Shown here: piece by piece, positions 1 through 64,000 of the stretch
Layout of the letters: each line of letters starts with the position of its first letter
Numbering within the stretch: position 1 is the stretch's first letter
Assembly: GCA_021795355.1 (NCBI GenBank)
Contig: JAJYPL010000001.1
Coordinates: 1-64,000, forward strand
Reading direction: 5' to 3'
Source of the DNA: a bacterium
GTDB taxonomy: Bacteria; SZUA-79; Acidulodesulfobacterales; Acidulodesulfobacteraceae
Length of the DNA stretch: 64,000 nt
The notes under the pieces: generated by a model
The model's input: the letters and a program-made list of their open reading frames with translations, nothing else
Databases searched by the model: none
What the model was told of the DNA's origin: nothing
Program-made: the position numbers and the translations under genes

Positions 1-2
1 AC

Positions 3-584
3 AACAATACTGAAGTAATTAACGATGACTGGCTAAGAGAACTTGTTTCTCATGCCTTGCGGCCGGAAATAGGAACTGTCGGAGCTAAACTTTTATATCC
101 GGATAATACTATTCAGCATGCAGGCGTGATAGTAGGATTTGGAGGAGTAGCAGGGCATTGTCATAGAAGTATCTTTAATGAAGATGGAGGATATTTTGGA
201 AGGGCTAATTTACTGCAGAATTATTCAGCCGTTACCGGTGCTTGCATGGCAGTTAAAAAAAAAGTATATGAAGAAGCCGGCGGTATGGACGAAAATTTAT
301 CTATAGCTTATAATGATATAGATTTTTGCTTAAAAATTTTAAAATTAGGATATTATAATGTATATACACCCTATGCTTTATTATATTATCATAAATCAAA
401 AACAAGAGGTTATAAAGATGCACCAGAAAAACAGATAAGATTTACAGAAGAAATAAAATATTTTAATAAAAAATGGAAAGATATAATAGAGAACGATCCT
501 GCGTATAATCCTAATTTAACATTAGATGCAAATTACGAATGTTTTTCTTTATCTTCTAATCCAAGAATAAAGTTTACGAATTAA
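3..584 (+). CDS. Glycosyltransferase family 2, 5'-truncated by window edge
   Basis: Reading frame is open from position 3 (NNTEVINDDWLREL...); GT2 C-terminal pattern 'TGACMAVKKKVYEEAGGMDENLSIAYNDIDFCLK'. Confidence 0.85.
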   Translation, partial: NNTEVINDDWLRELVSHALRPEIGTVGAKLLYPDNTIQHAGVIVGFGGVAGHCHRSIFNEDGGYFGRANLLQNYSAVTGACMAVKKKVYEEAGGMDENLSIAYNDIDFCLKILKLGYYNVYTPYALLYYHKSKTRGYKDAPEKQIRFTEEIKYFNKKWKDIIENDPAYNPNLTLDANYECFSLSSNPRIKFTN

Positions 585-659
585 CGGGTTTAAAATAGAA
601 CGCTTGTTGTAATATTTTTATAATGTTAGGTATGTTTTACGATTATAGGAAATTTTTAT

Positions 660-1517
660 ATGTTTAAAATCCAAGGGGTCGTTGTTTTATATAATCAAGA
701 GGAATTAGTTTTAGAAAATATAAAAAGCTATATATATGACTTAGAAAGATTATACGTAGTAGATAACTCAGAGACTAAAAATATAGAATTAATAGAAAAA
801 ATTAAAAGCTTATCTTCAAATATTATTTATATAGACAATAACGGTAATCAAGGAATAGCTCATGCTCTAAATATTGGGGCAAGATTAGCTATTGAAGATG
901 GCGCAGCGTGGATTTTTACTATGGATCAAGACAGCAGATTTATGAATGGGTCTTTAGATGTTTTAATAGGATGGATTAAGAATAATGACACTGTAAAATT
1001 AGGAATTTTAAGCCCTTTTCACTTAGTGAATCATATGGATTATACAAAATCAGACAAAGTAGTAGATGTATTATCGGTTATGACCTCCGGTAATATTTTA
1101 AATTTGGAAGTTTATAAAATTGTAGGACCGTTTGATGAAAGATATTTTATAGATCAAGTCGATAATGAGTATTGTTTAAGGCTTAGAAAAAATGGCTTCT
1201 TAGTAAAAGTGCACTATGGAAGTATTTTAATACACAGGTTGGGCAATCCTACACTGAAAATTATTCTTGGTAAAAAAAAACTATCCATTAATCATAATCA
1301 TATAAGAATGTATTATATTACACGAAATAGATTTTATACCATTAAAAAATATTTCTTTACTAGTCCTAAATTTGCATTTAGTGAGTTTAAGACTATTATT
1401 TTAGAATGGATAAAAATAATTTTATTTGACGAAGATAAAAAATTAAAAAGCAAATTTATAGTATTAGGATTTTATCATTTTTTAATAGGAAGGCATGGAA
1501 AGCTTTATAAATCCTAA
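660..1517 (+). CDS. Glycosyltransferase family 2 (rhamnosyltransferase-like)
   Basis: N-term 'VVVLYNQEELVLENI..YVVDNSE', 'FTMDQDSRF', 'GPFDERYFIDQVDNEYCLRLRKNGF'. Confidence 0.85.
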   Translation: MFKIQGVVVLYNQEELVLENIKSYIYDLERLYVVDNSETKNIELIEKIKSLSSNIIYIDNNGNQGIAHALNIGARLAIEDGAAWIFTMDQDSRFMNGSLDVLIGWIKNNDTVKLGILSPFHLVNHMDYTKSDKVVDVLSVMTSGNILNLEVYKIVGPFDERYFIDQVDNEYCLRLRKNGFLVKVHYGSILIHRLGNPTLKIILGKKKLSINHNHIRMYYITRNRFYTIKKYFFTSPKFAFSEFKTIILEWIKIILFDEDKKLKSKFIVLGFYHFLIGRHGKLYKS

Positions 1518-1599
1518 AGTCTATGTCATCATTTTTAACTTAAATTGATATACAGATACGATTAAGTTTTTTAAATATTAATATTTAATATTAATTTAC

Positions 1600-2643
1600 A
1601 TGGATAATTATTTGGATTCAAATAGAACGGCGGTAATAGTTTTAAACTGGAATAAGCCGGAAATTACCATGGATTGTATTCAATCCTTAAATGTAATGGA
1701 AGGTGACTACGACATATTTGTTATAGACAACGGCAGTGATGAAGCAAAAAGGAATAAACTCATTGAAGAAATGAAAAAACAGGATGCCGTAATTTTAAGC
1801 GAGGATGAACTTTATGATTTTAATGTTGATTCAAATGGAACATACAAAAATCTATATAATAACATTAAAAAGAACCAAACAGAAACAAGATTAAACTTTT
1901 TAATTCTTCTAAATAAAAATTACGGCTACGGAAAGGGTAATAATTTTGGATTGAGATTAGCTTGCAGATTAGGTTATAGATATTCTTTAATTTCAAACAA
2001 CGATATCAAAATAATAGACAGGAATATTTTGACCGAATTAATAAAAGGAATGGAAACAGACGAAGGTATAGCTTGGACTTCACCCAAAATCATGAATATA
2101 GAAGGTTATCAAGACGGTCCTTTCCCAGAATTTGATTTTTTTAATTTTTCTTTCTTAAGAGGTGGCATATTTTATCCTTTTTATTTATTTTTTTTGAAAA
2201 ATAAAGAAAAAATAAAAAATATAAAATTATTGGATGAATATAACAATGGGAAAATTGAGCCAAAATGGTTTACAGGCTCTTTTGTTTTTTTAAAAAATGA
2301 GAAAGTAGGAAAAATAGATTTTTTTGACGAAAATATTTTTTTATATTTTGAGGAGTTAATTCTTGCTGAAAAATTAAATATAAATAGTTTTACTCTTAAA
2401 TATGTTTCAACCGTAAATGTATTACATGAGCACAATTATTCCGAAGAATTTATTAATTTCAAAAAAGAATACGAAGGGCTAAAATCTATTATTTATTATT
2501 ATAAAGTTTATAAGAATTATAATCTATTTATATTGAATGCGGCTAAAATTTCGAGATTATTTTTTTTAGTAGTATATAAGCCTGTTGTGAAAGTCACAAA
2601 AATAATATTTAAAAAATTTAATATAAGCTATAAGAGAACATAA
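1600..2643 (+). CDS. Glycosyltransferase family 2
   Basis: 'AVIVLNWNKPEITMDCIQSL', 'DIFVIDNGS', 'NKNYGYGKGNNFGLR', 'SNNDIKI'. Confidence 0.85.
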   Translation: MDNYLDSNRTAVIVLNWNKPEITMDCIQSLNVMEGDYDIFVIDNGSDEAKRNKLIEEMKKQDAVILSEDELYDFNVDSNGTYKNLYNNIKKNQTETRLNFLILLNKNYGYGKGNNFGLRLACRLGYRYSLISNNDIKIIDRNILTELIKGMETDEGIAWTSPKIMNIEGYQDGPFPEFDFFNFSFLRGGIFYPFYLFFLKNKEKIKNIKLLDEYNNGKIEPKWFTGSFVFLKNEKVGKIDFFDENIFLYFEELILAEKLNINSFTLKYVSTVNVLHEHNYSEEFINFKKEYEGLKSIIYYYKVYKNYNLFILNAAKISRLFFLVVYKPVVKVTKIIFKKFNISYKRT

Positions 2644-2815
2644 AATTAATGAAAATACTTTAGTTTGTTTAGAATTTATAATTATTTTTAGGGTAATGAG
2701 ATAGTATAGGTTTACAATAAAATAGATATTCTTGTTTTGCCCTCTTTAACTACTTTACTCTTGGGGAGCGGTTGCACAGCAATTAAAAATGTTTTTATAA
2801 GGAGCTTATGAGCCG

Positions 2816-3970
2816 ATGAATCATAAGACGTCTATACTAAAAAACGGTTATTTAATAATAAATAAAAAAGTTAACTTTATTATAAGAATAATCGATAAAA
2901 TAGGTTATTTTTTATTTAAATTCAGGCGTAAAAAATTTGAATTTACAAAAGCGGATAATATTTTACTTGTCATATACGGCGGTTTCGGAGATGGCTTGTT
3001 GTTCACTGCGGTTTTAAAATCTATAAGGAAAAATTTCCCCAATGGCAGAATTGACGTTCTTACCAATAAAGATATAGCAAAAATATTGGAAAATAATCCG
3101 TATATTGATAATATTTTAATTTCGGATATTAAATGGGGTTATAAATATCCTTTAGTGATATTTAATATAATTAAAACTCTTAAAAATAAAAAAATAAAAT
3201 ATGATTTAGCCGTATGCTTTAGAGCTTATTTCGACAACGGAATTTTGCCTGTTTTTTTATCAGCTAAGGCAAGCAACATGATAGGGTATAAAACAGGCGG
3301 ATTTGGCTTTTTATTGGATAAAACGGTTTCTTGGCATGAAGGAATGCACGAAACTGAACATTTTCTTGATTTAATTAAACAGATATGTTCAAATTGTAAT
3401 TTAAACAAGCCTGAGTTATTCTACGACATAAAAAAAACAAAAGCTGAATTATTAGAAATACTCCAGAAGTGCGGCGTTTTGGAAAACGATAAATTTATCA
3501 TATTTCATCCTGCGAGCAAAGATGAAAGAAAAAGTCTTTCATATAAGCAGTCGATTGAATTAATCGAAAAATTATTGAATAACACCGATTATAAAATTTT
3601 AGTTACAGGAACCGATTTTGATTTACGTTATTTTAAAGAAATAAATATTGAAGATAAAAGATTAATTGGATTGCATGACAGAATTAATATTTTTCAGCTA
3701 TTAGAGCTTTTAAAAATTTCAAAATTTATTATAACGGTTGACACTTTTATTGCTCATTTAGCAGGCATTAGCGGAACTGATACGCTTGTTTTTTGGTCAG
3801 GCATTACAGATATAAAACAATGGGGTCCTTTAGGCGAAAATATAAAAATTATATCTACAGGAGAAAATATATGCGTTAAATGGCGTGAATGCCATAGATG
3901 GTGCGATTCTCGAAATTGCATGGATTTTAATATTGAAAATTCAGTAAAAATAATCTTAGAATGTCTGTAA
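2816..3970 (+). CDS. Glycosyltransferase family 9 (heptosyltransferase-like)
   Basis: 'ILLVIYGGFGDGLLFTAVLKSIRKNFPNGRIDVLTNKD' and 'DTFIAHLAGISGTDTLVFWSG'. Confidence 0.8.
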   Translation: MNHKTSILKNGYLIINKKVNFIIRIIDKIGYFLFKFRRKKFEFTKADNILLVIYGGFGDGLLFTAVLKSIRKNFPNGRIDVLTNKDIAKILENNPYIDNILISDIKWGYKYPLVIFNIIKTLKNKKIKYDLAVCFRAYFDNGILPVFLSAKASNMIGYKTGGFGFLLDKTVSWHEGMHETEHFLDLIKQICSNCNLNKPELFYDIKKTKAELLEILQKCGVLENDKFIIFHPASKDERKSLSYKQSIELIEKLLNNTDYKILVTGTDFDLRYFKEINIEDKRLIGLHDRINIFQLLELLKISKFIITVDTFIAHLAGISGTDTLVFWSGITDIKQWGPLGENIKIISTGENICVKWRECHRWCDSRNCMDFNIENSVKIILECL

Positions 3971-4039
3971 CTTACTCTTGTAAACGAACGAATTGTGCCC
4001 GCATATTTATGCTAAATATTCCTCATTTCATTTTATCAT

Positions 4040-5188
4040 ATGATGTTAAAAATGGTTTCTGAAAATTTTAGAATATACATCGATGGTCTTTTCTTTAAAG
4101 GTTCCGGTATAGGCAGGTACTATGAATCTTTGGTTAAGGAAATGTCTTTAAGAGGAATTAAAATATATACATGCGTGCCGGTTTGGTTAAAAGACGATTT
4201 TGAAGAAAATTTTAAAGATTATAATAATATCGAAGTAATATACGTAAGTTATTCAAAATATTATTTAAAAGCCTTTGCTGCGCAGTCGGTTTTCCTTAAA
4301 AAATTAGAAAAAAAAGTAGATTTGTTTTTTTATCCGCATATCAATCTGCCTTTTTATATTCCTGAAAATACCGTTGTTACGGTTCACGACTTAACGCCTT
4401 TTACTAAATTTTGGGATAGAAATATTTTAAAGAGAAATTATTATAAATTTATTTTTAAAAGAGCTATTAGACAATGCAAAGGGATTATAACTATTTCGGA
4501 GGCTACTAGAAACGATATCATTAAGTTCGATAAAAACGTTGAACATAAAGTGAAAGTTATCTATGAGTTCGTTGACGATAAATTTATTAAATCTGATAAA
4601 ACCGGCGGTCATGAGAACGACGCGTTAATAAAAGGCGGTTATATACTTTTTATAGGGAATAGAAAAAAACATAAAAATTTGGAAAGCTTAATATCAGCCT
4701 ATGATAAAATTAAGTATACATTAAAATATAAATTGGTTATTGCCGGAAGCAAAGATAAAAATAATAGATTGAAAGACGACGTAGATTTATTGATTCAAAA
4801 ATTAGATTTAAAAGACGAAATTATCGAATTGATTTCGCCTGACGACGAAACGGTAATTAATTTATATAAAAACGCTAAGCTGCTTGTATTTCCTTCGTTA
4901 TACGAAGGATTCGGACTGCCGCCCTTAGAAGCTATGTCTTGCGGATGTCCTGCGGCAGTTTCAGACATACCTGTCCTACGGGAGGTCTGCGGAGATGCCG
5001 CAATTTATTTTAATCCGGAATCGGAAGACGACATAGCGGCGAAAATTATTAAGATTTGCGAAGATAAAGAATTAAGGCAGTCCATTTTATTAAAAGGCAA
5101 AGAAAGATTAAAGTTTTTTGATAAAGAAGAAACAATAAAACATTACGTAGAATTTTTAACTGGGTTTGCAGAGGCTGATAGAAAATGA
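4040..5188 (+). CDS. Glycosyltransferase family 4 (GT-B)
   Basis: 'GSGIGRYYESLVKEM', 'VTVHDLTPF', 'FPSLYEGFGLPPLEAMSCGCPAAVSD' (E-x7-E motif). Confidence 0.9.
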   Translation: MMLKMVSENFRIYIDGLFFKGSGIGRYYESLVKEMSLRGIKIYTCVPVWLKDDFEENFKDYNNIEVIYVSYSKYYLKAFAAQSVFLKKLEKKVDLFFYPHINLPFYIPENTVVTVHDLTPFTKFWDRNILKRNYYKFIFKRAIRQCKGIITISEATRNDIIKFDKNVEHKVKVIYEFVDDKFIKSDKTGGHENDALIKGGYILFIGNRKKHKNLESLISAYDKIKYTLKYKLVIAGSKDKNNRLKDDVDLLIQKLDLKDEIIELISPDDETVINLYKNAKLLVFPSLYEGFGLPPLEAMSCGCPAAVSDIPVLREVCGDAAIYFNPESEDDIAAKIIKICEDKELRQSILLKGKERLKFFDKEETIKHYVEFLTGFAEADRK

Positions 5189-6141
5189 ATTATTTTAGTT
5201 TAATAAAAAAAACATTTAATCTTTTAAATGTAGCAAAACTTAAAAAATACGGCATAAATTCTAATATGTATTTTGTTAATCGGGAATACGGCAAAAAAAA
5301 TAATGAATTTAAAAAAATTTTGCTTTATTTCCCTGATCAAGAGTTTATGCATTTCGGAGATCATCTGTTTTTTGAACCGTTAGCTAAATTTCTTAAAGAA
5401 AATGGATTTATAGTAAAAATTATGCCTATTAAAGCAATGGAATTTTATTTTATTAACAACGGTTATGATATAGGAACTGATAACGATATTTTAGATGCAG
5501 ATTTATTGATTACAAGGGTCGAAATGTATAACGAAGCCGCGAGATTGAAAAAAAATACTTTATTCATCGATATCACGTCTTCAAGCATAAAAAATTTTCT
5601 TTGTCAGGATATCGTTAATAAAATTGCGGATTTTTTGTCGGCGGATGCAAAGAATTTTTATGCCAAACCTTCAAAGATAAATAATTATCAGGGCAAAATA
5701 GAACTAAATCGGGATAAAGAATATGTAACGTTTAACAATTATATAGACAGCGCCTTCTATAGGGTCAGAAAAAAACACTATAAGCATTTATCAGATTTTT
5801 GTAAGCATTTTGCCGAAATTAATAACCTGTCGGTTATTCATCTTGGAACAAAGAACGATAAAGAAAAAGATAAAAATTATTATGATTTTATCGATTTAGA
5901 TTTAAGAGGGAAAACCGACGTTGCAGACCTGTTTTATATTGCGTCTTTAGATAACGTAAAATTCAATATATCTTTTGATACTTTTATAATGCATATTTTT
6001 TTTCTGAATAATAAAAAATCTTTTATTTTATTTAGGGGAAGGTACACAAGTAAAGCAAGAAATTTTGTTAAACGATATATTCTTCCGCCTTTTAATCCTG
6101 AGCCTGAAATAAAAATAGAAAATATACTAGAATATATATAA
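5185..6141 (+). CDS. Hypothetical, GT9-like glycosyltransferase
   Basis: Overlaps the GT4 stop by 4 bp; located in a glycosyltransferase operon; 'FGDHLFFEPLAKFLKENGF' resembles a GT9 N-terminus. Confidence 0.5.
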   Translation: MNYFSLIKKTFNLLNVAKLKKYGINSNMYFVNREYGKKNNEFKKILLYFPDQEFMHFGDHLFFEPLAKFLKENGFIVKIMPIKAMEFYFINNGYDIGTDNDILDADLLITRVEMYNEAARLKKNTLFIDITSSSIKNFLCQDIVNKIADFLSADAKNFYAKPSKINNYQGKIELNRDKEYVTFNNYIDSAFYRVRKKHYKHLSDFCKHFAEINNLSVIHLGTKNDKEKDKNYYDFIDLDLRGKTDVADLFYIASLDNVKFNISFDTFIMHIFFLNNKKSFILFRGRYTSKARNFVKRYILPPFNPEPEIKIENILEYI

Positions 6142-6193
6142 TAGTAAATAGTAAATTCAAAACTATATTTATGTATTACGACTTTATAATTGT

Positions 6194-7648
6194 ATGATAA
6201 GCAGGAGATTTAAAACAGCTTTATTGATTTTATCTTTAGTTTTTACCGACCTTCTCGTCTTTTTTGCTTCTTTTACGGCGGCGGTTTATGCGAGAATTTT
6301 GATTTCCGTTGCATATCCAAGGCTGCCGCAATTTAATCCGAATATCGGCACCTTAGCCGATAAAATATGGTGGATGCCGTTTATATTTATTTTTTTTATA
6401 AATTATGAAGGGCTTTACGCAAGGAGGCTTCCTTACTGGGAAGAAGTTAAAGACATTATAAAAGCAATTATTCTTTTCGGCATTTTAAACTATGCGATCG
6501 TATCTATCGCAAGGTTGAGCGACAGCGTTTCAAGGCTTGTCATAGGAATAACGGGGATATTCCTGTTGTTTGCGGTTCCTTTCTCAAGATTATGGGCAAA
6601 GAGATTTCTTTACAAGTTGGGATTATGGAAAGAAAATACGATAATAATAGGAACGGACGAGATAGCCGTTCTTGCGGCCGAAGGTATGGCGAGGGAAGAT
6701 TATTTAGGGTATAACGTAATAGGTTTTTTAGACGACGATATAGAAAAAGCCGGCAAGGAAATTACCGCAGGCGGTAAAAAATATAAAATTCTGGGAAACG
6801 TTAAGCATTTAAAAAAATTTATAGGCGCTTTAAATATTTCCGCAGTAATCATTGCCAAAACGTCTTTTACGGAAGAAAAATTAACGGAATTAGTCGCCGT
6901 AATTCAAAAATACGCTAAAAATATAATAATAATACCGGATTTAAGAGGCATGCCTTTATTTAATTCGGAAATGAACTATCTTATAGCAAATCACCTGATT
7001 TTTTTAAACGCTAAAAATAATTTAAAATCCGCTTTTAACGTTTTTGTAAAAAGAATGTTCGATATTACGGCTTCGGTTGTCTTGTTTCCTTTTATTTTAT
7101 CGGCGGTAACCGTTATAAGCATATTGATAAAAATCGATTCTAAAGGACCTGTTTTCTATTCGCATAAAAGGGTGGGAAGAAACGGGAAAACGATAGGCGT
7201 TTATAAGTTCAGAAGCATGTATGAAGACGCGGACGAAAGGCTGAAAGGAATACTCGAAAGCGATGAAAATGCGCGAAAAGAATGGGAAACGTACTTCAAG
7301 CTAAAAAACGATCCCAGAATTACGAAAGTAGGCGGTTTTTTGAGAAAAACCTCTTTGGACGAACTGCCGCAGATATTTAACGTTTTTAAGGGCGATATGA
7401 GCCTCGTGGGTCCGAGGCCGGTTTTAAAAAAAGAAATCGACGAATATTACAGGGAAAATTCCCAGTATTACTTAATGGTCAAGCCTGGAATTACGGGCTT
7501 ATGGCAGGTAAGCGGAAGAAACGATACGAGTTACGATTTCAGGGTAAAATTAGATACGTGGTACGTGTTAAACTGGTCTTTATGGTTAGACGTAATAATA
7601 TTGTTTAAAACCGTTAATGCCGTTATAAAAAAAGAAGGGTCGTATTAA
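6194..7648 (+). CDS. Undecaprenyl-phosphate sugar phosphotransferase (WbaP/exopolysaccharide polyprenyl glycosylphosphotransferase family)
   Basis: N-terminal TM segments and C-terminal 'SKGPVFYSHKRVGRNGKTIGVYKFRSM', 'SLDELPQIFNVFKGDMSLVGPRP', 'KPGITGLWQVSGRNDTSYDFRVKLDTWYV'. Confidence 0.95.
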   Translation: MISRRFKTALLILSLVFTDLLVFFASFTAAVYARILISVAYPRLPQFNPNIGTLADKIWWMPFIFIFFINYEGLYARRLPYWEEVKDIIKAIILFGILNYAIVSIARLSDSVSRLVIGITGIFLLFAVPFSRLWAKRFLYKLGLWKENTIIIGTDEIAVLAAEGMAREDYLGYNVIGFLDDDIEKAGKEITAGGKKYKILGNVKHLKKFIGALNISAVIIAKTSFTEEKLTELVAVIQKYAKNIIIIPDLRGMPLFNSEMNYLIANHLIFLNAKNNLKSAFNVFVKRMFDITASVVLFPFILSAVTVISILIKIDSKGPVFYSHKRVGRNGKTIGVYKFRSMYEDADERLKGILESDENARKEWETYFKLKNDPRITKVGGFLRKTSLDELPQIFNVFKGDMSLVGPRPVLKKEIDEYYRENSQYYLMVKPGITGLWQVSGRNDTSYDFRVKLDTWYVLNWSLWLDVIILFKTVNAVIKKEGSY

Positions 7649-7867
7649 ATCAGGTTATAATTAATATAAATATAATTTTTCCAATTTTTGATTGTTTTAT
7701 CTTGATTTAAAATTTCATTCATATCGAATTAATTTACTATAAATTTAATATACGCAATATATATTATTGCTATATTATATATAGAAATTAAAAGGGGATT
7801 TATTTATTTTACCTTAATCCTGAAATAATGGGAAATAATGATGTTATATAAGATTTATTTTCCTTAA

Positions 7868-8341
7868 TTACTGAAGACCGATGTCAATTTCAAAATCAAA
7901 ATATTTAATAATATAATTCAGATAAAGTTCTACGTCTTCCATTTTATTCAATATTTGTTTGCAGATTATTTTATAATCTATATCTTCATAATCATGAGAT
8001 AGAAAATTGCGAAATGAAGCTATTTTTGCAAATTCATAAGCAAACTCCGGCGGTATAATGCTGCGTTCGCCAAGAATATCAATCGCTTCATAGTAACTTT
8101 CAGGCTGTTCGAAATCTTTATATTTTATAATCATTTCGGCTATACTTATACAACTGTCGGATACGATATAAAGATAGTGTAATAATGCGCCCCTGTAAAT
8201 AGGGTCTGAATATATTTTGCCGTCGCATTCGGGTTTTAGGCGGGCGATTATAAGCAAATCTTTATTTATTTTCTTTATTTTTTTTTCTATTCTATTTAGC
8301 ATATAAGCGGTTCCTGAAGGTTTTATAATCCAGTATTGCAT
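7868..8341 (-). CDS. hepT: HepT-like HEPN ribonuclease toxin (DUF86)
   Basis: R-x4-H-x-Y motif 'RNFLSHDY', acidic helical HEPN fold pattern, partner of the adjacent MNT gene. Confidence 0.75.
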   Translation of the reverse strand: MQYWIIKPSGTAYMLNRIEKKIKKINKDLLIIARLKPECDGKIYSDPIYRGALLHYLYIVSDSCISIAEMIIKYKDFEQPESYYEAIDILGERSIIPPEFAYEFAKIASFRNFLSHDYEDIDYKIICKQILNKMEDVELYLNYIIKYFDFEIDIGLQ

Positions 8342-8723
8342 GCGAAAGGCTTAATTCATAGTCGATTCTCTGCTCCCTGTCTTTGTCTATCAGAAGTATT
8401 CCTCTATTTATTATTGAATCAATAAGGTAAAGATTACGGACGGTATTTAAAACGACGACATCAACTTCTTTTTTTGTTAATATTGCAATGTCGTGATGAA
8501 TGCGCAGTCTGCAGTCAAAAAAATCAACGTCTTTTAATAAAACCGCAATATCAATATCGCTTAATTTGTTTTGTTTATTATGCGCCGCAGAGCCGAATAT
8601 ATAAGCGGCTATTATGCCGTCTATATTATTAAGCGCAAACCTGATGTTTTTTATTTCTGGATTATCGGCAACATTATCGCTGTTTTTATGGATATAATTA
8701 TTTTTATACATATCTTCCGGCAT
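8292..8723 (-). CDS. mntA: MntA-like minimal nucleotidyltransferase antitoxin
   Basis: GSx10DxD motif 'GSAAHNKQNKLSDIDIAVL'; overlaps the HEPN gene by 50 bp. Confidence 0.75.
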   Translation of the reverse strand: MPEDMYKNNYIHKNSDNVADNPEIKNIRFALNNIDGIIAAYIFGSAAHNKQNKLSDIDIAVLLKDVDFFDCRLRIHHDIAILTKKEVDVVVLNTVRNLYLIDSIINRGILLIDKDREQRIDYELSLSHAILDYKTFRNRLYAK

Positions 8724-9057
8724 TGTTGGATTAATCTTTTTTATAAGTATTATAACATTATTAAATTTTTTAAAAAAGTTTCAACAATACCAATAAAGCC
8801 AGATTAAATAATGGAAATAATGGGGACAGATTTATTTATTCCTATACTCCCAATTGCGTTTGCCGGTTTAAAGGCATTAAACGGCTGTCCGGTTGAGAGC
8901 GAAATTTACAATTTTATTTTTTTTTGAATAATATCTATGCTTGAAATATAAGGCGCAATATGTTTTAATTGATATTGAAATAAAAAAAATAAAGAAAACA
9001 GACCGTGATTGCCGCGGTTTAAGGCATTGCAGGGTTAGGGGTAGGTCATGCGTGAAT

Positions 9058-10446
9058 ATGAATTTAATTACTTATATTAAAATTTTTTCTATATCTTTAC
9101 CGGCTTTAATTTCCATTTTTTTTGCGGTTAAAAAGCCGAGTTCATCAAAATTTTTCGAATATGCCGCAATTGCCGGCATATTTATATTTGTCCTGTTTAT
9201 TCCCATAAAAGACGGATTTGCGACTTTCGGAATGGTTGCCGCCATTGTGTTTTTTACGGCATATAAAATTGCGAAAAGGGATTTTTCCGTAAAGCGCACC
9301 GGTTTTAATATTCCCTTGTTTTTGTACCTCGGCATGGATGCCCTGTCTTTTTTATGGTCGTACAGCCTGCACGATTCAATAGTCGAGTTTAGCAAGATAT
9401 TATACTTTTTTGCGTTTTTCTTTGCCGCCGCGGAGTTATTGAACAGCGTGAAGAAAATATCGTTTATGCTGGGCACGTTTGCTTTTTCAATAACCTTAGC
9501 CATAATGTACGGTCTTTACCAGAAATTTTTTATCGCAAGTTTTATGCATGCGGGAGCAAGACTGACGGGTTTCAATAATGATTTAAGTTTTCCGGTTCAA
9601 GTGTCGTTCGGCATAGTGGTGTTTTTATGTTTTTACGCATTTAATTTTAAAAAAAATTTTGAAAAAAAAATAAGCGGCATTAGTTTAGGCAGTCTTAAAA
9701 AGTATATTCCCGCTTTTATAATATCGGTTATCGTTTTAATCGGTTTTTTTGATATTATAATGACTAAAACGAGGTCGGTGCTTTTAGGCATAGTACCGGC
9801 TATTTTAGTTATAGCTTTTTTAAAATCCAAAAAACTTTTTATAGCCGTTATAATTTTTCTTATAGCGGCAAATGCCGGAGCTTTTTATTTTTCGAAAAAT
9901 TACCGGTCGAGGGTTATGGTTATGTTCAACCCTGCGGTTTATAAAACGGAGTCTAAGAACCATCTGGATACCGAAAGCCACGTATGCCTTATAGAATCGG
10001 GACTTGCTATGTTCGAACACCATCCTTTAACGGGGGTAGGGGCTGCGGCTTTTACGCCATATTTTAAAACTCATAAAGACGTGCAGTTTCCGTGGTATCA
10101 TAATCCTAAAACCGGAAAAAAACTTTACTGCCTTTACTGGGCGATACCCGGAAACGGCTACGTTCAGACGCTTTCGGAGATAGGAATTTTCGGGTTTATA
10201 ATACTTATGTGGCTTTTTGCCGAAGGAATCAGGAGGCCTTATGTGCTGTTTAAAAATTCGGACGACGAGTTTAAAAAGAAAATATCCGTTATGACGATAG
10301 GCATAACTATTGTGTTTATGGGCGCTTTTACTTCGGCGGCGACTATGTCCGACGACAAATGTTCCGACTTATTCCTTTTCTTTCTTGCCGTTTTTGCCGC
10401 CGCTTCGGCGTTAAGAAAAAATGAAAAACGAGAAGAAAAGGCGTAA
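9058..10446 (+). CDS. O-antigen ligase/polymerase (Wzy/WaaL-like) membrane protein
   Basis: Many TM segments; 'SGLAMFEHHPLTGVGAAAF', 'PGNGYVQTLSEIGIFGFIIL'. The ORF track starts at 8941, but ATG 9058 precedes the first TM and is the more plausible start. Confidence 0.8.
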   Translation: MNLITYIKIFSISLPALISIFFAVKKPSSSKFFEYAAIAGIFIFVLFIPIKDGFATFGMVAAIVFFTAYKIAKRDFSVKRTGFNIPLFLYLGMDALSFLWSYSLHDSIVEFSKILYFFAFFFAAAELLNSVKKISFMLGTFAFSITLAIMYGLYQKFFIASFMHAGARLTGFNNDLSFPVQVSFGIVVFLCFYAFNFKKNFEKKISGISLGSLKKYIPAFIISVIVLIGFFDIIMTKTRSVLLGIVPAILVIAFLKSKKLFIAVIIFLIAANAGAFYFSKNYRSRVMVMFNPAVYKTESKNHLDTESHVCLIESGLAMFEHHPLTGVGAAAFTPYFKTHKDVQFPWYHNPKTGKKLYCLYWAIPGNGYVQTLSEIGIFGFIILMWLFAEGIRRPYVLFKNSDDEFKKKISVMTIGITIVFMGAFTSAATMSDDKCSDLFLFFLAVFAAASALRKNEKREEKA

Positions 10447-10635
10447 GCGTAAATCGTGTTTGCATAAAATCGGCATATAAGGTATAATATAAAAGTTAGA
10501 TTATTAAATAATTAAATATATTTATCGACATTGTTAAAGTTATAAGCGCGGTATCCCTTTAAAGGCATCTCTTTAAATATTCCTCCAAAACTATTCGCAG
10601 TGTTAATTTGTATAAAAACGGGAGGAATTTAAGAA

Positions 10636-12165
10636 ATGTTAAAAAAGTTAAAAACGATTGAAGAAATGAGTTTTAAGGATTTAAATTTATCGGAAAATTT
10701 GATGAAGGCGATAGCCGATGCGGGTTACGAAAATCCGACGGCCGTTCAGGCAAAGGCTATACCGATAGTGCTTTCGGGAAAGGACCTTCTTGCGGGTGCG
10801 CAGACTGGCACGGGAAAAACGGCGGCTTTTACGCTTCCGATACTGCATATGCTTTCGGAGAAGGATTCTGCGGATAGGGCGGATAGGAAGGCTGCGCCGA
10901 AGTCTAAGCCGAGATGTCTTGTGCTTGTTCCTACGAGAGAGCTTGCCGTTCAGGTCGAGGAATCGGTTAAAACGTACGGAAAATACCTTCCTATTAAATC
11001 GACGTCGGTTTTCGGGGGAATGAGCATAGTTCCGCAGATTAAAGCCCTGAGGCGAAATGTCGATATATTGGTTGCGACCCCCGGAAGACTTCTCGACCAT
11101 GCGGGACAAAGGACGGCGGATTTATCGGGAATCGAGATTTTGGTTCTGGACGAAGCGGACAGAATGCTGGATATGGGATTTATAGTCGATATTAAAAAAA
11201 TTATAGCTCTTCTGCCTAAACAGAGGCAGAATTTATTGTTTTCCGCTACTTTTTCGGAAAAAATAAAATCGCTTTCGGAGTTTGTTCTCCGCAATCCTGC
11301 TTTCGTGCAGGGAGAAAAACAGAATTCGGCTTCGGAACTGGTAGATCAGAGCGTGCATATGGTTTCTCAGAAATTAAAAAGCCATCTGCTGTCGCACCTT
11401 ATTAAACATCATAAATGGGAGCAGGTGCTGATTTTTACGCGCACTAAAAACGGAGCGAACAGGCTTGCGGATAAGCTTGCCGCAGACGGAATTTCGGCGA
11501 CCGCCATACACGGAAATAAAAGTCAGCCTGCGAGAATCAAGGCGCTTAATCAGTTTAAGGAAGGTTCGGTAACCGCTTTGGTGGCTACGGATGTGGCGTC
11601 TAGAGGCATCGATATAGACCGTCTGCCTTATGTCGTTAACTTTGAACTGCCTAATGCCGCAGAAGATTACGTTCACAGGATAGGAAGGACGGGAAGAGCG
11701 GGGGTAAGCGGAAAAGCCGTTTCTTTGGTTGACAGGGAAGAAATGCGTTTCTTAAAAGAGATAGAAAGGTTTATAAAAAGGGAGATACCGAGGGTTTTAT
11801 TCGACAGTTTCGTGCCTCCCGCAAATATTAATTTACCTGTTAAAGATGCACCCCGTGAGTTTAGCGGTTTTAGCAATTTCAATCATAATAATACTTCAGA
11901 AAGGCAATTTAAAGGCGGTACCGGGTCGAGGACTGCTCAGACGCACCGTAAATCTTCAGACAGACAAGACAGGCAAAACCGTTTTGGAGTGAGCGCTGCC
12001 GCCGAGGGCTTTAAAGACAAAAGTAAAGACAATTTTAAAGATAAAGATTCAAGAAATTTTTCCGGTTCAAAAAAATCCTTTAGTTCATCAAATTCATCGC
12101 GTTTCGGAAATTCAAAAAGGCAGAATTTTTCAAAAAATTCATTTTCCAAACAGGCTAAGGGCTAA
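10636..12165 (+). CDS. DEAD-box RNA helicase (RhlE-like) with low-complexity basic C-terminal tail
   Basis: 'AGAQTGTGKTAAF', 'PTRELAVQ', 'VLDEADRMLDMGF', 'SATFSEKI', 'HRIGRTGRAG'; tail rich in S/N/K/F/D. Confidence 0.95.
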   Translation: MLKKLKTIEEMSFKDLNLSENLMKAIADAGYENPTAVQAKAIPIVLSGKDLLAGAQTGTGKTAAFTLPILHMLSEKDSADRADRKAAPKSKPRCLVLVPTRELAVQVEESVKTYGKYLPIKSTSVFGGMSIVPQIKALRRNVDILVATPGRLLDHAGQRTADLSGIEILVLDEADRMLDMGFIVDIKKIIALLPKQRQNLLFSATFSEKIKSLSEFVLRNPAFVQGEKQNSASELVDQSVHMVSQKLKSHLLSHLIKHHKWEQVLIFTRTKNGANRLADKLAADGISATAIHGNKSQPARIKALNQFKEGSVTALVATDVASRGIDIDRLPYVVNFELPNAAEDYVHRIGRTGRAGVSGKAVSLVDREEMRFLKEIERFIKREIPRVLFDSFVPPANINLPVKDAPREFSGFSNFNHNNTSERQFKGGTGSRTAQTHRKSSDRQDRQNRFGVSAAAEGFKDKSKDNFKDKDSRNFSGSKKSFSSSNSSRFGNSKRQNFSKNSFSKQAKG

Positions 12166-12275
12166 GGTTAAATAAGTACGTTAAAAAATATTAGACAAAA
12201 TTTGATTTATAAAATAAAATATATAAATTATTATATATAAATTATTTTTAAAGAATAAACATTAATGCCGACGGT

Positions 12276-13409
12276 ATGGAAATCAGAGTCGAACCGGAAT
12301 TAAGCGGAAAGAAAGACGGCTATGATATTGTTATCGGCGCCGGAATTTTAGGCGGAAACCCCGCCGGTAAAACGGCTTCGCTTTTAAGTTCCGCCGGCAT
12401 AAATTTAAAAGCCGGTTTTTTAGCAGTAACTTCTAAAACCGTCCACGGTTTATACGGAGATAAATTTTACGCTTTTCTTAAAAAATGCGGAATTGAAAAT
12501 TTCGATTTTATAGTCCTTCCCGACGGAGAATCTACAAAGAGCCTTAAATATCTTTCCGATATTCACGACCGCCTTATAGATAAAAGAATGGAAAGATCCG
12601 ACTATATAATAGCTTTCGGAGGCGGAGTCATAGGCGACCTTGCGGGCTTTGCGGCGGCAACGTATCTCAGGGGAATAAATTTCATTCAGGTTCCTACTAC
12701 TTTGCTTGCCGACGTAGATTCAAGCGTCGGCGGAAAAACCGGCATAGACCATCCTAAAGGAAAAAATCTTATAGGCTCTTTTTACCAGCCGAGAGCCGTC
12801 CTTATAGACGTAGATCTGCTTAAAACATTGGATAAAATAGAGTTAGCCAACGGATTTGCGGAAGTAATAAAATACGGAGCGGCGTTAGACGGAAATTTTT
12901 TTACCTATCTCGAATCTAATTATAAAAAAATCCTTGCTTACGACGAAGAATCTTTAATCCATATAATAGAAAGGTCGTGTTCAATTAAGGCGGATATCGT
13001 CAACAAAGACGAAAAAGAATCCGGACTGCGTTCCGTTTTGAATTTCGGACACAGTCTGGGGCATGCGGTCGAGACTTTATATAATTACGAAAATATTAAG
13101 CACGGCGAAGCGATAGCTATCGGAATGGTTTTTGCGGCAAAACTGTCTAAGCATCTCGGATTATGCGGCGAAGAAGACGCGGATAGAATTAAAAAATTAA
13201 TAATAAATTCCGGCCTGCCGGCGGATATTCCCGATTTCACCCCGGAGCAGTATATAAACGCAATGAAATTAGACAAAAAAGTGGCGGATAAACAGATAAA
13301 ATTCGTGCTGATAAAAAAGGTAGGAACTTATGAATTCAGGATGCTGGATTTTAACCTGATATTCGATTATTTGACTAAGTTAACCAAGCTAAAAACGCCG
13401 CAAAATTAA
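12276..13409 (+). CDS. aroB: 3-dehydroquinate synthase
   Basis: 'LPDGESTKSLKYL', 'AFGGGVIGDLAGFAAATYLRGINFIQVPTTLLADVDSSVGGKTGIDHPKGKNLIGSFYQP', 'NFGHSLGHAVE'. Confidence 0.97.
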   Translation: MEIRVEPELSGKKDGYDIVIGAGILGGNPAGKTASLLSSAGINLKAGFLAVTSKTVHGLYGDKFYAFLKKCGIENFDFIVLPDGESTKSLKYLSDIHDRLIDKRMERSDYIIAFGGGVIGDLAGFAAATYLRGINFIQVPTTLLADVDSSVGGKTGIDHPKGKNLIGSFYQPRAVLIDVDLLKTLDKIELANGFAEVIKYGAALDGNFFTYLESNYKKILAYDEESLIHIIERSCSIKADIVNKDEKESGLRSVLNFGHSLGHAVETLYNYENIKHGEAIAIGMVFAAKLSKHLGLCGEEDADRIKKLIINSGLPADIPDFTPEQYINAMKLDKKVADKQIKFVLIKKVGTYEFRMLDFNLIFDYLTKLTKLKTPQN

Positions 13410-13457
13410 TAACATAGCGCCGGAATTTTATTCGGGCGCCTTACGAAGCGAAAAAAT

Positions 13458-14489
13458 ATGAATGCCGGGCAGATTCGGATTAAAAAAGACGAACTTGAGG
13501 CTTTTATAGAAAACTATATATCTTTTCTTAAAATAGAAAGAGGTTTAAGCCCCAATACCGTTTCTTCGTATTATTTGGACTTAATGAAGTTTCACGGCTT
13601 TGTAACGGATAAAAATATTAATTTCAAAGAACTTTCGCCTCTTTTTTTTCAGGATTTCCTGTCTTATCTTTCCGAACTAAATTTAAGCGGAAAAACAAGG
13701 GCAAGGTTTTACTCGTCTATTAAAGGATTTTATAAATTTTTATTTAAACGCGGCATTGTAACGGAATTTCCTTTTAAGGATATAGAATATCCTTTTACGG
13801 CAAAGAAACTGCCGGATTTTCTTACCGAAGAAGAGATAAGAAAAATTTTATCGGTGGAATTTGCGGGGCAGGGGCATGGAAGAATACGAAAAAGAAAAGA
13901 TCCGGATGCGGATAAATTTGAAAATCTTAGAAATAAAGCAATAATAGAATTTCTATATTCAAGCGGGCTGAGAATTTCAGAACTTGCGGACATAAAGCTC
14001 GATAATTTTAACTTCGATTTGAATTTTGCAAGAGTAAGAGGCAAGGGGTCCAAGGAAAGAATAGTACCGTTCGGAATACCTTTTAAAGAGATGCTTAAAG
14101 TTTATCTGCCGCTCAGGCAAAAATACGCGGTTAAATCTAAAAATACCGGAAACGCATATCTGTTTATTACGGCAAAAGGTCTGCCTTTAACAAGGCAGGG
14201 TTTGTGGAAAATTATTAAAAAAGCTGCGCTATTTGCTGAAATAGACAAAAATATAACCCCACATATGCTGAGGCATACTTTCGCGACCCATCTTTTAGGA
14301 GGCGGGGCTGATTTAAGGTCGATTCAGCAGATGCTCGGCCATTCGAGTATTTCTACTACGGAAATTTATACGCATACCGATATATCTCATTTAAAGGAAC
14401 AGCATGCGAAATTTCATCCGAGAAATATGAATCAGAGTTTAAAAATAGCGGGCCCGGCGGAAGAAGACGGCGGCGGCAAAAGGCAGTGA
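13458..14489 (+). CDS. Tyrosine recombinase XerC/XerD family
   Basis: 'FLKIERGLSPNTVSSYYLDL', 'LYSSGLRISEL', 'RVRGKGSKERIVP', 'TPHMLRHTFATHLLGGGADLRSIQQMLGHSSISTTEIYTHT'. Confidence 0.93.
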   Translation: MNAGQIRIKKDELEAFIENYISFLKIERGLSPNTVSSYYLDLMKFHGFVTDKNINFKELSPLFFQDFLSYLSELNLSGKTRARFYSSIKGFYKFLFKRGIVTEFPFKDIEYPFTAKKLPDFLTEEEIRKILSVEFAGQGHGRIRKRKDPDADKFENLRNKAIIEFLYSSGLRISELADIKLDNFNFDLNFARVRGKGSKERIVPFGIPFKEMLKVYLPLRQKYAVKSKNTGNAYLFITAKGLPLTRQGLWKIIKKAALFAEIDKNITPHMLRHTFATHLLGGGADLRSIQQMLGHSSISTTEIYTHTDISHLKEQHAKFHPRNMNQSLKIAGPAEEDGGGKRQ

Positions 14490-14511
14490 AACAAATTATT
14501 TTACAACAAAA

Positions 14512-14594
14512 TTCAGTCGCTTCGCTCGCAATGACTGAATGAATGGAGATTGCTTCCATCTTTTAGTATATAAAAGATATGCTCGCAATGACAA
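14512..14594. repeat. Interspersed REP-like element ('CGCTTCGCTCGCAATGAC ... GATTGCTTCC ... GCTCGCAATGAC')
   Basis: 'tcgcttcgctcgcaatgac' and 'gctcgcaatgac' repeated within the intergenic region; related motif near 29921-29990. Confidence 0.6.
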
Positions 14595-14629
14595 AGCGGT
14601 TTAATGAATTTAAAAATTGAGGAGAATTT

Positions 14630-15805
14630 ATGGGCAGGATAGACGACATTTTGAGTAAAAATAAAATGACCGAAAAGGGAGTTATGGGCATTTACGGCCT
14701 TTTTGCCCAAAACAATATAAAGCTTTTAAAAGATTTGACGCATTTTACGCAAAAAGACATAGACGGCATAGGTAAAATAAGGGGATGCATAGAAGACGTT
14801 TCTTTAAAAATAGCTTCCGATTTTTACGACTATTTGCTGAATATCGAAGAAACCGCGAAAATTATTAATTCAAGGCCCGACCTCTTGGAACAGCTTAAGC
14901 TTACGCAATCGCACTATATAAAACAGCTGTTCGGCTTGACGTACGACGAAAATTATTTTATAAACAGGGTTATAGTCGGTTTTGCGCATTACGTTTATAA
15001 GATATCGCCTTCGGTTTATATAGGAAGTTACGGGTATTACAATACGCTTATAACAGATGCCGTTATAAAATGCTGTAAAGAAAAAGGCATCGGCAGCGAA
15101 GAGTCGGTATCGATACTTAATTCGGTACAGAAAATACTTTCAATAGATATAACGCTTGCCATAGAATCGTATTATCAAAAATCTATAGACGACGTTTACA
15201 AGATGGAGCATGATTCTCTTAACAGGCTGATGGTTTTAGCGGAATACAGGGATGAAGACACCGGAAATCATATTGCAAGAATGTCCCATTTTGCCGCAGT
15301 TATAGCGAAAGAACTCGGAATGGACGGCGTTTATCAGGAAAATATATTGAATTCCGCTCCTATGCACGATATAGGCAAGGTCGGAATACCGGATAATATT
15401 CTTTTGAAACCCGGACGTTTAGATAAAGACGAATTTGAGATTATGAAGTCGCACACTGTTATAGGATATAATATATTAAAGGATTCGGAATCGAATACTT
15501 TAAAGGAAGGCGCGGTTATAGCGCTGTCGCATCACGAAAATTACGACGGAGGCGGATATCCGAACGGATTGAAAGGCGGCGACATACCCCTTTCCGGACG
15601 GATTACGAAGATAGCCGACGTTTTCGACGCGCTTATAAATAAAAGAATATATAAACCGGCTTATACGCTTGAGGAAACTCTCAGGATAATGAAAGACGAA
15701 ATGAAGCCGGGGGCGGCTTTCGATCCGGATTGTTTCGGCGCATTTTTAAAAGGTTTAGACGAGATACTGGAAGTAAGGCGGAAAATAGATGCGGATATCT
15801 CTTGA
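14630..15805 (+). CDS. Globin-coupled sensor: N-terminal protoglobin-like domain + C-terminal HD-GYP phosphodiesterase
   Basis: N-term helical domain with 'GFAHYVYKISPSVYIGSYGYYN' (globin-sensor proximal-His-like region); C-term 'HDIGKVGIPDNILLKPG', 'HHENYDGGGYPNGLKG', 'RITKIADVFDAL'. Confidence 0.82.
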   Translation: MGRIDDILSKNKMTEKGVMGIYGLFAQNNIKLLKDLTHFTQKDIDGIGKIRGCIEDVSLKIASDFYDYLLNIEETAKIINSRPDLLEQLKLTQSHYIKQLFGLTYDENYFINRVIVGFAHYVYKISPSVYIGSYGYYNTLITDAVIKCCKEKGIGSEESVSILNSVQKILSIDITLAIESYYQKSIDDVYKMEHDSLNRLMVLAEYRDEDTGNHIARMSHFAAVIAKELGMDGVYQENILNSAPMHDIGKVGIPDNILLKPGRLDKDEFEIMKSHTVIGYNILKDSESNTLKEGAVIALSHHENYDGGGYPNGLKGGDIPLSGRITKIADVFDALINKRIYKPAYTLEETLRIMKDEMKPGAAFDPDCFGAFLKGLDEILEVRRKIDADIS

Positions 15806-15837
15806 CACAAACCGTTTTTTATGTTGTATTATTTAGT

Positions 15838-16566
15838 ATGTATAAAGCCAACGTACTTATAATTGACGACGAACCGGATTTGGTAGAGCTTCTAAAATAC
15901 AATCTTGCTAAAGAAGGTTATAAAGTAGAGTTTGCGTTTAACGGATTTGACGGATTAAGGGCATCGGAAGTATTTAAGCCCGATCTTCTAATATTAGATA
16001 TAATGCTTCCCGATATTAACGGCTACGAAGTGTGCAAAAGAATAAAAAGAACGGCAAATTTTTCGGCGGTTCCCGTGATATTTCTTTCGGCAAAGCAGGA
16101 AGAGGTCGATAAGGTGCTGGGTTTTGAGTCCGGAGCGGAGGATTATATAACCAAACCTTTTTCGGTTGCCGAACTTCTGGCGCGCGTAAGAACCATTTTA
16201 AGAAGGGTGCCCCCGGCAAACGCCGCAGAAAATGAAAATAATAAGGCGGAGAAAATATCGGACGGTTTCGGTTTTAAAAATATAACCATTAACGTTCTTA
16301 AGCACAGCGTAATGGTAAAAGACGCCGAGATAAAACTCAGCCCTATAGAATTTAAACTTCTTATTTTTTTGATGACTTACGCAGGGGACGTTTTTTCGCG
16401 CGAGAAACTTTTAGATAACGTATGGGGAAGCGATTCTTTCGTCGAACCGAGAACGGTTGACGTTCACATAAGGCGGCTGAGGTCGAATATCGAGATAGAC
16501 GAATCTATTAAGTTTATTGAAACCATAAGAGGCGTAGGCTATAAATTTATAGATGAAAAAATATGA
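15838..16566 (+). CDS. OmpR/PhoB-family response regulator
   Basis: 'VLIIDDEPDLVELLKYNL', 'PDLLILDIMLPDINGYEVCKRIK', winged-helix 'VDVHIRRLRSNIE'. ATG 15838 chosen over the ORF-track start 15730, which runs into the upstream CDS. Confidence 0.93.
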   Translation: MYKANVLIIDDEPDLVELLKYNLAKEGYKVEFAFNGFDGLRASEVFKPDLLILDIMLPDINGYEVCKRIKRTANFSAVPVIFLSAKQEEVDKVLGFESGAEDYITKPFSVAELLARVRTILRRVPPANAAENENNKAEKISDGFGFKNITINVLKHSVMVKDAEIKLSPIEFKLLIFLMTYAGDVFSREKLLDNVWGSDSFVEPRTVDVHIRRLRSNIEIDESIKFIETIRGVGYKFIDEKI

Positions 16567-19500
16567 CAAAAAGCTTAAAATTTATCTTGCAGTCCTGCTG
16601 TTTTTTATCATCGCAATTTCGGCAAGCACCGTTTCTTTTTTAGAATCTTCCTATTTTGCCTATATAGCAAAAACATATATATCTTCTTATCTTTCCAAAG
16701 AACTTAAAAAAACGGTAACCCTAAAACGAATAAAATTTTCTATTTTTTCTCCGCAAATAAGTATTTACGGTTTAAAAATTAAAAATTTGGCAAAAATTAA
16801 ACAAATCGATATAGACATCGGGCATATCAATATTTTCCGCAGAGAGCTGAATATTTATAAAATAAATATAGTTAATCCGGACTTAAATGTTTTAATAAAA
16901 AATAATAAGTTTTATAACTATAAAAAAATAGCTTCGGTAATAAAAGAATTTTCCGTAAGGCGTCCAAACGCTTTAATTTCGCTGTCGTTCGACAAGATAG
17001 AGGCGTCCGGCGGCAGTTTTAACTTTAGCGACAGAGATAAAAATATATTTATTAATCTTAAGAAAATAAATCTTACCGTTTATAAAAAGCCTTCTAAAAC
17101 CCCCTTTATTTACAAAAACGCAGGCGTATATTTTAAATACGATATTCCTTATATTTTTTTAAAGTCAGGTAAATTAAAATACGGCGGAGTTTACCGCTCA
17201 AGCGCGGACGAGATACATTATATAAACGGTTTTATATATTACCGCAAAGTAAGATTCGGAAATAAATATTTTGACGTTTCGTCCGGCGGCATTTTGGAAT
17301 TAAAGAAAAAAATTTTATTTCCGAAAATTATTAAAAAAATTAACGATACTACGGTATTAAAAGTAAGCAGCCTTTCTTTTTTTTCTAAGCGTTTCAATGA
17401 ACTTCCTGCTTTAAAAGGAAAACTGCAGGCAGACGTGAATGTCATAGGAGCGGCTGCCGGCAGGTTAAAGTCTAAAGCCGTAATCAGCTTAAAAAATACG
17501 GTTTTTTCCGGCGGCGATTTTAAAAGCGGAAAAATAATATGTACGTTTGAACGAAACGGTGCAAAAAACAAAAATAATACGATAAAATTCAAAAAAATCA
17601 ACCTTAAAATTTTTAACGGTACGTTCAGTTCTAAAGGCAGTATAAATCTTAACGAAAAAGAAGGCAGGTTTAAATCCGTATTAAAAAAAATAGACGTCGG
17701 AAAGCTGATAGATTTTTACGATACGGAAAAAATTCCGCAGTTAAAAGGTAAGGTTAACGGCAGTATCACGACTTTTTTAAATTTCGGCAAAAATTTTTAC
17801 GTCGCGAATATTGAAAAAATAAATTTGCTTAATCCGGTGGAACAGATTAAATCTAAAAACAGAAAAGGAGTAAATTCGGTATACAGGATTCATTACGGAA
17901 ATAAAATTTCAATTAACGGAGCGGTTTTAGTAAACGATAAATACGTTATTGTAAAACATACCGGAATTTTATCAGGAACCGTTAAAGGCACTTTCCAAGG
18001 AAAAATAAATTACGATAAAAAATATTTAAATTTTAATTTTCAAGCTTCTTACGATAAACTTCCTAAAATAGATCTTGTCGATGAATATAAAAGCCGCTAT
18101 TTTAATCCGTCGGCGGACGGAACTTTAAAAGGAAATATAAGCGGAACGTTTAACAGCATATATTTTAAGTTTAAAAACAGGTTCAGCAGGCTTTTTATAA
18201 ACGGATATACCGCTCCGTTTACAGGGCAGACCGATTTTAATATAACCGGAAGCGGCAGGGTTATCATAAAAAAAGTAAGGCTAAAAGAAAGCGGCACCGG
18301 CGGAGCAGGGACGTTTAATTTTAACGGAGAGATTTATAAAGATAAAGTTTTAGGCAAAGAGCTGATTAACGGATATTTTAACGCAAAAAACCTTAAGGCG
18401 TCGCATGCAGGTTTTTTTGCCGTTTTTAATTCAGGAGGAAATATTAAAGGGGAATTAAAAAATCCCCTTTTAACCGCGTCCGGAAATTCAAAAAAAGTCG
18501 TTATATACGGTCAAGACGTTAACGGCGTTAATTTTAAATTTTCCGTTACGAAAAAAATATTGAATTTATACGAACTTAAAGGTTTATACGGCGGGGCGTA
18601 TTTTAACGCTTACGGCAATTTGAATTTCCGGGGAACCGCGGGAAGCGGCGCTTACGGACATAACGGCATCGGCTATGATAATTATAATATAAACATAGTT
18701 TCAAACGGCATTAACCTTTTGTATTTAAATTTCAAGTTTTTAAAAAAATATTCGGTGAAAGGAATTGCCGATGCCGATTTGCATATAGGCGGCACTTTTA
18801 ATCTGCCTGACATTTCCGGTTCGGTCGCCGCCGAAAAAGTTTTCGTTAAAGATTACCGCCTGGGAGCTATAAAAGCCGTCGTCAATTCGTCGAAAAGAAA
18901 AATGAAACTGCATTTATATGCGATGGATAACACGATTGACACGAGGGCTAAAATTCTCTTGAAAAAAGGCTATCCTTACAATTTTATTACGAATATAAAA
19001 CTGTTAAGCGTTAATTACAGAAAAACTTTGTTCAGGCTGTCCGGCGGAATTTTCGGCAGCGGAAAACTTTCTAATTTTAAAAATTCGTACCTGTTTTCCA
19101 AGTTGGATTACGTATATTTAAAACACGGTCCTTTTTTCCTTCAAAATACCGAAAATATTAAAATATCTTATATGGACGGAACCTTAGGACTCAGCGGTTT
19201 TAAGCTCAAAGGCGGCGATAACTATTTTCAGCTCAGGGGATATATAACTCCCCGAAAATACCATATAATATTAAACGACAGAACGGATTTATGGGTTCTC
19301 GGAATTTTTACAAATAAGATAATAAATTCATCCGGATTTGTAACTGCTTCGGCTGTAATATTCGGGCCGTTCGCATCTCCGGAAATATACGGATTTGCTA
19401 ATATTAAAAGAGGGCTGGTAGAACCGTCGGTTTACTCTTCTTTTACGGCTTCGAGAATTTTTGCCCGGGTTACGTTTAATAAAAATATGATTTTTATTAA

Positions 19501-20569
19501 AAAAGCAAGATTCAGGATGCTTAACGGCATTTTTTCGGCGCGGGGCATTATAAGGCTCCGAAATTTTTTGCCCTTGTATTACAGATTGGAAACTAATTTT
19601 AATTCCGCCGTTTACAGGGCGTCCGACTATTTTTACGCCGAAATGAGCGGACAATTGGGTTTTTCCGGCCGGCCGGATAATCCGGTTCTATACGGCAGAG
19701 TAAAAATTAAAAAAGCCCTGTACGATAAAAAAATAAACTTTTCGTCGTTCCTTTTAAGCTATAAAAGATACAGCGCGGTAACCCAGTCGTCCCCTGTAAG
19801 TTTAATTAATCCGAGGCTGAACGTAAAGGTCGTGTCGAAAAAGAAAATTGAGATAAGAAATAATATAATAAATACGAATTTCAGCGCCGACATGAATATT
19901 CTCGGCACTTTAGATAATCCCGTGATTATAGGAACGGCTAATGCCGAAAAAGGCGGCATATTTTTCAGGGGAACGGAGCTGAAACTTTCATACGCAAATT
20001 TAGATTTTAATAACAGGTATAAAATCAATCCGACGTTCGACGTAGCGGCAAGAACTTATATAAACCAGTATATGATAAGAATGAACGCAAGCGGTTCGAT
20101 GTTAAATTTTAACGTAAATCTTTCATCGACGCCCCCTCTTTCGGAGTTAAGCATCGTTTCGATGCTTGCGCTCGGCACTACGGCAAACTCGGTTTATGCT
20201 TCTTCGGCGGGAGGAATAGCCGCTTCTGAAGCCGCTTCGGCTATAGGCGGCGGCGTAGAACAGAGCGTAACCGGAACTATATCAAGCTATTTCGGTTTTA
20301 AAAATATGTCGGTAGCGCCGGGCTATTCTTCGATAACCCACAGCGCCGCGCCGCAGGTAACGGTTTCTAAAAATTTAACTAAGCGGCTGTCGGTTTCTTA
20401 CAGCGATATTGCGTCTTCCCAGTCGTCCCAGTCCGCTACTATTACTTATACGCTTACCCCTCATATTTCGGTTATAGGCGTGTGGGAAAATAACGAGCTT
20501 GCGCCTAATAATTCCAACGTTTACAGCGAAGTGGGCGGCAACATAGTTTTTCATTTTAGGTTTTACTAA
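16553..20569 (+). CDS. TamB/AsmA-like translocation and assembly module protein (DUF490)
   Basis: 1338 aa, N-terminal TM anchor, repetitive beta-rich body, TamB C-terminal pattern 'NPTFDVAARTYI...LSSTPPLSELSIVSMLALG', immediately upstream of an Omp85 gene. Confidence 0.85.
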   Translation: MKKYDKKLKIYLAVLLFFIIAISASTVSFLESSYFAYIAKTYISSYLSKELKKTVTLKRIKFSIFSPQISIYGLKIKNLAKIKQIDIDIGHINIFRRELNIYKINIVNPDLNVLIKNNKFYNYKKIASVIKEFSVRRPNALISLSFDKIEASGGSFNFSDRDKNIFINLKKINLTVYKKPSKTPFIYKNAGVYFKYDIPYIFLKSGKLKYGGVYRSSADEIHYINGFIYYRKVRFGNKYFDVSSGGILELKKKILFPKIIKKINDTTVLKVSSLSFFSKRFNELPALKGKLQADVNVIGAAAGRLKSKAVISLKNTVFSGGDFKSGKIICTFERNGAKNKNNTIKFKKINLKIFNGTFSSKGSINLNEKEGRFKSVLKKIDVGKLIDFYDTEKIPQLKGKVNGSITTFLNFGKNFYVANIEKINLLNPVEQIKSKNRKGVNSVYRIHYGNKISINGAVLVNDKYVIVKHTGILSGTVKGTFQGKINYDKKYLNFNFQASYDKLPKIDLVDEYKSRYFNPSADGTLKGNISGTFNSIYFKFKNRFSRLFINGYTAPFTGQTDFNITGSGRVIIKKVRLKESGTGGAGTFNFNGEIYKDKVLGKELINGYFNAKNLKASHAGFFAVFNSGGNIKGELKNPLLTASGNSKKVVIYGQDVNGVNFKFSVTKKILNLYELKGLYGGAYFNAYGNLNFRGTAGSGAYGHNGIGYDNYNINIVSNGINLLYLNFKFLKKYSVKGIADADLHIGGTFNLPDISGSVAAEKVFVKDYRLGAIKAVVNSSKRKMKLHLYAMDNTIDTRAKILLKKGYPYNFITNIKLLSVNYRKTLFRLSGGIFGSGKLSNFKNSYLFSKLDYVYLKHGPFFLQNTENIKISYMDGTLGLSGFKLKGGDNYFQLRGYITPRKYHIILNDRTDLWVLGIFTNKIINSSGFVTASAVIFGPFASPEIYGFANIKRGLVEPSVYSSFTASRIFARVTFNKNMIFIKKARFRMLNGIFSARGIIRLRNFLPLYYRLETNFNSAVYRASDYFYAEMSGQLGFSGRPDNPVLYGRVKIKKALYDKKINFSSFLLSYKRYSAVTQSSPVSLINPRLNVKVVSKKKIEIRNNIINTNFSADMNILGTLDNPVIIGTANAEKGGIFFRGTELKLSYANLDFNNRYKINPTFDVAARTYINQYMIRMNASGSMLNFNVNLSSTPPLSELSIVSMLALGTTANSVYASSAGGIAASEAASAIGGGVEQSVTGTISSYFGFKNMSVAPGYSSITHSAAPQVTVSKNLTKRLSVSYSDIASSQSSQSATITYTLTPHISVIGVWENNELAPNNSNVYSEVGGNIVFHFRFY

Positions 20570-20588
20570 AATTTTTAAAATAAAAACA

Positions 20589-23396
20589 ATGAATATTGCA
20601 AGGAAAATAAGGAAAATTATAAATTATTTACTGTTATTTGCGGCGTTAAGCGCATGTTTTGCGTTAAAAGACGTTTTTGCCTTAAAAGCCGCAAATATTT
20701 ACGGCATAAACGCCGGCATATACACGGTAAAATCCATAAATTACAGGGTGCCTGCCGGCATTCCGGCAGGCAGTATAAAAAACCTTTTTTATATAAAAGC
20801 CGGAAGAAGATTTTCCATGATTTCTTTGGAAAAAACTATTAAAACGCTTTATTCATCCGGTTATTTTTCAAACATTTCGGTTTTTGCAAATATAAATAGA
20901 AAATTAAAATTAATTTATTTAAAATTTGTTTTTTTTCCTAAAATTTATATTAAAGAAATTAATATAAAAGGGCTTAAAAATACCGGAATTTCGAGCAGAC
21001 GGATAATAAAATCCATTCCGTTTAAAAAGGGCGGTTTAATTTATAAATATTATAAAACTATAAGCATAAAAAAAATAAAAAAGATTATGGACAGGGGCGG
21101 TTACCCGTCGGCAAAAGTAAGCATAAAAACGGCCGTATTAAATGAAAAGCCGAAAGCTTATGCCGTTAATATAAAAATTATTTCCGGCAGGCCGGTTATA
21201 ATTTCCAATATATTCGTAAGATTTAAATTATATTATCCCAAAAAAAAAGCCGAAGCTTTAATTAAAAAACTTATAGGCAAGCCTCTTAATTTAAAAAACA
21301 TTAGAGAATTAAGGAAAAGCATATGGGATTTATATAAAAACAAAGGCTACTTAAACGCCATAATAACAAGCCCTAAAATAACTTACATTTCTAAAAGCGA
21401 AGCCGTTATAACTTTAAATGCACATCCAGGTTATAAAATATTATTTCATTTTAAAGGAATAAAACCTTTAAGCGAAAATTTCGTTAAAACTTCCGTATTG
21501 CAAATGAAAAACGTTTTAATATTCGACGACGGCACTTTTTTAGCTTTCCAAAAAGTTTTAAAAAAATATTATATGAAACAGGGATATTTTTTTACTAAGG
21601 TTTCGTTTAAAGAAAATAAAGATAAAAAAAATAAGACGATAAACGTTTACTATTCCGTAAATAAAGGAAACAAAGTAAAAATAAGCAAAGTATATATACT
21701 CGGCTATAAGCCTTTCAGCAAAGAGGCTATAGCGCATCTTATGAGAACGCGCGCTACGTCTTTTTTTAACGGGGAATATTTCCGTAAAAACAGGCTTAAA
21801 AACGACGTTCAAAATATTAAAAACTATTACGACAACGAAGGCTATTTATCGGCCCGTATTTCTTATAAATTAAAATTTTCGCCCGATAAAAAAAGCGTGG
21901 CGGTAACCGTAAATATAGATTCGGGAATTCCTACGACCGTGAAAAAAGTTTATATTACGGGGCTTCCGGCTATTTTTAAAAGCGATGCCGCGCTTACCGG
22001 CTATTTTTTGAAAATGAAGGCAAAACCTTACCGTATAATTAAAGCCGAGAACGGAAAGGAACTGCTTTCTACTAAATTATCTGATTCAGGATACGTTTTT
22101 TCAAGAGTTAAAATGAACGTAAAGTTTTTAAAAAATAAAAAAAATGCTTATATTTACTATGAAATAAAAGCGGGACCGAGTGTCAGGATAAAACGGATTT
22201 TAATAACGGGCAACACCGTAACCAGAACCGGTTTTATCGAAAGTCTTCTGCTTTTCAAAAAAGGGCAGTTTTACGACCAGAGGAAAATATTAGAGACTCA
22301 AAATAGGCTTTATAAAAAGGGTATATTTAATTCGGTCGTCATTAAAATAGAAAATCCGGAAAATGAAGTTTCGGAAAAAACGGTAACAATTAAGGTAAAG
22401 GATGCAAAACCGCTGGATTTAAGTTTCGGCGGAGGTTACGGAACATACACGAGATATAAAGGATTCATTCAGATTGAAAACAATAATCTTTTCGGCACCG
22501 GAAAATCTCTTTCGTTAAGATTTTCCAAAAGCGCGATTTATACCAATCTTCTGTTAAACTATTACGACCCTGCAATATACGGATACAGGGGGCTGGCGTT
22601 TAACGCGAGCGGATCGGATACCGACGTAATAACGCTTAATTACACTATGCACAAAGAAGGGGCGGATTTTTCGCTTATAAGAAGGTTCGGCAGATATTTT
22701 AAAGGCTTGCTGTCGTACGGCATGTTTTACGATTTTCTTTCGGGATTAAACCCCGGCGCCGATATTACTCCACGCGACACGGGTTTCACCAGAATCGGTT
22801 CAACGTCGCTTTCGTTTATTTATAATACTAAAAATAATATATTCAATCCGACTTCCGGAAATTTAACGGATTTACGTTTTTCTTATTCTAATTTTCTGCT
22901 GGATTCCCAGATTAACTTTTTTAAAATCTATTTTCATTCGGAAGAGTATATTCCTTTCGTATATAACACGGATTTTCTTATAGGAGCAAGATTAGGATAT
23001 ATAAGGCCGCTGTCGCCTACTTCCCAGGTGCCGATAAACGAAAGGTTTTTTCTCGGCGGAAGAACGACCGTCAGAGGTTTTCCGCAGGATTCTATAGGGC
23101 TCGTCAACTTAAATCCGTACCGTTATCCTATAGGCGGCGACGTTATGGAAAATTACAATCTTCAGCTTAATATACCGGTTTATAAAAGTTTTAATTTTTT
23201 TGTTTTTCAGGACGGAGGCAACGTATTTTTAGATACTTCGGACGTAAGGCCTTTAGCGCTTTATAAATCTGCCGGAGCGGGCATAATGTATCTTTCTCCT
23301 ATAGGACCGATAAGTTTTTCATACGGCTTTATTCTGACGAGAGAACCTTACTGGCCGGCTGGAGGGGTTAATTTTACGGTGGGGACTTCCTTCTAA
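20589..23396 (+). CDS. Omp85 family outer-membrane protein (BamA/TamA-like), about 7 POTRA repeats plus beta-barrel
   Basis: Signal-like N-term; repeated '(V/I)xIxxIxIxG ... GYxxAxV' units; barrel 'LSFGGGYGTYTRYKGFIQIENNNLFGTGKSLSL', 'NERFFLGGRTTVRGFPQDSIG', 'SAGAGIMYLSPIGPISFSYGF'. Confidence 0.9.
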   Translation: MNIARKIRKIINYLLLFAALSACFALKDVFALKAANIYGINAGIYTVKSINYRVPAGIPAGSIKNLFYIKAGRRFSMISLEKTIKTLYSSGYFSNISVFANINRKLKLIYLKFVFFPKIYIKEINIKGLKNTGISSRRIIKSIPFKKGGLIYKYYKTISIKKIKKIMDRGGYPSAKVSIKTAVLNEKPKAYAVNIKIISGRPVIISNIFVRFKLYYPKKKAEALIKKLIGKPLNLKNIRELRKSIWDLYKNKGYLNAIITSPKITYISKSEAVITLNAHPGYKILFHFKGIKPLSENFVKTSVLQMKNVLIFDDGTFLAFQKVLKKYYMKQGYFFTKVSFKENKDKKNKTINVYYSVNKGNKVKISKVYILGYKPFSKEAIAHLMRTRATSFFNGEYFRKNRLKNDVQNIKNYYDNEGYLSARISYKLKFSPDKKSVAVTVNIDSGIPTTVKKVYITGLPAIFKSDAALTGYFLKMKAKPYRIIKAENGKELLSTKLSDSGYVFSRVKMNVKFLKNKKNAYIYYEIKAGPSVRIKRILITGNTVTRTGFIESLLLFKKGQFYDQRKILETQNRLYKKGIFNSVVIKIENPENEVSEKTVTIKVKDAKPLDLSFGGGYGTYTRYKGFIQIENNNLFGTGKSLSLRFSKSAIYTNLLLNYYDPAIYGYRGLAFNASGSDTDVITLNYTMHKEGADFSLIRRFGRYFKGLLSYGMFYDFLSGLNPGADITPRDTGFTRIGSTSLSFIYNTKNNIFNPTSGNLTDLRFSYSNFLLDSQINFFKIYFHSEEYIPFVYNTDFLIGARLGYIRPLSPTSQVPINERFFLGGRTTVRGFPQDSIGLVNLNPYRYPIGGDVMENYNLQLNIPVYKSFNFFVFQDGGNVFLDTSDVRPLALYKSAGAGIMYLSPIGPISFSYGFILTREPYWPAGGVNFTVGTSF

Positions 23397-24808
23397 TGGA
23401 AACGGCGGAAATATCGAATGTTATAACCGGCGGCGGATCCGTGCCGTCCGTGCCGGCGGGTTTAAGAAAAGGTTTTTCCACCGGAAGCACAAGCGCGGCG
23501 GCAGTCCGGGCGTCTATAAGATACTATTTTGAAGGCGAAAAATTTGATTACGTAGAAATAAAAATGCCGGGCGGCGAAAATGCTTCTTTAAAAGTTGCGT
23601 CTTTATCGAAATTCAAATTAAAGCCGGATGCGGAAACGGTTATTTCGAAATCGGTTTTAATAAAGGACTCCGGCGACGATTTTGCGGACATAACCGGAGG
23701 GATTGAAATTTGCGCCGATTTTACGGTTATAGATAAAAAAGATAAAAATGCCGTAAAAAATTTAAAAAAATATTATGAAAAATTCTCGGTTTATAATATA
23801 ATAAAATGTCCTTCAGCCGCAGATTCGACGATAATTTTTGCGTCGTCCAAGGGCATAGGAACGGTTAAGAGAAAAGGACTGCCGGTTAAAGCGGGTTATC
23901 CGGCGATAAATCCTGTTCCGTATAAAATGATAGAATCGGCCGCCGAAGAAGAATTAAAGTTAAATATATTAAAATTAAGGACGGGAGTAAAAGGCAGCTG
24001 CGGTTACGGCGGCTGCGGCTATGGCGGAAAAGTATTTTTTTCGGTACTTTACGTGCCGGAAGGAGAAAAAATTGCGGAACGGACTTTAAATCCGAGACTC
24101 GGCATCGAAGGGGGCATAAGCATACTCGGAACATCGGGATACGTCGTTCCGATATCTGCAAAGGCATGGCTCGAAACTATTAAGGCGTGCTTAAATTTTT
24201 TAAAAGCTAATAAAATAGACACCTGCGTTTTTACGCCGGGAAGATTCAGCGAAAAAGCGGCTTTAAAAATATTCAAGAATCTTCGCAGAGAAAGTTTTAT
24301 AGAAATAGGCGACTACGTTTCGTATTCTTTAAGGAAAGTTTGCGGAACCGGAATTAAAAATATTATATTCGCCGGACAATTCGGAAAAATAGTTAAAATT
24401 GCCCAGGGCGCAAGAAACACTAACGCTAAATACGCCGCATTGGATTTAGGTTTTCTTGCCGAAACGGCAAAAGAAGCGGTTAAAAAGCGTAACGAAAACG
24501 ACGCCGAGCGTATTTACGGACTTATAATTAACTCTAATACTTCGCGGGAAGCTTTCGGGTATATAACCTCGGACGATTTTAGTATTTATTCCGACGATAT
24601 CTTAAGCAAATTATTGAAAAAAGCCGCCGAAAAATTGCATAATATCTTAAAAAACGCAGGGAACGGCGCAGACCGCGGTTTTAAAGCCGAAACAGGAGTT
24701 AATGTTAATGTTAATTTAGATGTTTGCGTTGAAGGCGGAAATTCGGTGGATATAGAAATAGTGCTTATAGATTACGGCGGAAACGAAATAAAAAGGGAGA
24801 GATTGTAA
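23396..24808 (+). CDS. cbiD: Cobalt-precorrin-5B (C1)-methyltransferase
   Basis: 'LRKGFSTGSTSAAAVRASIRYYF', 'VKRKGLPVKAGYPAINPVPYKMI', 'ILGTSGYVVPISAKAWLETIK'. Confidence 0.93.
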   Translation: METAEISNVITGGGSVPSVPAGLRKGFSTGSTSAAAVRASIRYYFEGEKFDYVEIKMPGGENASLKVASLSKFKLKPDAETVISKSVLIKDSGDDFADITGGIEICADFTVIDKKDKNAVKNLKKYYEKFSVYNIIKCPSAADSTIIFASSKGIGTVKRKGLPVKAGYPAINPVPYKMIESAAEEELKLNILKLRTGVKGSCGYGGCGYGGKVFFSVLYVPEGEKIAERTLNPRLGIEGGISILGTSGYVVPISAKAWLETIKACLNFLKANKIDTCVFTPGRFSEKAALKIFKNLRRESFIEIGDYVSYSLRKVCGTGIKNIIFAGQFGKIVKIAQGARNTNAKYAALDLGFLAETAKEAVKKRNENDAERIYGLIINSNTSREAFGYITSDDFSIYSDDILSKLLKKAAEKLHNILKNAGNGADRGFKAETGVNVNVNLDVCVEGGNSVDIEIVLIDYGGNEIKRERL

Positions 24809-24812
24809 AAAT

Positions 24813-26780
24813 ATGGCAAAAACGTCCAAAAAAGTTTACATAGCGGGAGTTTCTCCATGCTATCAGGATATTTCAAGAAAACAGATTTTAGAATTATTTA
24901 CCGATAAAAAAAACAGAATAGATACCGTGTTTGCAAAAAAAGAAGACCTGCCTCTTCTTATATGGATTAGAGAACAGATATCGGCCGAAAAGAAAAGTTT
25001 GGTTTTAGAAAACAACGGAAGTATAAGCCGGTTAAACAATGCGCATATATTTTACGACGGAAAAGTAAAATTTATCGAAGATTACGTTAAAGACAATCTC
25101 GGCAAAAAAAATATTTTAATACTGGCAAACGGAGACCCCAATTTTTTCGGTATCGGCGGCGCCATTCTTAACGGATTGAAAGAAAACGAAAAAAGGTTTA
25201 TAGAAATATATCCGGCAATAAGCTATATGCAGATAGGATTTTCAAAATTAAAAATTCCCATGACGCATGCATATATATTAAGCCTGCACGGAAGGAACTT
25301 CGAAGATCTGCATCCGGTTATTAATTCCGAAAAAATAATAGGTATATATACCGATGAAATAAACACTCCGGATAAAATATACGGCGAACTTGAAGAAAAG
25401 GGTATTATAGAAAAGTTTGAATTTTATGTACTTACGGAATTATGCTCCAAAAACGAAAAAATATATAAAAGCTTTACAAAAGAGATTTTGGAAGATATAA
25501 GCGGCAAAAAAAATATCGTTATATTAAAGGAAAAAAATCAAAAAAACAAAACGGAAACGCTGAAGGCTGGAAATCGTGCGGATAATGAAAGCAGGGATAA
25601 CGATAATTATAATAATAGCGCTAATTGCGCGGAAAGGGCTGTAAACACCGAGGATACTGCTAATATTAATATAAACAGAAATATTGTATTGGGCATAGAG
25701 GACGACAGATATATACATGCTTCCGGAGAACCTACAAAAAAAGAGATAAGGGCCGTCAGCTTAGGCATGATGGAAATTAAAGAAGATTCCGTTATAATAG
25801 ACGCAGGCTGCGGAAGCGGAAGCGTCAGCATAGAAGCGGCAGGGCTTGCTTTCAGAGGCAAAGTTTATTCTATCGACAAAAATAAAATGAAAATCGAAAA
25901 TCTGAAAAGAAATATAAAAAAATTCGGAAGAAATAACATAGTGCCTATATTAGGCGAACTGCCGGACGCGCTAAAAAACCGTTTAAATTTAAAATTAAAA
26001 GGCGTTAATGCCGATTCTGTTTTTATAGGGGGCGGCGGAGCGGAAAACATAGACGGAATATTGAAAGAATCTTTAAATATACTGAAAGAAAACGGAGTAA
26101 TCGTAGTTAACGCCGTTACGGTAGAAACTTTATATTCGGTAATTAACTTTATTAAAAACACGGGGCTTAAATACGAAATGGTTTCCCTAAACGTTTCTAG
26201 GCTCAAATCTATCGGCGAAACCTCATACTTTCAGGCTTTAAACCAGATTTACGTTATTAAAATCGTTAAAAAGTTTTTAAATCAAAACGTCTTGACTAAA
26301 GCAGAGACTAAAACCGAAGCTAAAACAGAACATAAAGCAGAAACTAAAACCGGCGGAAAACCAAAACACGAATCAATTCCGTCTGCTAAAACGGAGACTA
26401 AAACAGAACATAAAACCGCACTTAAGTCCGAAGCCGAAACTGCCGGCAAAAAAAGAAATATGACCTTTAAAATAGAAAATAGAGGCGATAAAAAAAACGA
26501 AGAATTAAATTCTAAAATGCCTAAAATAAAAGTAAGGAATAAAGCCATAGGAACGGCGGATGCTAAGTCCGGCAATGACGGCGGCAATACTACGGGCAAT
26601 ACGGGCGGCGGTAAAAATTATAACCGCGGCGATAACGAAAATACCGGCGGTAATTTAGATGAATTAAGCGGATTAAATGAATCTAAAGGATTAAACGAAT
26701 TAGACGTAAATGAAGAAATGGGAGCGAAAGGTTTAAATAGCGGCATTGAAAACGGCGGGAGCGGAGAAAATGAGCGGTAA
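24813..26780 (+). CDS. cbiET: Fused precorrin-6Y/cobalt-precorrin methyltransferase CbiE-CbiT with a ~170-aa low-complexity C-terminal tail
   Basis: N-term CbiE-like ('ILANGDPNFFGIGG', 'SYMQIGFSKL'); CbiT 'SGEPTKKEIRAVSLGMMEIKEDSVIIDAGCGSGSVSIEAA'; Asn-rich linker and Lys/Glu/Thr then Gly/Asn-rich tail. Confidence 0.9.
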   Translation: MAKTSKKVYIAGVSPCYQDISRKQILELFTDKKNRIDTVFAKKEDLPLLIWIREQISAEKKSLVLENNGSISRLNNAHIFYDGKVKFIEDYVKDNLGKKNILILANGDPNFFGIGGAILNGLKENEKRFIEIYPAISYMQIGFSKLKIPMTHAYILSLHGRNFEDLHPVINSEKIIGIYTDEINTPDKIYGELEEKGIIEKFEFYVLTELCSKNEKIYKSFTKEILEDISGKKNIVILKEKNQKNKTETLKAGNRADNESRDNDNYNNSANCAERAVNTEDTANININRNIVLGIEDDRYIHASGEPTKKEIRAVSLGMMEIKEDSVIIDAGCGSGSVSIEAAGLAFRGKVYSIDKNKMKIENLKRNIKKFGRNNIVPILGELPDALKNRLNLKLKGVNADSVFIGGGGAENIDGILKESLNILKENGVIVVNAVTVETLYSVINFIKNTGLKYEMVSLNVSRLKSIGETSYFQALNQIYVIKIVKKFLNQNVLTKAETKTEAKTEHKAETKTGGKPKHESIPSAKTETKTEHKTALKSEAETAGKKRNMTFKIENRGDKKNEELNSKMPKIKVRNKAIGTADAKSGNDGGNTTGNTGGGKNYNRGDNENTGGNLDELSGLNESKGLNELDVNEEMGAKGLNSGIENGGSGENER

Positions 26781-27576
26781 CAAAAACCGGCAAAAAACGC
26801 TGTTCGTAGTGGGAGTCGGACCGGGGGATCCGGAGCTTATTACGGTAAAAGCAATAAACGCCGTGATTAAAAGCGATTATATATTTTATCCCGACGTTTG
26901 CGGCGGGAGAAACAAAACCGCTTACGATATAGTTAAAAGTGCGGTAAAATTTGCCGGCTTGCAAGATATCGAGGAAAAAAGGCTTATTCCTTTGCGGGTA
27001 GAAATGAAGCGTTCGACGGGCAAAAATAAAGATTTATACATGGAAAACGCCTTAAAAATTTATGAAAAATTAAAAAACGAAAGCGTTTCATGCGTTTCAT
27101 ACGTTACTCTTGGAGATCCGGCTTTTTACAGCACATATTTCGGGATTCACGCCGCCTTAAAAGAAATTGAAAATAAAAATAAAAATGAAAATATTACCGT
27201 AAATATTATTAACGGGGTTTCTTCTTTTTTGTATTCTTTCGGACTGCTTGAAGAACCGTACATAGCTAAAAATGCAAGCGTTTTAATATCCGTGCCGCTT
27301 AAAAAAAGTTTAGGCGAATTAAAAGCGGAAATAAAGTTTATCGCCGATAAATCAAGGCTTTCGAGTCCGCAAATTATAGTTTTTATGAAAGCCGGAAGCT
27401 GCGTAAAAAATATTATTGAAGCGTTTGAAGATGCATCCGGCGGCGGATACGCGGAGAATAACAACGGTAAAGTAAAACTGTATTTAATAGAAAAATCGGC
27501 AGTCGTAAAAGATTTTACAAAGAAAGCCGATTTGGATTTCGATTATTTTTCAATTTTAATAGGTGTGTTTTTGTGA
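26770..27576 (+). CDS. cbiL: Precorrin-2 C20-methyltransferase
   Basis: 'LFVVGVGPGDPELITVKAINAVIKSDYIFYPDV', 'CVSYVTLGDPAFYSTYFGI'. ATG 26770 preferred over 26746. Confidence 0.92.
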   Translation: MSGNKNRQKTLFVVGVGPGDPELITVKAINAVIKSDYIFYPDVCGGRNKTAYDIVKSAVKFAGLQDIEEKRLIPLRVEMKRSTGKNKDLYMENALKIYEKLKNESVSCVSYVTLGDPAFYSTYFGIHAALKEIENKNKNENITVNIINGVSSFLYSFGLLEEPYIAKNASVLISVPLKKSLGELKAEIKFIADKSRLSSPQIIVFMKAGSCVKNIIEAFEDASGGGYAENNNGKVKLYLIEKSAVVKDFTKKADLDFDYFSILIGVFL

Positions 27577-27585
27577 GGATACGGC

Positions 27586-28446
27586 ATGAATAATAATACT
27601 AAAATATACTTTGTTTCCGCAGGACCGGGCGACCCTGAACTGCTGACCGTCAAAGCCGCAAAAATATTAAAAAAATCGGATGCAGTTTTTTACGCAGGCT
27701 CTTTAATTAATCCTTTAATGCTTAAAATTATCAAAAAAGGCGCCGAATTGATAGATATTAAGAGTCTTAATTTTGAAGAAATAAAAAATAAAGTCGAAAA
27801 TATTTTAAGTTTAAGCGAAAACGAAAACGGTAACGGTAACGGTAACGGTAATGCAGGTTCCGGTTCGGCGACAGGCGGGAAGCGCGGAATAAAGGTAATT
27901 TCAATACTGCATGCGGGAGACTCGTCTATATATTCCGCAATAAACGAGCAGATGGCTTATTTAGATGAGATGGGAGCGGAATATGAAATTATACCGGGCG
28001 TTACCGCCGCTTTTGCCGCAAGCGCCGCAAATAAATCTATTCTGACCCTGCCGGACGTTTCGCAAACAGTTATATTTTGCAGAGGCGAAGGAAGGACGGG
28101 CAGGATGCCGGAAGGACAGGATATAAAAAGCCTTGCAAAGCACGGAGCCACTATGGCCATATATTTAAGTTTCGGGCTTATAAAATCCGTAACGGGCGAT
28201 CTGCTTGAATACTATAATGAAGATACGCCCTGTCTTATAGCAAAAGACGTGTCTTTAAAAAGCCAGTTTTTGATAAACTGCAAATTAAAAGACGTAGTTA
28301 AAAAAGCCGAAGAATTTTCGATAAAAAATATGGCGGTTTTGATAGTCGGAGAAGCTCTTAACGGGAAATATTTTAAAAATAACAAGTCGAAACTTTATGA
28401 CAAGAACTTTTATCACGGGTACAGGGATTCTTCTGCCGGTATATAA
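27586..28446 (+). CDS. cbiF: Cobalt-precorrin-4 methyltransferase
   Basis: 'YFVSAGPGDPELLTVKAAKILKKSDAVFYAGSLINPLML', 'HAGDSSIYSAINEQMAYLDEMGAEYEIIPGVTAAFAASAANKSILTLPDVSQTVIF'. Confidence 0.95.
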   Translation: MNNNTKIYFVSAGPGDPELLTVKAAKILKKSDAVFYAGSLINPLMLKIIKKGAELIDIKSLNFEEIKNKVENILSLSENENGNGNGNGNAGSGSATGGKRGIKVISILHAGDSSIYSAINEQMAYLDEMGAEYEIIPGVTAAFAASAANKSILTLPDVSQTVIFCRGEGRTGRMPEGQDIKSLAKHGATMAIYLSFGLIKSVTGDLLEYYNEDTPCLIAKDVSLKSQFLINCKLKDVVKKAEEFSIKNMAVLIVGEALNGKYFKNNKSKLYDKNFYHGYRDSSAGI

Positions 28447-29833
28447 TAATTATGCAGAAGCAGGCGAAGTTTGCGGAAACGGCAATGCAGATAATGCAGA
28501 TATAAATATCGGTATAAATATAAATGTAGAAAAAGTAAATTCTATAGCATTAATTATAATATCTAAAAATTCTTTGTCTAATGCCGCAAAAATTTGCAGA
28601 GGATTAATAAATAAAAAATCCGACGAAGAATATTATAAGATATATTATGAAATATTTTTTTTTATAGAAGAAAATAAAGAAGGGTTAATTAAATCGGCTT
28701 GCGAATTAATAAAAGAATTAAATAAATTAAATGAAAAAGAATCGGAAAAATTTAAATTTCATCCTTTTAAATTTACTAATATCAAATTTGAAATAAAAAA
28801 ATATAAAAAACTTTCGGACGAAGTTACAGTTAAATTATTGCTTGAAAATTTCGACTATATAATATTTTTTCTTGCCGCCGGCGCCGTCGTAAGATTAATA
28901 GCGCCGTATCTGAAAAATAAGTATAAAGACCCCGGAATAATAACGGTGGACGAAGCCGGAAAATTTGCGGTAAGCCTGCTTTCGGGACATATAGGCGGAG
29001 CAAACAGGCTCGCCGAAGAAATTTCCGGATATCTTGAAAATTCTATTCCGGTAATAACTACGGCTACTGATTCTAAAAATAAATTTTCGATAGACGCTTT
29101 TGCCGAAAAATTCGATTTTTATATAGAAGATGCGAAGGAAAAAGTAAAGTATTACAACGAAGCGTCGCTTAAGGACGAAAGTTTTGAAATAATTTTGGAA
29201 GACAACTTTAAAGCGGGCGGTATAAAACATTACGTAAAAGGTTTTAATAACGCGGAAAGAATAAGAATAAAGGGGGAGTTCGATTTTAAAAATTTAAGAT
29301 TAAATCCCGAAAATTTTAACGGCAAGCACAAAACAATAATAGTTGCTATAAAAAAAGATTTGAACGGTTTAAGCAAGTCGAAAAACATTGCGGTATTAAG
29401 GCCGAAACGTTTAGTTTTAGGTATAGGCTGCAACAGGAATACCGGTTTAAACGAGATAGAAGATTTTGTTTCGGAAGTATTCGAAAAAAACGGTATTGTT
29501 TTAAATTCCATAAGAAATATAGCTTCTATAGAAAATAAAAAAAACGAGCGCGGGCTTTTAGATTTCGGATTTAAATACGGAAGATTTATAGATTTTTATT
29601 CAAAAGACGAAATTAACGCTTTTATGAAATCGTTTGTTTCAAAAGATACGCAGGTATCGGCGGAATATTTAAAATCTCCGAGCTTTAAATATACGGGCGC
29701 ATATTCCGTATGCGAACCGTGCGCCATGATGTCGGCGAAAAATTTTACGGCTCCGCTGATACCGAAGCAAAAAAAAGGAAACGTTACGGTATCGGCGGCG
29801 CTTATTGAAGATATTAAAATTAAATTTAGATAA
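28397..29833 (+). CDS. cbiG: Cobalt-precorrin 5A hydrolase
   Basis: 'DYIIFFLAAGAVVRLIAPYLKNKYKDPGIITVDEAGKFAVSLLSGHIGGANRLAEEIS', 'VLGIGCNRNTGLNEIEDFV'. Start codon uncertain (50 bp overlap with cbiF as called). Confidence 0.92.
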   Translation: MTRTFITGTGILLPVYNNYAEAGEVCGNGNADNADINIGININVEKVNSIALIIISKNSLSNAAKICRGLINKKSDEEYYKIYYEIFFFIEENKEGLIKSACELIKELNKLNEKESEKFKFHPFKFTNIKFEIKKYKKLSDEVTVKLLLENFDYIIFFLAAGAVVRLIAPYLKNKYKDPGIITVDEAGKFAVSLLSGHIGGANRLAEEISGYLENSIPVITTATDSKNKFSIDAFAEKFDFYIEDAKEKVKYYNEASLKDESFEIILEDNFKAGGIKHYVKGFNNAERIRIKGEFDFKNLRLNPENFNGKHKTIIVAIKKDLNGLSKSKNIAVLRPKRLVLGIGCNRNTGLNEIEDFVSEVFEKNGIVLNSIRNIASIENKKNERGLLDFGFKYGRFIDFYSKDEINAFMKSFVSKDTQVSAEYLKSPSFKYTGAYSVCEPCAMMSAKNFTAPLIPKQKKGNVTVSAALIEDIKIKFR

Positions 29834-29920
29834 AACATAATCATAATATAATATATTCTTAATATCTGTTTTACGAATATTTTTACAAATATTACATTAA
29901 ATTTGGGTATATCTCATGTG

Positions 29921-29990
29921 TGTCATTGCGAGCGTCAGCGGACGGACGGAGTCCAGCGCAGCTAACTCTATCGAAGCTAACCAATCTCTC
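29921..29990. repeat. REP-like intergenic element between cbiG and cbiH
   Basis: 'gtgtcattgcgagcg ... ccaatctctc' resembles the reverse complement of the 14512-14594 element. Confidence 0.5.
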
Positions 29991-30057
29991 TTTTTGTTTA
30001 ATGTATAATTCTAATAAAACTAATTTATTAATTTATTAAATTAAGGAAAATGAAAAA

Positions 30058-30852
30058 ATGAACTACGGAAAAATAACAGTTATAGGAACGGGGCCGGGAG
30101 GATTGGAGCATTTAAGCAAAAAGGCTTTGGAGTCTATTACGGAAGCCGAAGCGGTTATAGGATATTCGTCTTATCTAAAGCAGATCAGCGGTTTATTGAA
30201 AGATACGCAGGAAAAGCTTCCGTTTAATATGAAAGACGAAATTAAAAGGTGCGAAGCGGCAGTTAAGAAATCATTAGAGGGGAAAACGACGGCTTTGGTT
30301 TCCGGAGGCGATGCCGGTATTTACGGCATGAGCGGTTTATTGCTGGAAATTTTAGACAAACAATCCCTTACGGGAAAAGTTCCGGTAGAAATAGTTCCGG
30401 GTATTCCGGCTTTCTGCGCCATAGCGGCCGCCGCCGGAGCGCCTATAACCAACGATTTTTGCGTTATTTCCCTGTCTAATCTTTTAACGCCTTGGCAGGA
30501 TATAGAAAAAAGACTTAAAGCGGCTGCCGCGGCAGATTTCGTAATAATAATATATAATCCCAAGAGCATGAAACGGAAAGACGAGCTTACCGCAGCGAAG
30601 AATATTTTACTGGAAAAAATAGAAAAAGACAGGCCTGCCGTTATCGCAAAGGCGGTAACGAGACCGGACGAAGAGATAGTTATAACGACGCTCGAAAATA
30701 TCGATAAATTCGATATCGTAAGCATGAATTCCACTATAATTATCGGCAACGCCAATACATATGTCAACGAACTTTACATGATAACGAGGAGAGGCTACGG
30801 AAATAAATACGATTTAAGCGGAAACGGTTTAGTTAAAAATACAACTGAATAA
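30058..30852 (+). CDS. cbiH: Precorrin-3B C17-methyltransferase
   Basis: 'ITVIGTGPGGLEHLSKKALESITEAEAVIGYSSYL', 'VSGGDAGIYGMSGLLLE', 'NDFCVISLSNLLTPWQDIEKRLKAAAAADFVIIIYNPKS'. Confidence 0.95.
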   Translation: MNYGKITVIGTGPGGLEHLSKKALESITEAEAVIGYSSYLKQISGLLKDTQEKLPFNMKDEIKRCEAAVKKSLEGKTTALVSGGDAGIYGMSGLLLEILDKQSLTGKVPVEIVPGIPAFCAIAAAAGAPITNDFCVISLSNLLTPWQDIEKRLKAAAAADFVIIIYNPKSMKRKDELTAAKNILLEKIEKDRPAVIAKAVTRPDEEIVITTLENIDKFDIVSMNSTIIIGNANTYVNELYMITRRGYGNKYDLSGNGLVKNTTE

Positions 30853-30945
30853 ATATAAATAAAAATAAAAAAAATATAGAATAGAAATTGACATAAAATT
30901 GATTTAATTTAATTTTGATAAACATAAAGAGAGGATAATTAAGTT

Positions 30946-31878
30946 ATGCGGATACTCGTAACGGGCGGAGCGGGCTTTATAGGCTCAAATTTATGCGAAA
31001 GGCTTTTAAGCGAAGGGTATGAAGTTTTATGTATGGATAATTTTTATACCGGTTCTAAAAATAATATAAAAGAATTTATCGGAAATCCGGCATTTGAATT
31101 AATAAGGTGGGATATAAGCCTGCCGTTTAATATAGAAGCCGATTTTATAGTCAACCTTGCCTGTCCGGCATCCGTCCCGCATTATCAGAGGGACCCTTTA
31201 AAAACTATGAAAGACAATGTTTTCGGAATATTTAACGTTATGGAAAATGCAAAACGCCTTAAAATACCGGTTCTTCATACTTCGACTTCGGAAGTTTACG
31301 GTTCTCCTTCTGTTCATCCTCAGCCCGAAAATTACAACGGCAGCGTTAATCCGGTTTCTATAAGGTCTTGCTACGACGAGGGAAAGAGGGCTGCGGAAAC
31401 AATTATGTTTGATTATCACAGGCAGTACGGAACGGATATAAAAGTAATAAGGGTTTTTAATACGTACGGTCCCAAAATGCTCGAAAACGACGGCAGAGTA
31501 GTTTCCAACTTTATCGTTCAGGCTCTGAGAGGGGAAGATTTAACGGTTTACGGAGACGGAAAACAGACGCGTTCTTTCTGTTACGTATCGGATTTAATAG
31601 ACGGGATTATGCTGTTTATCAACGATAAAAGCGGATTTACAGGACCTGTTAATATGGGAAATAACTACGAATTCACAATATCGGATTTTGCGGATTTGGT
31701 TTTACGGCTAACAGGGTCGAAATCGAAGATTAAATTCGTCGAACTGCCGAAAGACGACCCTATACAGAGAAACCCCGATTTAACGCTCGCAAAAGCGAAA
31801 CTCGGATATAATCCTAAAGTAGACATAGAAAGCGGAATTAAAAAAACCGTAGAATATTTTAAGAATATAGTGAAATAA
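30946..31878 (+). CDS. NAD-dependent epimerase/dehydratase, UDP-glucuronate decarboxylase (UXS)-like
   Basis: 'RILVTGGAGFIGSNLCERLLSEGYEVLCMDNFYTGSKNNI', 'CPASVPHYQRDPLKTMKDNVFGIFNVM', 'TSTSEVYG', 'SCYDEGKRAAE', 'NTYGPKML'. Confidence 0.9.
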   Translation: MRILVTGGAGFIGSNLCERLLSEGYEVLCMDNFYTGSKNNIKEFIGNPAFELIRWDISLPFNIEADFIVNLACPASVPHYQRDPLKTMKDNVFGIFNVMENAKRLKIPVLHTSTSEVYGSPSVHPQPENYNGSVNPVSIRSCYDEGKRAAETIMFDYHRQYGTDIKVIRVFNTYGPKMLENDGRVVSNFIVQALRGEDLTVYGDGKQTRSFCYVSDLIDGIMLFINDKSGFTGPVNMGNNYEFTISDFADLVLRLTGSKSKIKFVELPKDDPIQRNPDLTLAKAKLGYNPKVDIESGIKKTVEYFKNIVK

Positions 31879-31928
31879 TATGTGAAATATAATATGACCA
31901 TATATAAGTATATAAAAACTTTTCCGCT

Positions 31929-32156
31929 ATGAATATAAATATCGACGCAGTTATTATAGAATCAGTAATTTATATTATCGTTGCGTTTATTGCCGGCTTT
32001 TTACTGAGAGACGAAGAGTTAAAAAAGATTAAGCGCGTTATTTTGATTTTGTATTTAGTCGTCGGCATAGCAGTGCAGAGTATTCTTTATTTTGTCATAC
32101 TTTCCGCAGGTGTTTTGCTGGCCGCGGTATTCGTACTAAAATATTTCAACGAGTAA
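31929..32156 (+). CDS. Small hydrophobic membrane protein, unknown function
   Basis: 75 aa with two predicted TM stretches. Confidence 0.4.
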   Translation: MNINIDAVIIESVIYIIVAFIAGFLLRDEELKKIKRVILILYLVVGIAVQSILYFVILSAGVLLAAVFVLKYFNE

Positions 32157-32286
32157 AAAAATAATATCGGCGATTGCAGTAGAAATATGTCAACAAAAAT
32201 ATTGACAAGAAGGCAATTTTTATTTATACTATCTTACAGTTATTCTTTTTGGTAATACAAACTTATTACCGCAATTCATACTATAT

Positions 32287-32362
32287 TCCCCGATAGCTCA
32301 GCCGGCAGAGCAAGTGACTGTTAATCACTGGGTCGATGGTTCGAATCCGTCTCGGGGAGCCA
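32287..32362 (+). tRNA. tRNA-Asn (anticodon GTT), CCA encoded
   Basis: TCCCCGA/TCGGGGA acceptor stem, D-arm 'AGCTCAGCCGGCAGAGC', anticodon loop 'CTGTTAATC', T-arm 'GTTCGAATCC', discriminator G then CCA. Confidence 0.97.
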
Positions 32363-32435
32363 CTCAAATATCCGTTACTGAAAATTCTGAGATAAACAAT
32401 AAATTTCAATATGGGGATCACGACCGAAGGGAGTC

Positions 32436-32459
32436 ATCCGTCTCGGGGAGCCACTCAAA
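32436..32459 (+). repeat. Direct repeat of the tRNA-Asn 3' end (copy 1 at 32345-32368)
   Basis: Identical 24-mer 'atccgtctcggggagccactcaaa' at 32345-32368 and 32436-32459. Confidence 0.95.
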
Positions 32460-32622
32460 ACCGCAGTAAATAAACCTTTCCAGACATTGACAATCAATTA
32501 GTTCGTGATATGCTAAAGAAGGCGGTTGAAAACGTGCTCAATGAAGACAATAAAAAATGTTAGGGTTTTATTATTTACTTAAACGAAAATCAAAGCCCTT
32601 AAAATGAAATATGAAATGATTT

Positions 32623-32808
32623 TTAAGGATTTGGTATATCCAATTCCTTACAGATTTTTATAACCAAAAAATCGTTAATTTCTTTGTGACGGGGAACGGT
32701 AGCAACTTTTCCGTTTTCTATATTGATAAATTTACTATGCTTAGCTCCTTCAATGTCCAAAACGCAATTATGCTTCCTAAGATGTTTAATTAAACTTTTT
32801 TGTTTCAT
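32623..32808 (-). CDS. hicA: HicA-family mRNA interferase toxin
   Basis: 'IKHLRKHNCVLDIEGAKHSKFIN...VPRHKEINDFLVIKICKELDI': dsRBD-like with catalytic His context. Confidence 0.85.
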   Translation of the reverse strand: MKQKSLIKHLRKHNCVLDIEGAKHSKFINIENGKVATVPRHKEINDFLVIKICKELDIPNP

Positions 32809-33020
32809 GCAAAATTAATTTTAAGGGTAATTTCCTGTTTATGCGATAAAGAAGCAATGTCGGTCTTTAACGGTTGACGAATAAGTTGTATGGCGTCGAT
32901 GAGATTCTCTTTTGCTTCCTCTAAAGTTTTTCCCTGAGTTAAAGCACCAGGCACATCTTCGCTATATCCTATCCACCAATCACCGTCTTTAACAAACGTG
33001 GCTTTGATTGTTTCTTCCAT
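32805..33020 (-). CDS. hicB: HicB-family antitoxin (partial RNase H-like fold)
   Basis: 'TFVKDGDWWIGYSEDVPGALTQGKTLEEAKENLIDAIQL'; overlaps hicA by 4 bp. Confidence 0.88.
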   Translation of the reverse strand: MEETIKATFVKDGDWWIGYSEDVPGALTQGKTLEEAKENLIDAIQLIRQPLKTDIASLSHKQEITLKINFA

Positions 33021-33143
33021 AATTTCAATCCTTTTTAAAAATTAACAACATTATAATAATAATAAAAATATAGCATTATACATAAAGATAATCAAGCCGA
33101 CGGAAAATTCAAAATGAAAAATGATATTTAAAAACTCTCATAA

Positions 33144-33183
33144 ATAAAAAAACCTGCCGGAAGTAGTTGGTAGCCGGCAGGTT
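33144..33183 (-). terminator. Rho-independent terminator downstream of the MCP gene
   Basis: Perfect 10-bp inverted repeat AACCTGCCGG (33151-33160)/CCGGCAGGTT (33174-33183), followed by a T tract on the minus strand. Confidence 0.75.
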
Positions 33184-33294
33184 AGGAGGACATTACATCA
33201 AGGAGTTAAGATGAAAACATAAAACCCTTATTGTTTTAATTATAAAACATAAAATTCAAAAAATCAAATTTTTTTAAAATTTTTTTTAAAATTT

Positions 33295-34980
33295 TTACGC
33301 CGTCTTAAACATCCTTACCATATTAGACAAATCTAAAGCCATTCCCGCAAGCTCTTCAGAAGAAGCTATAACCTGTTTAGAACCTGCCTGGGCGCTGTCC
33401 TGTGCTTTAATTATTTCTTCGGAGGAAAGGGATATCTCTTCGCTGACCTGAGACTGCTCTTCGGAGGCCGCGGCAATCTGCGTTATCATCTCTTTCAGTT
33501 TTATCATCAAAGAGTTTATATTTGATATCGCTTCGGCGGATTTTCCGGCAATCTCCGCTCCTTTGGAGACTTCTTCTTTTCCTTTCTGCATAGAAACGAC
33601 GGCATCCTGCGTGTTTCTCTGGATGCTCAGTATCATAGATTCTATCTCTTTTGTAGCTTTAGTAGTTCTTTCTGCTAATTTTCTTACTTCGTCGGCGACT
33701 ACGGCAAAGCCTCTTCCCTGTTCTCCGGCTCTTGCGGCTTCTATGGCGGCGTTTAACGCAAGAAGGTTCGTCTGGTCGGCTATGTCGTTAATTACGCCTA
33801 TTATTTCCCCTATCTTTTCCGAAGAAGAACCGAGTTCGGTAATGGTGGCGGAAACGGCGGATACGGTCTTTTCTATGTTTTTCATCTCGCGCGCTACGTC
33901 CTGAACGGACTTAGTTCCGTAATCGACGACTTTTTCGGTTTCCTGAGCCTTCTGGGCGGAAGAGGAAGAATTCTTGGCTACTTCTATGATGGCTATAGAC
34001 ATCTGCTTAATAGATTCTATTATGCGGGATGCTTTTTCCCTCATCTGCTCTATGGTCTTTTCGAACTCCTTGGAAGAGGAATTCAGCTGTTCCGACTGAG
34101 AGCTTAAAGAGTTGGAAGTGTTGACTATTCCTTTTACGTTGCCGGATAAAGAATCTACCAAACTGTTGACCTGCTCTATGAGAACGCCTATTTCGCTTTC
34201 TCTATGGACGCCGGATATTTTGATTTTAGAGGTGAGGTCGCCCCCGGCAATCTGCTTGATTTTTTCATCGACTAAGTTCAAGACCCTGATGACGGAATTT
34301 TTAAAATATAAAATTACTATCAGCGCTCCGATTAAAAATACGATAGGAAATGCTATGAATATATAATCCAGTAGTCTTACCTTTTTATAATAAGATTTTT
34401 TTACGATGGCGTTAATCTGGGAAACCATAGGATCAAGCTGGCTTTCAAAATATTCAGTGCTCATAGCGCCGCCGAGAAGAAGAGGGTATTTTAAGAGTCT
34501 TCCGACTATGGGGCGGAATATATAAAATTTATTTTTAAGGCTTTTTAACAGCAATGCGGTTTTTTGCGACGAAAATCGGCTAAGTTTCGATTTTTGCGCG
34601 CCGAAGACCGTCGGCGATTTAACTTTTGCGAATCCCATGGTATATCCGGTAAGCGCATTGTTAATATTTGAAAATAACGGCTTAGAATCGGCGGCTAATT
34701 TTAATATTTTTGCATCGTAAGATTTTTCTATCAGCGCTTTTGTTTTTTTAGATTTTACCGCATTCATTTTAAGCATTTTTATGCGGGATAAAAAAATAAT
34801 CTGAAGGAGGTTTCCTTTTAAGGTTTTGATGCCCGTCTGCGTACTTGAAATTATGTCGGAGTTAAGAGTTTCGTTTTTTAAGCCGTTTGAATAGTAGATT
34901 AAAAACAGGTTTACTACCAAGATAAAAATAAAACCGGCGGCTGCGACGAAATAAAGCTTCGATTTTAAAGTTTTAAACAT
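33295..34980 (-). CDS. Methyl-accepting chemotaxis protein
   Basis: Two TM segments, HAMP, and signalling hairpin '[46 protein letters not shown]'. Confidence 0.95.
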
Positions 34981-35109
34981 AAATCTTTCCCCCCCTATAT
35001 ATTAGATATATTGTAATAGTTTTACAAATTTTTATTGATTATTTATATAATCGGCATTATATAAAAAAACTATAACGGCTAACCGATAATAAAAATTGAA
35101 TTCCAAGTT

Positions 35110-35144
35110 ATTACGGGGACAGAATTGAATTCTGTCCCCGTAAT
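35110..35144. repeat. Near-perfect palindromic intergenic repeat ATTACGGGGACAGAATT-G-AATTCTGTCCCCGTAAT
   Basis: 17-bp arms, 1-nt centre; degenerate relatives at 57783-57813 and 8821-8830. Confidence 0.9.
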
Positions 35145-35237
35145 AAATAAGCCGTTGTTTAAAAATATTATTTTTGTTATAATTTTTTAAACAAAATTAT
35201 ATATAAATATCGCAAATAAGTAAAGGAGGAAAAAATT

Positions 35238-35456
35238 ATGCCTTTCGTATCCGTTAAGATGCTCGAAGGAAGAACTAAAGAGCAGAAAAAAAAATTAATT
35301 AAGTCTATTACCAAAAGCGTTTCGGAAAGTTTAAGCATAGACGAAAATAACGTATGGGTGGTAGTGGAAGAGTTTCCTTCGGACGAATGGGGACTGGGCG
35401 GAGAACTAGCCTGCGATAAAATAAAAGCCCGAAAGAAAAAGGAAGAAAGCAAATGA
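35238..35456 (+). CDS. 4-oxalocrotonate tautomerase family protein
   Basis: 'MPFVSVKMLEGRTKEQKKKLIKSITKSVSESLSI...VWVVVEEFPSDEWGLGG': catalytic Pro after Met; 72 aa. Confidence 0.88.
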   Translation: MPFVSVKMLEGRTKEQKKKLIKSITKSVSESLSIDENNVWVVVEEFPSDEWGLGGELACDKIKARKKKEESK

Positions 35457-36385
35457 AACCGAGAGTCTGCATGTCGATAGGCAATACGGTATTAAAAGAA
35501 ACATACGGCGCTATAGACTATGCTAAAAGCAAAGACGTCGAATTTATCGAACTGAGGTTCGATACGATTGCCGAAACTTCCCTCTTAAACCGCAGGGACG
35601 CTAAAAACGGAGATATTTCGGACGCAGGTTCAGCCGTCGGCAATTTTAACAAAGAAAGCGTTCTTACGGAAATTAAAAAAATAATTTTATATGCTAACGA
35701 TAAAGGAATTAAAACTATAGGAACAAACAGGGACGCTTTTTACGATTCAAACAGGCGGGTTTCGTTTTTGGAAAAGCAAAAATTTGCAAAACGGAATGCC
35801 GATGCAGAAATCGAAGAGAACGGCGGCATACGCAGTCTTAATAACCGTAATATTCCGGATAGGGCGGCAGAAACCGAACCGGAACCGGAAAGAATTAAAT
35901 TTTTAAAATCGGCTATAGAAGCCGGCATTGATATATGCGATATCGAACTGGATATTTTGGGGCGGAAGACCATAAAAGATTTTATAGAATTCGCACATTT
36001 AAAAAAATCGCAGATTATTTTATCGGTTCACGATTTTAACGGACGCATAGACCTGCTCGATGCCGTCAAATATTATTTGGATTCAAGCTATTTCGATGCC
36101 GACTATTTTAAGCTTTCCGATACCGTAATATCAGCCGAAGACGTTTTGTCTGTTTCGGAAAAAAATATAAAGATACGCTCTATAAAATCTACCGGCGAAA
36201 AAGTTTTTCCCGAATTTATAATTTTCGGAATGGGCAAAAAAGGGGCGGTTACCAGAGCATCTTCTTTAATTAACGGGTCATATCTTGCATACTGTTCTTC
36301 TCCTTTAGGAATTACGGCTCCGGGGCAGATCGAGCCTGACGATTTATATGAAACGGTAAAATTTTTAAGCAAAACGGCGCAATAA
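35453..36385 (+). CDS. aroD: Type I 3-dehydroquinate dehydratase
   Basis: 'VEFIELRFDTIAE', 'IILSVHDFNGRIDLLDAV', 'DYFKLSDTV', 'SLINGSYLAYCSSPLGITAPGQIEPDDLYE'. Confidence 0.85.
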   Translation: MKPRVCMSIGNTVLKETYGAIDYAKSKDVEFIELRFDTIAETSLLNRRDAKNGDISDAGSAVGNFNKESVLTEIKKIILYANDKGIKTIGTNRDAFYDSNRRVSFLEKQKFAKRNADAEIEENGGIRSLNNRNIPDRAAETEPEPERIKFLKSAIEAGIDICDIELDILGRKTIKDFIEFAHLKKSQIILSVHDFNGRIDLLDAVKYYLDSSYFDADYFKLSDTVISAEDVLSVSEKNIKIRSIKSTGEKVFPEFIIFGMGKKGAVTRASSLINGSYLAYCSSPLGITAPGQIEPDDLYETVKFLSKTAQ

Positions 36386-36412
36386 AATTATCGAACAAGA
36401 ATAATATTCATT

Positions 36413-37627
36413 ATGGCTATTTATAATTACAGGGCAAAAGACAGGCGCGGCGAATTCGTGACGGGCAAAATAGAATCTTCTACCACGGTTTTAGCGGAAA
36501 AGCAGATAGAGGACTTAAAACTTATTCCTATATCTATAGAAGAAGCTTCAAGCTTTTATCTTAAAGATTTTTTTCCGGCGTTTTACGACGTTACCAAAAA
36601 AGACGTAGTAGTTTTTTCAAGACAGCTTGCCGTTCTTTACCAGTCGGGCGTGTCTATAAGCAAAAGCCTCGAATTGTTAATAGAATTTACGAGAAACAGA
36701 AAATTTAAAGAAGTGCTTTTGAAGATTAAGTTTGACGTAGAAAACGGAATGACTTTATCTAAAAGTTTAGCTAAGCATCCCAAAATTTTTTCCGAAATTT
36801 ATGTCGATATGGTCGAACTTGGAGAATCAAGCGGTCTTTTATACGATACGCTGGTAAAACTTGCTCTTTTAACGGAAAAAGAAATAACCGTAAAGACTAA
36901 AGTTAAAAGAGCCGCGTTTTATCCGAAGATAGCCGTTTCCTTAATCGTAACAGCGTTAGTAATTTTTTTAGGTTTTATTATGCCGAGATTTACGTCTTTT
37001 TATAATAAATTTAACGTAAAACTCCCTATAGAAACCAAAATTCTTGTCTATTTATCCAATTTTCTTGTAAACGAATGGCTGCCGTTATTTATTGCGGCGG
37101 CTATACTTGCCGCAGGCGCGGCAATTTATTTAAATTCCTCCTACGGAAGACCCTTGTGGGATAAATGCAAACTTAAGCTGCCTATATTCGGGACGATTTT
37201 TTATAAATCGGCGATGAGCAGATTCGTCAGAATATTCGGACTTTTATATAAAAGCGGACTGCCGGTAAATAAAGTTTTTGAATTAGTGAAAAACGAGACC
37301 GGCAACAAATTTATTTTAAATAAAATAGACGATATTCAAACAGACGTCTCAAAAGGTAAATCCATAACGGAGAGTTTTAAAAATTCAGGAATATTTTCCG
37401 GTATAATTATACAGATGTTAAGCATAGGAGAAGAAACGGGACAGATAGACGAAATGCTTGCAAGGGTGGCAGACTATTTCGACGAAGAGCTGGACCACCG
37501 CATAAGCATGCTCCATGCCAGCATAGAACCCATCTTTCTTACCGTAATTTTCGGCACCGTTTTATTTATTATACTCGCTATATACCTGCCCGCTTTCGAC
37601 GTTATAAATTTTGCAAAAAAAGGTTGA
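36413..37627 (+). CDS. Type II secretion/type IV pilus inner-membrane platform protein (GspF/PilC family)
   Basis: Two GspF repeats: 'FSRQLAVLYQSGVSISKSLELL', 'MVELGESSGLLYDTLVKLA' and 'FVRIFGLLYKSGLPVNKVFELV', 'MLSIGEETGQIDEMLARVADYFDEELD'. Confidence 0.93.
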   Translation: MAIYNYRAKDRRGEFVTGKIESSTTVLAEKQIEDLKLIPISIEEASSFYLKDFFPAFYDVTKKDVVVFSRQLAVLYQSGVSISKSLELLIEFTRNRKFKEVLLKIKFDVENGMTLSKSLAKHPKIFSEIYVDMVELGESSGLLYDTLVKLALLTEKEITVKTKVKRAAFYPKIAVSLIVTALVIFLGFIMPRFTSFYNKFNVKLPIETKILVYLSNFLVNEWLPLFIAAAILAAGAAIYLNSSYGRPLWDKCKLKLPIFGTIFYKSAMSRFVRIFGLLYKSGLPVNKVFELVKNETGNKFILNKIDDIQTDVSKGKSITESFKNSGIFSGIIIQMLSIGEETGQIDEMLARVADYFDEELDHRISMLHASIEPIFLTVIFGTVLFIILAIYLPAFDVINFAKKG

Positions 37628-37763
37628 TATTTAATATACAAAAATGATAATATTATTATATATTGATATTCATATATATGATATTATGTATTATTTAACA
37701 TATAACAAATAACCGATATAAATTTCGGAATTGCGAAAATAAGATATTAAAGGGGAGCAGTCG

Positions 37764-38840
37764 ATGAGAAAAAAAAGAATATTTTACGGTATTTTAACTA
37801 CGGCTTTTATAATGTCGGTTTTATCCTTATCGTTAAGCGGATGTTCGGAAAAATCAGCTTATAAAGAAAAAGCCGAAAATAAAATATCCGTCGCCGCGTA
37901 CAAAACCGAATATACTTCAATGCCTGATTTTCTTAAATCTCCGGGCAATACGGATTCTTTAAACAATACGGTTATTTCTGCGCATATAATGGGTTACGTA
38001 GTCATGGAAGACGTTCATCAGGGTCAGCCGGTTAACAGAGGAGAACTTTTATTAAAATTAAGCGCGCCTGAAATCGCTTCAAAATATTACGCCGCTAAAG
38101 CGGGATTCGTCGATGCAAAAAAAACTTACGACAGAATTAAAAGATTATATGCCGAAAATTCGGTTTCGCGCCAGACATACGACAATACGCTGATGCAGTA
38201 TAACGTTGCGAAGGCCGATCTTAACGAAGCCGGAAGTTATTTGAATTATAAAAACATATATTCTCCTATAAACGGAATTATCGTTAAAAAGAACGTTTCA
38301 ATGGGCGACCTGGTTGCGCCGGGGCAGATGCTTCTTATGATACAGGGAGTTAAAAATTTAGAATTCAAAACTTCCGTGAACGTTAAATATTACGATAAAA
38401 TTAAAAACGGCGGCGCCGTAAATCTGAAATTTTCGTCTATAAATAAGAGTATAAAAGGAAAAGTAATATCCGTCGTCCGCTCGGCAAATCCTTACTCCCA
38501 CTCGGTTTTAATAAGGATTTCCATAGCAGAATCCGATATGGACGGGCTTATGCCGGGAATGTACGGAATAGCTTATTTTAAAATAGGCACGGAAAAAGCT
38601 TTAATAGTTCCTAAAGACGCCGTAGTCAGAAGGCTCGGCATAACAGGGGTGTATATCGAGGGCAAATCGGGGCAGGTTATGTTTCAGCCGGTAAAGAAAG
38701 GACCGGTTTATAAGAAAAAATTCACCGTAATTTTAAACGGATTAAATCCGGGAATGACCGTTATAACCGGTAAATTAAATAAAATAGATATCGGCGATTA
38801 CGTAAGTCCAGACTTTGCGGCTGCGTCAGGAAATAAATAA
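37764..38840 (+). CDS. RND efflux membrane fusion (periplasmic adaptor) lipoprotein
   Basis: Lipobox 'LSLSGC'; 'GYVVMEDVHQGQPVNRGELLLKL', 'IYSPINGIIVKKNVSMGDLVAPGQMLLMI'. Confidence 0.9.
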   Translation: MRKKRIFYGILTTAFIMSVLSLSLSGCSEKSAYKEKAENKISVAAYKTEYTSMPDFLKSPGNTDSLNNTVISAHIMGYVVMEDVHQGQPVNRGELLLKLSAPEIASKYYAAKAGFVDAKKTYDRIKRLYAENSVSRQTYDNTLMQYNVAKADLNEAGSYLNYKNIYSPINGIIVKKNVSMGDLVAPGQMLLMIQGVKNLEFKTSVNVKYYDKIKNGGAVNLKFSSINKSIKGKVISVVRSANPYSHSVLIRISIAESDMDGLMPGMYGIAYFKIGTEKALIVPKDAVVRRLGITGVYIEGKSGQVMFQPVKKGPVYKKKFTVILNGLNPGMTVITGKLNKIDIGDYVSPDFAAASGNK

Positions 38841-38930
38841 TTTAACTCATAAAAAATTTAACCGGCAGCCTGAAGATAAACGGCATTAACTTAAAAGAAA
38901 TAAAAGAAACATAAGGAGTTTTATAAATAG

Positions 38931-41900
38931 ATGAATAAAAATTTCAACGCTAAAATTACCGAATATTTTATAGAAAATAAAATCACTTTGCTTCTTATAC
39001 TATTCATAATAGGTTTCGGAATAATAGCGGTTATGCTGACGCCGAGACAGTATAATCCCCAGATTATAGTTCCCGCCGCCAACGTAATAGTCAGGTTTCC
39101 GGGGGCAAGCGCCGAGCAGGTTAAAAATTTGGTCACAAAGCCTTTAGAAAGAAAAATGTGGCAGATTCCGGGCGTGAAGCATGTTTATTCAATATCTATG
39201 AATTCAGAGTCTATAGTGACCGTGCAGTTTCACGTAAATGCAAGCCGCGACAAAAGCCTAGTCGATATTTATAATAAAGTCTTTTCAAACTTGGATGAAA
39301 TTCCGAAAGGAGTAATGCGTCCGCTTATAAAACCGATTGACGTAAATCACGTTCCTATTCTTAATATTACGCTATGGAGCAAAAAATACGACGCGGGATA
39401 TCTGACGACTATAGCCGGCAGAATCTTGGATAAATTAGATTCGGTTAAGGGAACAGGGGTAACCTCTTTAAACGGAGCCAGGTATAAACAGCTGAACGTT
39501 TACCTTAATCCGGTAAAAATGGCCGCATATAACGTTTCTCCGCTTATGATAGCGCAGGAGCTTAAAAATACGAACGTTAATATGCCTGCAGGTTTTTTAA
39601 GGAACGACAATAAAAAAACCTTTATTACTGCAGGCGGATATTTTCATCATGTGAGATCTGTTAAAAACTTTATAATATCCGTTTATAACGGCAAACCTGT
39701 TTACTTAAAAGATGTCGCAAAGATTAAAGCTTCATATAAATCATTAAATTTTTTATCGGAAATAGGATTCGGCAGTTATTACAGGAAAATTAACGCAAAC
39801 GACAGAATTATAAAAGGCGCTAAGGGCATTTATCCCGCAGTTACTATCGCCGTTGCTAAAAGAAGGGGCAAAAATGCAGTTACCGTCGTCGATAACGTTC
39901 TTGCCAAGTTTCACAGAATAGCTGAAACAAGCCTGCCTGCCGGAGTTCATTATGCAATAACCAGAAACGACGGCAAAAAGGCGAACAATGCGGTAAATAA
40001 ACTGCTGTTCCATCTTATTATAAGTATAATAATAGTAATAGTCCTGCTTCTGCTTATATTAGGCTGGAGAGAAGCTTTTATAGTCGCCTTTACGATTCCG
40101 CTTATGCTGTTTTTAACCCTCGGAATTGCATATGTTTTTCATCAGACGCTGAATAGGATTACACTGTTTGCTCTTATTCTTTCCTTGGGACTTTTAGTCG
40201 ATAACGCAATAGTCGTCATCGACAATATAGAGAGGGTTTTTTCTAGGGAAAGAAACGTACTTCCGACATATGCCGTGGATGCAGTCAATGAAATAGGAAA
40301 TCCCAATTTTTTTGCGACTCTTGCGGTTATATCTTCTTTTATTCCTATGCTTTTTGTCGGAGGCATGATGGGGCCGTATATGAGACCTATTCCTTTTAAC
40401 GTACCTATAGCAATGCTGGTTTCTTTGTTTGTAGCCCTTACCATAGTTCCGTGGTTTTATCTTAAATTAATGGCAAACGAAAAGGGAACGGCTCTTTTAA
40501 GGAAAAAAGAATTAAAAGAAGAAGGGAAAGACATTAATTCCGGATTATATGCAAGAATATTAAAACCCCTGCTGTCGAGCAAAAAGAAAAGATATATTTT
40601 TATGTCGGTCATTATAATTTTATTTATTTTGGCAATGTCGCTGCCCGTTTTAAAAATTGTTAAATTTAAAATGCTTCCGGTAGCAAATACTAACACTTTT
40701 TTAATTACGGTCAATAAACGTCCCGGTTCTACGTTTGAATCTACAAATATCGCTACGATGCATATAGTAAATTATTTAAAACGTATAAAACAGGTAAAAA
40801 ATTACGTAATCACTGTAGGCACGCCTTCAGTGATAGATTTTTCCGGTCTTTTGAGGGGCGCAAATTTCAGAAACGCAAGCTGGTATTCGGAAATAAGAGT
40901 CAATTTAATAAATAAAGACAAGAGGAGCACTTCGTCTCATCAGCTTGTGTTGAATATACTTCCAGAAGTTCATAAAATAGGAAAAGAATACGATGCCGGC
41001 GTAAAAGTGCTGGAAAGTCCGCCCGGACCTCCGGTAAAGTCCACTATCGTCGCCGAAATATACGGCAGCAGCTATAAAGAGCAGGAAAAGCTTTCTAAAA
41101 TAGTGGAAGCGAGGATGAAAAAAACGAGAGGCGTTACAGACGTTAATTCTTCTTATAAAAAGCGGATAAGGAAAATAATGTTTAAAATAAGAAGAAGAAA
41201 AGCCGCTCTTATGGGGATAACTACGCAAATGATAGCCCAGTCGCTTTATATTTTAAACAACGGTATGAGCGTAGGAACGATACACAAAAAAGGTCATTTG
41301 CATCAGGACGATATATTTTTGAGAATGCCGGACGATTTTAGAACGGGCGTAAATGCTTTGTCTTCGATATGGATTTATGCGCCGAATGCAGGAAGATTAG
41401 TGCCTTTAAATTCCGTCGTCAAAATAAAACGCGGATATCTGCATAATATGATATATCAGAGAGATTTAAAATCGGTAGTCTATGTTTACGGAAAGGTAGT
41501 TAAAAGAAGCCCCATGTATGCAAACTTGGACCTTTTCCTGCATTTTTTAAAACATCCGCTGCCTGCAGGCTATAGGATACGCTGGGGAGGCGAATGGCAT
41601 TTGACGCTCAAAGTTTTTGCCCAGCTCGGCGCGGCTATGGGTATTGCAATTCTGCTTATTTATATATTGCTGGTAGGTTATACAGGTTCTTTTATCGTGC
41701 CTTTAATACTTATGGGCGCTATACCTCTTGAAATGATCGGTATAATGCCGGGTTTCGGCTTAATAGGGGTTTATTTTACGGCCACTTCCATGATAGGCGC
41801 TATTGCTCTGTCCGGCATAGTTATAAGAAATTCGCTTCTTTTGCTTGAATTTATCAACGACAGAAAAAAAGAAGGATATAATATAATAGATTCCCTTGTC

Positions 41901-42122
41901 GCGGCAGGATCAATGAGGGCAAGACCTATTATTATAACGGCTCTTGCCGTAGTATTCGGTTCGGCTATATTAGTAACCGATCCTGTTTGGAACGGTCTGG
42001 CATGGGCTCTTATTTTCGGAATGATAGCTTCCACGACGCTTACGCTTATCGTTATTCCCGTGCTATATTACATGATAGAAGGGAGAAGGTGGCATAAAGA
42101 AGATATTCACGAGAATTTGTAA
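38931..42122 (+). CDS. RND efflux transporter (AcrB/MexB superfamily)
   Basis: 1063 aa; 'VIVRFPGASAEQVKNLVTKPLE', 'LSLGLLVDNAIVVIDNIER', 'SGIVIRNSLLLLEFINDR', 'ALAVVFGSAILVTDPVWNGLAWALIFGM'. Confidence 0.95.
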   Translation: MNKNFNAKITEYFIENKITLLLILFIIGFGIIAVMLTPRQYNPQIIVPAANVIVRFPGASAEQVKNLVTKPLERKMWQIPGVKHVYSISMNSESIVTVQFHVNASRDKSLVDIYNKVFSNLDEIPKGVMRPLIKPIDVNHVPILNITLWSKKYDAGYLTTIAGRILDKLDSVKGTGVTSLNGARYKQLNVYLNPVKMAAYNVSPLMIAQELKNTNVNMPAGFLRNDNKKTFITAGGYFHHVRSVKNFIISVYNGKPVYLKDVAKIKASYKSLNFLSEIGFGSYYRKINANDRIIKGAKGIYPAVTIAVAKRRGKNAVTVVDNVLAKFHRIAETSLPAGVHYAITRNDGKKANNAVNKLLFHLIISIIIVIVLLLLILGWREAFIVAFTIPLMLFLTLGIAYVFHQTLNRITLFALILSLGLLVDNAIVVIDNIERVFSRERNVLPTYAVDAVNEIGNPNFFATLAVISSFIPMLFVGGMMGPYMRPIPFNVPIAMLVSLFVALTIVPWFYLKLMANEKGTALLRKKELKEEGKDINSGLYARILKPLLSSKKKRYIFMSVIIILFILAMSLPVLKIVKFKMLPVANTNTFLITVNKRPGSTFESTNIATMHIVNYLKRIKQVKNYVITVGTPSVIDFSGLLRGANFRNASWYSEIRVNLINKDKRSTSSHQLVLNILPEVHKIGKEYDAGVKVLESPPGPPVKSTIVAEIYGSSYKEQEKLSKIVEARMKKTRGVTDVNSSYKKRIRKIMFKIRRRKAALMGITTQMIAQSLYILNNGMSVGTIHKKGHLHQDDIFLRMPDDFRTGVNALSSIWIYAPNAGRLVPLNSVVKIKRGYLHNMIYQRDLKSVVYVYGKVVKRSPMYANLDLFLHFLKHPLPAGYRIRWGGEWHLTLKVFAQLGAAMGIAILLIYILLVGYTGSFIVPLILMGAIPLEMIGIMPGFGLIGVYFTATSMIGAIALSGIVIRNSLLLLEFINDRKKEGYNIIDSLVAAGSMRARPIIITALAVVFGSAILVTDPVWNGLAWALIFGMIASTTLTLIVIPVLYYMIEGRRWHKEDIHENL

Positions 42123-42140
42123 AAAAGAAAAAGAAAATAA

Positions 42141-42157
42141 AATCTGACACCTTTTCC
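42141..42157. repeat. Solo copy of interspersed 17-mer AATCTGACACCTTTTCC
   Basis: Identical to the right arm of the inverted repeat at 54447-54535. Confidence 0.85.
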
Positions 42158-42213
42158 TGATATAATTAATACAATATAATATATTTTTTAATATAAATAT
42201 CGAGGTTATTATT

Positions 42214-42975
42214 ATGCCGGTAAAATTTAATTGCGCAAACAGCTGCATTGCAGAGATAGATTTGGATTTAGGCGGTAAAAATTCTTTTAATATTACCGAA
42301 ATAAACGAACTTATAAAAATATTCGAATCTAATTTAGAAAAAGAAATCGATTTAAAAGCTATCGTAATTAAAAGTACAAATCCGGATTATTTCGCTACAG
42401 GACCTGAAATTAAAGAAATAGCCGGATTGGACAGGGAAGGCGCAAGATATTACGTGACTCTTCTTAACGTATTAACTAAACATATTTCCGAATCGTCCGT
42501 GCCCGTAGTATGTATTATAAACGGCGCCGTCAGCGGTATCGGACTCGATATAGCTTCTTCGTGCGATTTCAGGCTTGCCGGTGAAAAAGCTTCTTTTGCG
42601 GATTTGTCTTCTAAATACGGAATATTATATCCTTCGCATATTATTTTAAGGCTGTCTTTTTTAATAGGAGTGCAGAAAACAAAAGAAATTTTGTTAAGTT
42701 CTAAAATATATACGGCCGAAGATATGCTCGGAATTAATTTTTTAACCGAGTATTTTAGCGGCGAAAATTTTGAAAAAGGCGTTAACGGATTTATAGAAAA
42801 TTTTAAGAATCTTTCCATAGATTCTTTGAGGCTTAAGAAAAAATTATTTATAGATTTATGGAAAAATTATCTTAAAAACAATCAGCTTCCAGCAGAAGAA
42901 ATTTTTTCGGAAATTTTAAAAGAAGGTAAAGACTGGAAAAAATCGATAAAAGATTTTTACGGCGATTCTCTATAA
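42214..42975 (+). CDS. Enoyl-CoA hydratase/isomerase family protein
   Basis: 'FATGPEIKEIAGLDREGARYYVTLLN', 'CIINGAVSGIGLDIASSCDFRLAGEKASFADLSSKYGILYP'. Confidence 0.85.
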   Translation: MPVKFNCANSCIAEIDLDLGGKNSFNITEINELIKIFESNLEKEIDLKAIVIKSTNPDYFATGPEIKEIAGLDREGARYYVTLLNVLTKHISESSVPVVCIINGAVSGIGLDIASSCDFRLAGEKASFADLSSKYGILYPSHIILRLSFLIGVQKTKEILLSSKIYTAEDMLGINFLTEYFSGENFEKGVNGFIENFKNLSIDSLRLKKKLFIDLWKNYLKNNQLPAEEIFSEILKEGKDWKKSIKDFYGDSL

Positions 42976-43109
42976 CTACAGTGCCGGAATTTAATTCCCC
43001 ATTTCTCTCCATTTTGAATTTTTTGCGATATACTTGAGAATAAGAAAAAATTATAGTATTATATAATTAATTCAATTCAATTTAATCTAAAATTAAGGAG
43101 GAATTTATT

Positions 43110-43550
43110 ATGTCGTCCAAGATTAGCGGATGCGATATTCCGGAGGATTTATACTACAGTGTAGAAAAACACGTGTGGGGAAAATTAGGCGACGACGGAA
43201 TAGTTACCGTCGGAATGACGAGCGTAGCTCAAAGCTTAGCCGGTAAACTTTTATACCTTACTCCTAAAAAAGTCGGCCAAAAGATAGCCCAGCTTAAATC
43301 CGTAGCAACGGTGGAAAGCGGAAAATACGTCGGTCCGGTTCCTGCTCCGTTTTCCGGAGAAATAACGGCAATAAACGAAGATGCCGTTAAAAACGTATCC
43401 TTAATAAATTCCGACCCTTACGGCAAAGGATGGGTATGCAGGATTAAAGCCGATAACATAGAAGCAGATAAAAAAAATCTGCTTACGGGAAAAGAGGCGG
43501 TAGAAGCCTACAAGAAAAAGATTGAAGCCGACGGCATTAAGTGCGAATAA
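43110..43550 (+). CDS. lbpA: GcvH-like lipoate-binding protein, LbpA-type (copy 1)
   Basis: 'CDIPEDLYYSVEKHVWGKLGDDGIVTVGMTSVAQSLAGKLLYLTPKKVGQ' and lipoyl-lysine motif 'VESGKYVGP'; SD 'aaggagg'. Confidence 0.88.
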   Translation: MSSKISGCDIPEDLYYSVEKHVWGKLGDDGIVTVGMTSVAQSLAGKLLYLTPKKVGQKIAQLKSVATVESGKYVGPVPAPFSGEITAINEDAVKNVSLINSDPYGKGWVCRIKADNIEADKKNLLTGKEAVEAYKKKIEADGIKCE

Positions 43551-43596
43551 AATAAATAAAACTGCAAAATATAATTTGTAAAATTTGGAGATATAA

Positions 43597-44043
43597 ATGC
43601 CTATTTTTAATGAATGCAATCTGCCGGAAGACCTCTATTACGATATTGAAAATCAGGTTTGGGGCAGAAAAAACGGCGACGGAACTTTTACTTTCGGCAT
43701 GACGGATCCGGCGCAGTCTTTAGCCGGCAAGATTCTTTACGCAGACGTTAAAGCCGTCGGCAAAATTATAAAAAAAGGGAAAAGCGCCGCTACAATCGAA
43801 AGCGGAAAATACGTCGGTCCTTTTCCGATGCCTTTTGCCGGCGAAATAGTAGAGGTGAATAAGGAGCTTGAAAACGATTCTCACATTATAAACGCAGATC
43901 CGTACGGAAAAGGCTGGATTGTAAAATTAAAGCCTCTTCCCGAGTCGGTTTCGGACGTAAATTCCCTTCCTTTCGGCGAAGAAGCCGTCAAAGCCTACGT
44001 AAAAAAGCTCGAAAAGGAAGACATAATCTGCAAAAAGAGATAA
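43597..44043 (+). CDS. lbpA: GcvH-like lipoate-binding protein, LbpA-type (copy 2)
   Basis: Paralogue of 43110-43550: 'CNLPEDLYYDIENQVWGRKNGDGTFTFGMTDPAQSLAGKILYADVKAVGK', 'IESGKYVGP'. Confidence 0.88.
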   Translation: MPIFNECNLPEDLYYDIENQVWGRKNGDGTFTFGMTDPAQSLAGKILYADVKAVGKIIKKGKSAATIESGKYVGPFPMPFAGEIVEVNKELENDSHIINADPYGKGWIVKLKPLPESVSDVNSLPFGEEAVKAYVKKLEKEDIICKKR

Positions 44044-44045
44044 AT

Positions 44046-45056
44046 ATGAGTTTTTATGAATATAACGAAATTATCGACGAAGAATATGCAGAAGGTTTCG
44101 AAATCAGAAAAGATTATTTCGATTCTGAAATAAATTTTTACGCTCCAAGTATAAAATCTTACGAGACGGAAGATTTTAAAAACACTAAGTCCGACTCCTT
44201 CCCCCCTTTTTCCATTACGGGCGGTTCATGCTCTTTAAAATGCGAACACTGCAATGCGGAAATTTTAAAATCTATGGCTCCGGCTTTAACTCCGGACGAA
44301 CTGTTCGAAAGAGCCGATGCTATTAATAAATCCGGAGGGCTGGGTTTTCTTCTTAGCGGCGGTTCTAACAGCAAAGGAATAGTAGATATTCTGCCTTATA
44401 TAAAAGCTATCAAAAAGATAAAATCGGAATTAAACCTTAAGGTAATAGTACATTGCGGACTTATCACGGAAGAGATAGCCGACGGGCTTTTAGAAGCCGG
44501 AGTGGACTCCGCCATGCTCGATATTATCGGCGAAGAAGATACGATACGTAAAATTTATCATCTTAACGCAGAAGTTAAAGACTATGAAAATTCCTTAAAA
44601 TATTTATCCGACAGAAAAATTCCCTGCTCGCCGCACGTAGTAATAGGGCTGAAACACGGCGTAATAGCGGGAGAATTTAACGCAATAGATATTATATCCG
44701 ATTACGATATATCGTCGCTTGTATTGGTCGGTTTTATGCCTATGCACAATACGAAAATGGAAAACATAATTCCGCCGGCCGCAGAAGAGATAGGAGAGGT
44801 TTTTTTATATGCGCGGAAAAAATTTATTAAAACTCCGGTTCTTTTAGGCTGCGAAAGGCCGTACGGATTGAGCAAGTTTAAAATAGAAGAACTTGCCGTA
44901 AAAGCCGGTTTAAACGGAATAGCGTATCCGTCGGAAGGAATAATTCCTTTCAGCGTAAAATTAGGTTTAAAACCCAAATTTTCCGAGGTATGCTGTTCTT
45001 TAATTTTTTCCGAATCGGCTCTGCCGGTAATAGAAACAGGCAATTTAATCTGCTGA
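44046..45056 (+). CDS. Radical SAM protein, candidate LipS-type (LipS2-like) lipoyl sulfur-insertion enzyme
   Basis: CxxxCxxC in 'GGSCSLKCEHCNAEI'; TIM-barrel pattern 'GGLGFLLSGGSNSKGIVDILPYIKAIKKIKSELNLKVIVHCGLI'; follows lbpA by 3 bp. Confidence 0.72.
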   Translation: MSFYEYNEIIDEEYAEGFEIRKDYFDSEINFYAPSIKSYETEDFKNTKSDSFPPFSITGGSCSLKCEHCNAEILKSMAPALTPDELFERADAINKSGGLGFLLSGGSNSKGIVDILPYIKAIKKIKSELNLKVIVHCGLITEEIADGLLEAGVDSAMLDIIGEEDTIRKIYHLNAEVKDYENSLKYLSDRKIPCSPHVVIGLKHGVIAGEFNAIDIISDYDISSLVLVGFMPMHNTKMENIIPPAAEEIGEVFLYARKKFIKTPVLLGCERPYGLSKFKIEELAVKAGLNGIAYPSEGIIPFSVKLGLKPKFSEVCCSLIFSESALPVIETGNLIC

Positions 45057-45197
45057 AGCCTAATAGCCGCGCGTAAATATATCGCATTTATATGAACGAT
45101 TATTATATAATAATTTTAAATTAAGCACTTGCAAGGCGAGATTGGCGAGCTTCGCCGGACTCAGTCCGACGCGCTCGCAGCGACTAATTTATTGCGT

Positions 45198-46745
45198 ATG
45201 TTTAGAGTTATAGACACGGGCTTAAAAGATTTCTCTTATAATATATGTATGGATAAAGCCCTGATAAAATTAAGAAAAGAAGGGCTGATAGAGGACACTT
45301 TCCGTTTTTTAAGATTCGAACCCTGCGTTTTAACCGGCTACCATCAGTCCATATCCAGCGAAATAAGATTAGATTACTGCAAAGAAAAAAATATAGCCGT
45401 CGGCAGAAGAATTACCGGAGGCGGAGCTATATATTTCGACGAAGCCCAGCTTGGCTGGGAGCTTGTATTTTCGGCTAAAAGCATTAAAATTAAAAATTTG
45501 GACGATTTGACCGAAAATATATGCTCTGCTTTTGCAAAAGGAATAAAAAAGCTTGGGATAAATGCCGAATTCAGGCCCAGAAACGATATAGAAGTCGAAG
45601 GGCGCAAAATATCCGGAACAGGAGGAACTTACGAATCTTCGGTTTATTTTTTTCAGGGAACGCTGCTTTTGGATTTCAATCCGGAAAATATGGTAAAATC
45701 CTTAAAAATACCTATAGAAAAGCTGACCGTTAAGAATTTTGACTCTATTTTATCGAGGGTTACTTCGGTGAAAAGTATTTTAGGGTATATACCGGATTTA
45801 GATTCTATAAAATCTGCAGTTTTAGACGGTTTCAGGGAACATTTAAATTTAGATTTTTACGAATCGGAAATCTCGAAGGAAGAGGAAAATTTTTTAAATA
45901 AAAACCGTTCTTTTTATTCTTCGGAAGATTGGATTTATTCAAAAGATTTCGACCCGGCGGAAACAAAAATAATTTCCGAAATATATAAATGCGCAGGAGG
46001 AGTTTTTAAAACCTTCGCAAAGGTTGATGAAAAAAGAAATTTATTAAAATATATTTATTTTACCGGAGATTTTTTCGTTTCCCCAGTAAGGACGGTCAAC
46101 GACTTAGAAAGCAGCCTTAAAGACGTTCCGCTGGATGAAGCGGTATTTAAAATAGACGGTTATTTTGAAAAATTTAAGCCCGAATTTCGCAGCGTAAAGA
46201 AAGAAGATTTTTTTAATATAATTATTCAAATAATAAATAAAGTCAAGTTTCTTAAAAACGCAGACGTAAAAGAAGAAGATTTATCGAGATTTACATTCGT
46301 AAACGGAATGGATGCCGAAGATATTTCTTCGGCGGAATATATTTTGCTTCCTTACTGCGCTAAAAAACCGGACTGCGAATTTAGAAACAAAGATAAATGT
46401 ATCGCCTGCGGCGAATGCGAAACCGGTATAGCTTATAAATTTGCGGAAAAATACGGAATTATTCCAAAAACCGTCATAAGTTACGAAAATTTGGCAGAAA
46501 CTTTAAAAGAACTGAAAATAAAAGGGATTAAATCTTATATAGGCTTCTGCTGTAAAGAATTTTATATAAAAAGAAACGAAGCGTTTAAAAACAGCGGCAT
46601 AAAAGCTCTGTTAATCGATATTTCTTCTCCGTTATGCTACAAATATAAAAAAGAAACCGATGCCTACGAAGGCAGGTTTGACGGGGAAACTACTCTCGGC
46701 GCACGCGTTTTATTTAAAATTTTTAAAAATAATTCCTTATCATAA
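45198..46745 (+). CDS. Lipoate-protein ligase (LplA/LplB-type domains) fused to a C-terminal Cys-rich DUF116-like domain; sLpl(AB)-like
   Basis: 'RRITGGGAIYFDEAQLGWELVFSAK', 'RNDIEVEGRKISGTGG' are LplA catalytic motifs; C-term 'LPYCAKKPDCEFRNKDKCIACGECETG...IGFCCKEF'. The ORF-track start at 45129 lies within a repeat-like segment; ATG 45198 preferred. Confidence 0.82.
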   Translation: MFRVIDTGLKDFSYNICMDKALIKLRKEGLIEDTFRFLRFEPCVLTGYHQSISSEIRLDYCKEKNIAVGRRITGGGAIYFDEAQLGWELVFSAKSIKIKNLDDLTENICSAFAKGIKKLGINAEFRPRNDIEVEGRKISGTGGTYESSVYFFQGTLLLDFNPENMVKSLKIPIEKLTVKNFDSILSRVTSVKSILGYIPDLDSIKSAVLDGFREHLNLDFYESEISKEEENFLNKNRSFYSSEDWIYSKDFDPAETKIISEIYKCAGGVFKTFAKVDEKRNLLKYIYFTGDFFVSPVRTVNDLESSLKDVPLDEAVFKIDGYFEKFKPEFRSVKKEDFFNIIIQIINKVKFLKNADVKEEDLSRFTFVNGMDAEDISSAEYILLPYCAKKPDCEFRNKDKCIACGECETGIAYKFAEKYGIIPKTVISYENLAETLKELKIKGIKSYIGFCCKEFYIKRNEAFKNSGIKALLIDISSPLCYKYKKETDAYEGRFDGETTLGARVLFKIFKNNSLS

Positions 46746-46770
46746 AAATGAAAATGGAGGATGTAAAAAT

Positions 46771-47916
46771 ATGAACGAACTAACGGGATATGCGAATGCC
46801 GAGACTGCAAAAAAATTTGATTTCGTCTGCGGATGCAATGAAAATAATGAAATATTCAAAGAAATAGAGAGCAAAAAAAATGCAGATATTTCCGGAAGTT
46901 CTCCCGAATATTTAAAGGTGAGCCTGGCAGCTGCGATGACTATGGATTTCGTGCCGGGTATTTTTTACCGCAGCGCCTGTCTCCATTGTATAAACGTTCT
47001 TTTGACTTACGAAGAAGGGTGCAGGGCAAATTGCGCTTATTGCGGGCTTCAAAAATCCCGGGAAGGCGGTTATAACGATAAGAGTTTTATAAGGGTCGAT
47101 TGGCCGGCATATAGAACCGACGATATAATAGCATCTACTTTAAAAAAGAAAAAAATAGTGGACAGGATTTGTATTTCCATGATAACGCATGAAAAGGCTA
47201 AAGACGACACTTTTAATATTTTAAAAAGATTTTCCGGCGAACTGCACTGTCCGGTTTCCATACTTATGACTCCGACTATATTAAAACACGAAGATATAGA
47301 CAGATTCAAAGAATACGGAGCCGATATGGTTACCGTGGCGCTCGATGCCGCAACGCCTGAGCTGTTCGACGAATACAGAGGCAGAGGAGTGGGAGGTCCG
47401 CACAGATGGGAAAAATATAACGATACTCTGGAATATTCCGTTTCGGTTTTCGGCAAAAATAAAGTAGGATGCCATTTAGTCGTCGGACTTGGAGAAACGG
47501 AAAAAGAAATGGCAGAAAGAATGCAGTCGGTAAGAGATAAAGGAGCAAGATCTCATCTTTTTTCTTTTTATCAGGAAAAAGGATCTAAATTGGAAAACCA
47601 TCCTCAATGTCCTGCCGGCCAGTACAGAAGAATTCAGGTCGCAAGGCATATAATAGACTACGATATGGGAAGAGCGGAAGATATGAAATTTGACGAAAGC
47701 GGGAAAATAATAGATTTTGGAATACCTTTTAAAAACGTTGCCGAAATAGTAGAAAGAGGCGCCGCTTTCCAGACTACGGGCTGCCCCGGCAGAACCGAAA
47801 TTTCCGCCTGCAACAGGCCGTTCGGCGACTCGTCTCCAAAAAATATCAGGAGTTTTCCTTTTGAGCTTAACGCCGCCGACGTAAACAGAATGAGAAAGGA
47901 ACTGCTGGAATATTAA
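46771..47916 (+). CDS. Radical SAM protein, candidate LipS-type (LipS1-like) lipoyl sulfur-insertion enzyme
   Basis: 'CLHCINVLLTYEEGCRANCAYCGLQKS' (CxxxCxxC plus upstream CxxC), 'GCHLVVGLGETEKEM', C-term 'TGCPGRTEISACNRPFGDSSP'. ATG 46771 follows SD 'ggagg'. Confidence 0.75.
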   Translation: MNELTGYANAETAKKFDFVCGCNENNEIFKEIESKKNADISGSSPEYLKVSLAAAMTMDFVPGIFYRSACLHCINVLLTYEEGCRANCAYCGLQKSREGGYNDKSFIRVDWPAYRTDDIIASTLKKKKIVDRICISMITHEKAKDDTFNILKRFSGELHCPVSILMTPTILKHEDIDRFKEYGADMVTVALDAATPELFDEYRGRGVGGPHRWEKYNDTLEYSVSVFGKNKVGCHLVVGLGETEKEMAERMQSVRDKGARSHLFSFYQEKGSKLENHPQCPAGQYRRIQVARHIIDYDMGRAEDMKFDESGKIIDFGIPFKNVAEIVERGAAFQTTGCPGRTEISACNRPFGDSSPKNIRSFPFELNAADVNRMRKELLEY

Positions 47917-47950
47917 ATAATGCAAACCGCCCCGACGGCCTTTGGCGTCA

Positions 47951-47970
47951 CCCCTCCTTTTAAGGAGGGG
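47951..47970. repeat. Intergenic hairpin element CCCCTCCTTTTAAGGAGGGG (possible terminator/dispersed repeat)
   Basis: 8-bp arms CCCCTCCT/AGGAGGGG, preceded by 'gacggcctttggcgtca' and followed by 'aattaaaaa'. Confidence 0.65.
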
Positions 47971-48005
47971 AATTAAAAACTAGCAAATTAAAAGGAGAAT
48001 AAGAA

Positions 48006-48470
48006 TTGGACGAAGCGGAATTAGTCAATGTCAAAGTTAAGCATTTACATAATTTGCAAAATCAGATTATTACGGAAAAACATACGATGATAACGGACGA
48101 GCCGGAGGCTTCGGGCGGCGACGAACTTGCGATTAATCCGATAGAGCTTGTGCTTGGAGGAGAAGGTTCGTGCACTATTTCCGTGCTCATGATGTTTGCA
48201 AAAAGAATGAAGTACGACCTGCAGGGCGTAGAAATAAATCTCACTCACAAAAGGGTCAGAGTCGAAGAACTAAAGGAATCCGGGATTGAAATAGACGACG
48301 AAAGGGGTTACGTCCATAAAATAGAGAAAAAAATAAAATTTATAGGAAATTTAGACGACGACCAGATAGAAGAGCTTCAAAGGGTTTCGCAGAGATGTCC
48401 AGTGCATAGCATGATAGAAAAACGGACATATTTTGAAATTTCATTCGATAATGCGGAAAACAATTTGTGA
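48006..48470 (+). CDS. OsmC family protein (peroxiredoxin-like/unknown substrate)
   Basis: 'GGDELAINPIELVLGGEGSCTISVLMMFAKRMKYDLQGVEINL', second Cys 'SQRCPVHSMIEKR'. Confidence 0.82.
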   Translation: MDEAELVNVKVKHLHNLQNQIITEKHTMITDEPEASGGDELAINPIELVLGGEGSCTISVLMMFAKRMKYDLQGVEINLTHKRVRVEELKESGIEIDDERGYVHKIEKKIKFIGNLDDDQIEELQRVSQRCPVHSMIEKRTYFEISFDNAENNL

Positions 48471-48471
48471 C

Positions 48472-48483
48472 GGGGGGGGGGGG
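48472..48483 (+). repeat. Homopolymer G(12) tract just after the OsmC gene
   Basis: 'tgacggggggggggggttg', 12 consecutive G in an AT-rich region. Confidence 0.9.
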
Positions 48484-48587
48484 TTGAAATTTTTTGTAAT
48501 AACGTATAAAATTTATACAGATACATTTTAATATTTAAACTTATGTATAAATATTTAAATCATTAAAAAAGAGAAGGAGGTTTGGTT

Positions 48588-48746
48588 ATGGCAGTTACCG
48601 GCATTACTTCTACGCCTACCAGTACCATAGATACTAATTACCAGCAGATTATCCAGAATGCTCCGCCGATAAAAATAGAACTGCCTAATGCTCCGTCTTC
48701 CGTTACGGTTCAGCAGTCAAACGGCAATATAAATATTCACGTTTGA
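48588..48746 (+). CDS. Small 52-aa protein of unknown function
   Basis: Not in the ORF track (<60 aa). Strong SD AAGGAGG (48574-48580), 7-nt spacer, ATG; translation MAVTGITSTPTSTIDTNYQQIIQNAPPIKIELPNAPSSVTVQQSNGNINIHV*. Confidence 0.65.
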   Translation: MAVTGITSTPTSTIDTNYQQIIQNAPPIKIELPNAPSSVTVQQSNGNINIHV

Positions 48747-48772
48747 CGGATAACTTTTAATAAATTTATAAA

Positions 48773-50323
48773 TTGGATAAAATCAGCTCTTCTTTCCTCG
48801 ATAAATTAATTAAAACGGTAAGAAGTTTTAATCTTCTTACATGGGGAGAAAGAGTCGTGGTTGCGGTAAGCGGCGGGGCAGATTCGTCCGTTCTTCTTTT
48901 TTCGCTATACGAATTAAGGCATTATTTCGGAATATCGGCTGCCTGCGCTTCATTCGACCATAAAATTAGACCGGATTCGGGGCAAGACGTAATATTCGTC
49001 AAAGATTTATGTAAAAATCTTTCCATACCTTTTTATTCCGGAAGCGGCGACGTAAAATTATACGCAAAAGAAAATAAATTAAATCTTGAAGAAGCTGCGA
49101 GGATTTTGCGGTATAATTTTCTATTAAAAACCGCGTGCGATTTTAATGCCGAAAAAATTGCCGTTGCCCACCATTTAGACGATTTTGCCGAAAACGTAAT
49201 TATGAGGCTTATTACCGGAGCGGGAGCGGGAGCTATATCCGGTTTTCAAGCCAAATCCGGACAGCTTATAAGGCCGCTTATAAACCATTCAAAATCCGAG
49301 ATATTGGAATTTGCCGATAAAAATTCGATAAAATTCACCGAAGATTACACCAACAAAGATACAAAAATTTTAAGAAATTTCGTCAGATTAAACATTCTGC
49401 CCTCTTTTAAAGCCGTTAATCCTTCGTTCTTAAATACGGTTAGAAATACGGCTGAAATATTAAAAAAAGACGACGATTTTATCGAAAAAATCTCGCTTAA
49501 AATTTTTAAAGACATAGCAGAACATATGAATAACGGGAAAATTTATTTTAAAAAAAAAGATTTATCGGAATTAGATGAACCGGTGCTTTATCGGATATTA
49601 AAGTTTTCCGTTTTAGAAATATATAAAAGTATTCCGGAAAATAAAAATAGCTTTTTTATAAAAAAACCAATAACTTATTATAATAATTTTAAAGCATTTA
49701 TTGAACTTATAAAATCCAAAAAACCTAACGCTTTTTTTAACATCGGCAGATATATAGAGATCGGAAACGAGTACGACAAGATTTTTATCGGATATGCCGC
49801 ATCGGCAGACTCGTTAAGTTTTAAATCAGTCGAATTTAATCCCGTCGAATCTGTTAAAAACAGGGAATTCGGCGCCGCTTCGCGCTATAATAAATATGAA
49901 TATATAATCGAAAAAAAGCCGTCCTCTTCAAAAACCGTTTTAAAAATTAAAGAGATAAACAAGACGTTTTATATTGAAAACGTCAATGCGTCCCGCGGCG
50001 CCGAAATAATAAATAAGCTGATAAATAAAGATAAAGAACTGAATTTTGAACCGGACTCGGTTTATTTCGATTACGATAAAATAAGTTTTCCCGTTGCGAT
50101 AAGAAACTTCAAAGAAGGCGACAGATTCGTTCCGCTCGGCATGAAAGGCGCTAAAAAATTGAAGGAATATTTTATAGACAAAAAAGTTCCCGTTAAAATA
50201 AGAAAAATAATTCCGATAGTTTTATTCGGCGGTGAAATAGCATGGGTTTCTTTAAACGAGATAAGCGATCATATTAAAATAACGGAATTTACAAAAAACG
50301 TAGGGGTTATGCACATAGAATAG
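48773..50323 (+). CDS. tilS: tRNA(Ile)-lysidine synthase
   Basis: PP-loop 'VVAVSGGADSSVLLFSL', 'AVAHHLDDFAENVIMRLITGAG', C-term 'FKEGDRFVPLGMKGAKKLKEYFIDKKVP'. Confidence 0.95.
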   Translation: MDKISSSFLDKLIKTVRSFNLLTWGERVVVAVSGGADSSVLLFSLYELRHYFGISAACASFDHKIRPDSGQDVIFVKDLCKNLSIPFYSGSGDVKLYAKENKLNLEEAARILRYNFLLKTACDFNAEKIAVAHHLDDFAENVIMRLITGAGAGAISGFQAKSGQLIRPLINHSKSEILEFADKNSIKFTEDYTNKDTKILRNFVRLNILPSFKAVNPSFLNTVRNTAEILKKDDDFIEKISLKIFKDIAEHMNNGKIYFKKKDLSELDEPVLYRILKFSVLEIYKSIPENKNSFFIKKPITYYNNFKAFIELIKSKKPNAFFNIGRYIEIGNEYDKIFIGYAASADSLSFKSVEFNPVESVKNREFGAASRYNKYEYIIEKKPSSSKTVLKIKEINKTFYIENVNASRGAEIINKLINKDKELNFEPDSVYFDYDKISFPVAIRNFKEGDRFVPLGMKGAKKLKEYFIDKKVPVKIRKIIPIVLFGGEIAWVSLNEISDHIKITEFTKNVGVMHIE

Positions 50324-50441
50324 TGTTTCTTGGAAATAGTTATTGAAAAAAATATATAAATATGACATATTTAATATATGGCGGTATTAATAAAATCAAA
50401 ATTAAAATTTAAGCCAAAAACCGTAAGGGGGTTAATATAAT

Positions 50442-52331
50442 TTGAATTCGAGAATAAAAAATCTTTTGTTGTGGATATTTATAATTTTTTTGATGATTTT
50501 TATCTTTACGATGTTTAATCATCATCCCCCGAAAATTCAAAAAATAATTTTTTCGGCTTTAATAAAAAATATAAAGTCCGGAAACGTTAAGAGCGTTACG
50601 TTAGAATCTCACGATATATTAGGCGTTTTTAAGAACGGAAAAAAATTTAAGGCTTATGCGCCTGCTTATCCGGGTCTTGTGCCTCTATTAGAAAAACATA
50701 ACGTCGCCATAGATGCAAAACCTAAGCCGGGTTCGCCCTGGTATTTGAGTTTTCTTATCGACTGGCTGCCGATGATAATAATCCTGTTTGCATTCTGGTA
50801 TTTTTTCTGGAGGCAGATGCAGGGAGGTGCCGGAAAGGCCATGTCTTTCGGAAAATCTAAAGCAAAACTGCTGAACGACGGAACAAACAAGGTTACATTC
50901 CAAGACGTAGCCGGAATAGAAGAATCTAAACAGGAACTTGAAGAAATAGTCGATTTTTTAAAAGACCCGAAAAAGTTTACTAAACTCGGCGGCAGAATAC
51001 CGCACGGCGTTCTTTTGGTAGGCCCTCCGGGAACGGGTAAAACTCTTCTTGCAAAAGCCATAGCGGGAGAGGCCGGCGTTCCGTTCTTCAGCATAAGCGG
51101 CTCGGATTTTGTCGAAATGTTTGTGGGTGTAGGAGCGTCGAGGGTGAGGGACCTTTTTGCCCAGGGTAAGAAAAGCGCTCCATGCATAATTTTTATAGAT
51201 GAAATAGATGCCGTCGGAAGACACAGAGGCGCAGGTTTAGGAGGCGGACACGACGAAAGGGAGCAGACCCTTAATCAGCTTCTCGTCGAAATGGACGGTT
51301 TCGAGCCTAACGAAGGCGTTATCTTAATCGCCGCAACCAACAGGCCCGACGTTTTAGATCCCGCTCTTTTAAGGCCGGGAAGGTTCGACAGGCAGGTAGT
51401 AGTTCCAAAGCCCGATATAAAAGGCAGGGAAGAAATATTAAAAGTACATATTAAAGACGTGCCTTTAAGCCAGGACGTAAATTTAAAAGTAATAGCAAGG
51501 GGAACACCGGGATTTTCGGGCGCAGACCTTGCCAATATGATTAACGAAGCGGCCCTTTTAGCCGCAAGAAAAAACGAAACTTCGGTCAGTATGGCAGACC
51601 TTGAAGAAGCTAAAGACAAGGTTATGATGGGAACCGAAAGAAGGAGCATGGTAATCACCGAAAAAGAAAAGAAAATTACCGCTTACCATGAAGCGGGGCA
51701 TACCCTTGTGGCAAAACTGCTGCCGGATACCGATCCTATCCACAAGGTTACGATAATTCCGAGAGGCATGGCTATGGGTCTTACGCAGCAGCTGCCCATA
51801 GACGAAAAACATAATTACGACAAAGAATATCTTCTTAACGAAATAGCTATTTTACTCGGCGGAAGAACGGCCGAAGAGATAATATTCAACCAGATGAGCA
51901 CCGGAGCTTCAAACGATATAGAAAGAGCTACGGATATTGCGAGAAAGATGATTTGCGAATGGGGTATGAGCGAAAAACTCGGACCTATGACTTTCGGCAA
52001 AAAGGAAGAGCAGATATTTTTGGGCAGAGAATTTGCCCAGCATAAGGATTATTCCGAATCTACGGCAGTCGCTATAGACCAGGAAGTTAAAGAGATTATT
52101 ACTTCAAACCATGAAAGAGCAAAGGAATTATTAACCGAAAACTTAGATATCCTTAAAGACCTGTCGTTAAAGTTAATAGAAAAGGAATCTTTAAACGGGA
52201 AAGAGATAGACGAGATTATTATCGCCCATAAACCTGATTACAAAACCAACGAGTCCGAGGACGAAAAAGCCGATCAGGCGGACGGCGGTCAGGGCAAAGA
52301 AGACAATGAAGGGGTAGATATAGAAGATTAA
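50442..52331 (+). CDS. ftsH: ATP-dependent zinc metalloprotease FtsH
   Basis: '[23 protein letters not shown]', '[31 protein letters not shown]', 'HEAGH' zinc motif. Confidence 0.98.
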
Positions 52332-52345
52332 ATAAGGTTAATTTT

Positions 52346-53569
52346 ATGAAAGCTTATCTTGTCGATATTTTAGACAGCCATATTGCCGGCAGCGAATTAT
52401 CGCGCATCGGCGTGTCCGCTACCGGCAGAATGATTATGGGGGAAAAATTAAAATATATAATCATAAAACTGAAAAACATAAATGCAACCGCTCTCAATAT
52501 CCTTAAGCAGGAAGCCCTCGGCATAGGCGCCGAAGTCGCAAACCACAAAGACGTTATAACCGGCAAAATTCCGGTTTCAGATTCCATTTTATTCGGAACG
52601 CCCGTTCAGCTAAGAATTATAGTAAAAAAAATTAAATTACAGCAGTTCGGTTTAAACGAACTCTCCAACGAACTTGAAAATATACTGTCGGAATGCGACA
52701 GGTCTTTCAAAAAAAACAATCCGAGGAAAATTAAAACAAAAACGCCGGATAAAGATATAGTTTTTAACGGCAAGACCTATATAATGGGTATTTTAAACGT
52801 TACCCCGGATTCCTTTTCGGACGGAGGAAAATTTTACGACTACAAGGATGCGGTAAAAAGAGGCATAGAAATAGAAAAGGAAGGCGGCGATATTATAGAC
52901 GTAGGCGGGGAATCGACTAAGCCTTATTCCGAAGAAGTAGATATATGCACTGAAATAGACAGGGTCTGTCCGGTAATAGAGAAACTATCGAAAACCGTTT
53001 CGATACCTATTTCCGTCGATACCAGAAAGCCGGAAGTCGCAAAGGAAGCATTAAAGGCCGGTGCTTCTATAATAAACGACGTTTCCGGATTGTCTTACGA
53101 TGCGGAAAATATGGCTAAAGTATTATTGGATTTCGACGCCCCTTACATAATGATGCATTCCAGAGAAAAAAAACCGGAAGATATGCAGAAAGATATTGAG
53201 CCTTACGACGATATTTTTTTTGAAATACTGATTTATTTTAAAAAAAAATTGGAATATTTGGAGCTTAAAGGCTATAATACGGACAACGTTATAATAGATC
53301 CCGGATTCGGTTTTGCAAAAACCTTAGACGATAATTATAATCTTTTATCGGGCATTATTTCTTTTAAATCTCTGGGCAAACCGTTATTGGCCGGCGTTTC
53401 AAGAAAATCTTTCGTAAAAAATATAGCTAAAAACGATAAAAATTCTATTTTAAGCGGCAGCGTGGCGCTCGCTTCTTATCTAAAAATTAAAGGCGCCGAC
53501 ATCGTAAGGGTGCACGACGTTAAGCAGACCTTTTCGGCTTTATCTTTGCTGGAAAAGATAAATTTATAA
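52346..53569 (+). CDS. folP: Dihydropteroate synthase
   Basis: 'IMGILNVTPDSFSDGGKF', 'DIIDVGGESTKPYS', 'IINDVSGL', 'IDPGFGFAKTLDDNYNLL'; ~140-aa N-terminal extension. Confidence 0.95.
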   Translation: MKAYLVDILDSHIAGSELSRIGVSATGRMIMGEKLKYIIIKLKNINATALNILKQEALGIGAEVANHKDVITGKIPVSDSILFGTPVQLRIIVKKIKLQQFGLNELSNELENILSECDRSFKKNNPRKIKTKTPDKDIVFNGKTYIMGILNVTPDSFSDGGKFYDYKDAVKRGIEIEKEGGDIIDVGGESTKPYSEEVDICTEIDRVCPVIEKLSKTVSIPISVDTRKPEVAKEALKAGASIINDVSGLSYDAENMAKVLLDFDAPYIMMHSREKKPEDMQKDIEPYDDIFFEILIYFKKKLEYLELKGYNTDNVIIDPGFGFAKTLDDNYNLLSGIISFKSLGKPLLAGVSRKSFVKNIAKNDKNSILSGSVALASYLKIKGADIVRVHDVKQTFSALSLLEKINL

Positions 53570-53612
53570 ATATAAATAAAAATAAAAATAAACAATATAG
53601 ATAATAGAAAAT

Positions 53613-54434
53613 ATGTTTTCACTCCTTAATAACTTCGGATGGCGCGATATATTAGACATAATTATAGTCGCTTTTATAATATACAGGGTTATTACCCTTA
53701 TTAAGGGCACCGGGGCATTTCAGGTATTAGTAGGGCTTATTATAGTTTTTGCAATTTTTTTGTTTGCGGTAATATTTAAACTTTATGCCACCGAGTATAT
53801 ATTCGGCAATTTTTTAAGTTCTATTATAATAGTCATAATAGTTCTTTTTAGAAACGAGATAAGGCGGGCGCTTATCGAAGTAGGGAAAAATCCTTTTGCG
53901 GTCGCCCAGAATAAATTAGAAAGGGTAAACCTCGTAGAAGAAACTTCCAAAGCCGTTTTCGAACTTGCTTCAAAAAAAATAGGGGCGATTATAGTTTTTG
54001 AAAGAAACGTATTTCTGGGAGATTATTTAAAAATAGGGGTTAAATTAGATTCTATAGTGTCCAAAGAGCTTCTTATGAGCATATTTACTCCGCCTTCCCC
54101 TCTCCACGACGGCGCCGTTATCATTCAAAAAGGCAGGATCGCGGCCGCTTCCTGTTATCTGCCGCTTTCTACCGAAGACAATATAAGCAAAAAGCTTGGA
54201 ACGAGACACAGGGCGGCTATAGGACTGTCGGAACTGACAGATGCGTTTTCCGTAGTAGTTTCCGAAGAAACGGGAAAGGTTTCTATTATCCGATCCAAAA
54301 AAATATCGGGAGTCGATACCATAGAAGATTTAAGAAACGGGCTTTTAAAGCATTTAAAATATTATGAAGACCACGGCCATGTTTTTATAAAATCCATTTC
54401 CGACCTGCTGTTAGGAAAATCGGCGGATAAGTAA
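53613..54434 (+). CDS. cdaA: Diadenylate cyclase
   Basis: DisA_N domain: 'SPLHDGAVIIQKGRIAAASCYLPLS', 'LGTRHRAAIGLSELTDAFSVVVSEETGKVSI'. Confidence 0.95.
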   Translation: MFSLLNNFGWRDILDIIIVAFIIYRVITLIKGTGAFQVLVGLIIVFAIFLFAVIFKLYATEYIFGNFLSSIIIVIIVLFRNEIRRALIEVGKNPFAVAQNKLERVNLVEETSKAVFELASKKIGAIIVFERNVFLGDYLKIGVKLDSIVSKELLMSIFTPPSPLHDGAVIIQKGRIAAASCYLPLSTEDNISKKLGTRHRAAIGLSELTDAFSVVVSEETGKVSIIRSKKISGVDTIEDLRNGLLKHLKYYEDHGHVFIKSISDLLLGKSADK

Positions 54435-54446
54435 ACTTAAATAAGA

Positions 54447-54535
54447 GGAAAAGGTGTCAGATTTTATTTTCTGCATACGGAACAGTCAATTAACAAATGA
54501 ACATGTTTGCGGAAAATTAATCTGACACCTTTTCC
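54447..54535. repeat. Inverted-repeat element, 17-bp perfect arms GGAAAAGGTGTCAGATT/AATCTGACACCTTTTCC
   Basis: Arms at 54447-54463 and 54519-54535, 55-nt spacer, between cdaA and cdaR-like genes. Confidence 0.9.
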
Positions 54536-54564
54536 GAAATAAAATTTATATTGCAGGATTAAAA

Positions 54565-55227
54565 ATGAACAGATATATAGAAAATCTTATTAAAAAAAAT
54601 TTCTGGCTGAAGATTTTTTCCTTACTTTTCGCCGTAATAATCTGGGCTTACGTCGTCGGCGGAACAAAGCAGGACGAGGTCGCGACCGCAGGATTAATTA
54701 TCAAAAACCTCCCTAAGGGTTATGCAGTCAGCAATGTTATGCCGGAAAAGATTCACGTAAAGCTGAGAGGTTCGAGAATAGACCTTATGAAAATAAATAA
54801 AAAAATTTTTTTCCAAATTAACGGCTATTCTCTACTCGCAAAAAAAAATACCATAGTTCTCGGCAGATCTTATTTAAATCTTCCCAACGGAATTAAAATT
54901 ATTAAAATAAGCCCTAGAATTATTCCGGTTATAATAAGCAGAATTACGACAAAATATATAAAGGTTTTGCCGATAACGTCGGGATTGCCGCAAAAAGGCT
55001 ATGTTTTAAAGCATATAAGCGTTTTGCCTCAATACGTCCGAGTTAGAGGTCCGCGCGATATAGTTAATCATCTTTCGGTGATTACTACAATGAAAATAAA
55101 TATCGATAATATAGATAAAAATAAAACGCTGTCTGTTTCTTTAAGAAAACCGACAAATTTGTTAAAAATTTTGTATAATAAAAAGATTAACGTTAATTTA
55201 ACCGTAATAAAAAGTTCAAAAAAATAA
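54565..55227 (+). CDS. YbbR-domain protein (CdaR-like regulator of diadenylate cyclase)
   Basis: Between cdaA and glmM; N-term TM 'FWLKIFSLLFAVIIWAYVVGG', YbbR-like repeats. Confidence 0.8.
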   Translation: MNRYIENLIKKNFWLKIFSLLFAVIIWAYVVGGTKQDEVATAGLIIKNLPKGYAVSNVMPEKIHVKLRGSRIDLMKINKKIFFQINGYSLLAKKNTIVLGRSYLNLPNGIKIIKISPRIIPVIISRITTKYIKVLPITSGLPQKGYVLKHISVLPQYVRVRGPRDIVNHLSVITTMKINIDNIDKNKTLSVSLRKPTNLLKILYNKKINVNLTVIKSSKK

Positions 55228-55242
55228 AGGGGAGTAGGTATT

Positions 55243-56607
55243 TTGGGCGGCAGAAAATTATTCGGTACGGACGGCGTAAGGGGACAGGCGAACAGATATC
55301 CTCTGACGTCCGAAGTTGCTTTGAAATTAGGCAAAGCATTGGTTAAGGTGTTAAAACCGAACGGAAAAGGATTGAAAATCGTAATAGGAAAAGATACAAG
55401 AATTTCCGGATATATGTTAGAAACGGCTCTTTCTTCAGGCATATGTTCTATGGGGGCAGACGTTTATCTTGTAGGACCGCTTGCTACTCCCGGAGTCGCG
55501 TTCATAACGTCGAGTATGAGGGCGGATGCAGGCGTAGTTATTTCGGCTTCGCATAACCCTTTTTACGATAACGGAATTAAATTTTTTGACGGCAGCGGAT
55601 TTAAATTCGACGATGAAGTAGAAAAAAAAATAGAGGATTTATTTTTTAATTTTAATTTCGACGACAAAGGTCCGACGGGCATTCATATAGGAAAAGCGCA
55701 CAGGATAGACGACGCCGCCGGCAGATACGTTATTTTCGCAAAACTTTCCTTTCCTAAAAATTTGAATTTAAACGGATTAAAAATAGTTATAGACTGCGCA
55801 AACGGAGCTAATTATAAAGCGGCTCCCGAGGTCTTTGCGGAGCTTGGAGCCGAGGTTATACTCGAAGGCGTAAGTCCCGACGGCGTAAATATCAACGACG
55901 GCTGCGGTTCCATGCATCCCGAAAAATTAAGCGGTTCGGTAAAAAAACACGGGGCAGACGTCGGGCTGGCTTTCGACGGCGACGGCGACAGGGTAATTTT
56001 TTGCGACGAAAACGGGAAAACCTTGCAGGGCGACGAATTTTTAGCAATTTGCGCATTGCAGATGAAAAAAGAAGGATGCCTTAAAAACGAAGGCGTAGTT
56101 ACCACTCCCATGTCTAACGTAGCTTTAGAGATATTATTTAAAAAGCACGGAATAAAAACGATTTATGCAGACGTCGGCGACAGGTATATTATGGAAAAAA
56201 TGCTTAAAGAAGGCTATAATCTCGGCGGCGAACAGTCCGGGCATATAATATTTTTAGACGATATTAATACGGGGGACGGTATAATTTCGGCATTAAAACT
56301 TCTGTCGGTTATGGTAAAAACCGGCATGCCGCTTTCGGAATTAAGGAAAATCATAAGTCCTTATCCACAGGTGCTATTTAACGTTGATGTGCCTTATAAG
56401 AAAAATTTGGACGAACTGCCTGAGGTTTCAAAAAAAATTGCGTATTTCGACGAAATTTTGAAAGACAGAGGAAGAATATACGTGCGTTATTCCGGAACCC
56501 AAAATTACTTGAGAGTGCTCGTAGAAGGGGAAGACGCCTGCGAAATAAATAACATAGGCGCAGAAATAAAAGAAGAAATCGAAAAAGGTTTCGGCATAGA
56601 GAAATAG
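55243..56607 (+). CDS. glmM: Phosphoglucosamine mutase
   Basis: 'KLFGTDGVRGQAN', 'VVISASHNPFYDNGIKFF', 'AFDGDGDRVIFCDE', 'LGGEQSGHIIF', 'VRYSGTQNYLRVLVEG'. Confidence 0.97.
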   Translation: MGGRKLFGTDGVRGQANRYPLTSEVALKLGKALVKVLKPNGKGLKIVIGKDTRISGYMLETALSSGICSMGADVYLVGPLATPGVAFITSSMRADAGVVISASHNPFYDNGIKFFDGSGFKFDDEVEKKIEDLFFNFNFDDKGPTGIHIGKAHRIDDAAGRYVIFAKLSFPKNLNLNGLKIVIDCANGANYKAAPEVFAELGAEVILEGVSPDGVNINDGCGSMHPEKLSGSVKKHGADVGLAFDGDGDRVIFCDENGKTLQGDEFLAICALQMKKEGCLKNEGVVTTPMSNVALEILFKKHGIKTIYADVGDRYIMEKMLKEGYNLGGEQSGHIIFLDDINTGDGIISALKLLSVMVKTGMPLSELRKIISPYPQVLFNVDVPYKKNLDELPEVSKKIAYFDEILKDRGRIYVRYSGTQNYLRVLVEGEDACEINNIGAEIKEEIEKGFGIEK

Positions 56608-56634
56608 GGGGAGTTTAAGGAGGGAGAATTAAAT

Positions 56635-57381
56635 ATGAAATTAGGCGTTAATATAGACCACATCGCGACGCTGAGGAATGCAAGGGGAGAAAATTTTCCC
56701 TCTCCGGTACATGCGGCTTTCACAGTTTTAGAAGCCGGCGCTTCAAACGTTACGTGCCATTTAAGGGAAGACAGAAGGCACATAAGGGATAACGACGTAA
56801 GAATCATATCCGAATTGACTAAAAGATTAAACTTAGAAATGTCGGCGGACGACAAAATTGTTAAAATAGCCCTCGATATTATGCCGAGAAGCGTTACTAT
56901 AGTTCCCGAAAAAAGAAAAGAATTAACGACGGAGGGAGGACTAGATGTGGGCGGCGATATAAAACGTTTTAAAAATATCACTGAATCTTTTAAGCTTAAA
57001 TCCGCGGACAGCATTGCTTCGGCATTTATAGAGCCCGACGTAAAGCAGGCGGAGGCGGCTAAGGAAGCCGGATTCGATTTTATAGAAATACATACCGGAA
57101 GATATGCGGGCGCCGCAAACGAATCCGATAGGATTAAAGAATTAAAAAGAATAAAAGAAGCCGTCGGGTATGCTTTAAAGATAGGACTTAAGGTTAACGC
57201 GGGACACGGACTCGACTACAAAAATATATACGACATCGCGTTGATAGACGGATTTGAAGAGTTTAACATAGGATTTTCCATAGTATCGAAGGCGGTTTTT
57301 GAAGGACTTGGACGTGCGGTAGAGAAAATGCTCGAAATAATAAAAGCGGCGGATTTCGCCAAATTAGAAAAAGCAAAATAA
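56635..57381 (+). CDS. pdxJ: Pyridoxine 5'-phosphate synthase
   Basis: 'LGVNIDHIATLRNARGENFPSPVHAA', 'CHLREDRRHI', 'IEIHTGRYA', 'LKVNAGHGLDYKN'. Confidence 0.97.
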   Translation: MKLGVNIDHIATLRNARGENFPSPVHAAFTVLEAGASNVTCHLREDRRHIRDNDVRIISELTKRLNLEMSADDKIVKIALDIMPRSVTIVPEKRKELTTEGGLDVGGDIKRFKNITESFKLKSADSIASAFIEPDVKQAEAAKEAGFDFIEIHTGRYAGAANESDRIKELKRIKEAVGYALKIGLKVNAGHGLDYKNIYDIALIDGFEEFNIGFSIVSKAVFEGLGRAVEKMLEIIKAADFAKLEKAK

Positions 57382-57392
57382 TACGATGCAAA

Positions 57393-57764
57393 ATGATTAA
57401 CGGAATAGGAATAGATTTAATATCTGTAGATAAAATTAAAAAAGCGATAGAAATGCGCGGCGAAAAATTTTATGCACGGGTTTTTTCGGAATCCGAATCG
57501 GATATAATAGAAAAAATAAAAAGCAGAAACGAAAAGAGGGCATTTGAAAAAGCCGCCGGATATTTTGCCGCCAAAGAAGCTTTTTTAAAGGCGTTAGGCA
57601 AAGGACTTTTCTCTATTCCTTTAAATAAAATTAAAATTTCAAACGACGAAAGCGGGAAGCCTTATATAAGTTTAGATTTGAGTTCGGCGGATAATATTTC
57701 GGCTAAAGTAAGCATAACCCACGATAAAGGTTTTGCGTGCGCCGTAGTAATAATCAATTTGTGA
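57393..57764 (+). CDS. acpS: Holo-[acyl-carrier-protein] synthase
   Basis: 'GIGIDLISVDKIKKAI', 'FAAKEAFLKALGKG', 'KVSITHDKGFACAVVI'. Confidence 0.93.
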   Translation: MINGIGIDLISVDKIKKAIEMRGEKFYARVFSESESDIIEKIKSRNEKRAFEKAAGYFAAKEAFLKALGKGLFSIPLNKIKISNDESGKPYISLDLSSADNISAKVSITHDKGFACAVVIINL

Positions 57765-57782
57765 CGGGGATATAATCTGGCG

Positions 57783-57813
57783 ACAGGGGACGGAATTCAA
57801 TTCTGTCCCTGTA
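57783..57813. repeat. Degenerate copy of the GGGGACAGAATT/AATTCTGTCCCC palindrome
   Basis: 'acaggggacggaattcaattctgtccctgt' between acpS and nnr. Confidence 0.75.
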
Positions 57814-57823
57814 TTTAAAAAAT

Positions 57824-59470
57824 ATGGAACTTTATTTTTCCGACGGTTTAAAAAAAATAGACGAAGAAAGCTATTCGGTTTTCGGATATTCCGAAAATAT
57901 TTTAATGGAAAATGCCGGAGGCGGATGCTGCAGGGAATTTTTGAATCTGTACGATAAAAACTTTCTAAAAAAAGCATCTATCGCCGTAATTTGCGGCAAA
58001 GGCAATAACGGAGGAGACGGTTTCGTATTTTCCAGGTATCTTTTTAATTTAGGCTTTAACGTTAATATTGCCGTTCTTGCTGAAAAAGCGTCTTATAAGG
58101 GAGTTGCCGGAATAAATTTAGATATTTTGGCAAAACTTGGGGCGGTTATTACTGAGATAACGTCGGAAGATAAAATTTCTGACTTAGAAATTATATTAGA
58201 AAAGGCGGACATTGTCGTCGATGCCATATTCGGCGTAGGTTTAAACAGAGAATTAACCGGATTTTTTAAAAAGGTTATAGAGGTTATTAACGTAAAAAGT
58301 TATTCCGGCGGAAATACCGAATGTTTAAAAAATTTTGAAAGCGGATACGATATTGTATGCATCGACGTTCCGAGCGGTTTGAACGCCGATACCGGCGAAA
58401 TTATGAACGCCGCAATTACGGAAAATATTAAAAAAATTTTTACGTTCGGAGGCTTAAAGACAGGTTTTTATTTAAACTACGGCGAAAAGATGCTTGTTAG
58501 CGAAAAAACCGTATTAATCGACATAAATCAGCCGCGGCAATTATTAAAAAAATACGGGTCGGGCATAGAAATAATTACGGAAAAAGAGATTTCACGCTGT
58601 TTTAAAGAAAGAAAAAAAACTGCAACAAAATTCGATTACGGCCATCTTCTAGTAGTAGCGGGAAGCTCCGGCAAAACCGGAGCGGCTTTTATGTCTTCTC
58701 TTGCCGGTTTTAAAAGCGGCGCAGGTTTAGTTACTGCGGCGGTACCGGAGAAACTGAACGATATTATGGAAGCAAAAACGGACGAAGTTATGACCTATCC
58801 GGTATATGACGACGGCAGAGGTTTTTTTATCGAAAAAGGCGCCGAAATTATTAAAAACGATTTGCTTAAAGGAAAAAATGCGGCGGTTATAGGTCCCGGC
58901 ATAGGACTTAAAGAAGAAACTAAGGCTTTTTTGCGCAAGCTTTTGTCCGGAATAAATATTCCGGCGGTTTTAGATGCAGACGCCTTAAACATTTTGTCGG
59001 AAGATACCGATATATTAAAACAAACGGCAAAAAAAACCGATTTAATCTTGACGCCCCATTTTAAAGAAATGGAGCGGCTTTCCGGCATAGACCGCCGTAT
59101 TATAGAAAAAGATCCTATAACCATAGGAAAAAAATTCGTTAAAGAATTTGGAGTATATTTGGTGTTGAAAAGTTCAAGCATGTTTATATTCGACAAAAAC
59201 GGAGAACATGTTTCTATACAGTGCGGACACAGTTCATTGCTTACAAGCGGCGGAAGCGGAGACGTCCTCAGCGGTTTAATAGGAGGTTTTATATCGGGAG
59301 GCATGGGTTTATATATGAGCATGAAATGCGCCGCTTTTATTTTAGTTTATTCGGCAAAACATTTAGAAAAAAAATATGGATATTTCGGCGCCGGCGCGGT
59401 AAAAATTGCCGAAAACGTACCTTTTTCGCTTAATTTAATGCTGTCCGAAGCAAAAGAACAAAACAGATGA
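57824..59470 (+). CDS. nnr: Bifunctional NAD(P)H-hydrate epimerase/ADP-dependent dehydratase
   Basis: 'MENAGGGCCREFL', 'VICGKGNNGGDGFVFSRYL'; C-term 'LLVVAGSSGKTGAAFMSSLAGFKSGAGLVT', 'LTPHFKEMERL', 'TSGGSGDVLSGLIGGFI'. Confidence 0.95.
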   Translation: MELYFSDGLKKIDEESYSVFGYSENILMENAGGGCCREFLNLYDKNFLKKASIAVICGKGNNGGDGFVFSRYLFNLGFNVNIAVLAEKASYKGVAGINLDILAKLGAVITEITSEDKISDLEIILEKADIVVDAIFGVGLNRELTGFFKKVIEVINVKSYSGGNTECLKNFESGYDIVCIDVPSGLNADTGEIMNAAITENIKKIFTFGGLKTGFYLNYGEKMLVSEKTVLIDINQPRQLLKKYGSGIEIITEKEISRCFKERKKTATKFDYGHLLVVAGSSGKTGAAFMSSLAGFKSGAGLVTAAVPEKLNDIMEAKTDEVMTYPVYDDGRGFFIEKGAEIIKNDLLKGKNAAVIGPGIGLKEETKAFLRKLLSGINIPAVLDADALNILSEDTDILKQTAKKTDLILTPHFKEMERLSGIDRRIIEKDPITIGKKFVKEFGVYLVLKSSSMFIFDKNGEHVSIQCGHSSLLTSGGSGDVLSGLIGGFISGGMGLYMSMKCAAFILVYSAKHLEKKYGYFGAGAVKIAENVPFSLNLMLSEAKEQNR

Positions 59471-59522
59471 CTTATAAATATTAAAAATAATAAAATAAAA
59501 AACGATAAAAAAGGAGTTATCA

Positions 59523-59996
59523 ATGATTACTGCCGGCGATATTATGACAAAAGACGTCATAGTTTTAAACGAAGAAGACGATATCAAGAAAGCGTCCGAT
59601 ATTTTTCTTAAATATAAAATAAACGCGATTCCGGTAGTAAATTCCGATAAAAAATTATGCGGAATAGTATCGGAAACCGATTTGGTATATCAGGAATCCA
59701 ATCTTCATATTCCTACGCTTTTTACGATTTTCGACAGCATATTTTATCTCGGATCTTCGAAGCATTTTAAAGAAGACGTAAATAAAATAACGGCGACTAA
59801 GATTAAAGATATTATGAACAAAGACGTTTTTTACGCTAAAGAAACTGAAGATATTTACGATCTTGCAACGGTAATGGCGGATAAAAAATTTTATTCCATT
59901 CCTATCGTAAACGGCGATAAAGAAATTATCGGCGTAGTTTCCAGATATGATATAATTAAAGCTATGTCGCAGTCAAACGCAAAAACCGGCAAATAA
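59523..59996 (+). CDS. CBS-domain pair protein
   Basis: 'AGDIMTKDVIVLNEEDDIKKASDIFLKYKINAIPVVN...LCGIVSETDL' and 'IKDIMNKDVFYAKE..IIGVVSRYDII'. Confidence 0.92.
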   Translation: MITAGDIMTKDVIVLNEEDDIKKASDIFLKYKINAIPVVNSDKKLCGIVSETDLVYQESNLHIPTLFTIFDSIFYLGSSKHFKEDVNKITATKIKDIMNKDVFYAKETEDIYDLATVMADKKFYSIPIVNGDKEIIGVVSRYDIIKAMSQSNAKTGK

Positions 59997-60011
59997 AAAC
60001 AATAAACTAAA

Positions 60012-60473
60012 ATGCGGAATATTCAATCTTTCGAGTCTGATTCGCCCGAAGATACGGAAATGATTGCGGCCGAATTTGCAAAAAAATTAAAACCCTTCGA
60101 TTTTATTGCTTTAAACGGGCGACTCGGAGCGGGAAAAACTAAATTTACATCCGGAATCGTCGGATTTTTATGCGGAAATACAGACGATACAGCCTTAAGT
60201 CCGACATATTCGATTATGAATAAATATTCGTGCGGCGGCGTCGTAATAAACCATTTTGATTTTTACAGGATTAAAAGCGTTTACGATCTCGAAAGCTGCG
60301 GTTTTTTCGATTCTTTAGACGGTAAAAATTTGACTATAGCGGAATGGACCGATACCGTTAAAATTGATTATAAAAAATATGCTGCCGGAAATTATTATTC
60401 GGTTATTATTAAAATAAAAGACGGCGAAAAAAATAAAGAAAAACGATATATAGAAATAGAAAAAATTTTATAA
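60012..60473 (+). CDS. tsaE: tRNA threonylcarbamoyladenosine biosynthesis ATPase TsaE
   Basis: 'LNGRLGAGKTKFTSGIVGFLC', 'SPTYSIMNKYSCGGVVINHFDFYRI', 'LTIAEWTD'. Confidence 0.93.
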   Translation: MRNIQSFESDSPEDTEMIAAEFAKKLKPFDFIALNGRLGAGKTKFTSGIVGFLCGNTDDTALSPTYSIMNKYSCGGVVINHFDFYRIKSVYDLESCGFFDSLDGKNLTIAEWTDTVKIDYKKYAAGNYYSVIIKIKDGEKNKEKRYIEIEKIL

Positions 60474-60551
60474 ATAAAATATAATTTATTAAATTTGCAC
60501 TTTAAATTTGTGACGAGGACGTATTTAAATAAAGAGAACGGAGGTGTGCTT

Positions 60552-61973
60552 TTGGAAAAATTCGACGTTTGTATAATAGGAGGCGGTCCGGCCGGCTACG
60601 TGAGCGCATTGAAATGCGCTATTAACGGTTTGTCGGCGGCAATAATAGAAAAAGAACGGTTCGGAGGAACATGTTTAAACAGAGGCTGTATTCCGACGAA
60701 GGTTCTTTATTCAAAAGCAAAATTTTTAAAAAAATTAAAAAGTCCCGAAAGAGGATTTACCGTTAACGGGTTTAATTTTAATTACGAAGAAATCATAAAA
60801 TATAAAGACGAAGTCGTTTTGACATTGACAAGCGGAGTAGAAAAATTATTAAAAGCCAGAAAGGTGAATATTTTTTACGGCTCAGGGAAAATTAAAGGGA
60901 AAAACGGCGAGAAAGGATTTTCTATAGGCGTAGAAGGCAAGGACGGTTTAAAAGCGGAAATCTCGGCCGACAACGTTATAGCTGCTACAGGTTCGTCGCC
61001 TTTTATGATACCCGCTTTCAATATAGACCATAAAAATATTATAACTTCCGACGAAGCTCTTTCTTTAAACGAAATACCTAAGTCTTTGATTATCATAGGA
61101 GCAGGAGTTATAGGGTGCGAATTTGCGAATATTTTTTCGGAATTCGGCTGTTCCGTTAAAATGATAGAACTTTTGCCTTCTATTTTATCCACCGAAGACA
61201 AAGAAATTTCAAGATTTATAGATAAAAATTTTAAATCCAGAAATATAGAAGTTAAAACGGGCGCGGAAGTTAAAAGCATTAAAGCCGGCGGCGGCAGTGC
61301 GGAAGTAGAACTGGCAGCCGGAGAAAAATTTTCCGCCGAAAAAGTCCTTGTTTCCATAGGCAGAAGATTAAATACTTCGGGTTTGGGACTTGAAGAAATA
61401 GGCGTCGCAATGGACAAAAGAGGGAAAATAGAAACAGATATACATAACCAAACTAATATAAAAGGAATTTATGCCTGCGGCGATATAACCGACGGACCTA
61501 TGCTTGCCCATAAAGCGTCATACGACGGAATAATAGCCGCCGATAATATTGCGGGAATAATTAAAGAAAAAGATTACGCCGTACTTCCGTGGTCGGTTTA
61601 TACCAATCCTTCAATAGGAACGGTCGGGCTGAGGGAAGGCGATGCAGGACTTTCGGAAATAAAATATTCCGTAGGACGTTTTTCATATGCGGCAAGCGGT
61701 ATGGCGCTGGCAATGGAAGAGCCTGAAGGATTCTTAAAAGTCGTTGTCGAGCCGGAAACCAAAAAAGTACTCGGCGCCACAGGAATAGGAGCAGATATTC
61801 CCGAACTTATCGCCGAAATTGCTTCCTATATGCATTTCGGAGGAACGGTTTTAGATATAGAGTCAACGATTCATTCCCATCCTACGCTGTCCGAAATAGT
61901 GCCTGAGGCGGCTTTAGATTCAATAGGGGAAGCTATACATAAATTTAATCCGAGGACGGCAAAAAAAGCTTAG
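60552..61973 (+). CDS. lpdA: Dihydrolipoamide dehydrogenase
   Basis: 'CIIGGGPAGYVSALKCAINGLSAAIIEKERFGGTCLNRGCIPTKVL' redox motif, 'HSHPTLSEIVPEA'. SD 'ggagg' supports a TTG start near 60552 rather than 60495. Confidence 0.93.
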   Translation: MEKFDVCIIGGGPAGYVSALKCAINGLSAAIIEKERFGGTCLNRGCIPTKVLYSKAKFLKKLKSPERGFTVNGFNFNYEEIIKYKDEVVLTLTSGVEKLLKARKVNIFYGSGKIKGKNGEKGFSIGVEGKDGLKAEISADNVIAATGSSPFMIPAFNIDHKNIITSDEALSLNEIPKSLIIIGAGVIGCEFANIFSEFGCSVKMIELLPSILSTEDKEISRFIDKNFKSRNIEVKTGAEVKSIKAGGGSAEVELAAGEKFSAEKVLVSIGRRLNTSGLGLEEIGVAMDKRGKIETDIHNQTNIKGIYACGDITDGPMLAHKASYDGIIAADNIAGIIKEKDYAVLPWSVYTNPSIGTVGLREGDAGLSEIKYSVGRFSYAASGMALAMEEPEGFLKVVVEPETKKVLGATGIGADIPELIAEIASYMHFGGTVLDIESTIHSHPTLSEIVPEAALDSIGEAIHKFNPRTAKKA

Positions 61974-62027
61974 GAGAAAGGCTGCAGAATTAAGAAAATA
62001 ATATAAAATAAAAGGAAAACATAATTC

Positions 62028-63254
62028 ATGGCACTTATAGTTCAAAAATTCGGCGGAACTTCGATGGGAAGCATTGAAAGAATAAAGCAGGTCGCCGGAC
62101 GTGTAATAAAGGAAAAAAATGAAGGCAGCGACGTAGTCGTAGTCGTCAGCGCTATGAGCGGCGAAACTAACAGGCTTTTAGACCTTGCCGTTAAAATGGG
62201 CGGAAAGCAGGACGATATGGAAACCGACCTTATAATATCAAGCGGCGAACAGATAAGTTCCGGACTTTTATCCCTTGCTTTGAAAAACGAAGGTTACGAC
62301 GCAGTTCCGATGCTCGGGCATCAGGTAAGAATAACTACCGATGAATCTTACGGAAAAGCAAGAATATCTTCAATAGATTCCGAAAATATACGAAGGATGC
62401 TAAAAAGCGGAAAGATAGTGGTAATAGCCGGTTTTCAAGGAATAGATTCCAACGGATTTATAACGACGCTGGGAAGGGGAGGGTCGGATACTACCGCCGT
62501 TGCGGTAGCCGCCGCAGTTAAAGCCGACAGATGCGATATATATACCGACGTGGACGGAGTTTATACCGCCGATCCTAATATAGTTCCCGATGCAAGGCGG
62601 CTGGACGTCGTTTATTTCGACGAAATGATTGAAATGTCGAGCCTCGGCGCGAAAGTTCTCCAGATAAGGTCGGTGGAATTTGCCATGAAATACGGAGTTA
62701 ATCTTTTTGTCAAATCCACTTTCGTCGATGGAAAAGGCACTCAAATAAAATTTATAGGAGAAGAAGAAAGTATGGAAGAATTGCAGGTTTCAAGCGTCGC
62801 ATGCGATAAAGACGAAGCTAAAATTTCTATAAGGGGAATTCCTGACAAGCCGGGCATAGCCGCAAGGATATTTTCTAAAATTTCGGCAGCCAATATAGTG
62901 GTAGATATGATTATTCAGAATATATCTATCGAAGGACACACCGATTTAACATTTACGGTATCAAAAAAAGATTTAAAAAAAGCTCTCGAAATTACCGAAG
63001 AACTTGCTAAAGAACTTGATGCAAAAGAAGTTTTAAGCGACGATAAGATTGCAAAAGTTTCGGTAATAGGCGTCGGCATGAGAAATCATTACGGAACGGC
63101 TTCCACCATGTTCGACGTTCTTGCCAAGGAAAATATAAACATTATGATGATTTCAACGTCCGAAATTAAAATATCATGCGTCATAGACGCAAAATATGCA
63201 GAACTTGCAGCGAGAATACTTCACGACGCATTTAATCTGGGCAGACAGAATTAA
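62028..63254 (+). CDS. lysC: Aspartate kinase
   Basis: 'IVQKFGGTSMGSIERIKQVA', 'TTLGRGGSDTTAVAVAAAV', 'DVDGVYTADPNIV', C-terminal ACT domains. Confidence 0.97.
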   Translation: MALIVQKFGGTSMGSIERIKQVAGRVIKEKNEGSDVVVVVSAMSGETNRLLDLAVKMGGKQDDMETDLIISSGEQISSGLLSLALKNEGYDAVPMLGHQVRITTDESYGKARISSIDSENIRRMLKSGKIVVIAGFQGIDSNGFITTLGRGGSDTTAVAVAAAVKADRCDIYTDVDGVYTADPNIVPDARRLDVVYFDEMIEMSSLGAKVLQIRSVEFAMKYGVNLFVKSTFVDGKGTQIKFIGEEESMEELQVSSVACDKDEAKISIRGIPDKPGIAARIFSKISAANIVVDMIIQNISIEGHTDLTFTVSKKDLKKALEITEELAKELDAKEVLSDDKIAKVSVIGVGMRNHYGTASTMFDVLAKENINIMMISTSEIKISCVIDAKYAELAARILHDAFNLGRQN

Positions 63255-63275
63255 CGATATAATAATTTTATAAAT

Positions 63276-64000
63276 ATGGATAATGTTTTAGAACAAAAAA
63301 AAATAGAGATTTACGACACTACTTTGAGGGACGGCACTCAGGGAGAAGGTTTTTCTTTATCTATAGACGATAAATTAATGATAGCCGACATTCTCGACGA
63401 ACTTGGTATAGATTTTATCGAAGGAGGGTTTCCGGCTTCAAATCCTAAAGATAAAAAATTTTTTGAATCGGCTTCTAAAAAGAAATTAAAGCACTCTAAA
63501 TTAACCGCTTTCGGAAGTACAAGAAAAAAAAACGTCAGGGCAAAGGATGACGCCGGATTAATAGTTCTGGGCGAAACCGGCGTTAATTATGCCGCTATCT
63601 TCGGCAAATCTTGGGATCTGCACGTGGACAGCATTTTAAAAATATCTTTAGAAGAAAATTTAGATATAATATCAGATTCGGTAGAATTTTTAAAATCATG
63701 CGGAAAAAAAGTTTTTTTCGATGCGGAACATTTTTTCGACGGATTCAAAAATAATGAAGATTATGCGGTTAAAACCCTGAACGCCGCAATTTCTGCAGGG
63801 GCCGACAAAGCGGTTTTATGCGACACTAACGGCGGCTGTCTGCCGGACGATATAAGCAAAATCATAAATAAGCTTAAGGTTAAATATAAAATAGATATCG
63901 GCAGACTCGGCATACATACCCATAACGATACGGATTGCGCCGTAGCAAATTCTATAGCCGCAGTTTTGGAAGGAATAAAACACGTTCAGGGAACTATAAA
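63276..64000 (+). CDS. cimA: Citramalate synthase / 2-isopropylmalate synthase family, 3'-truncated by window edge
   Basis: Read directly (not in ORF track): 'MDNVLEQKKIEIYDTTLRDGTQGEGFSLSIDDKLMIADILDELGIDFIEGGFPASNPKD', ending with the 'HTHNDTDCAVANS' motif. Confidence 0.88.
   Translation, partial: MDNVLEQKKIEIYDTTLRDGTQGEGFSLSIDDKLMIADILDELGIDFIEGGFPASNPKDKKFFESASKKKLKHSKLTAFGSTRKKNVRAKDDAGLIVLGETGVNYAAIFGKSWDLHVDSILKISLEENLDIISDSVEFLKSCGKKVFFDAEHFFDGFKNNEDYAVKTLNAAISAGADKAVLCDTNGGCLPDDISKIINKLKVKYKIDIGRLGIHTHNDTDCAVANSIAAVLEGIKHVQGTI

Follow-up and report, generated by a model that had tools for sequence, protein, structure and literature searches.

We have found that a 64-kb stretch of DNA (hereafter the window) from an uncultivated Acidulodesulfobacterales MAG, 66% complete, very probably carries a LipS1/LipS2-type lipoate-assembly operon with two dedicated LbpA acceptors that now serves an sHdr complex encoded elsewhere in the genome. 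The operon extends from 43110 to 47916 on the forward strand, in the order lbpA1-lbpA2-lipS1-ligase-lipS2, and the five co-directional genes claimed by the initial annotation are all present there. The same order was found in 22 genomes of the family, indicating that the arrangement is not due to chance. The locus is a genuine five-gene lipoate-assembly operon with two sulfur-carrier acceptors and the LipS1/LipS2 route.

Genetic and biochemical work on this set of genes has been published (PMC6067878, PMC10332631, PMC9585515). Extrapolating in part from experiments in other organisms, the ligase would load the lysine of the ESGK motif in LbpA1 and LbpA2 with octanoate (or lipoate), after which LipS2 would insert sulfur at C8 and LipS1 at C6 to give lipoyl-LbpA. 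The lipoylated proteins would most likely be partners of the sHdr found on another contig (C1-B1-A-hyp-C2-B2), in the conversion of protein-bound sulfane sulfur to sulfite. The LbpA/LipS1/LipS2 route is now placed in an uncultivated acid-mine order whose members, to judge from dsrAB of the reductive type, were described as probable sulfate reducers with a possible capacity for sulfide oxidation as well (PMC6776010). Oxidation is not certain as the direction of the pathway, since Acidulodesulfobacterales carries dsrAB of this type (PMC6776010).

Acceptor proteins and the radical SAM pair

The genes lbpA1 (43110–43550, forward strand) and lbpA2 (43597–44043, forward strand) code for lipoate-binding proteins of 146 and 148 aa that match GCV_H (PF01597) with 121.8 and 123.7 bits, respectively. 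The predicted acceptor is Lys72 in LbpA1, within the motif ESGKYVGP, and Lys71 in LbpA2, and the motif was conserved in both proteins in 22 of 22 genomes. Each protein has besides a cysteine near either end (Cys8 and Cys145 in LbpA1, Cys7 and Cys145 in LbpA2), the two conserved residues that mark LbpA and are lacking in GcvH (PMC6067878). Both cysteines of LbpA2 and Cys8 of LbpA1 were found in all 22 genomes, and Cys145 of LbpA1 in 21, the exception being masked by X. The pair was also present in a third, unlinked LbpA of the family (LbpA3) and absent from every GcvH compared. In the phylogenetic tree, LbpA1 and LbpA2 fell in one clade with proteobacterial LbpAs (L060 and L061, recognised as such from context and cysteines rather than experimentally), apart from the GcvHs of the family, with a support of 99/98. 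This agrees with the initial annotation, which had taken them for LbpA and not for true GcvH.

The gene lipS1 (44046–45056, forward strand) codes for a radical SAM protein of 336 aa, the predicted lipoyl synthase subunit for the second sulfur (C6). The subunit for the first sulfur (C8) would be the 381 aa product of lipS2 (46771–47916, forward strand; the ORF was listed as 46660–47916 and its start was placed after the ligase stop), assigned also by the position of its motif. LipS1 matched NF053742 with 222 bits (cut-off 230, next model 27.5 bits) and LipS2 matched NF053743 with 217 bits (cut-off 270, next model 55.6 bits). Each was by far the best model in the profile search, bearing out the earlier claim that the two are LipS1 and LipS2 rather than members of unrelated families. 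Both scores are below the curated NCBIfam cut-offs, and this, like the lack of lipT in the locus, counts against our main reading.

LipS1 has CSLKCEHC at residues 62–69 and auxiliary-cluster cysteines 269, 316 and 317; these three, and C62/66/69 (Cx3Cx2C), were invariant in the 22 genomes. The counterparts in the archaeal LipS1 of Thermococcus kodakarensis are C27/31/34 and C230/276/277, i.e., by sequence comparison the auxiliary-cluster pattern matches that of the mutagenised enzyme. The radical SAM motifs of LipS1 and LipS2 are the same as in the archaeal proteins and the auxiliary spacing in LipS1 is nearly identical (PMC9585515). In LipS2 the motif, CRANCAYC at residues 84–91, was also invariant, as were several more cysteines that were not matched one to one with those of T. 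kodakarensis.

A ligase fused to DUF116

The ligase gene (45198–46745, forward strand) was listed as an ORF from 45129 to 46745, and its start was moved to the ATG at 45198, where homology and conservation begin. The resulting protein of 515 aa combines, in a single chain, LplA catalytic and LplB parts (residues about 1–340) and a DUF116 domain fused to them. It matched LplA-B_cat (PF21948) with 152 bits, LplB (NF053749) with 30 bits and TIGR00545 over residues 27–365, and its AF2 model matches LplA with a TMt of 0.81 to 3r07_A. The gene is in the same cluster as LipS1, LipS2 and LbpA, a context that is the main distinguishing feature of sLpl(AB) (PMC10332631). In Hyphomicrobium denitrificans and Thioalkalivibrio, LbpA, an Lpl(AB)-type ligase, LipS1 and LipS2 are likewise together (PMC10332631). 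The locus described here differs from those in the C-terminal DUF116 of the ligase, in the lack of lipT, in having two lbpA genes at the head of the operon and, in the clade of the window, no adjacent shdr genes. Archaeal ligases of the LipS1/LipS2 route are mostly bipartite LplA-LplB (PMC10332631), and no DUF116 part has been reported for them.

The C-terminal stretch with DUF116 (46206–46745, forward strand; Pfam match 46329–46643) had been overlooked by the initial annotation. The match to PF01976 had 29.3 bits (32.2 in another search) over a gathering cut-off of 25. This part contains Cys387, 393, 401, 404, 407, 452 and 480, plus Cys451. All of the first seven are common to stand-alone DUF116 proteins, including the pattern C-x5-C ... 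CxxCxxC, although the latter have an N-terminal hydrophobic stretch, no ligase and, outside the family, no linkage to LipS2. When the domain was modelled with AF2 (pLDDT 75), no structure in the PDB matched its fold at E<=0.001. No paper dealing with DUF116 together with lipoate was found in our literature search, and as far as we could find the fusion is undescribed.

It is conceivable, and we suggest it only tentatively, that DUF116 acts within the ligase as a donor of iron-sulfur (or of persulfide, or of electrons) and replenishes the auxiliary clusters of LipS1 and LipS2. These enzymes would consume the clusters at each turnover, and DUF116 would restore them on the acceptor that the ligase has just octanoylated. 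Such a donor would add to lipoate assembly a component that has not been described, and would be the first function for DUF116, as far as found. The fusion gives in any case a testable hint to the function of a widespread domain and to the resupply or reduction of LipS1/LipS2. A general partnership of DUF116 with LipS1/LipS2 was rejected outside the family, because the domain is common anyway (90 of 294 genomes overall) and was never on the LipS2 contig in the four out of 11 LipS2 genomes that have it there. Another DUF116 fusion, in G291, was set aside, its partner part not being a ligase. The idea that DUF116 stands in for LipT was weakened, since a fusion in G059 (the single genome representing its phylum in the search) adjoins a LipT-like gene and unlinked LipT-like genes occur in the family. 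The latter, of the geranylgeranyl-reductase family, were found in relatives and not in the MAG itself.

sHdr clusters and candidate partners of the LbpAs

As the initial annotation had stated, no sHdr-type match was found within the window, the matches of this genome being on other contigs. Its guess of a complex elsewhere also proved correct, with a complete shdrC1B1A-hyp-C2B2 cluster, in order, on contig G000:C45 (L080, 4557–10088). The A subunit aligns over its full length with sHdrA of H. denitrificans (6tjr) at 278 bits. No profile matches the hyp gene, which was identified solely from its position and length. Compared with type I sHdr-LbpA (shdrC1B1AHC2B2; PMC11582611), the genome has the full cluster with hyp, but unlinked. 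The search of 25 family genomes detected this cluster (sHdr-b) in 23, of which 21 have a full B1; it was missing from G010 and G024, which are among the smallest assemblies. No lbpA is beside it.

In nine relatives a second cluster, sHdr-a (sHdrR-C1-B1-A-C2-B2), is located between an enoyl-CoA hydratase-like gene and lbpA1. All the copies seen lack hyp, and they can be called sHdr-like only, outside the type I core. In Group I as described, the maturation genes are strictly within the sHdr operon (PMC6067878), whereas here they are separated from sHdr, and the sHdr-a of relatives is without hyp. The enoyl-CoA hydratase-like gene (42214–42975, forward strand; PF00378, 94 bits) is the left border of the locus in the window and the left flank of the missing cassette, in an identical position in relatives with and without sHdr-a; it is not a known pathway member. 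A search of the window's 134-bp gap revealed no remnant of an sHdr gene. The presence or absence of sHdr-a requires at least five changes on the tree, four of them forced by supported branches, and the cluster appears to have been lost repeatedly, once in the clade of the window and twice leaving only sHdrR (G017 and G020). After the deletion the operon would have persisted as a transcription unit of its own. In the clade without sHdr-a the dN/dS values were 0.013–0.061 for LbpA, 0.046–0.066 for LipS1, 0.066–0.091 for the ligase and 0.087–0.108 for LipS2 i.e., the operon has been kept under strong purifying selection. Repeated deletion of the adjacent sHdr, which the lipoate operon survived in every case, amounts to a natural experiment that bears on which sHdr the LbpAs work with. 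The conserved place of sHdr-a in relatives, its repeated loss and LbpA3 had also escaped the initial annotation.

Good matches to GCV_H and PRK01202, and the failure to find another GcvH in the MAG, would fit a reading in which the two GcvH-like proteins are glycine-cleavage H proteins that are matured by an alternative ligase and have nothing to do with sulfur oxidation. This reading is highly improbable and is largely refuted by the relatives, where the GcvHs encoded next to gcvP or next to a LipM/LplA-like gene belong to the separate clade and are without the LbpA cysteines, and where sHdr-a, when present, directly precedes lbpA1; the MAG, besides, is incomplete. There are indeed no gcvT/P genes nearby, as first noted, yet in 14 of 15 relatives of the same genus gcvP is found elsewhere, accompanied by a gcvH of its own. 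The search for a canonical system in relatives (LipA, a LipM/LplA-like transferase next to a dedicated GcvH, and gcvP with its gcvH) detected dedicated genes separate from the operon, and left the LbpA assignment standing. LbpAs of other organisms fail to complement a gcvH mutant (PMC6067878).

The link between the operon and the unlinked sHdr is one of co-occurrence only, and sHdr-b has a further candidate partner in LbpA3. Once sHdr-a was lost, LbpA1 and LbpA2 could have turned to another partner (e.g., Dsr or another Hdr-like complex), leaving sHdr-b to LbpA3. The latter is encoded in about 20 of 25 family genomes, adjoining genes for a thioredoxin-like protein and a hemerythrin at the loci examined and in one case also near a DsrE-like gene, and sHdr-b has no lbpA of its own. 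We consider this unlikely, given that it is the genes of LbpA1 and LbpA2 that lie with those for assembly, and that nearly all genomes have both these acceptors and sHdr-b. Less likely still is the repeated acquisition of sHdr-a by transfer to a single site, in spite of the identity of sHdrB1a across genera (95–100%, against 75–93% for LipS1). The site is always the same, the solitary sHdrR in two genomes suggests the footprint of a deletion, and the gene-specific divergence in genus g2 (sHdrR 66–68%, A 89–90%) fits vertical descent.

A sigma-70-like promoter box (TTGAGA-N17-TATTAT, 10 of 12 matches, by consensus only) precedes lbpA1 at 43034–43062 on the forward strand, and 18 of the 21 regions compared ahead of lbpA1 contain a similar box, whether or not sHdr-a is present. 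No promoter motif common to lbpA1 and sHdr-b was seen. The apparent absence of the locus from one genome (G022) was rejected, since its ligase and lipS2 sit at a contig start, indicating an assembly gap. The usual right-hand neighbour of the operon in relatives codes for an OsmC-like protein, found in the window at 48006–48470 on the forward strand (PF02566, 45 bits, and gene order in relatives). Finally, hdrB2, hdrC2 and gcvH transcripts were reported among the most abundant (PMC6776010), and these may correspond to sHdr and LbpA.

The lipoate operon and its host

All five genes described in the initial annotation at 43110-47916 of the forward strand (lbpA1, lbpA2, lipS1, a ligase gene and lipS2) are present. 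The two GcvH-like lipoate-binding proteins matched GCV_H at 122-124 bits, and the ligase matched LplA-B_cat, LplB and, at its C-terminus, DUF116. The radical SAM proteins, claimed to be LipS1 and LipS2, indeed had these as their top NCBIfam models, at 222 and 217 bits, both below the curated cut-offs (230 and 270) with the remaining models far lower. The ligase probably starts at 45198 and LipS2 at 46771, so that the overlap between them is only apparent and vanishes. LipS1 carries CSLKCEHC and Cys269/316/317, all invariant, and the spacing of these three cysteines is that of the auxiliary-cluster ligands of T. kodakarensis, established there by mutation. In the T. kodakarensis system LipS2 adds the C8 sulfur and LipS1 the C6 sulfur. 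No close relative of either protein was found among solved structures.

The window lies on contig C20 of a MAG (G000) of 1.31 Mb that is 66% complete; genes missing from it are weak evidence, and presence or absence was judged from relatives. Full-length relatives of the ligase (61-96% identity) came in every case from MAGs, one of them the named Candidatus Acididesulfobacter diazotrophicus, and their family belongs to the order Acidulodesulfobacterales (PMC6776010).

The ligase-DUF116 fusion

The whole-chain ligase model (pLDDT 76) matched LplA structures, with a TMt of 0.81 to the archaeal LplA 3r07_A, and a fold search with the C-terminal domain gave no match. This DUF116 domain has the seven cysteines common to stand-alone DUF116 proteins plus one extra, all invariant in the 15 aligned sequences, and it may supply clusters or electrons to LipS1/LipS2. 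We found no paper treating DUF116 together with lipoate. In 294 genomes searched, stand-alone DUF116 was common, without linkage to LipS2, and the fusion appeared outside the family only in G059, the single genome of another phylum. This second, distant instance is 36% identical end to end and has a TusA gene on one side and a LipT-like gene on the other (L150:211-3089). The LipT-like protein of the relatives has an uncertain, putative role, because it is 30-36% identical and located among arginine and lysine genes. A stand-alone DUF116 protein is also encoded in G000 (C10:17136-17594), with matches of about 170 bits in nearly all family genomes.

LbpA proteins and glycine cleavage

ESGKYVGP is kept in all 22 LbpA1 and all 22 LbpA2 sequences compared, and both sets retain the N- and C-terminal cysteines that separate LbpA from GcvH (PMC6067878), one C-terminal stretch being masked by X in G024. 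In a tree of 41 proteins LbpA1, LbpA2 and an unlinked third type (LbpA3) shared a single clade with two proteobacterial LbpAs (support 99/98), the gcvP-linked GcvH of the family, its second GcvH and others falling outside, in agreement with the proposal that the window's proteins are not glycine-cleavage H proteins. The canonical lipA that the initial annotation proposed to look for is encoded in G000 and in relatives, alongside the LbpA/LipS1/LipS2 set. Since relatives carry lipA, gcvP and a second GcvH adjoining its own separate LplA-B_cat protein (about 270-300 aa), both lipoylation sets coexist there.

LbpA3 (149 aa, a cysteine near each end, C-terminal CMRC) has matches in about 20 of the 25 family genomes and was not found in the 66% complete G000. 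At L087:8914-9363 (G014), L089:8074-8523 (G003) and L094:8245-8694 (G022) it is unlinked to lip or shdr genes and is flanked on one side by the gene of a Thioredoxin_3-like protein (about 90 aa, with CxxC) and on the other by a hemerythrin-like gene; in L087 a DsrE-like gene comes next.

Two sHdr clusters

Searching with sHdrB1 of a relative returned two kinds of cluster. The sHdr complex predicted elsewhere in the genome was located on contig C45 of G000, with C1, B1, A, hyp, C2 and B2 in that order (sHdr-b), its A subunit aligning over the full length with H. denitrificans sHdrA (6tjr); sHdr-b is present in 23 of the 25 family genomes. In nine relatives the other kind, sHdr-a (sHdrR, C1, B1, A, C2, B2, without hyp), separates an enoyl-CoA hydratase gene from the downstream lbpA1. 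The hydratase gene runs straight on to lbpA1 in the window and in G002, G005, G006, G011, G012, G014 and G018, and in G017 and G020 sHdrR alone is left at the site. The tree of 22 genomes requires at least five changes in sHdr-a, four forced by supported branches, one of the changes being that of the window's clade of five genomes. Acquisition of sHdr-a by transfer could also give this distribution, but parsimony and the sHdrR footprints make it less likely, and sHdr-a appears to have been lost rather than gained.

The five-gene operon is kept in all these genomes lacking a full sHdr-a. Most genomes, whether or not they carry sHdr-a, have a TTGAGA-N17-TATTAT-like box ahead of lbpA1; promoter and regulatory assignments are sequence matches alone. 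Within the window's clade the LbpAs had dN/dS values of 0.01-0.06 and the other operon genes values no higher than 0.11, inside the range of neighbouring genes (0.03-0.19). On this co-occurrence evidence, the simplest account is an autonomous lbpA-lip operon whose products would serve sHdr-b. Whether sulfur is oxidised or reduced is not readable from the genes of the locus and the sHdr clusters.

In G009 (L038:2558-2648) the region upstream of sHdrR, an ArsR-type repressor gene, contains a TTGACA box and, after it, the inverted repeat TAGAATATTCTA, which may be the operator of this repressor. Just upstream of sHdr-b, several relatives carry a fusion of a ferritin-like N-terminal domain to a formate/nitrite transporter, possibly an anion or hydrosulfide channel; the fusion is found at L080:2987-4432 (contig C45 of G000), L088:7315-8769 and L093:7162-8586.

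Follow-up and report, generated by a model that had tools for sequence, protein, structure and literature searches.

Results

The window, by which we mean the whole 64,000-nucleotide stretch of DNA that was analyzed, contains an operon encoding two LbpA-like proteins, LipS1, a lipoate-protein ligase fused to a DUF116 domain, LipS2, and an OsmC-family protein (Table 1). This operon is conserved in the window's family, including “Candidatus Acididesulfobacter diazotrophicus.” The open reading frame of the fusion as listed (45129-46745) begins with a TTG at 45129 that is not conserved among relatives; the ATG at 45198 is the start common to relatives of the ligase-DUF116 gene.

Table 1. Genes, domains, and cysteine motifs of the lipoate operon in the window
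Feature	Position	Strand	Basis or remark
GcvH-like lipoate-binding protein 1 (LbpA-like)	43110..43550	+	ESGK lipoylation-site motif
GcvH-like lipoate-binding protein 2 (LbpA-like)	43597..44043	+	ESGK motif
LipS1-type radical SAM lipoyl synthase	44046..45056	+	Cysteines C62 C66 C69, C269 C316 C317
Lipoate-protein ligase–DUF116 fusion gene	45198..46745	+	515 aa from conserved ATG
LplA/B catalytic domain (PF21948), residues 13-212	45234..45833	+	Pfam E 1.9e-44
LplB-like accessory domain, residues 276-342	46023..46223	+	Weak PF10437, Foldseek alignments to two-domain ligases
DUF116 core, residues 378-481 (Pfam match)	46329..46640	+	Rossmann-like alpha/beta model reaches ~residue 515
Five-cysteine segment C387-x5-C393-x7-C401-x2-C404-x2-C407	46356..46418	+	Sequence, alignment
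C451-C452 pair (GFCC)	46548..46553	+	C451 specific to ligase-linked subfamily
C480 (PLC)	46635..46637	+	Sequence, alignment
LipS2-type radical SAM lipoyl synthase	46771..47916	+	Cysteines C84 C88 C91, C134 C338 C347
OsmC-family protein	48006..48470	+	Directly after LipS2; kept in most family loci

The LipS1 and LipS2 neighbors score below the cut-offs of NF053742 (222.1 bits versus 230) and NF053743 (217.5 bits versus 270), respectively, but these models are nevertheless their best matches. The NCBIfam cut-off was reached in only 1 of the 33 LipS2-bearing genomes of the Desulfobacterota sample described below. Elsewhere in the window's genome, a Fer4-CCG-FAD-hypothetical-Fer4-CCG gene order (L207:4530-10085, contig C45) corresponds to shdrC1-B1-A-hyp-C2-B2 and fits sHdr. 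Judged by these genes, the organism probably oxidizes sulfur by sHdr, and the operon product would therefore probably be lipoyl-LbpA for sulfur oxidation. Canonical LipA is also encoded in this genome (G000:C26:45700-46626), as in most of the family, so that two lipoate routes coexist in one genome. OsmC/Ohr proteins are able to use lipoylated proteins as reductant, and the OsmC protein may draw on the LbpA produced by the operon.

The ligase half of the fusion retains the invariant motifs RRxTGGG and NDxExxGxKxSG (N129, D130, E132, K137, S139, and G140), which leaves its catalytic motifs intact, and matches LplA structures in Foldseek (E 2.6e-23). Its motifs and predicted fold mark it as a lipoate-protein ligase, putatively of the sLpl(AB) type, with predicted activity. 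The LplB-like part falls below the cut-offs of both PF10437 (18.1 bits versus 24) and the LplB model NF053749 (30.5 versus 65).

The C-terminal part had been described in a preliminary description as a DUF116-type module with the cysteine motif C-x5-C-x7-C-x2-C-x2-C followed by GFCC and PLC. The motif matches the 515-aa sequence exactly, and the family assignment is borne out by Pfam (PF01976, E 6.8e-7, 29.3 bits with a gathering cut-off of 25, match to positions 39-142 of the 155-position profile) and by profile-profile comparison with canonical DUF116 (hhalign probability 95%, E 3e-8, 100 columns). All eight cysteines are kept in 86/86 aligned sequences from many phyla and the spacing of the first five in 84/86, a degree of conservation that, for aligned sequences of ligase-linked DUF116, is far beyond chance. 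Seven of them align with canonical cysteines, and the eighth, C451, the first of the CC pair, has no aligned canonical counterpart and marks the ligase-linked subfamily. Ligase-type and canonical DUF116 separate cleanly by score (>165 versus <36 bits). The ligase-linked domain is a distinct DUF116 subfamily, one tied to LipS1/LipS2 by the genome and tree data given below. The window's genome also carries a canonical stand-alone DUF116 protein adjoining fmt, and the fused DUF116 is thus a second, different copy. Stand-alone DUF116/COG1852/arCOG02078 proteins are homologous to the fused domain over the ∼100 columns and seven cysteines given above. The arCOG02078 membrane proteins have transmembrane segments N-terminal to the globular domain (PMC5898192). 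In contrast, the fused domain is preceded by the ligase, its profile match begins only at position 39, no N-terminal transmembrane part is present, and it has the eighth invariant cysteine.

AlphaFold2 modeled the full-length fusion with a pLDDT of 88 and a pTM of 0.65, and the DUF116 domain alone with a pLDDT of 87.9 and a pTM of 0.84. In the model, a first strand leads into the long cysteine loop and a helix; a second strand and helix come next, then a third strand with CC and a helix behind it, and finally a fourth strand before the last Cys. Strands 1, 3, and 4 of a Rossmann-like sheet would accordingly each be followed by cysteines, all along the same edge. Argued from this strand order, C14 with its loop, the C78-C79 pair, and C107 (numbered within the domain) would sit at the C-terminal ends of strands on that edge. 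The model agrees with an earlier prediction that DUF116 is flavodoxin-like and acts in electron transfer (PMC5898192). No good homologue of the domain was found among solved structures by fold (best E 0.085), nor a convincing one by sequence in the PDB. The Pfam Fer4 match reached 15 bits against a cut-off of 21.1 over 12 residues only, and no NifU/Nfu family was among the Pfam matches up to E 1. The CC pair had raised the idea of a CCG/HdrB-like noncubane cluster domain, which was ruled out by an hhalign probability of 0.3% with PF02754.

The preliminary description had left room for the fusion to be a frameshift or assembly artifact missing from close relatives. It is genuine: every one of 21 loci from the window's family carries an unbroken fusion, which rules out such an artifact, and same-family genomes with an intact locus share it at 60 to 96% identity over the full protein (37% in a distant relative). 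A scan for the DUF116 part across 85,462 species genomes yielded 80 loci, a number that under-counts distant DUF116 forms because the scan used two short conserved peptides. These loci fall in Nitrospirota, Actinomycetota, Bacillota, Chloroflexota, Thermodesulfobacteriota, Sumerlaeota, Nitrospinota, Aquificota, Hydrothermarchaeota, Bathyarchaeota, and Thermoproteota, among others, so that the ligase-DUF116 fusion recurs in more than 10 bacterial and archaeal phyla beyond the window's own. A search of a plasmid collection gave no fusion match spanning 80% of the query.

DUF116 is in one frame with the ligase in 74 of the 80 loci. It is a gene of its own in Sporomusa (L100 and L107), beside lipS1/lipS2, and in an Aquificaceae genome (L097), beside the ligase; these split copies score 53.1 and 36.5 bits, respectively, against PF01976. 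A domain that is mostly fused, yet separate in these genomes, is what would be expected of a module working in one complex, as it would if the domain gathered LbpA, LipS1, and LipS2 with the ligase and used its cysteines to bind zinc or a structural cluster. Eight invariant cysteines, including CC and CxxCxxC, are more than docking requires, and other LipS systems do without the domain; we therefore regard a purely structural role as improbable.

Some loci of the scan depart from the usual arrangement. Acid-mine Proteobacteria (L068:6849-8423, L073:6840-8441, L074, and L081) have a second, diverged ligase-DUF116 fusion whose catalytic loop is without the SGTGG part, possibly a noncatalytic ligase that retains just the DUF116 role; two such genomes that were checked (L191 and L192) also carry a normal lbpA-lipS1-slpl-lipT-lipS2 cluster without DUF116. 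One Actinomycetes fusion has an in-frame stop within DUF116 (L090:8199-8201), after which the second half continues in the same frame, and a sequencing error, a split gene, or recoding would account for it. In Dethiosulfatarculus sandiegensis (L112:5710-8408), adjoining ligases, one with and one without DUF116, group together in the tree, which points to a recent duplication and domain loss.

The position of the fusion beside two radical SAM enzymes had been taken as a sign of a functional tie, with a phylogenetic profile proposed as a check. Among 198 genomes of the Desulfobacterota (the phylum of a Desulfarculus genome), LipS2 was found in 33, ligase-type DUF116 in 27, and both in 25, i.e., DUF116 was present in 25/33 genomes with LipS2 versus 2/165 without it (Fisher P = 1.3e-22, a value inflated by near-copies and kinship). 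Both LipS2-less carriers are explicable: the fusion of one (G179) lies on a 3.6-kb contig, and that of the other (G094) has LipS1 next door. Among 250 genomes of the Thermoproteota (the phylum of a Thermoprotei genome), 9/9 DUF116 carriers have LipS2, and LipS2 occurs in a further 90 that lack DUF116. A tree of 64 LipS2 proteins places 41/41 DUF116-linked rows inside one 49-member clade (support 100/99), in which a few DUF116 losses appear to have occurred. The DUF116 label requires three changes on this tree versus a shuffled mean of 19; tree statistics are inflated in the same way as co-occurrence, but the pattern is nonetheless the same in both prokaryotic domains. At 25 loci no complete lipS pair lies close by, but a clear LipS1 is encoded elsewhere in most of these genomes. 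The tie thus holds in the profile as well as in the phylogeny.

Cluster residues of LipS1 and LipS2 were taken from the literature (PMC9585515). The three radical-SAM (CxxxCxxC) and three auxiliary-cluster cysteines are 100% kept in both proteins in every group. This rules out that DUF116 supplies auxiliary ligands absent from LipS1/LipS2 and means that DUF116 is not required as a scaffold for their clusters. Scaffolding was among the roles in sulfur insertion that the preliminary description had suggested; Fe-S supply, also named there, is weighed below.

DUF116 is not universal for LipS1/LipS2, an idea ruled out by the many systems without the domain. It is missing from 19/19 gammaproteobacterial ligases, most of them in the gene order lbpA-lipS1-slpl-lipT-lipS2 of characterized sulfur oxidizers, and likewise from the bipartite ligases of archaea and from three loci in Desulfobacterota. 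Judging from these 19 loci, the biochemically studied sLpl(AB) would also lack it. DUF116 is therefore an accessory outside the minimal pathway. The ligase tree, in which the backbone lacks resolution, is compatible with either loss or original absence of the domain in gammaproteobacterial sLpl; one well-placed ligase without DUF116 (L143) groups with fused ligases (100/99), which looks like a loss.

The same distribution bears on the idea that DUF116 is a redox sensor, whose oxygen- or redox-sensitive clusters would switch the ligase so that octanoylation takes place only when LipS1/LipS2 are functional. Fusion to the committing step and the DUF116-free ligases of gammaproteobacterial sulfur oxidizers are consistent with such a switch, but a separate gene in Sporomusa and Aquificaceae fits poorly with an intramolecular one, and the acid-mine family of the window also carries the domain. 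We consider a sensor highly improbable.

A flavoprotein of the geranylgeranyl-reductase family (TIGR02032) lies beside the ligase or lipS genes in 39 of the 59 loci outside the window's family. By gene order and description, this protein corresponds to LipT, for which Tanabe et al. 2023 proposed a role as the electron source for LipS1/S2 (PMC10332631). Within the window's family, lipT is in the operon in 0/21 loci, and a profile search detected an unlinked LipT-like protein in 21/21 searched relatives (best matches, 242 to 298 bits), with the PVQCAEF motif present in those that were read. Neither single-sequence nor profile searches found LipT in the genome to which the window belongs, an assembly of just 66% completeness; the view that LipT is missing in the lineage, derived from the single-sequence search of this genome, was withdrawn on the strength of the profile matches in relatives. 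LipT adjacency may reflect a ligase-LipT link instead of a DUF116-LipT link. The unlinked LipT-like gene (L210:5900-7015, L211, L212, and L213) occupies a conserved region in the window's family, with neighbors that, named from sequence starts, are ornithine carbamoyltransferase-like, argininosuccinate synthase-like, and polyprenyl-synthase-like.

Discussion

What the data show directly is that ligase and DUF116 are fused, that the cysteines are invariant, that the domain is tied to LipS1/LipS2 both in genomes and in phylogeny, and that LipT is present alongside. We consider it very likely that DUF116 is an Fe-S or metal accessory of the LipS1/LipS2 pathway. LipS1/LipS2 give about one turnover with a physiological reductant (∼1 to 1.5) because the auxiliary cluster, the source of sulfur, is consumed (PMC9585515). 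Given this consumption and SAM cleavage, the LipS pathway needs both new clusters and electrons, and a cysteine-rich domain fused to the enzyme predicted to produce the octanoyl substrate suits either.

Our tentative preference, which falls only just short of an even chance, is that DUF116 relays electrons to LipS1/LipS2; we infer Fe-S binding, the relay, and the direction of flow. The ligase half would activate octanoate or lipoate with ATP and then load it onto LbpA, the GcvH-like carrier. DUF116, being tethered, would then adjoin the modified carrier, where LipS2/LipS1 would insert sulfur at C8/C6, and, like a ferredoxin, would take up low-potential electrons from LipT (or a ferredoxin) and hand them to LipS1/LipS2 to drive SAM cleavage. 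This reading is favored by the regular co-occurrence of LipT, a CxxCxxC resembling that of ferredoxins, the earlier electron-transfer prediction for DUF116, and the precedent of the LipT-related flavoprotein GGR of Methanosarcina acetivorans, which requires a specific ferredoxin encoded at its own locus (PMC10821996). Such a relay is not obligatory, because the gammaproteobacterial sulfur oxidizers have LipT and LipS1/LipS2 but no DUF116 (19/19). It is also disfavored by the lack of DUF116 in most archaeal LipS systems and of any solved structure resembling the domain, and by eight cysteines, which exceed the need of one ferredoxin-type cluster.

Cluster or sulfur supply ranks close behind the electron relay, although we think it rather unlikely. 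Here DUF116 would act in the manner of NfuA, as a carrier restoring the auxiliary [4Fe-4S] clusters that LipS1/LipS2 consume as sulfur donors. The low turnover cited above is in its favor, as are the tight linkage of DUF116 to LipS and the dependence of LipA on NfuA/NFU1 for the same reason (PMC9585516), and the LipS1/LipS2 of DUF116 carriers retain auxiliary ligands, so a need for restoration exists. On the other hand, Pfam shows no resemblance of DUF116 to Nfu or any other carrier, and many LipS systems are without the domain. Moreover, the clusters of carriers are usually labile and bound by few cysteines, whereas eight invariant ones suggest tight clusters.

A broader proposal covers both the electron relay and cluster supply: an Fe-S module of the DUF116 type, tethered to the ligase and acquired a single time in the common ancestor of a LipS2 clade, may re-arm LipS1/LipS2 with electrons and/or auxiliary clusters and thereby allow this lipoyl synthase to turn over catalytically, just as LipA does with NfuA. 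It would be a cross-domain, previously unrecognized component of lipoate biosynthesis; we put this forward as a speculation with somewhat less than an even chance of being correct.

The pathway and both domain families are already known, and the architecture of a ligase with a conserved Fe-S-like module may show in domain databases. Within the set of papers searched, none contained both DUF116 and lipoate, in agreement with the preliminary description, which knew of no defined function for the domain in lipoate biology, and just one referred to the family by its COG, arCOG, or Pfam number. DUF116, fused to a partner enzyme in both prokaryotic domains, is a candidate for how LipS1/LipS2 get reduced and their sacrificed clusters restored. 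If true, a DUF116 protein would for the first time have an assigned function, and the experimentally studied sLpl(AB) type may be missing a pathway component.

Among the closest known systems is sLpl(AB) (PMC10332631), which, like the window's ligase, has an LplA catalytic domain and lies beside lipS1, lipS2, and the GcvH-like LbpA; its LplB-like domain has a candidate counterpart in the window's ligase. The 19 same-order gammaproteobacterial ligases are mostly ∼360 to 400 aa, whereas the window's ligase adds a 140-aa cysteine-rich domain, and lipT lies outside the operon in the window's family. LipA with NfuA (PMC9585516) is likewise a sulfur-inserting radical SAM enzyme whose auxiliary cluster is restored by an accessory Fe-S protein, but DUF116 has no sequence similarity to Nfu, contains eight cysteines, and is joined to the ligase instead of the synthase. 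GGR and its ferredoxin (PMC10821996) pair a GGR-family flavoprotein with a dedicated Fe-S protein of the same locus, as proposed here for LipT and DUF116; the substrate and Fe-S fold differ, and for LipT and DUF116 the electron flow is one that we only infer.
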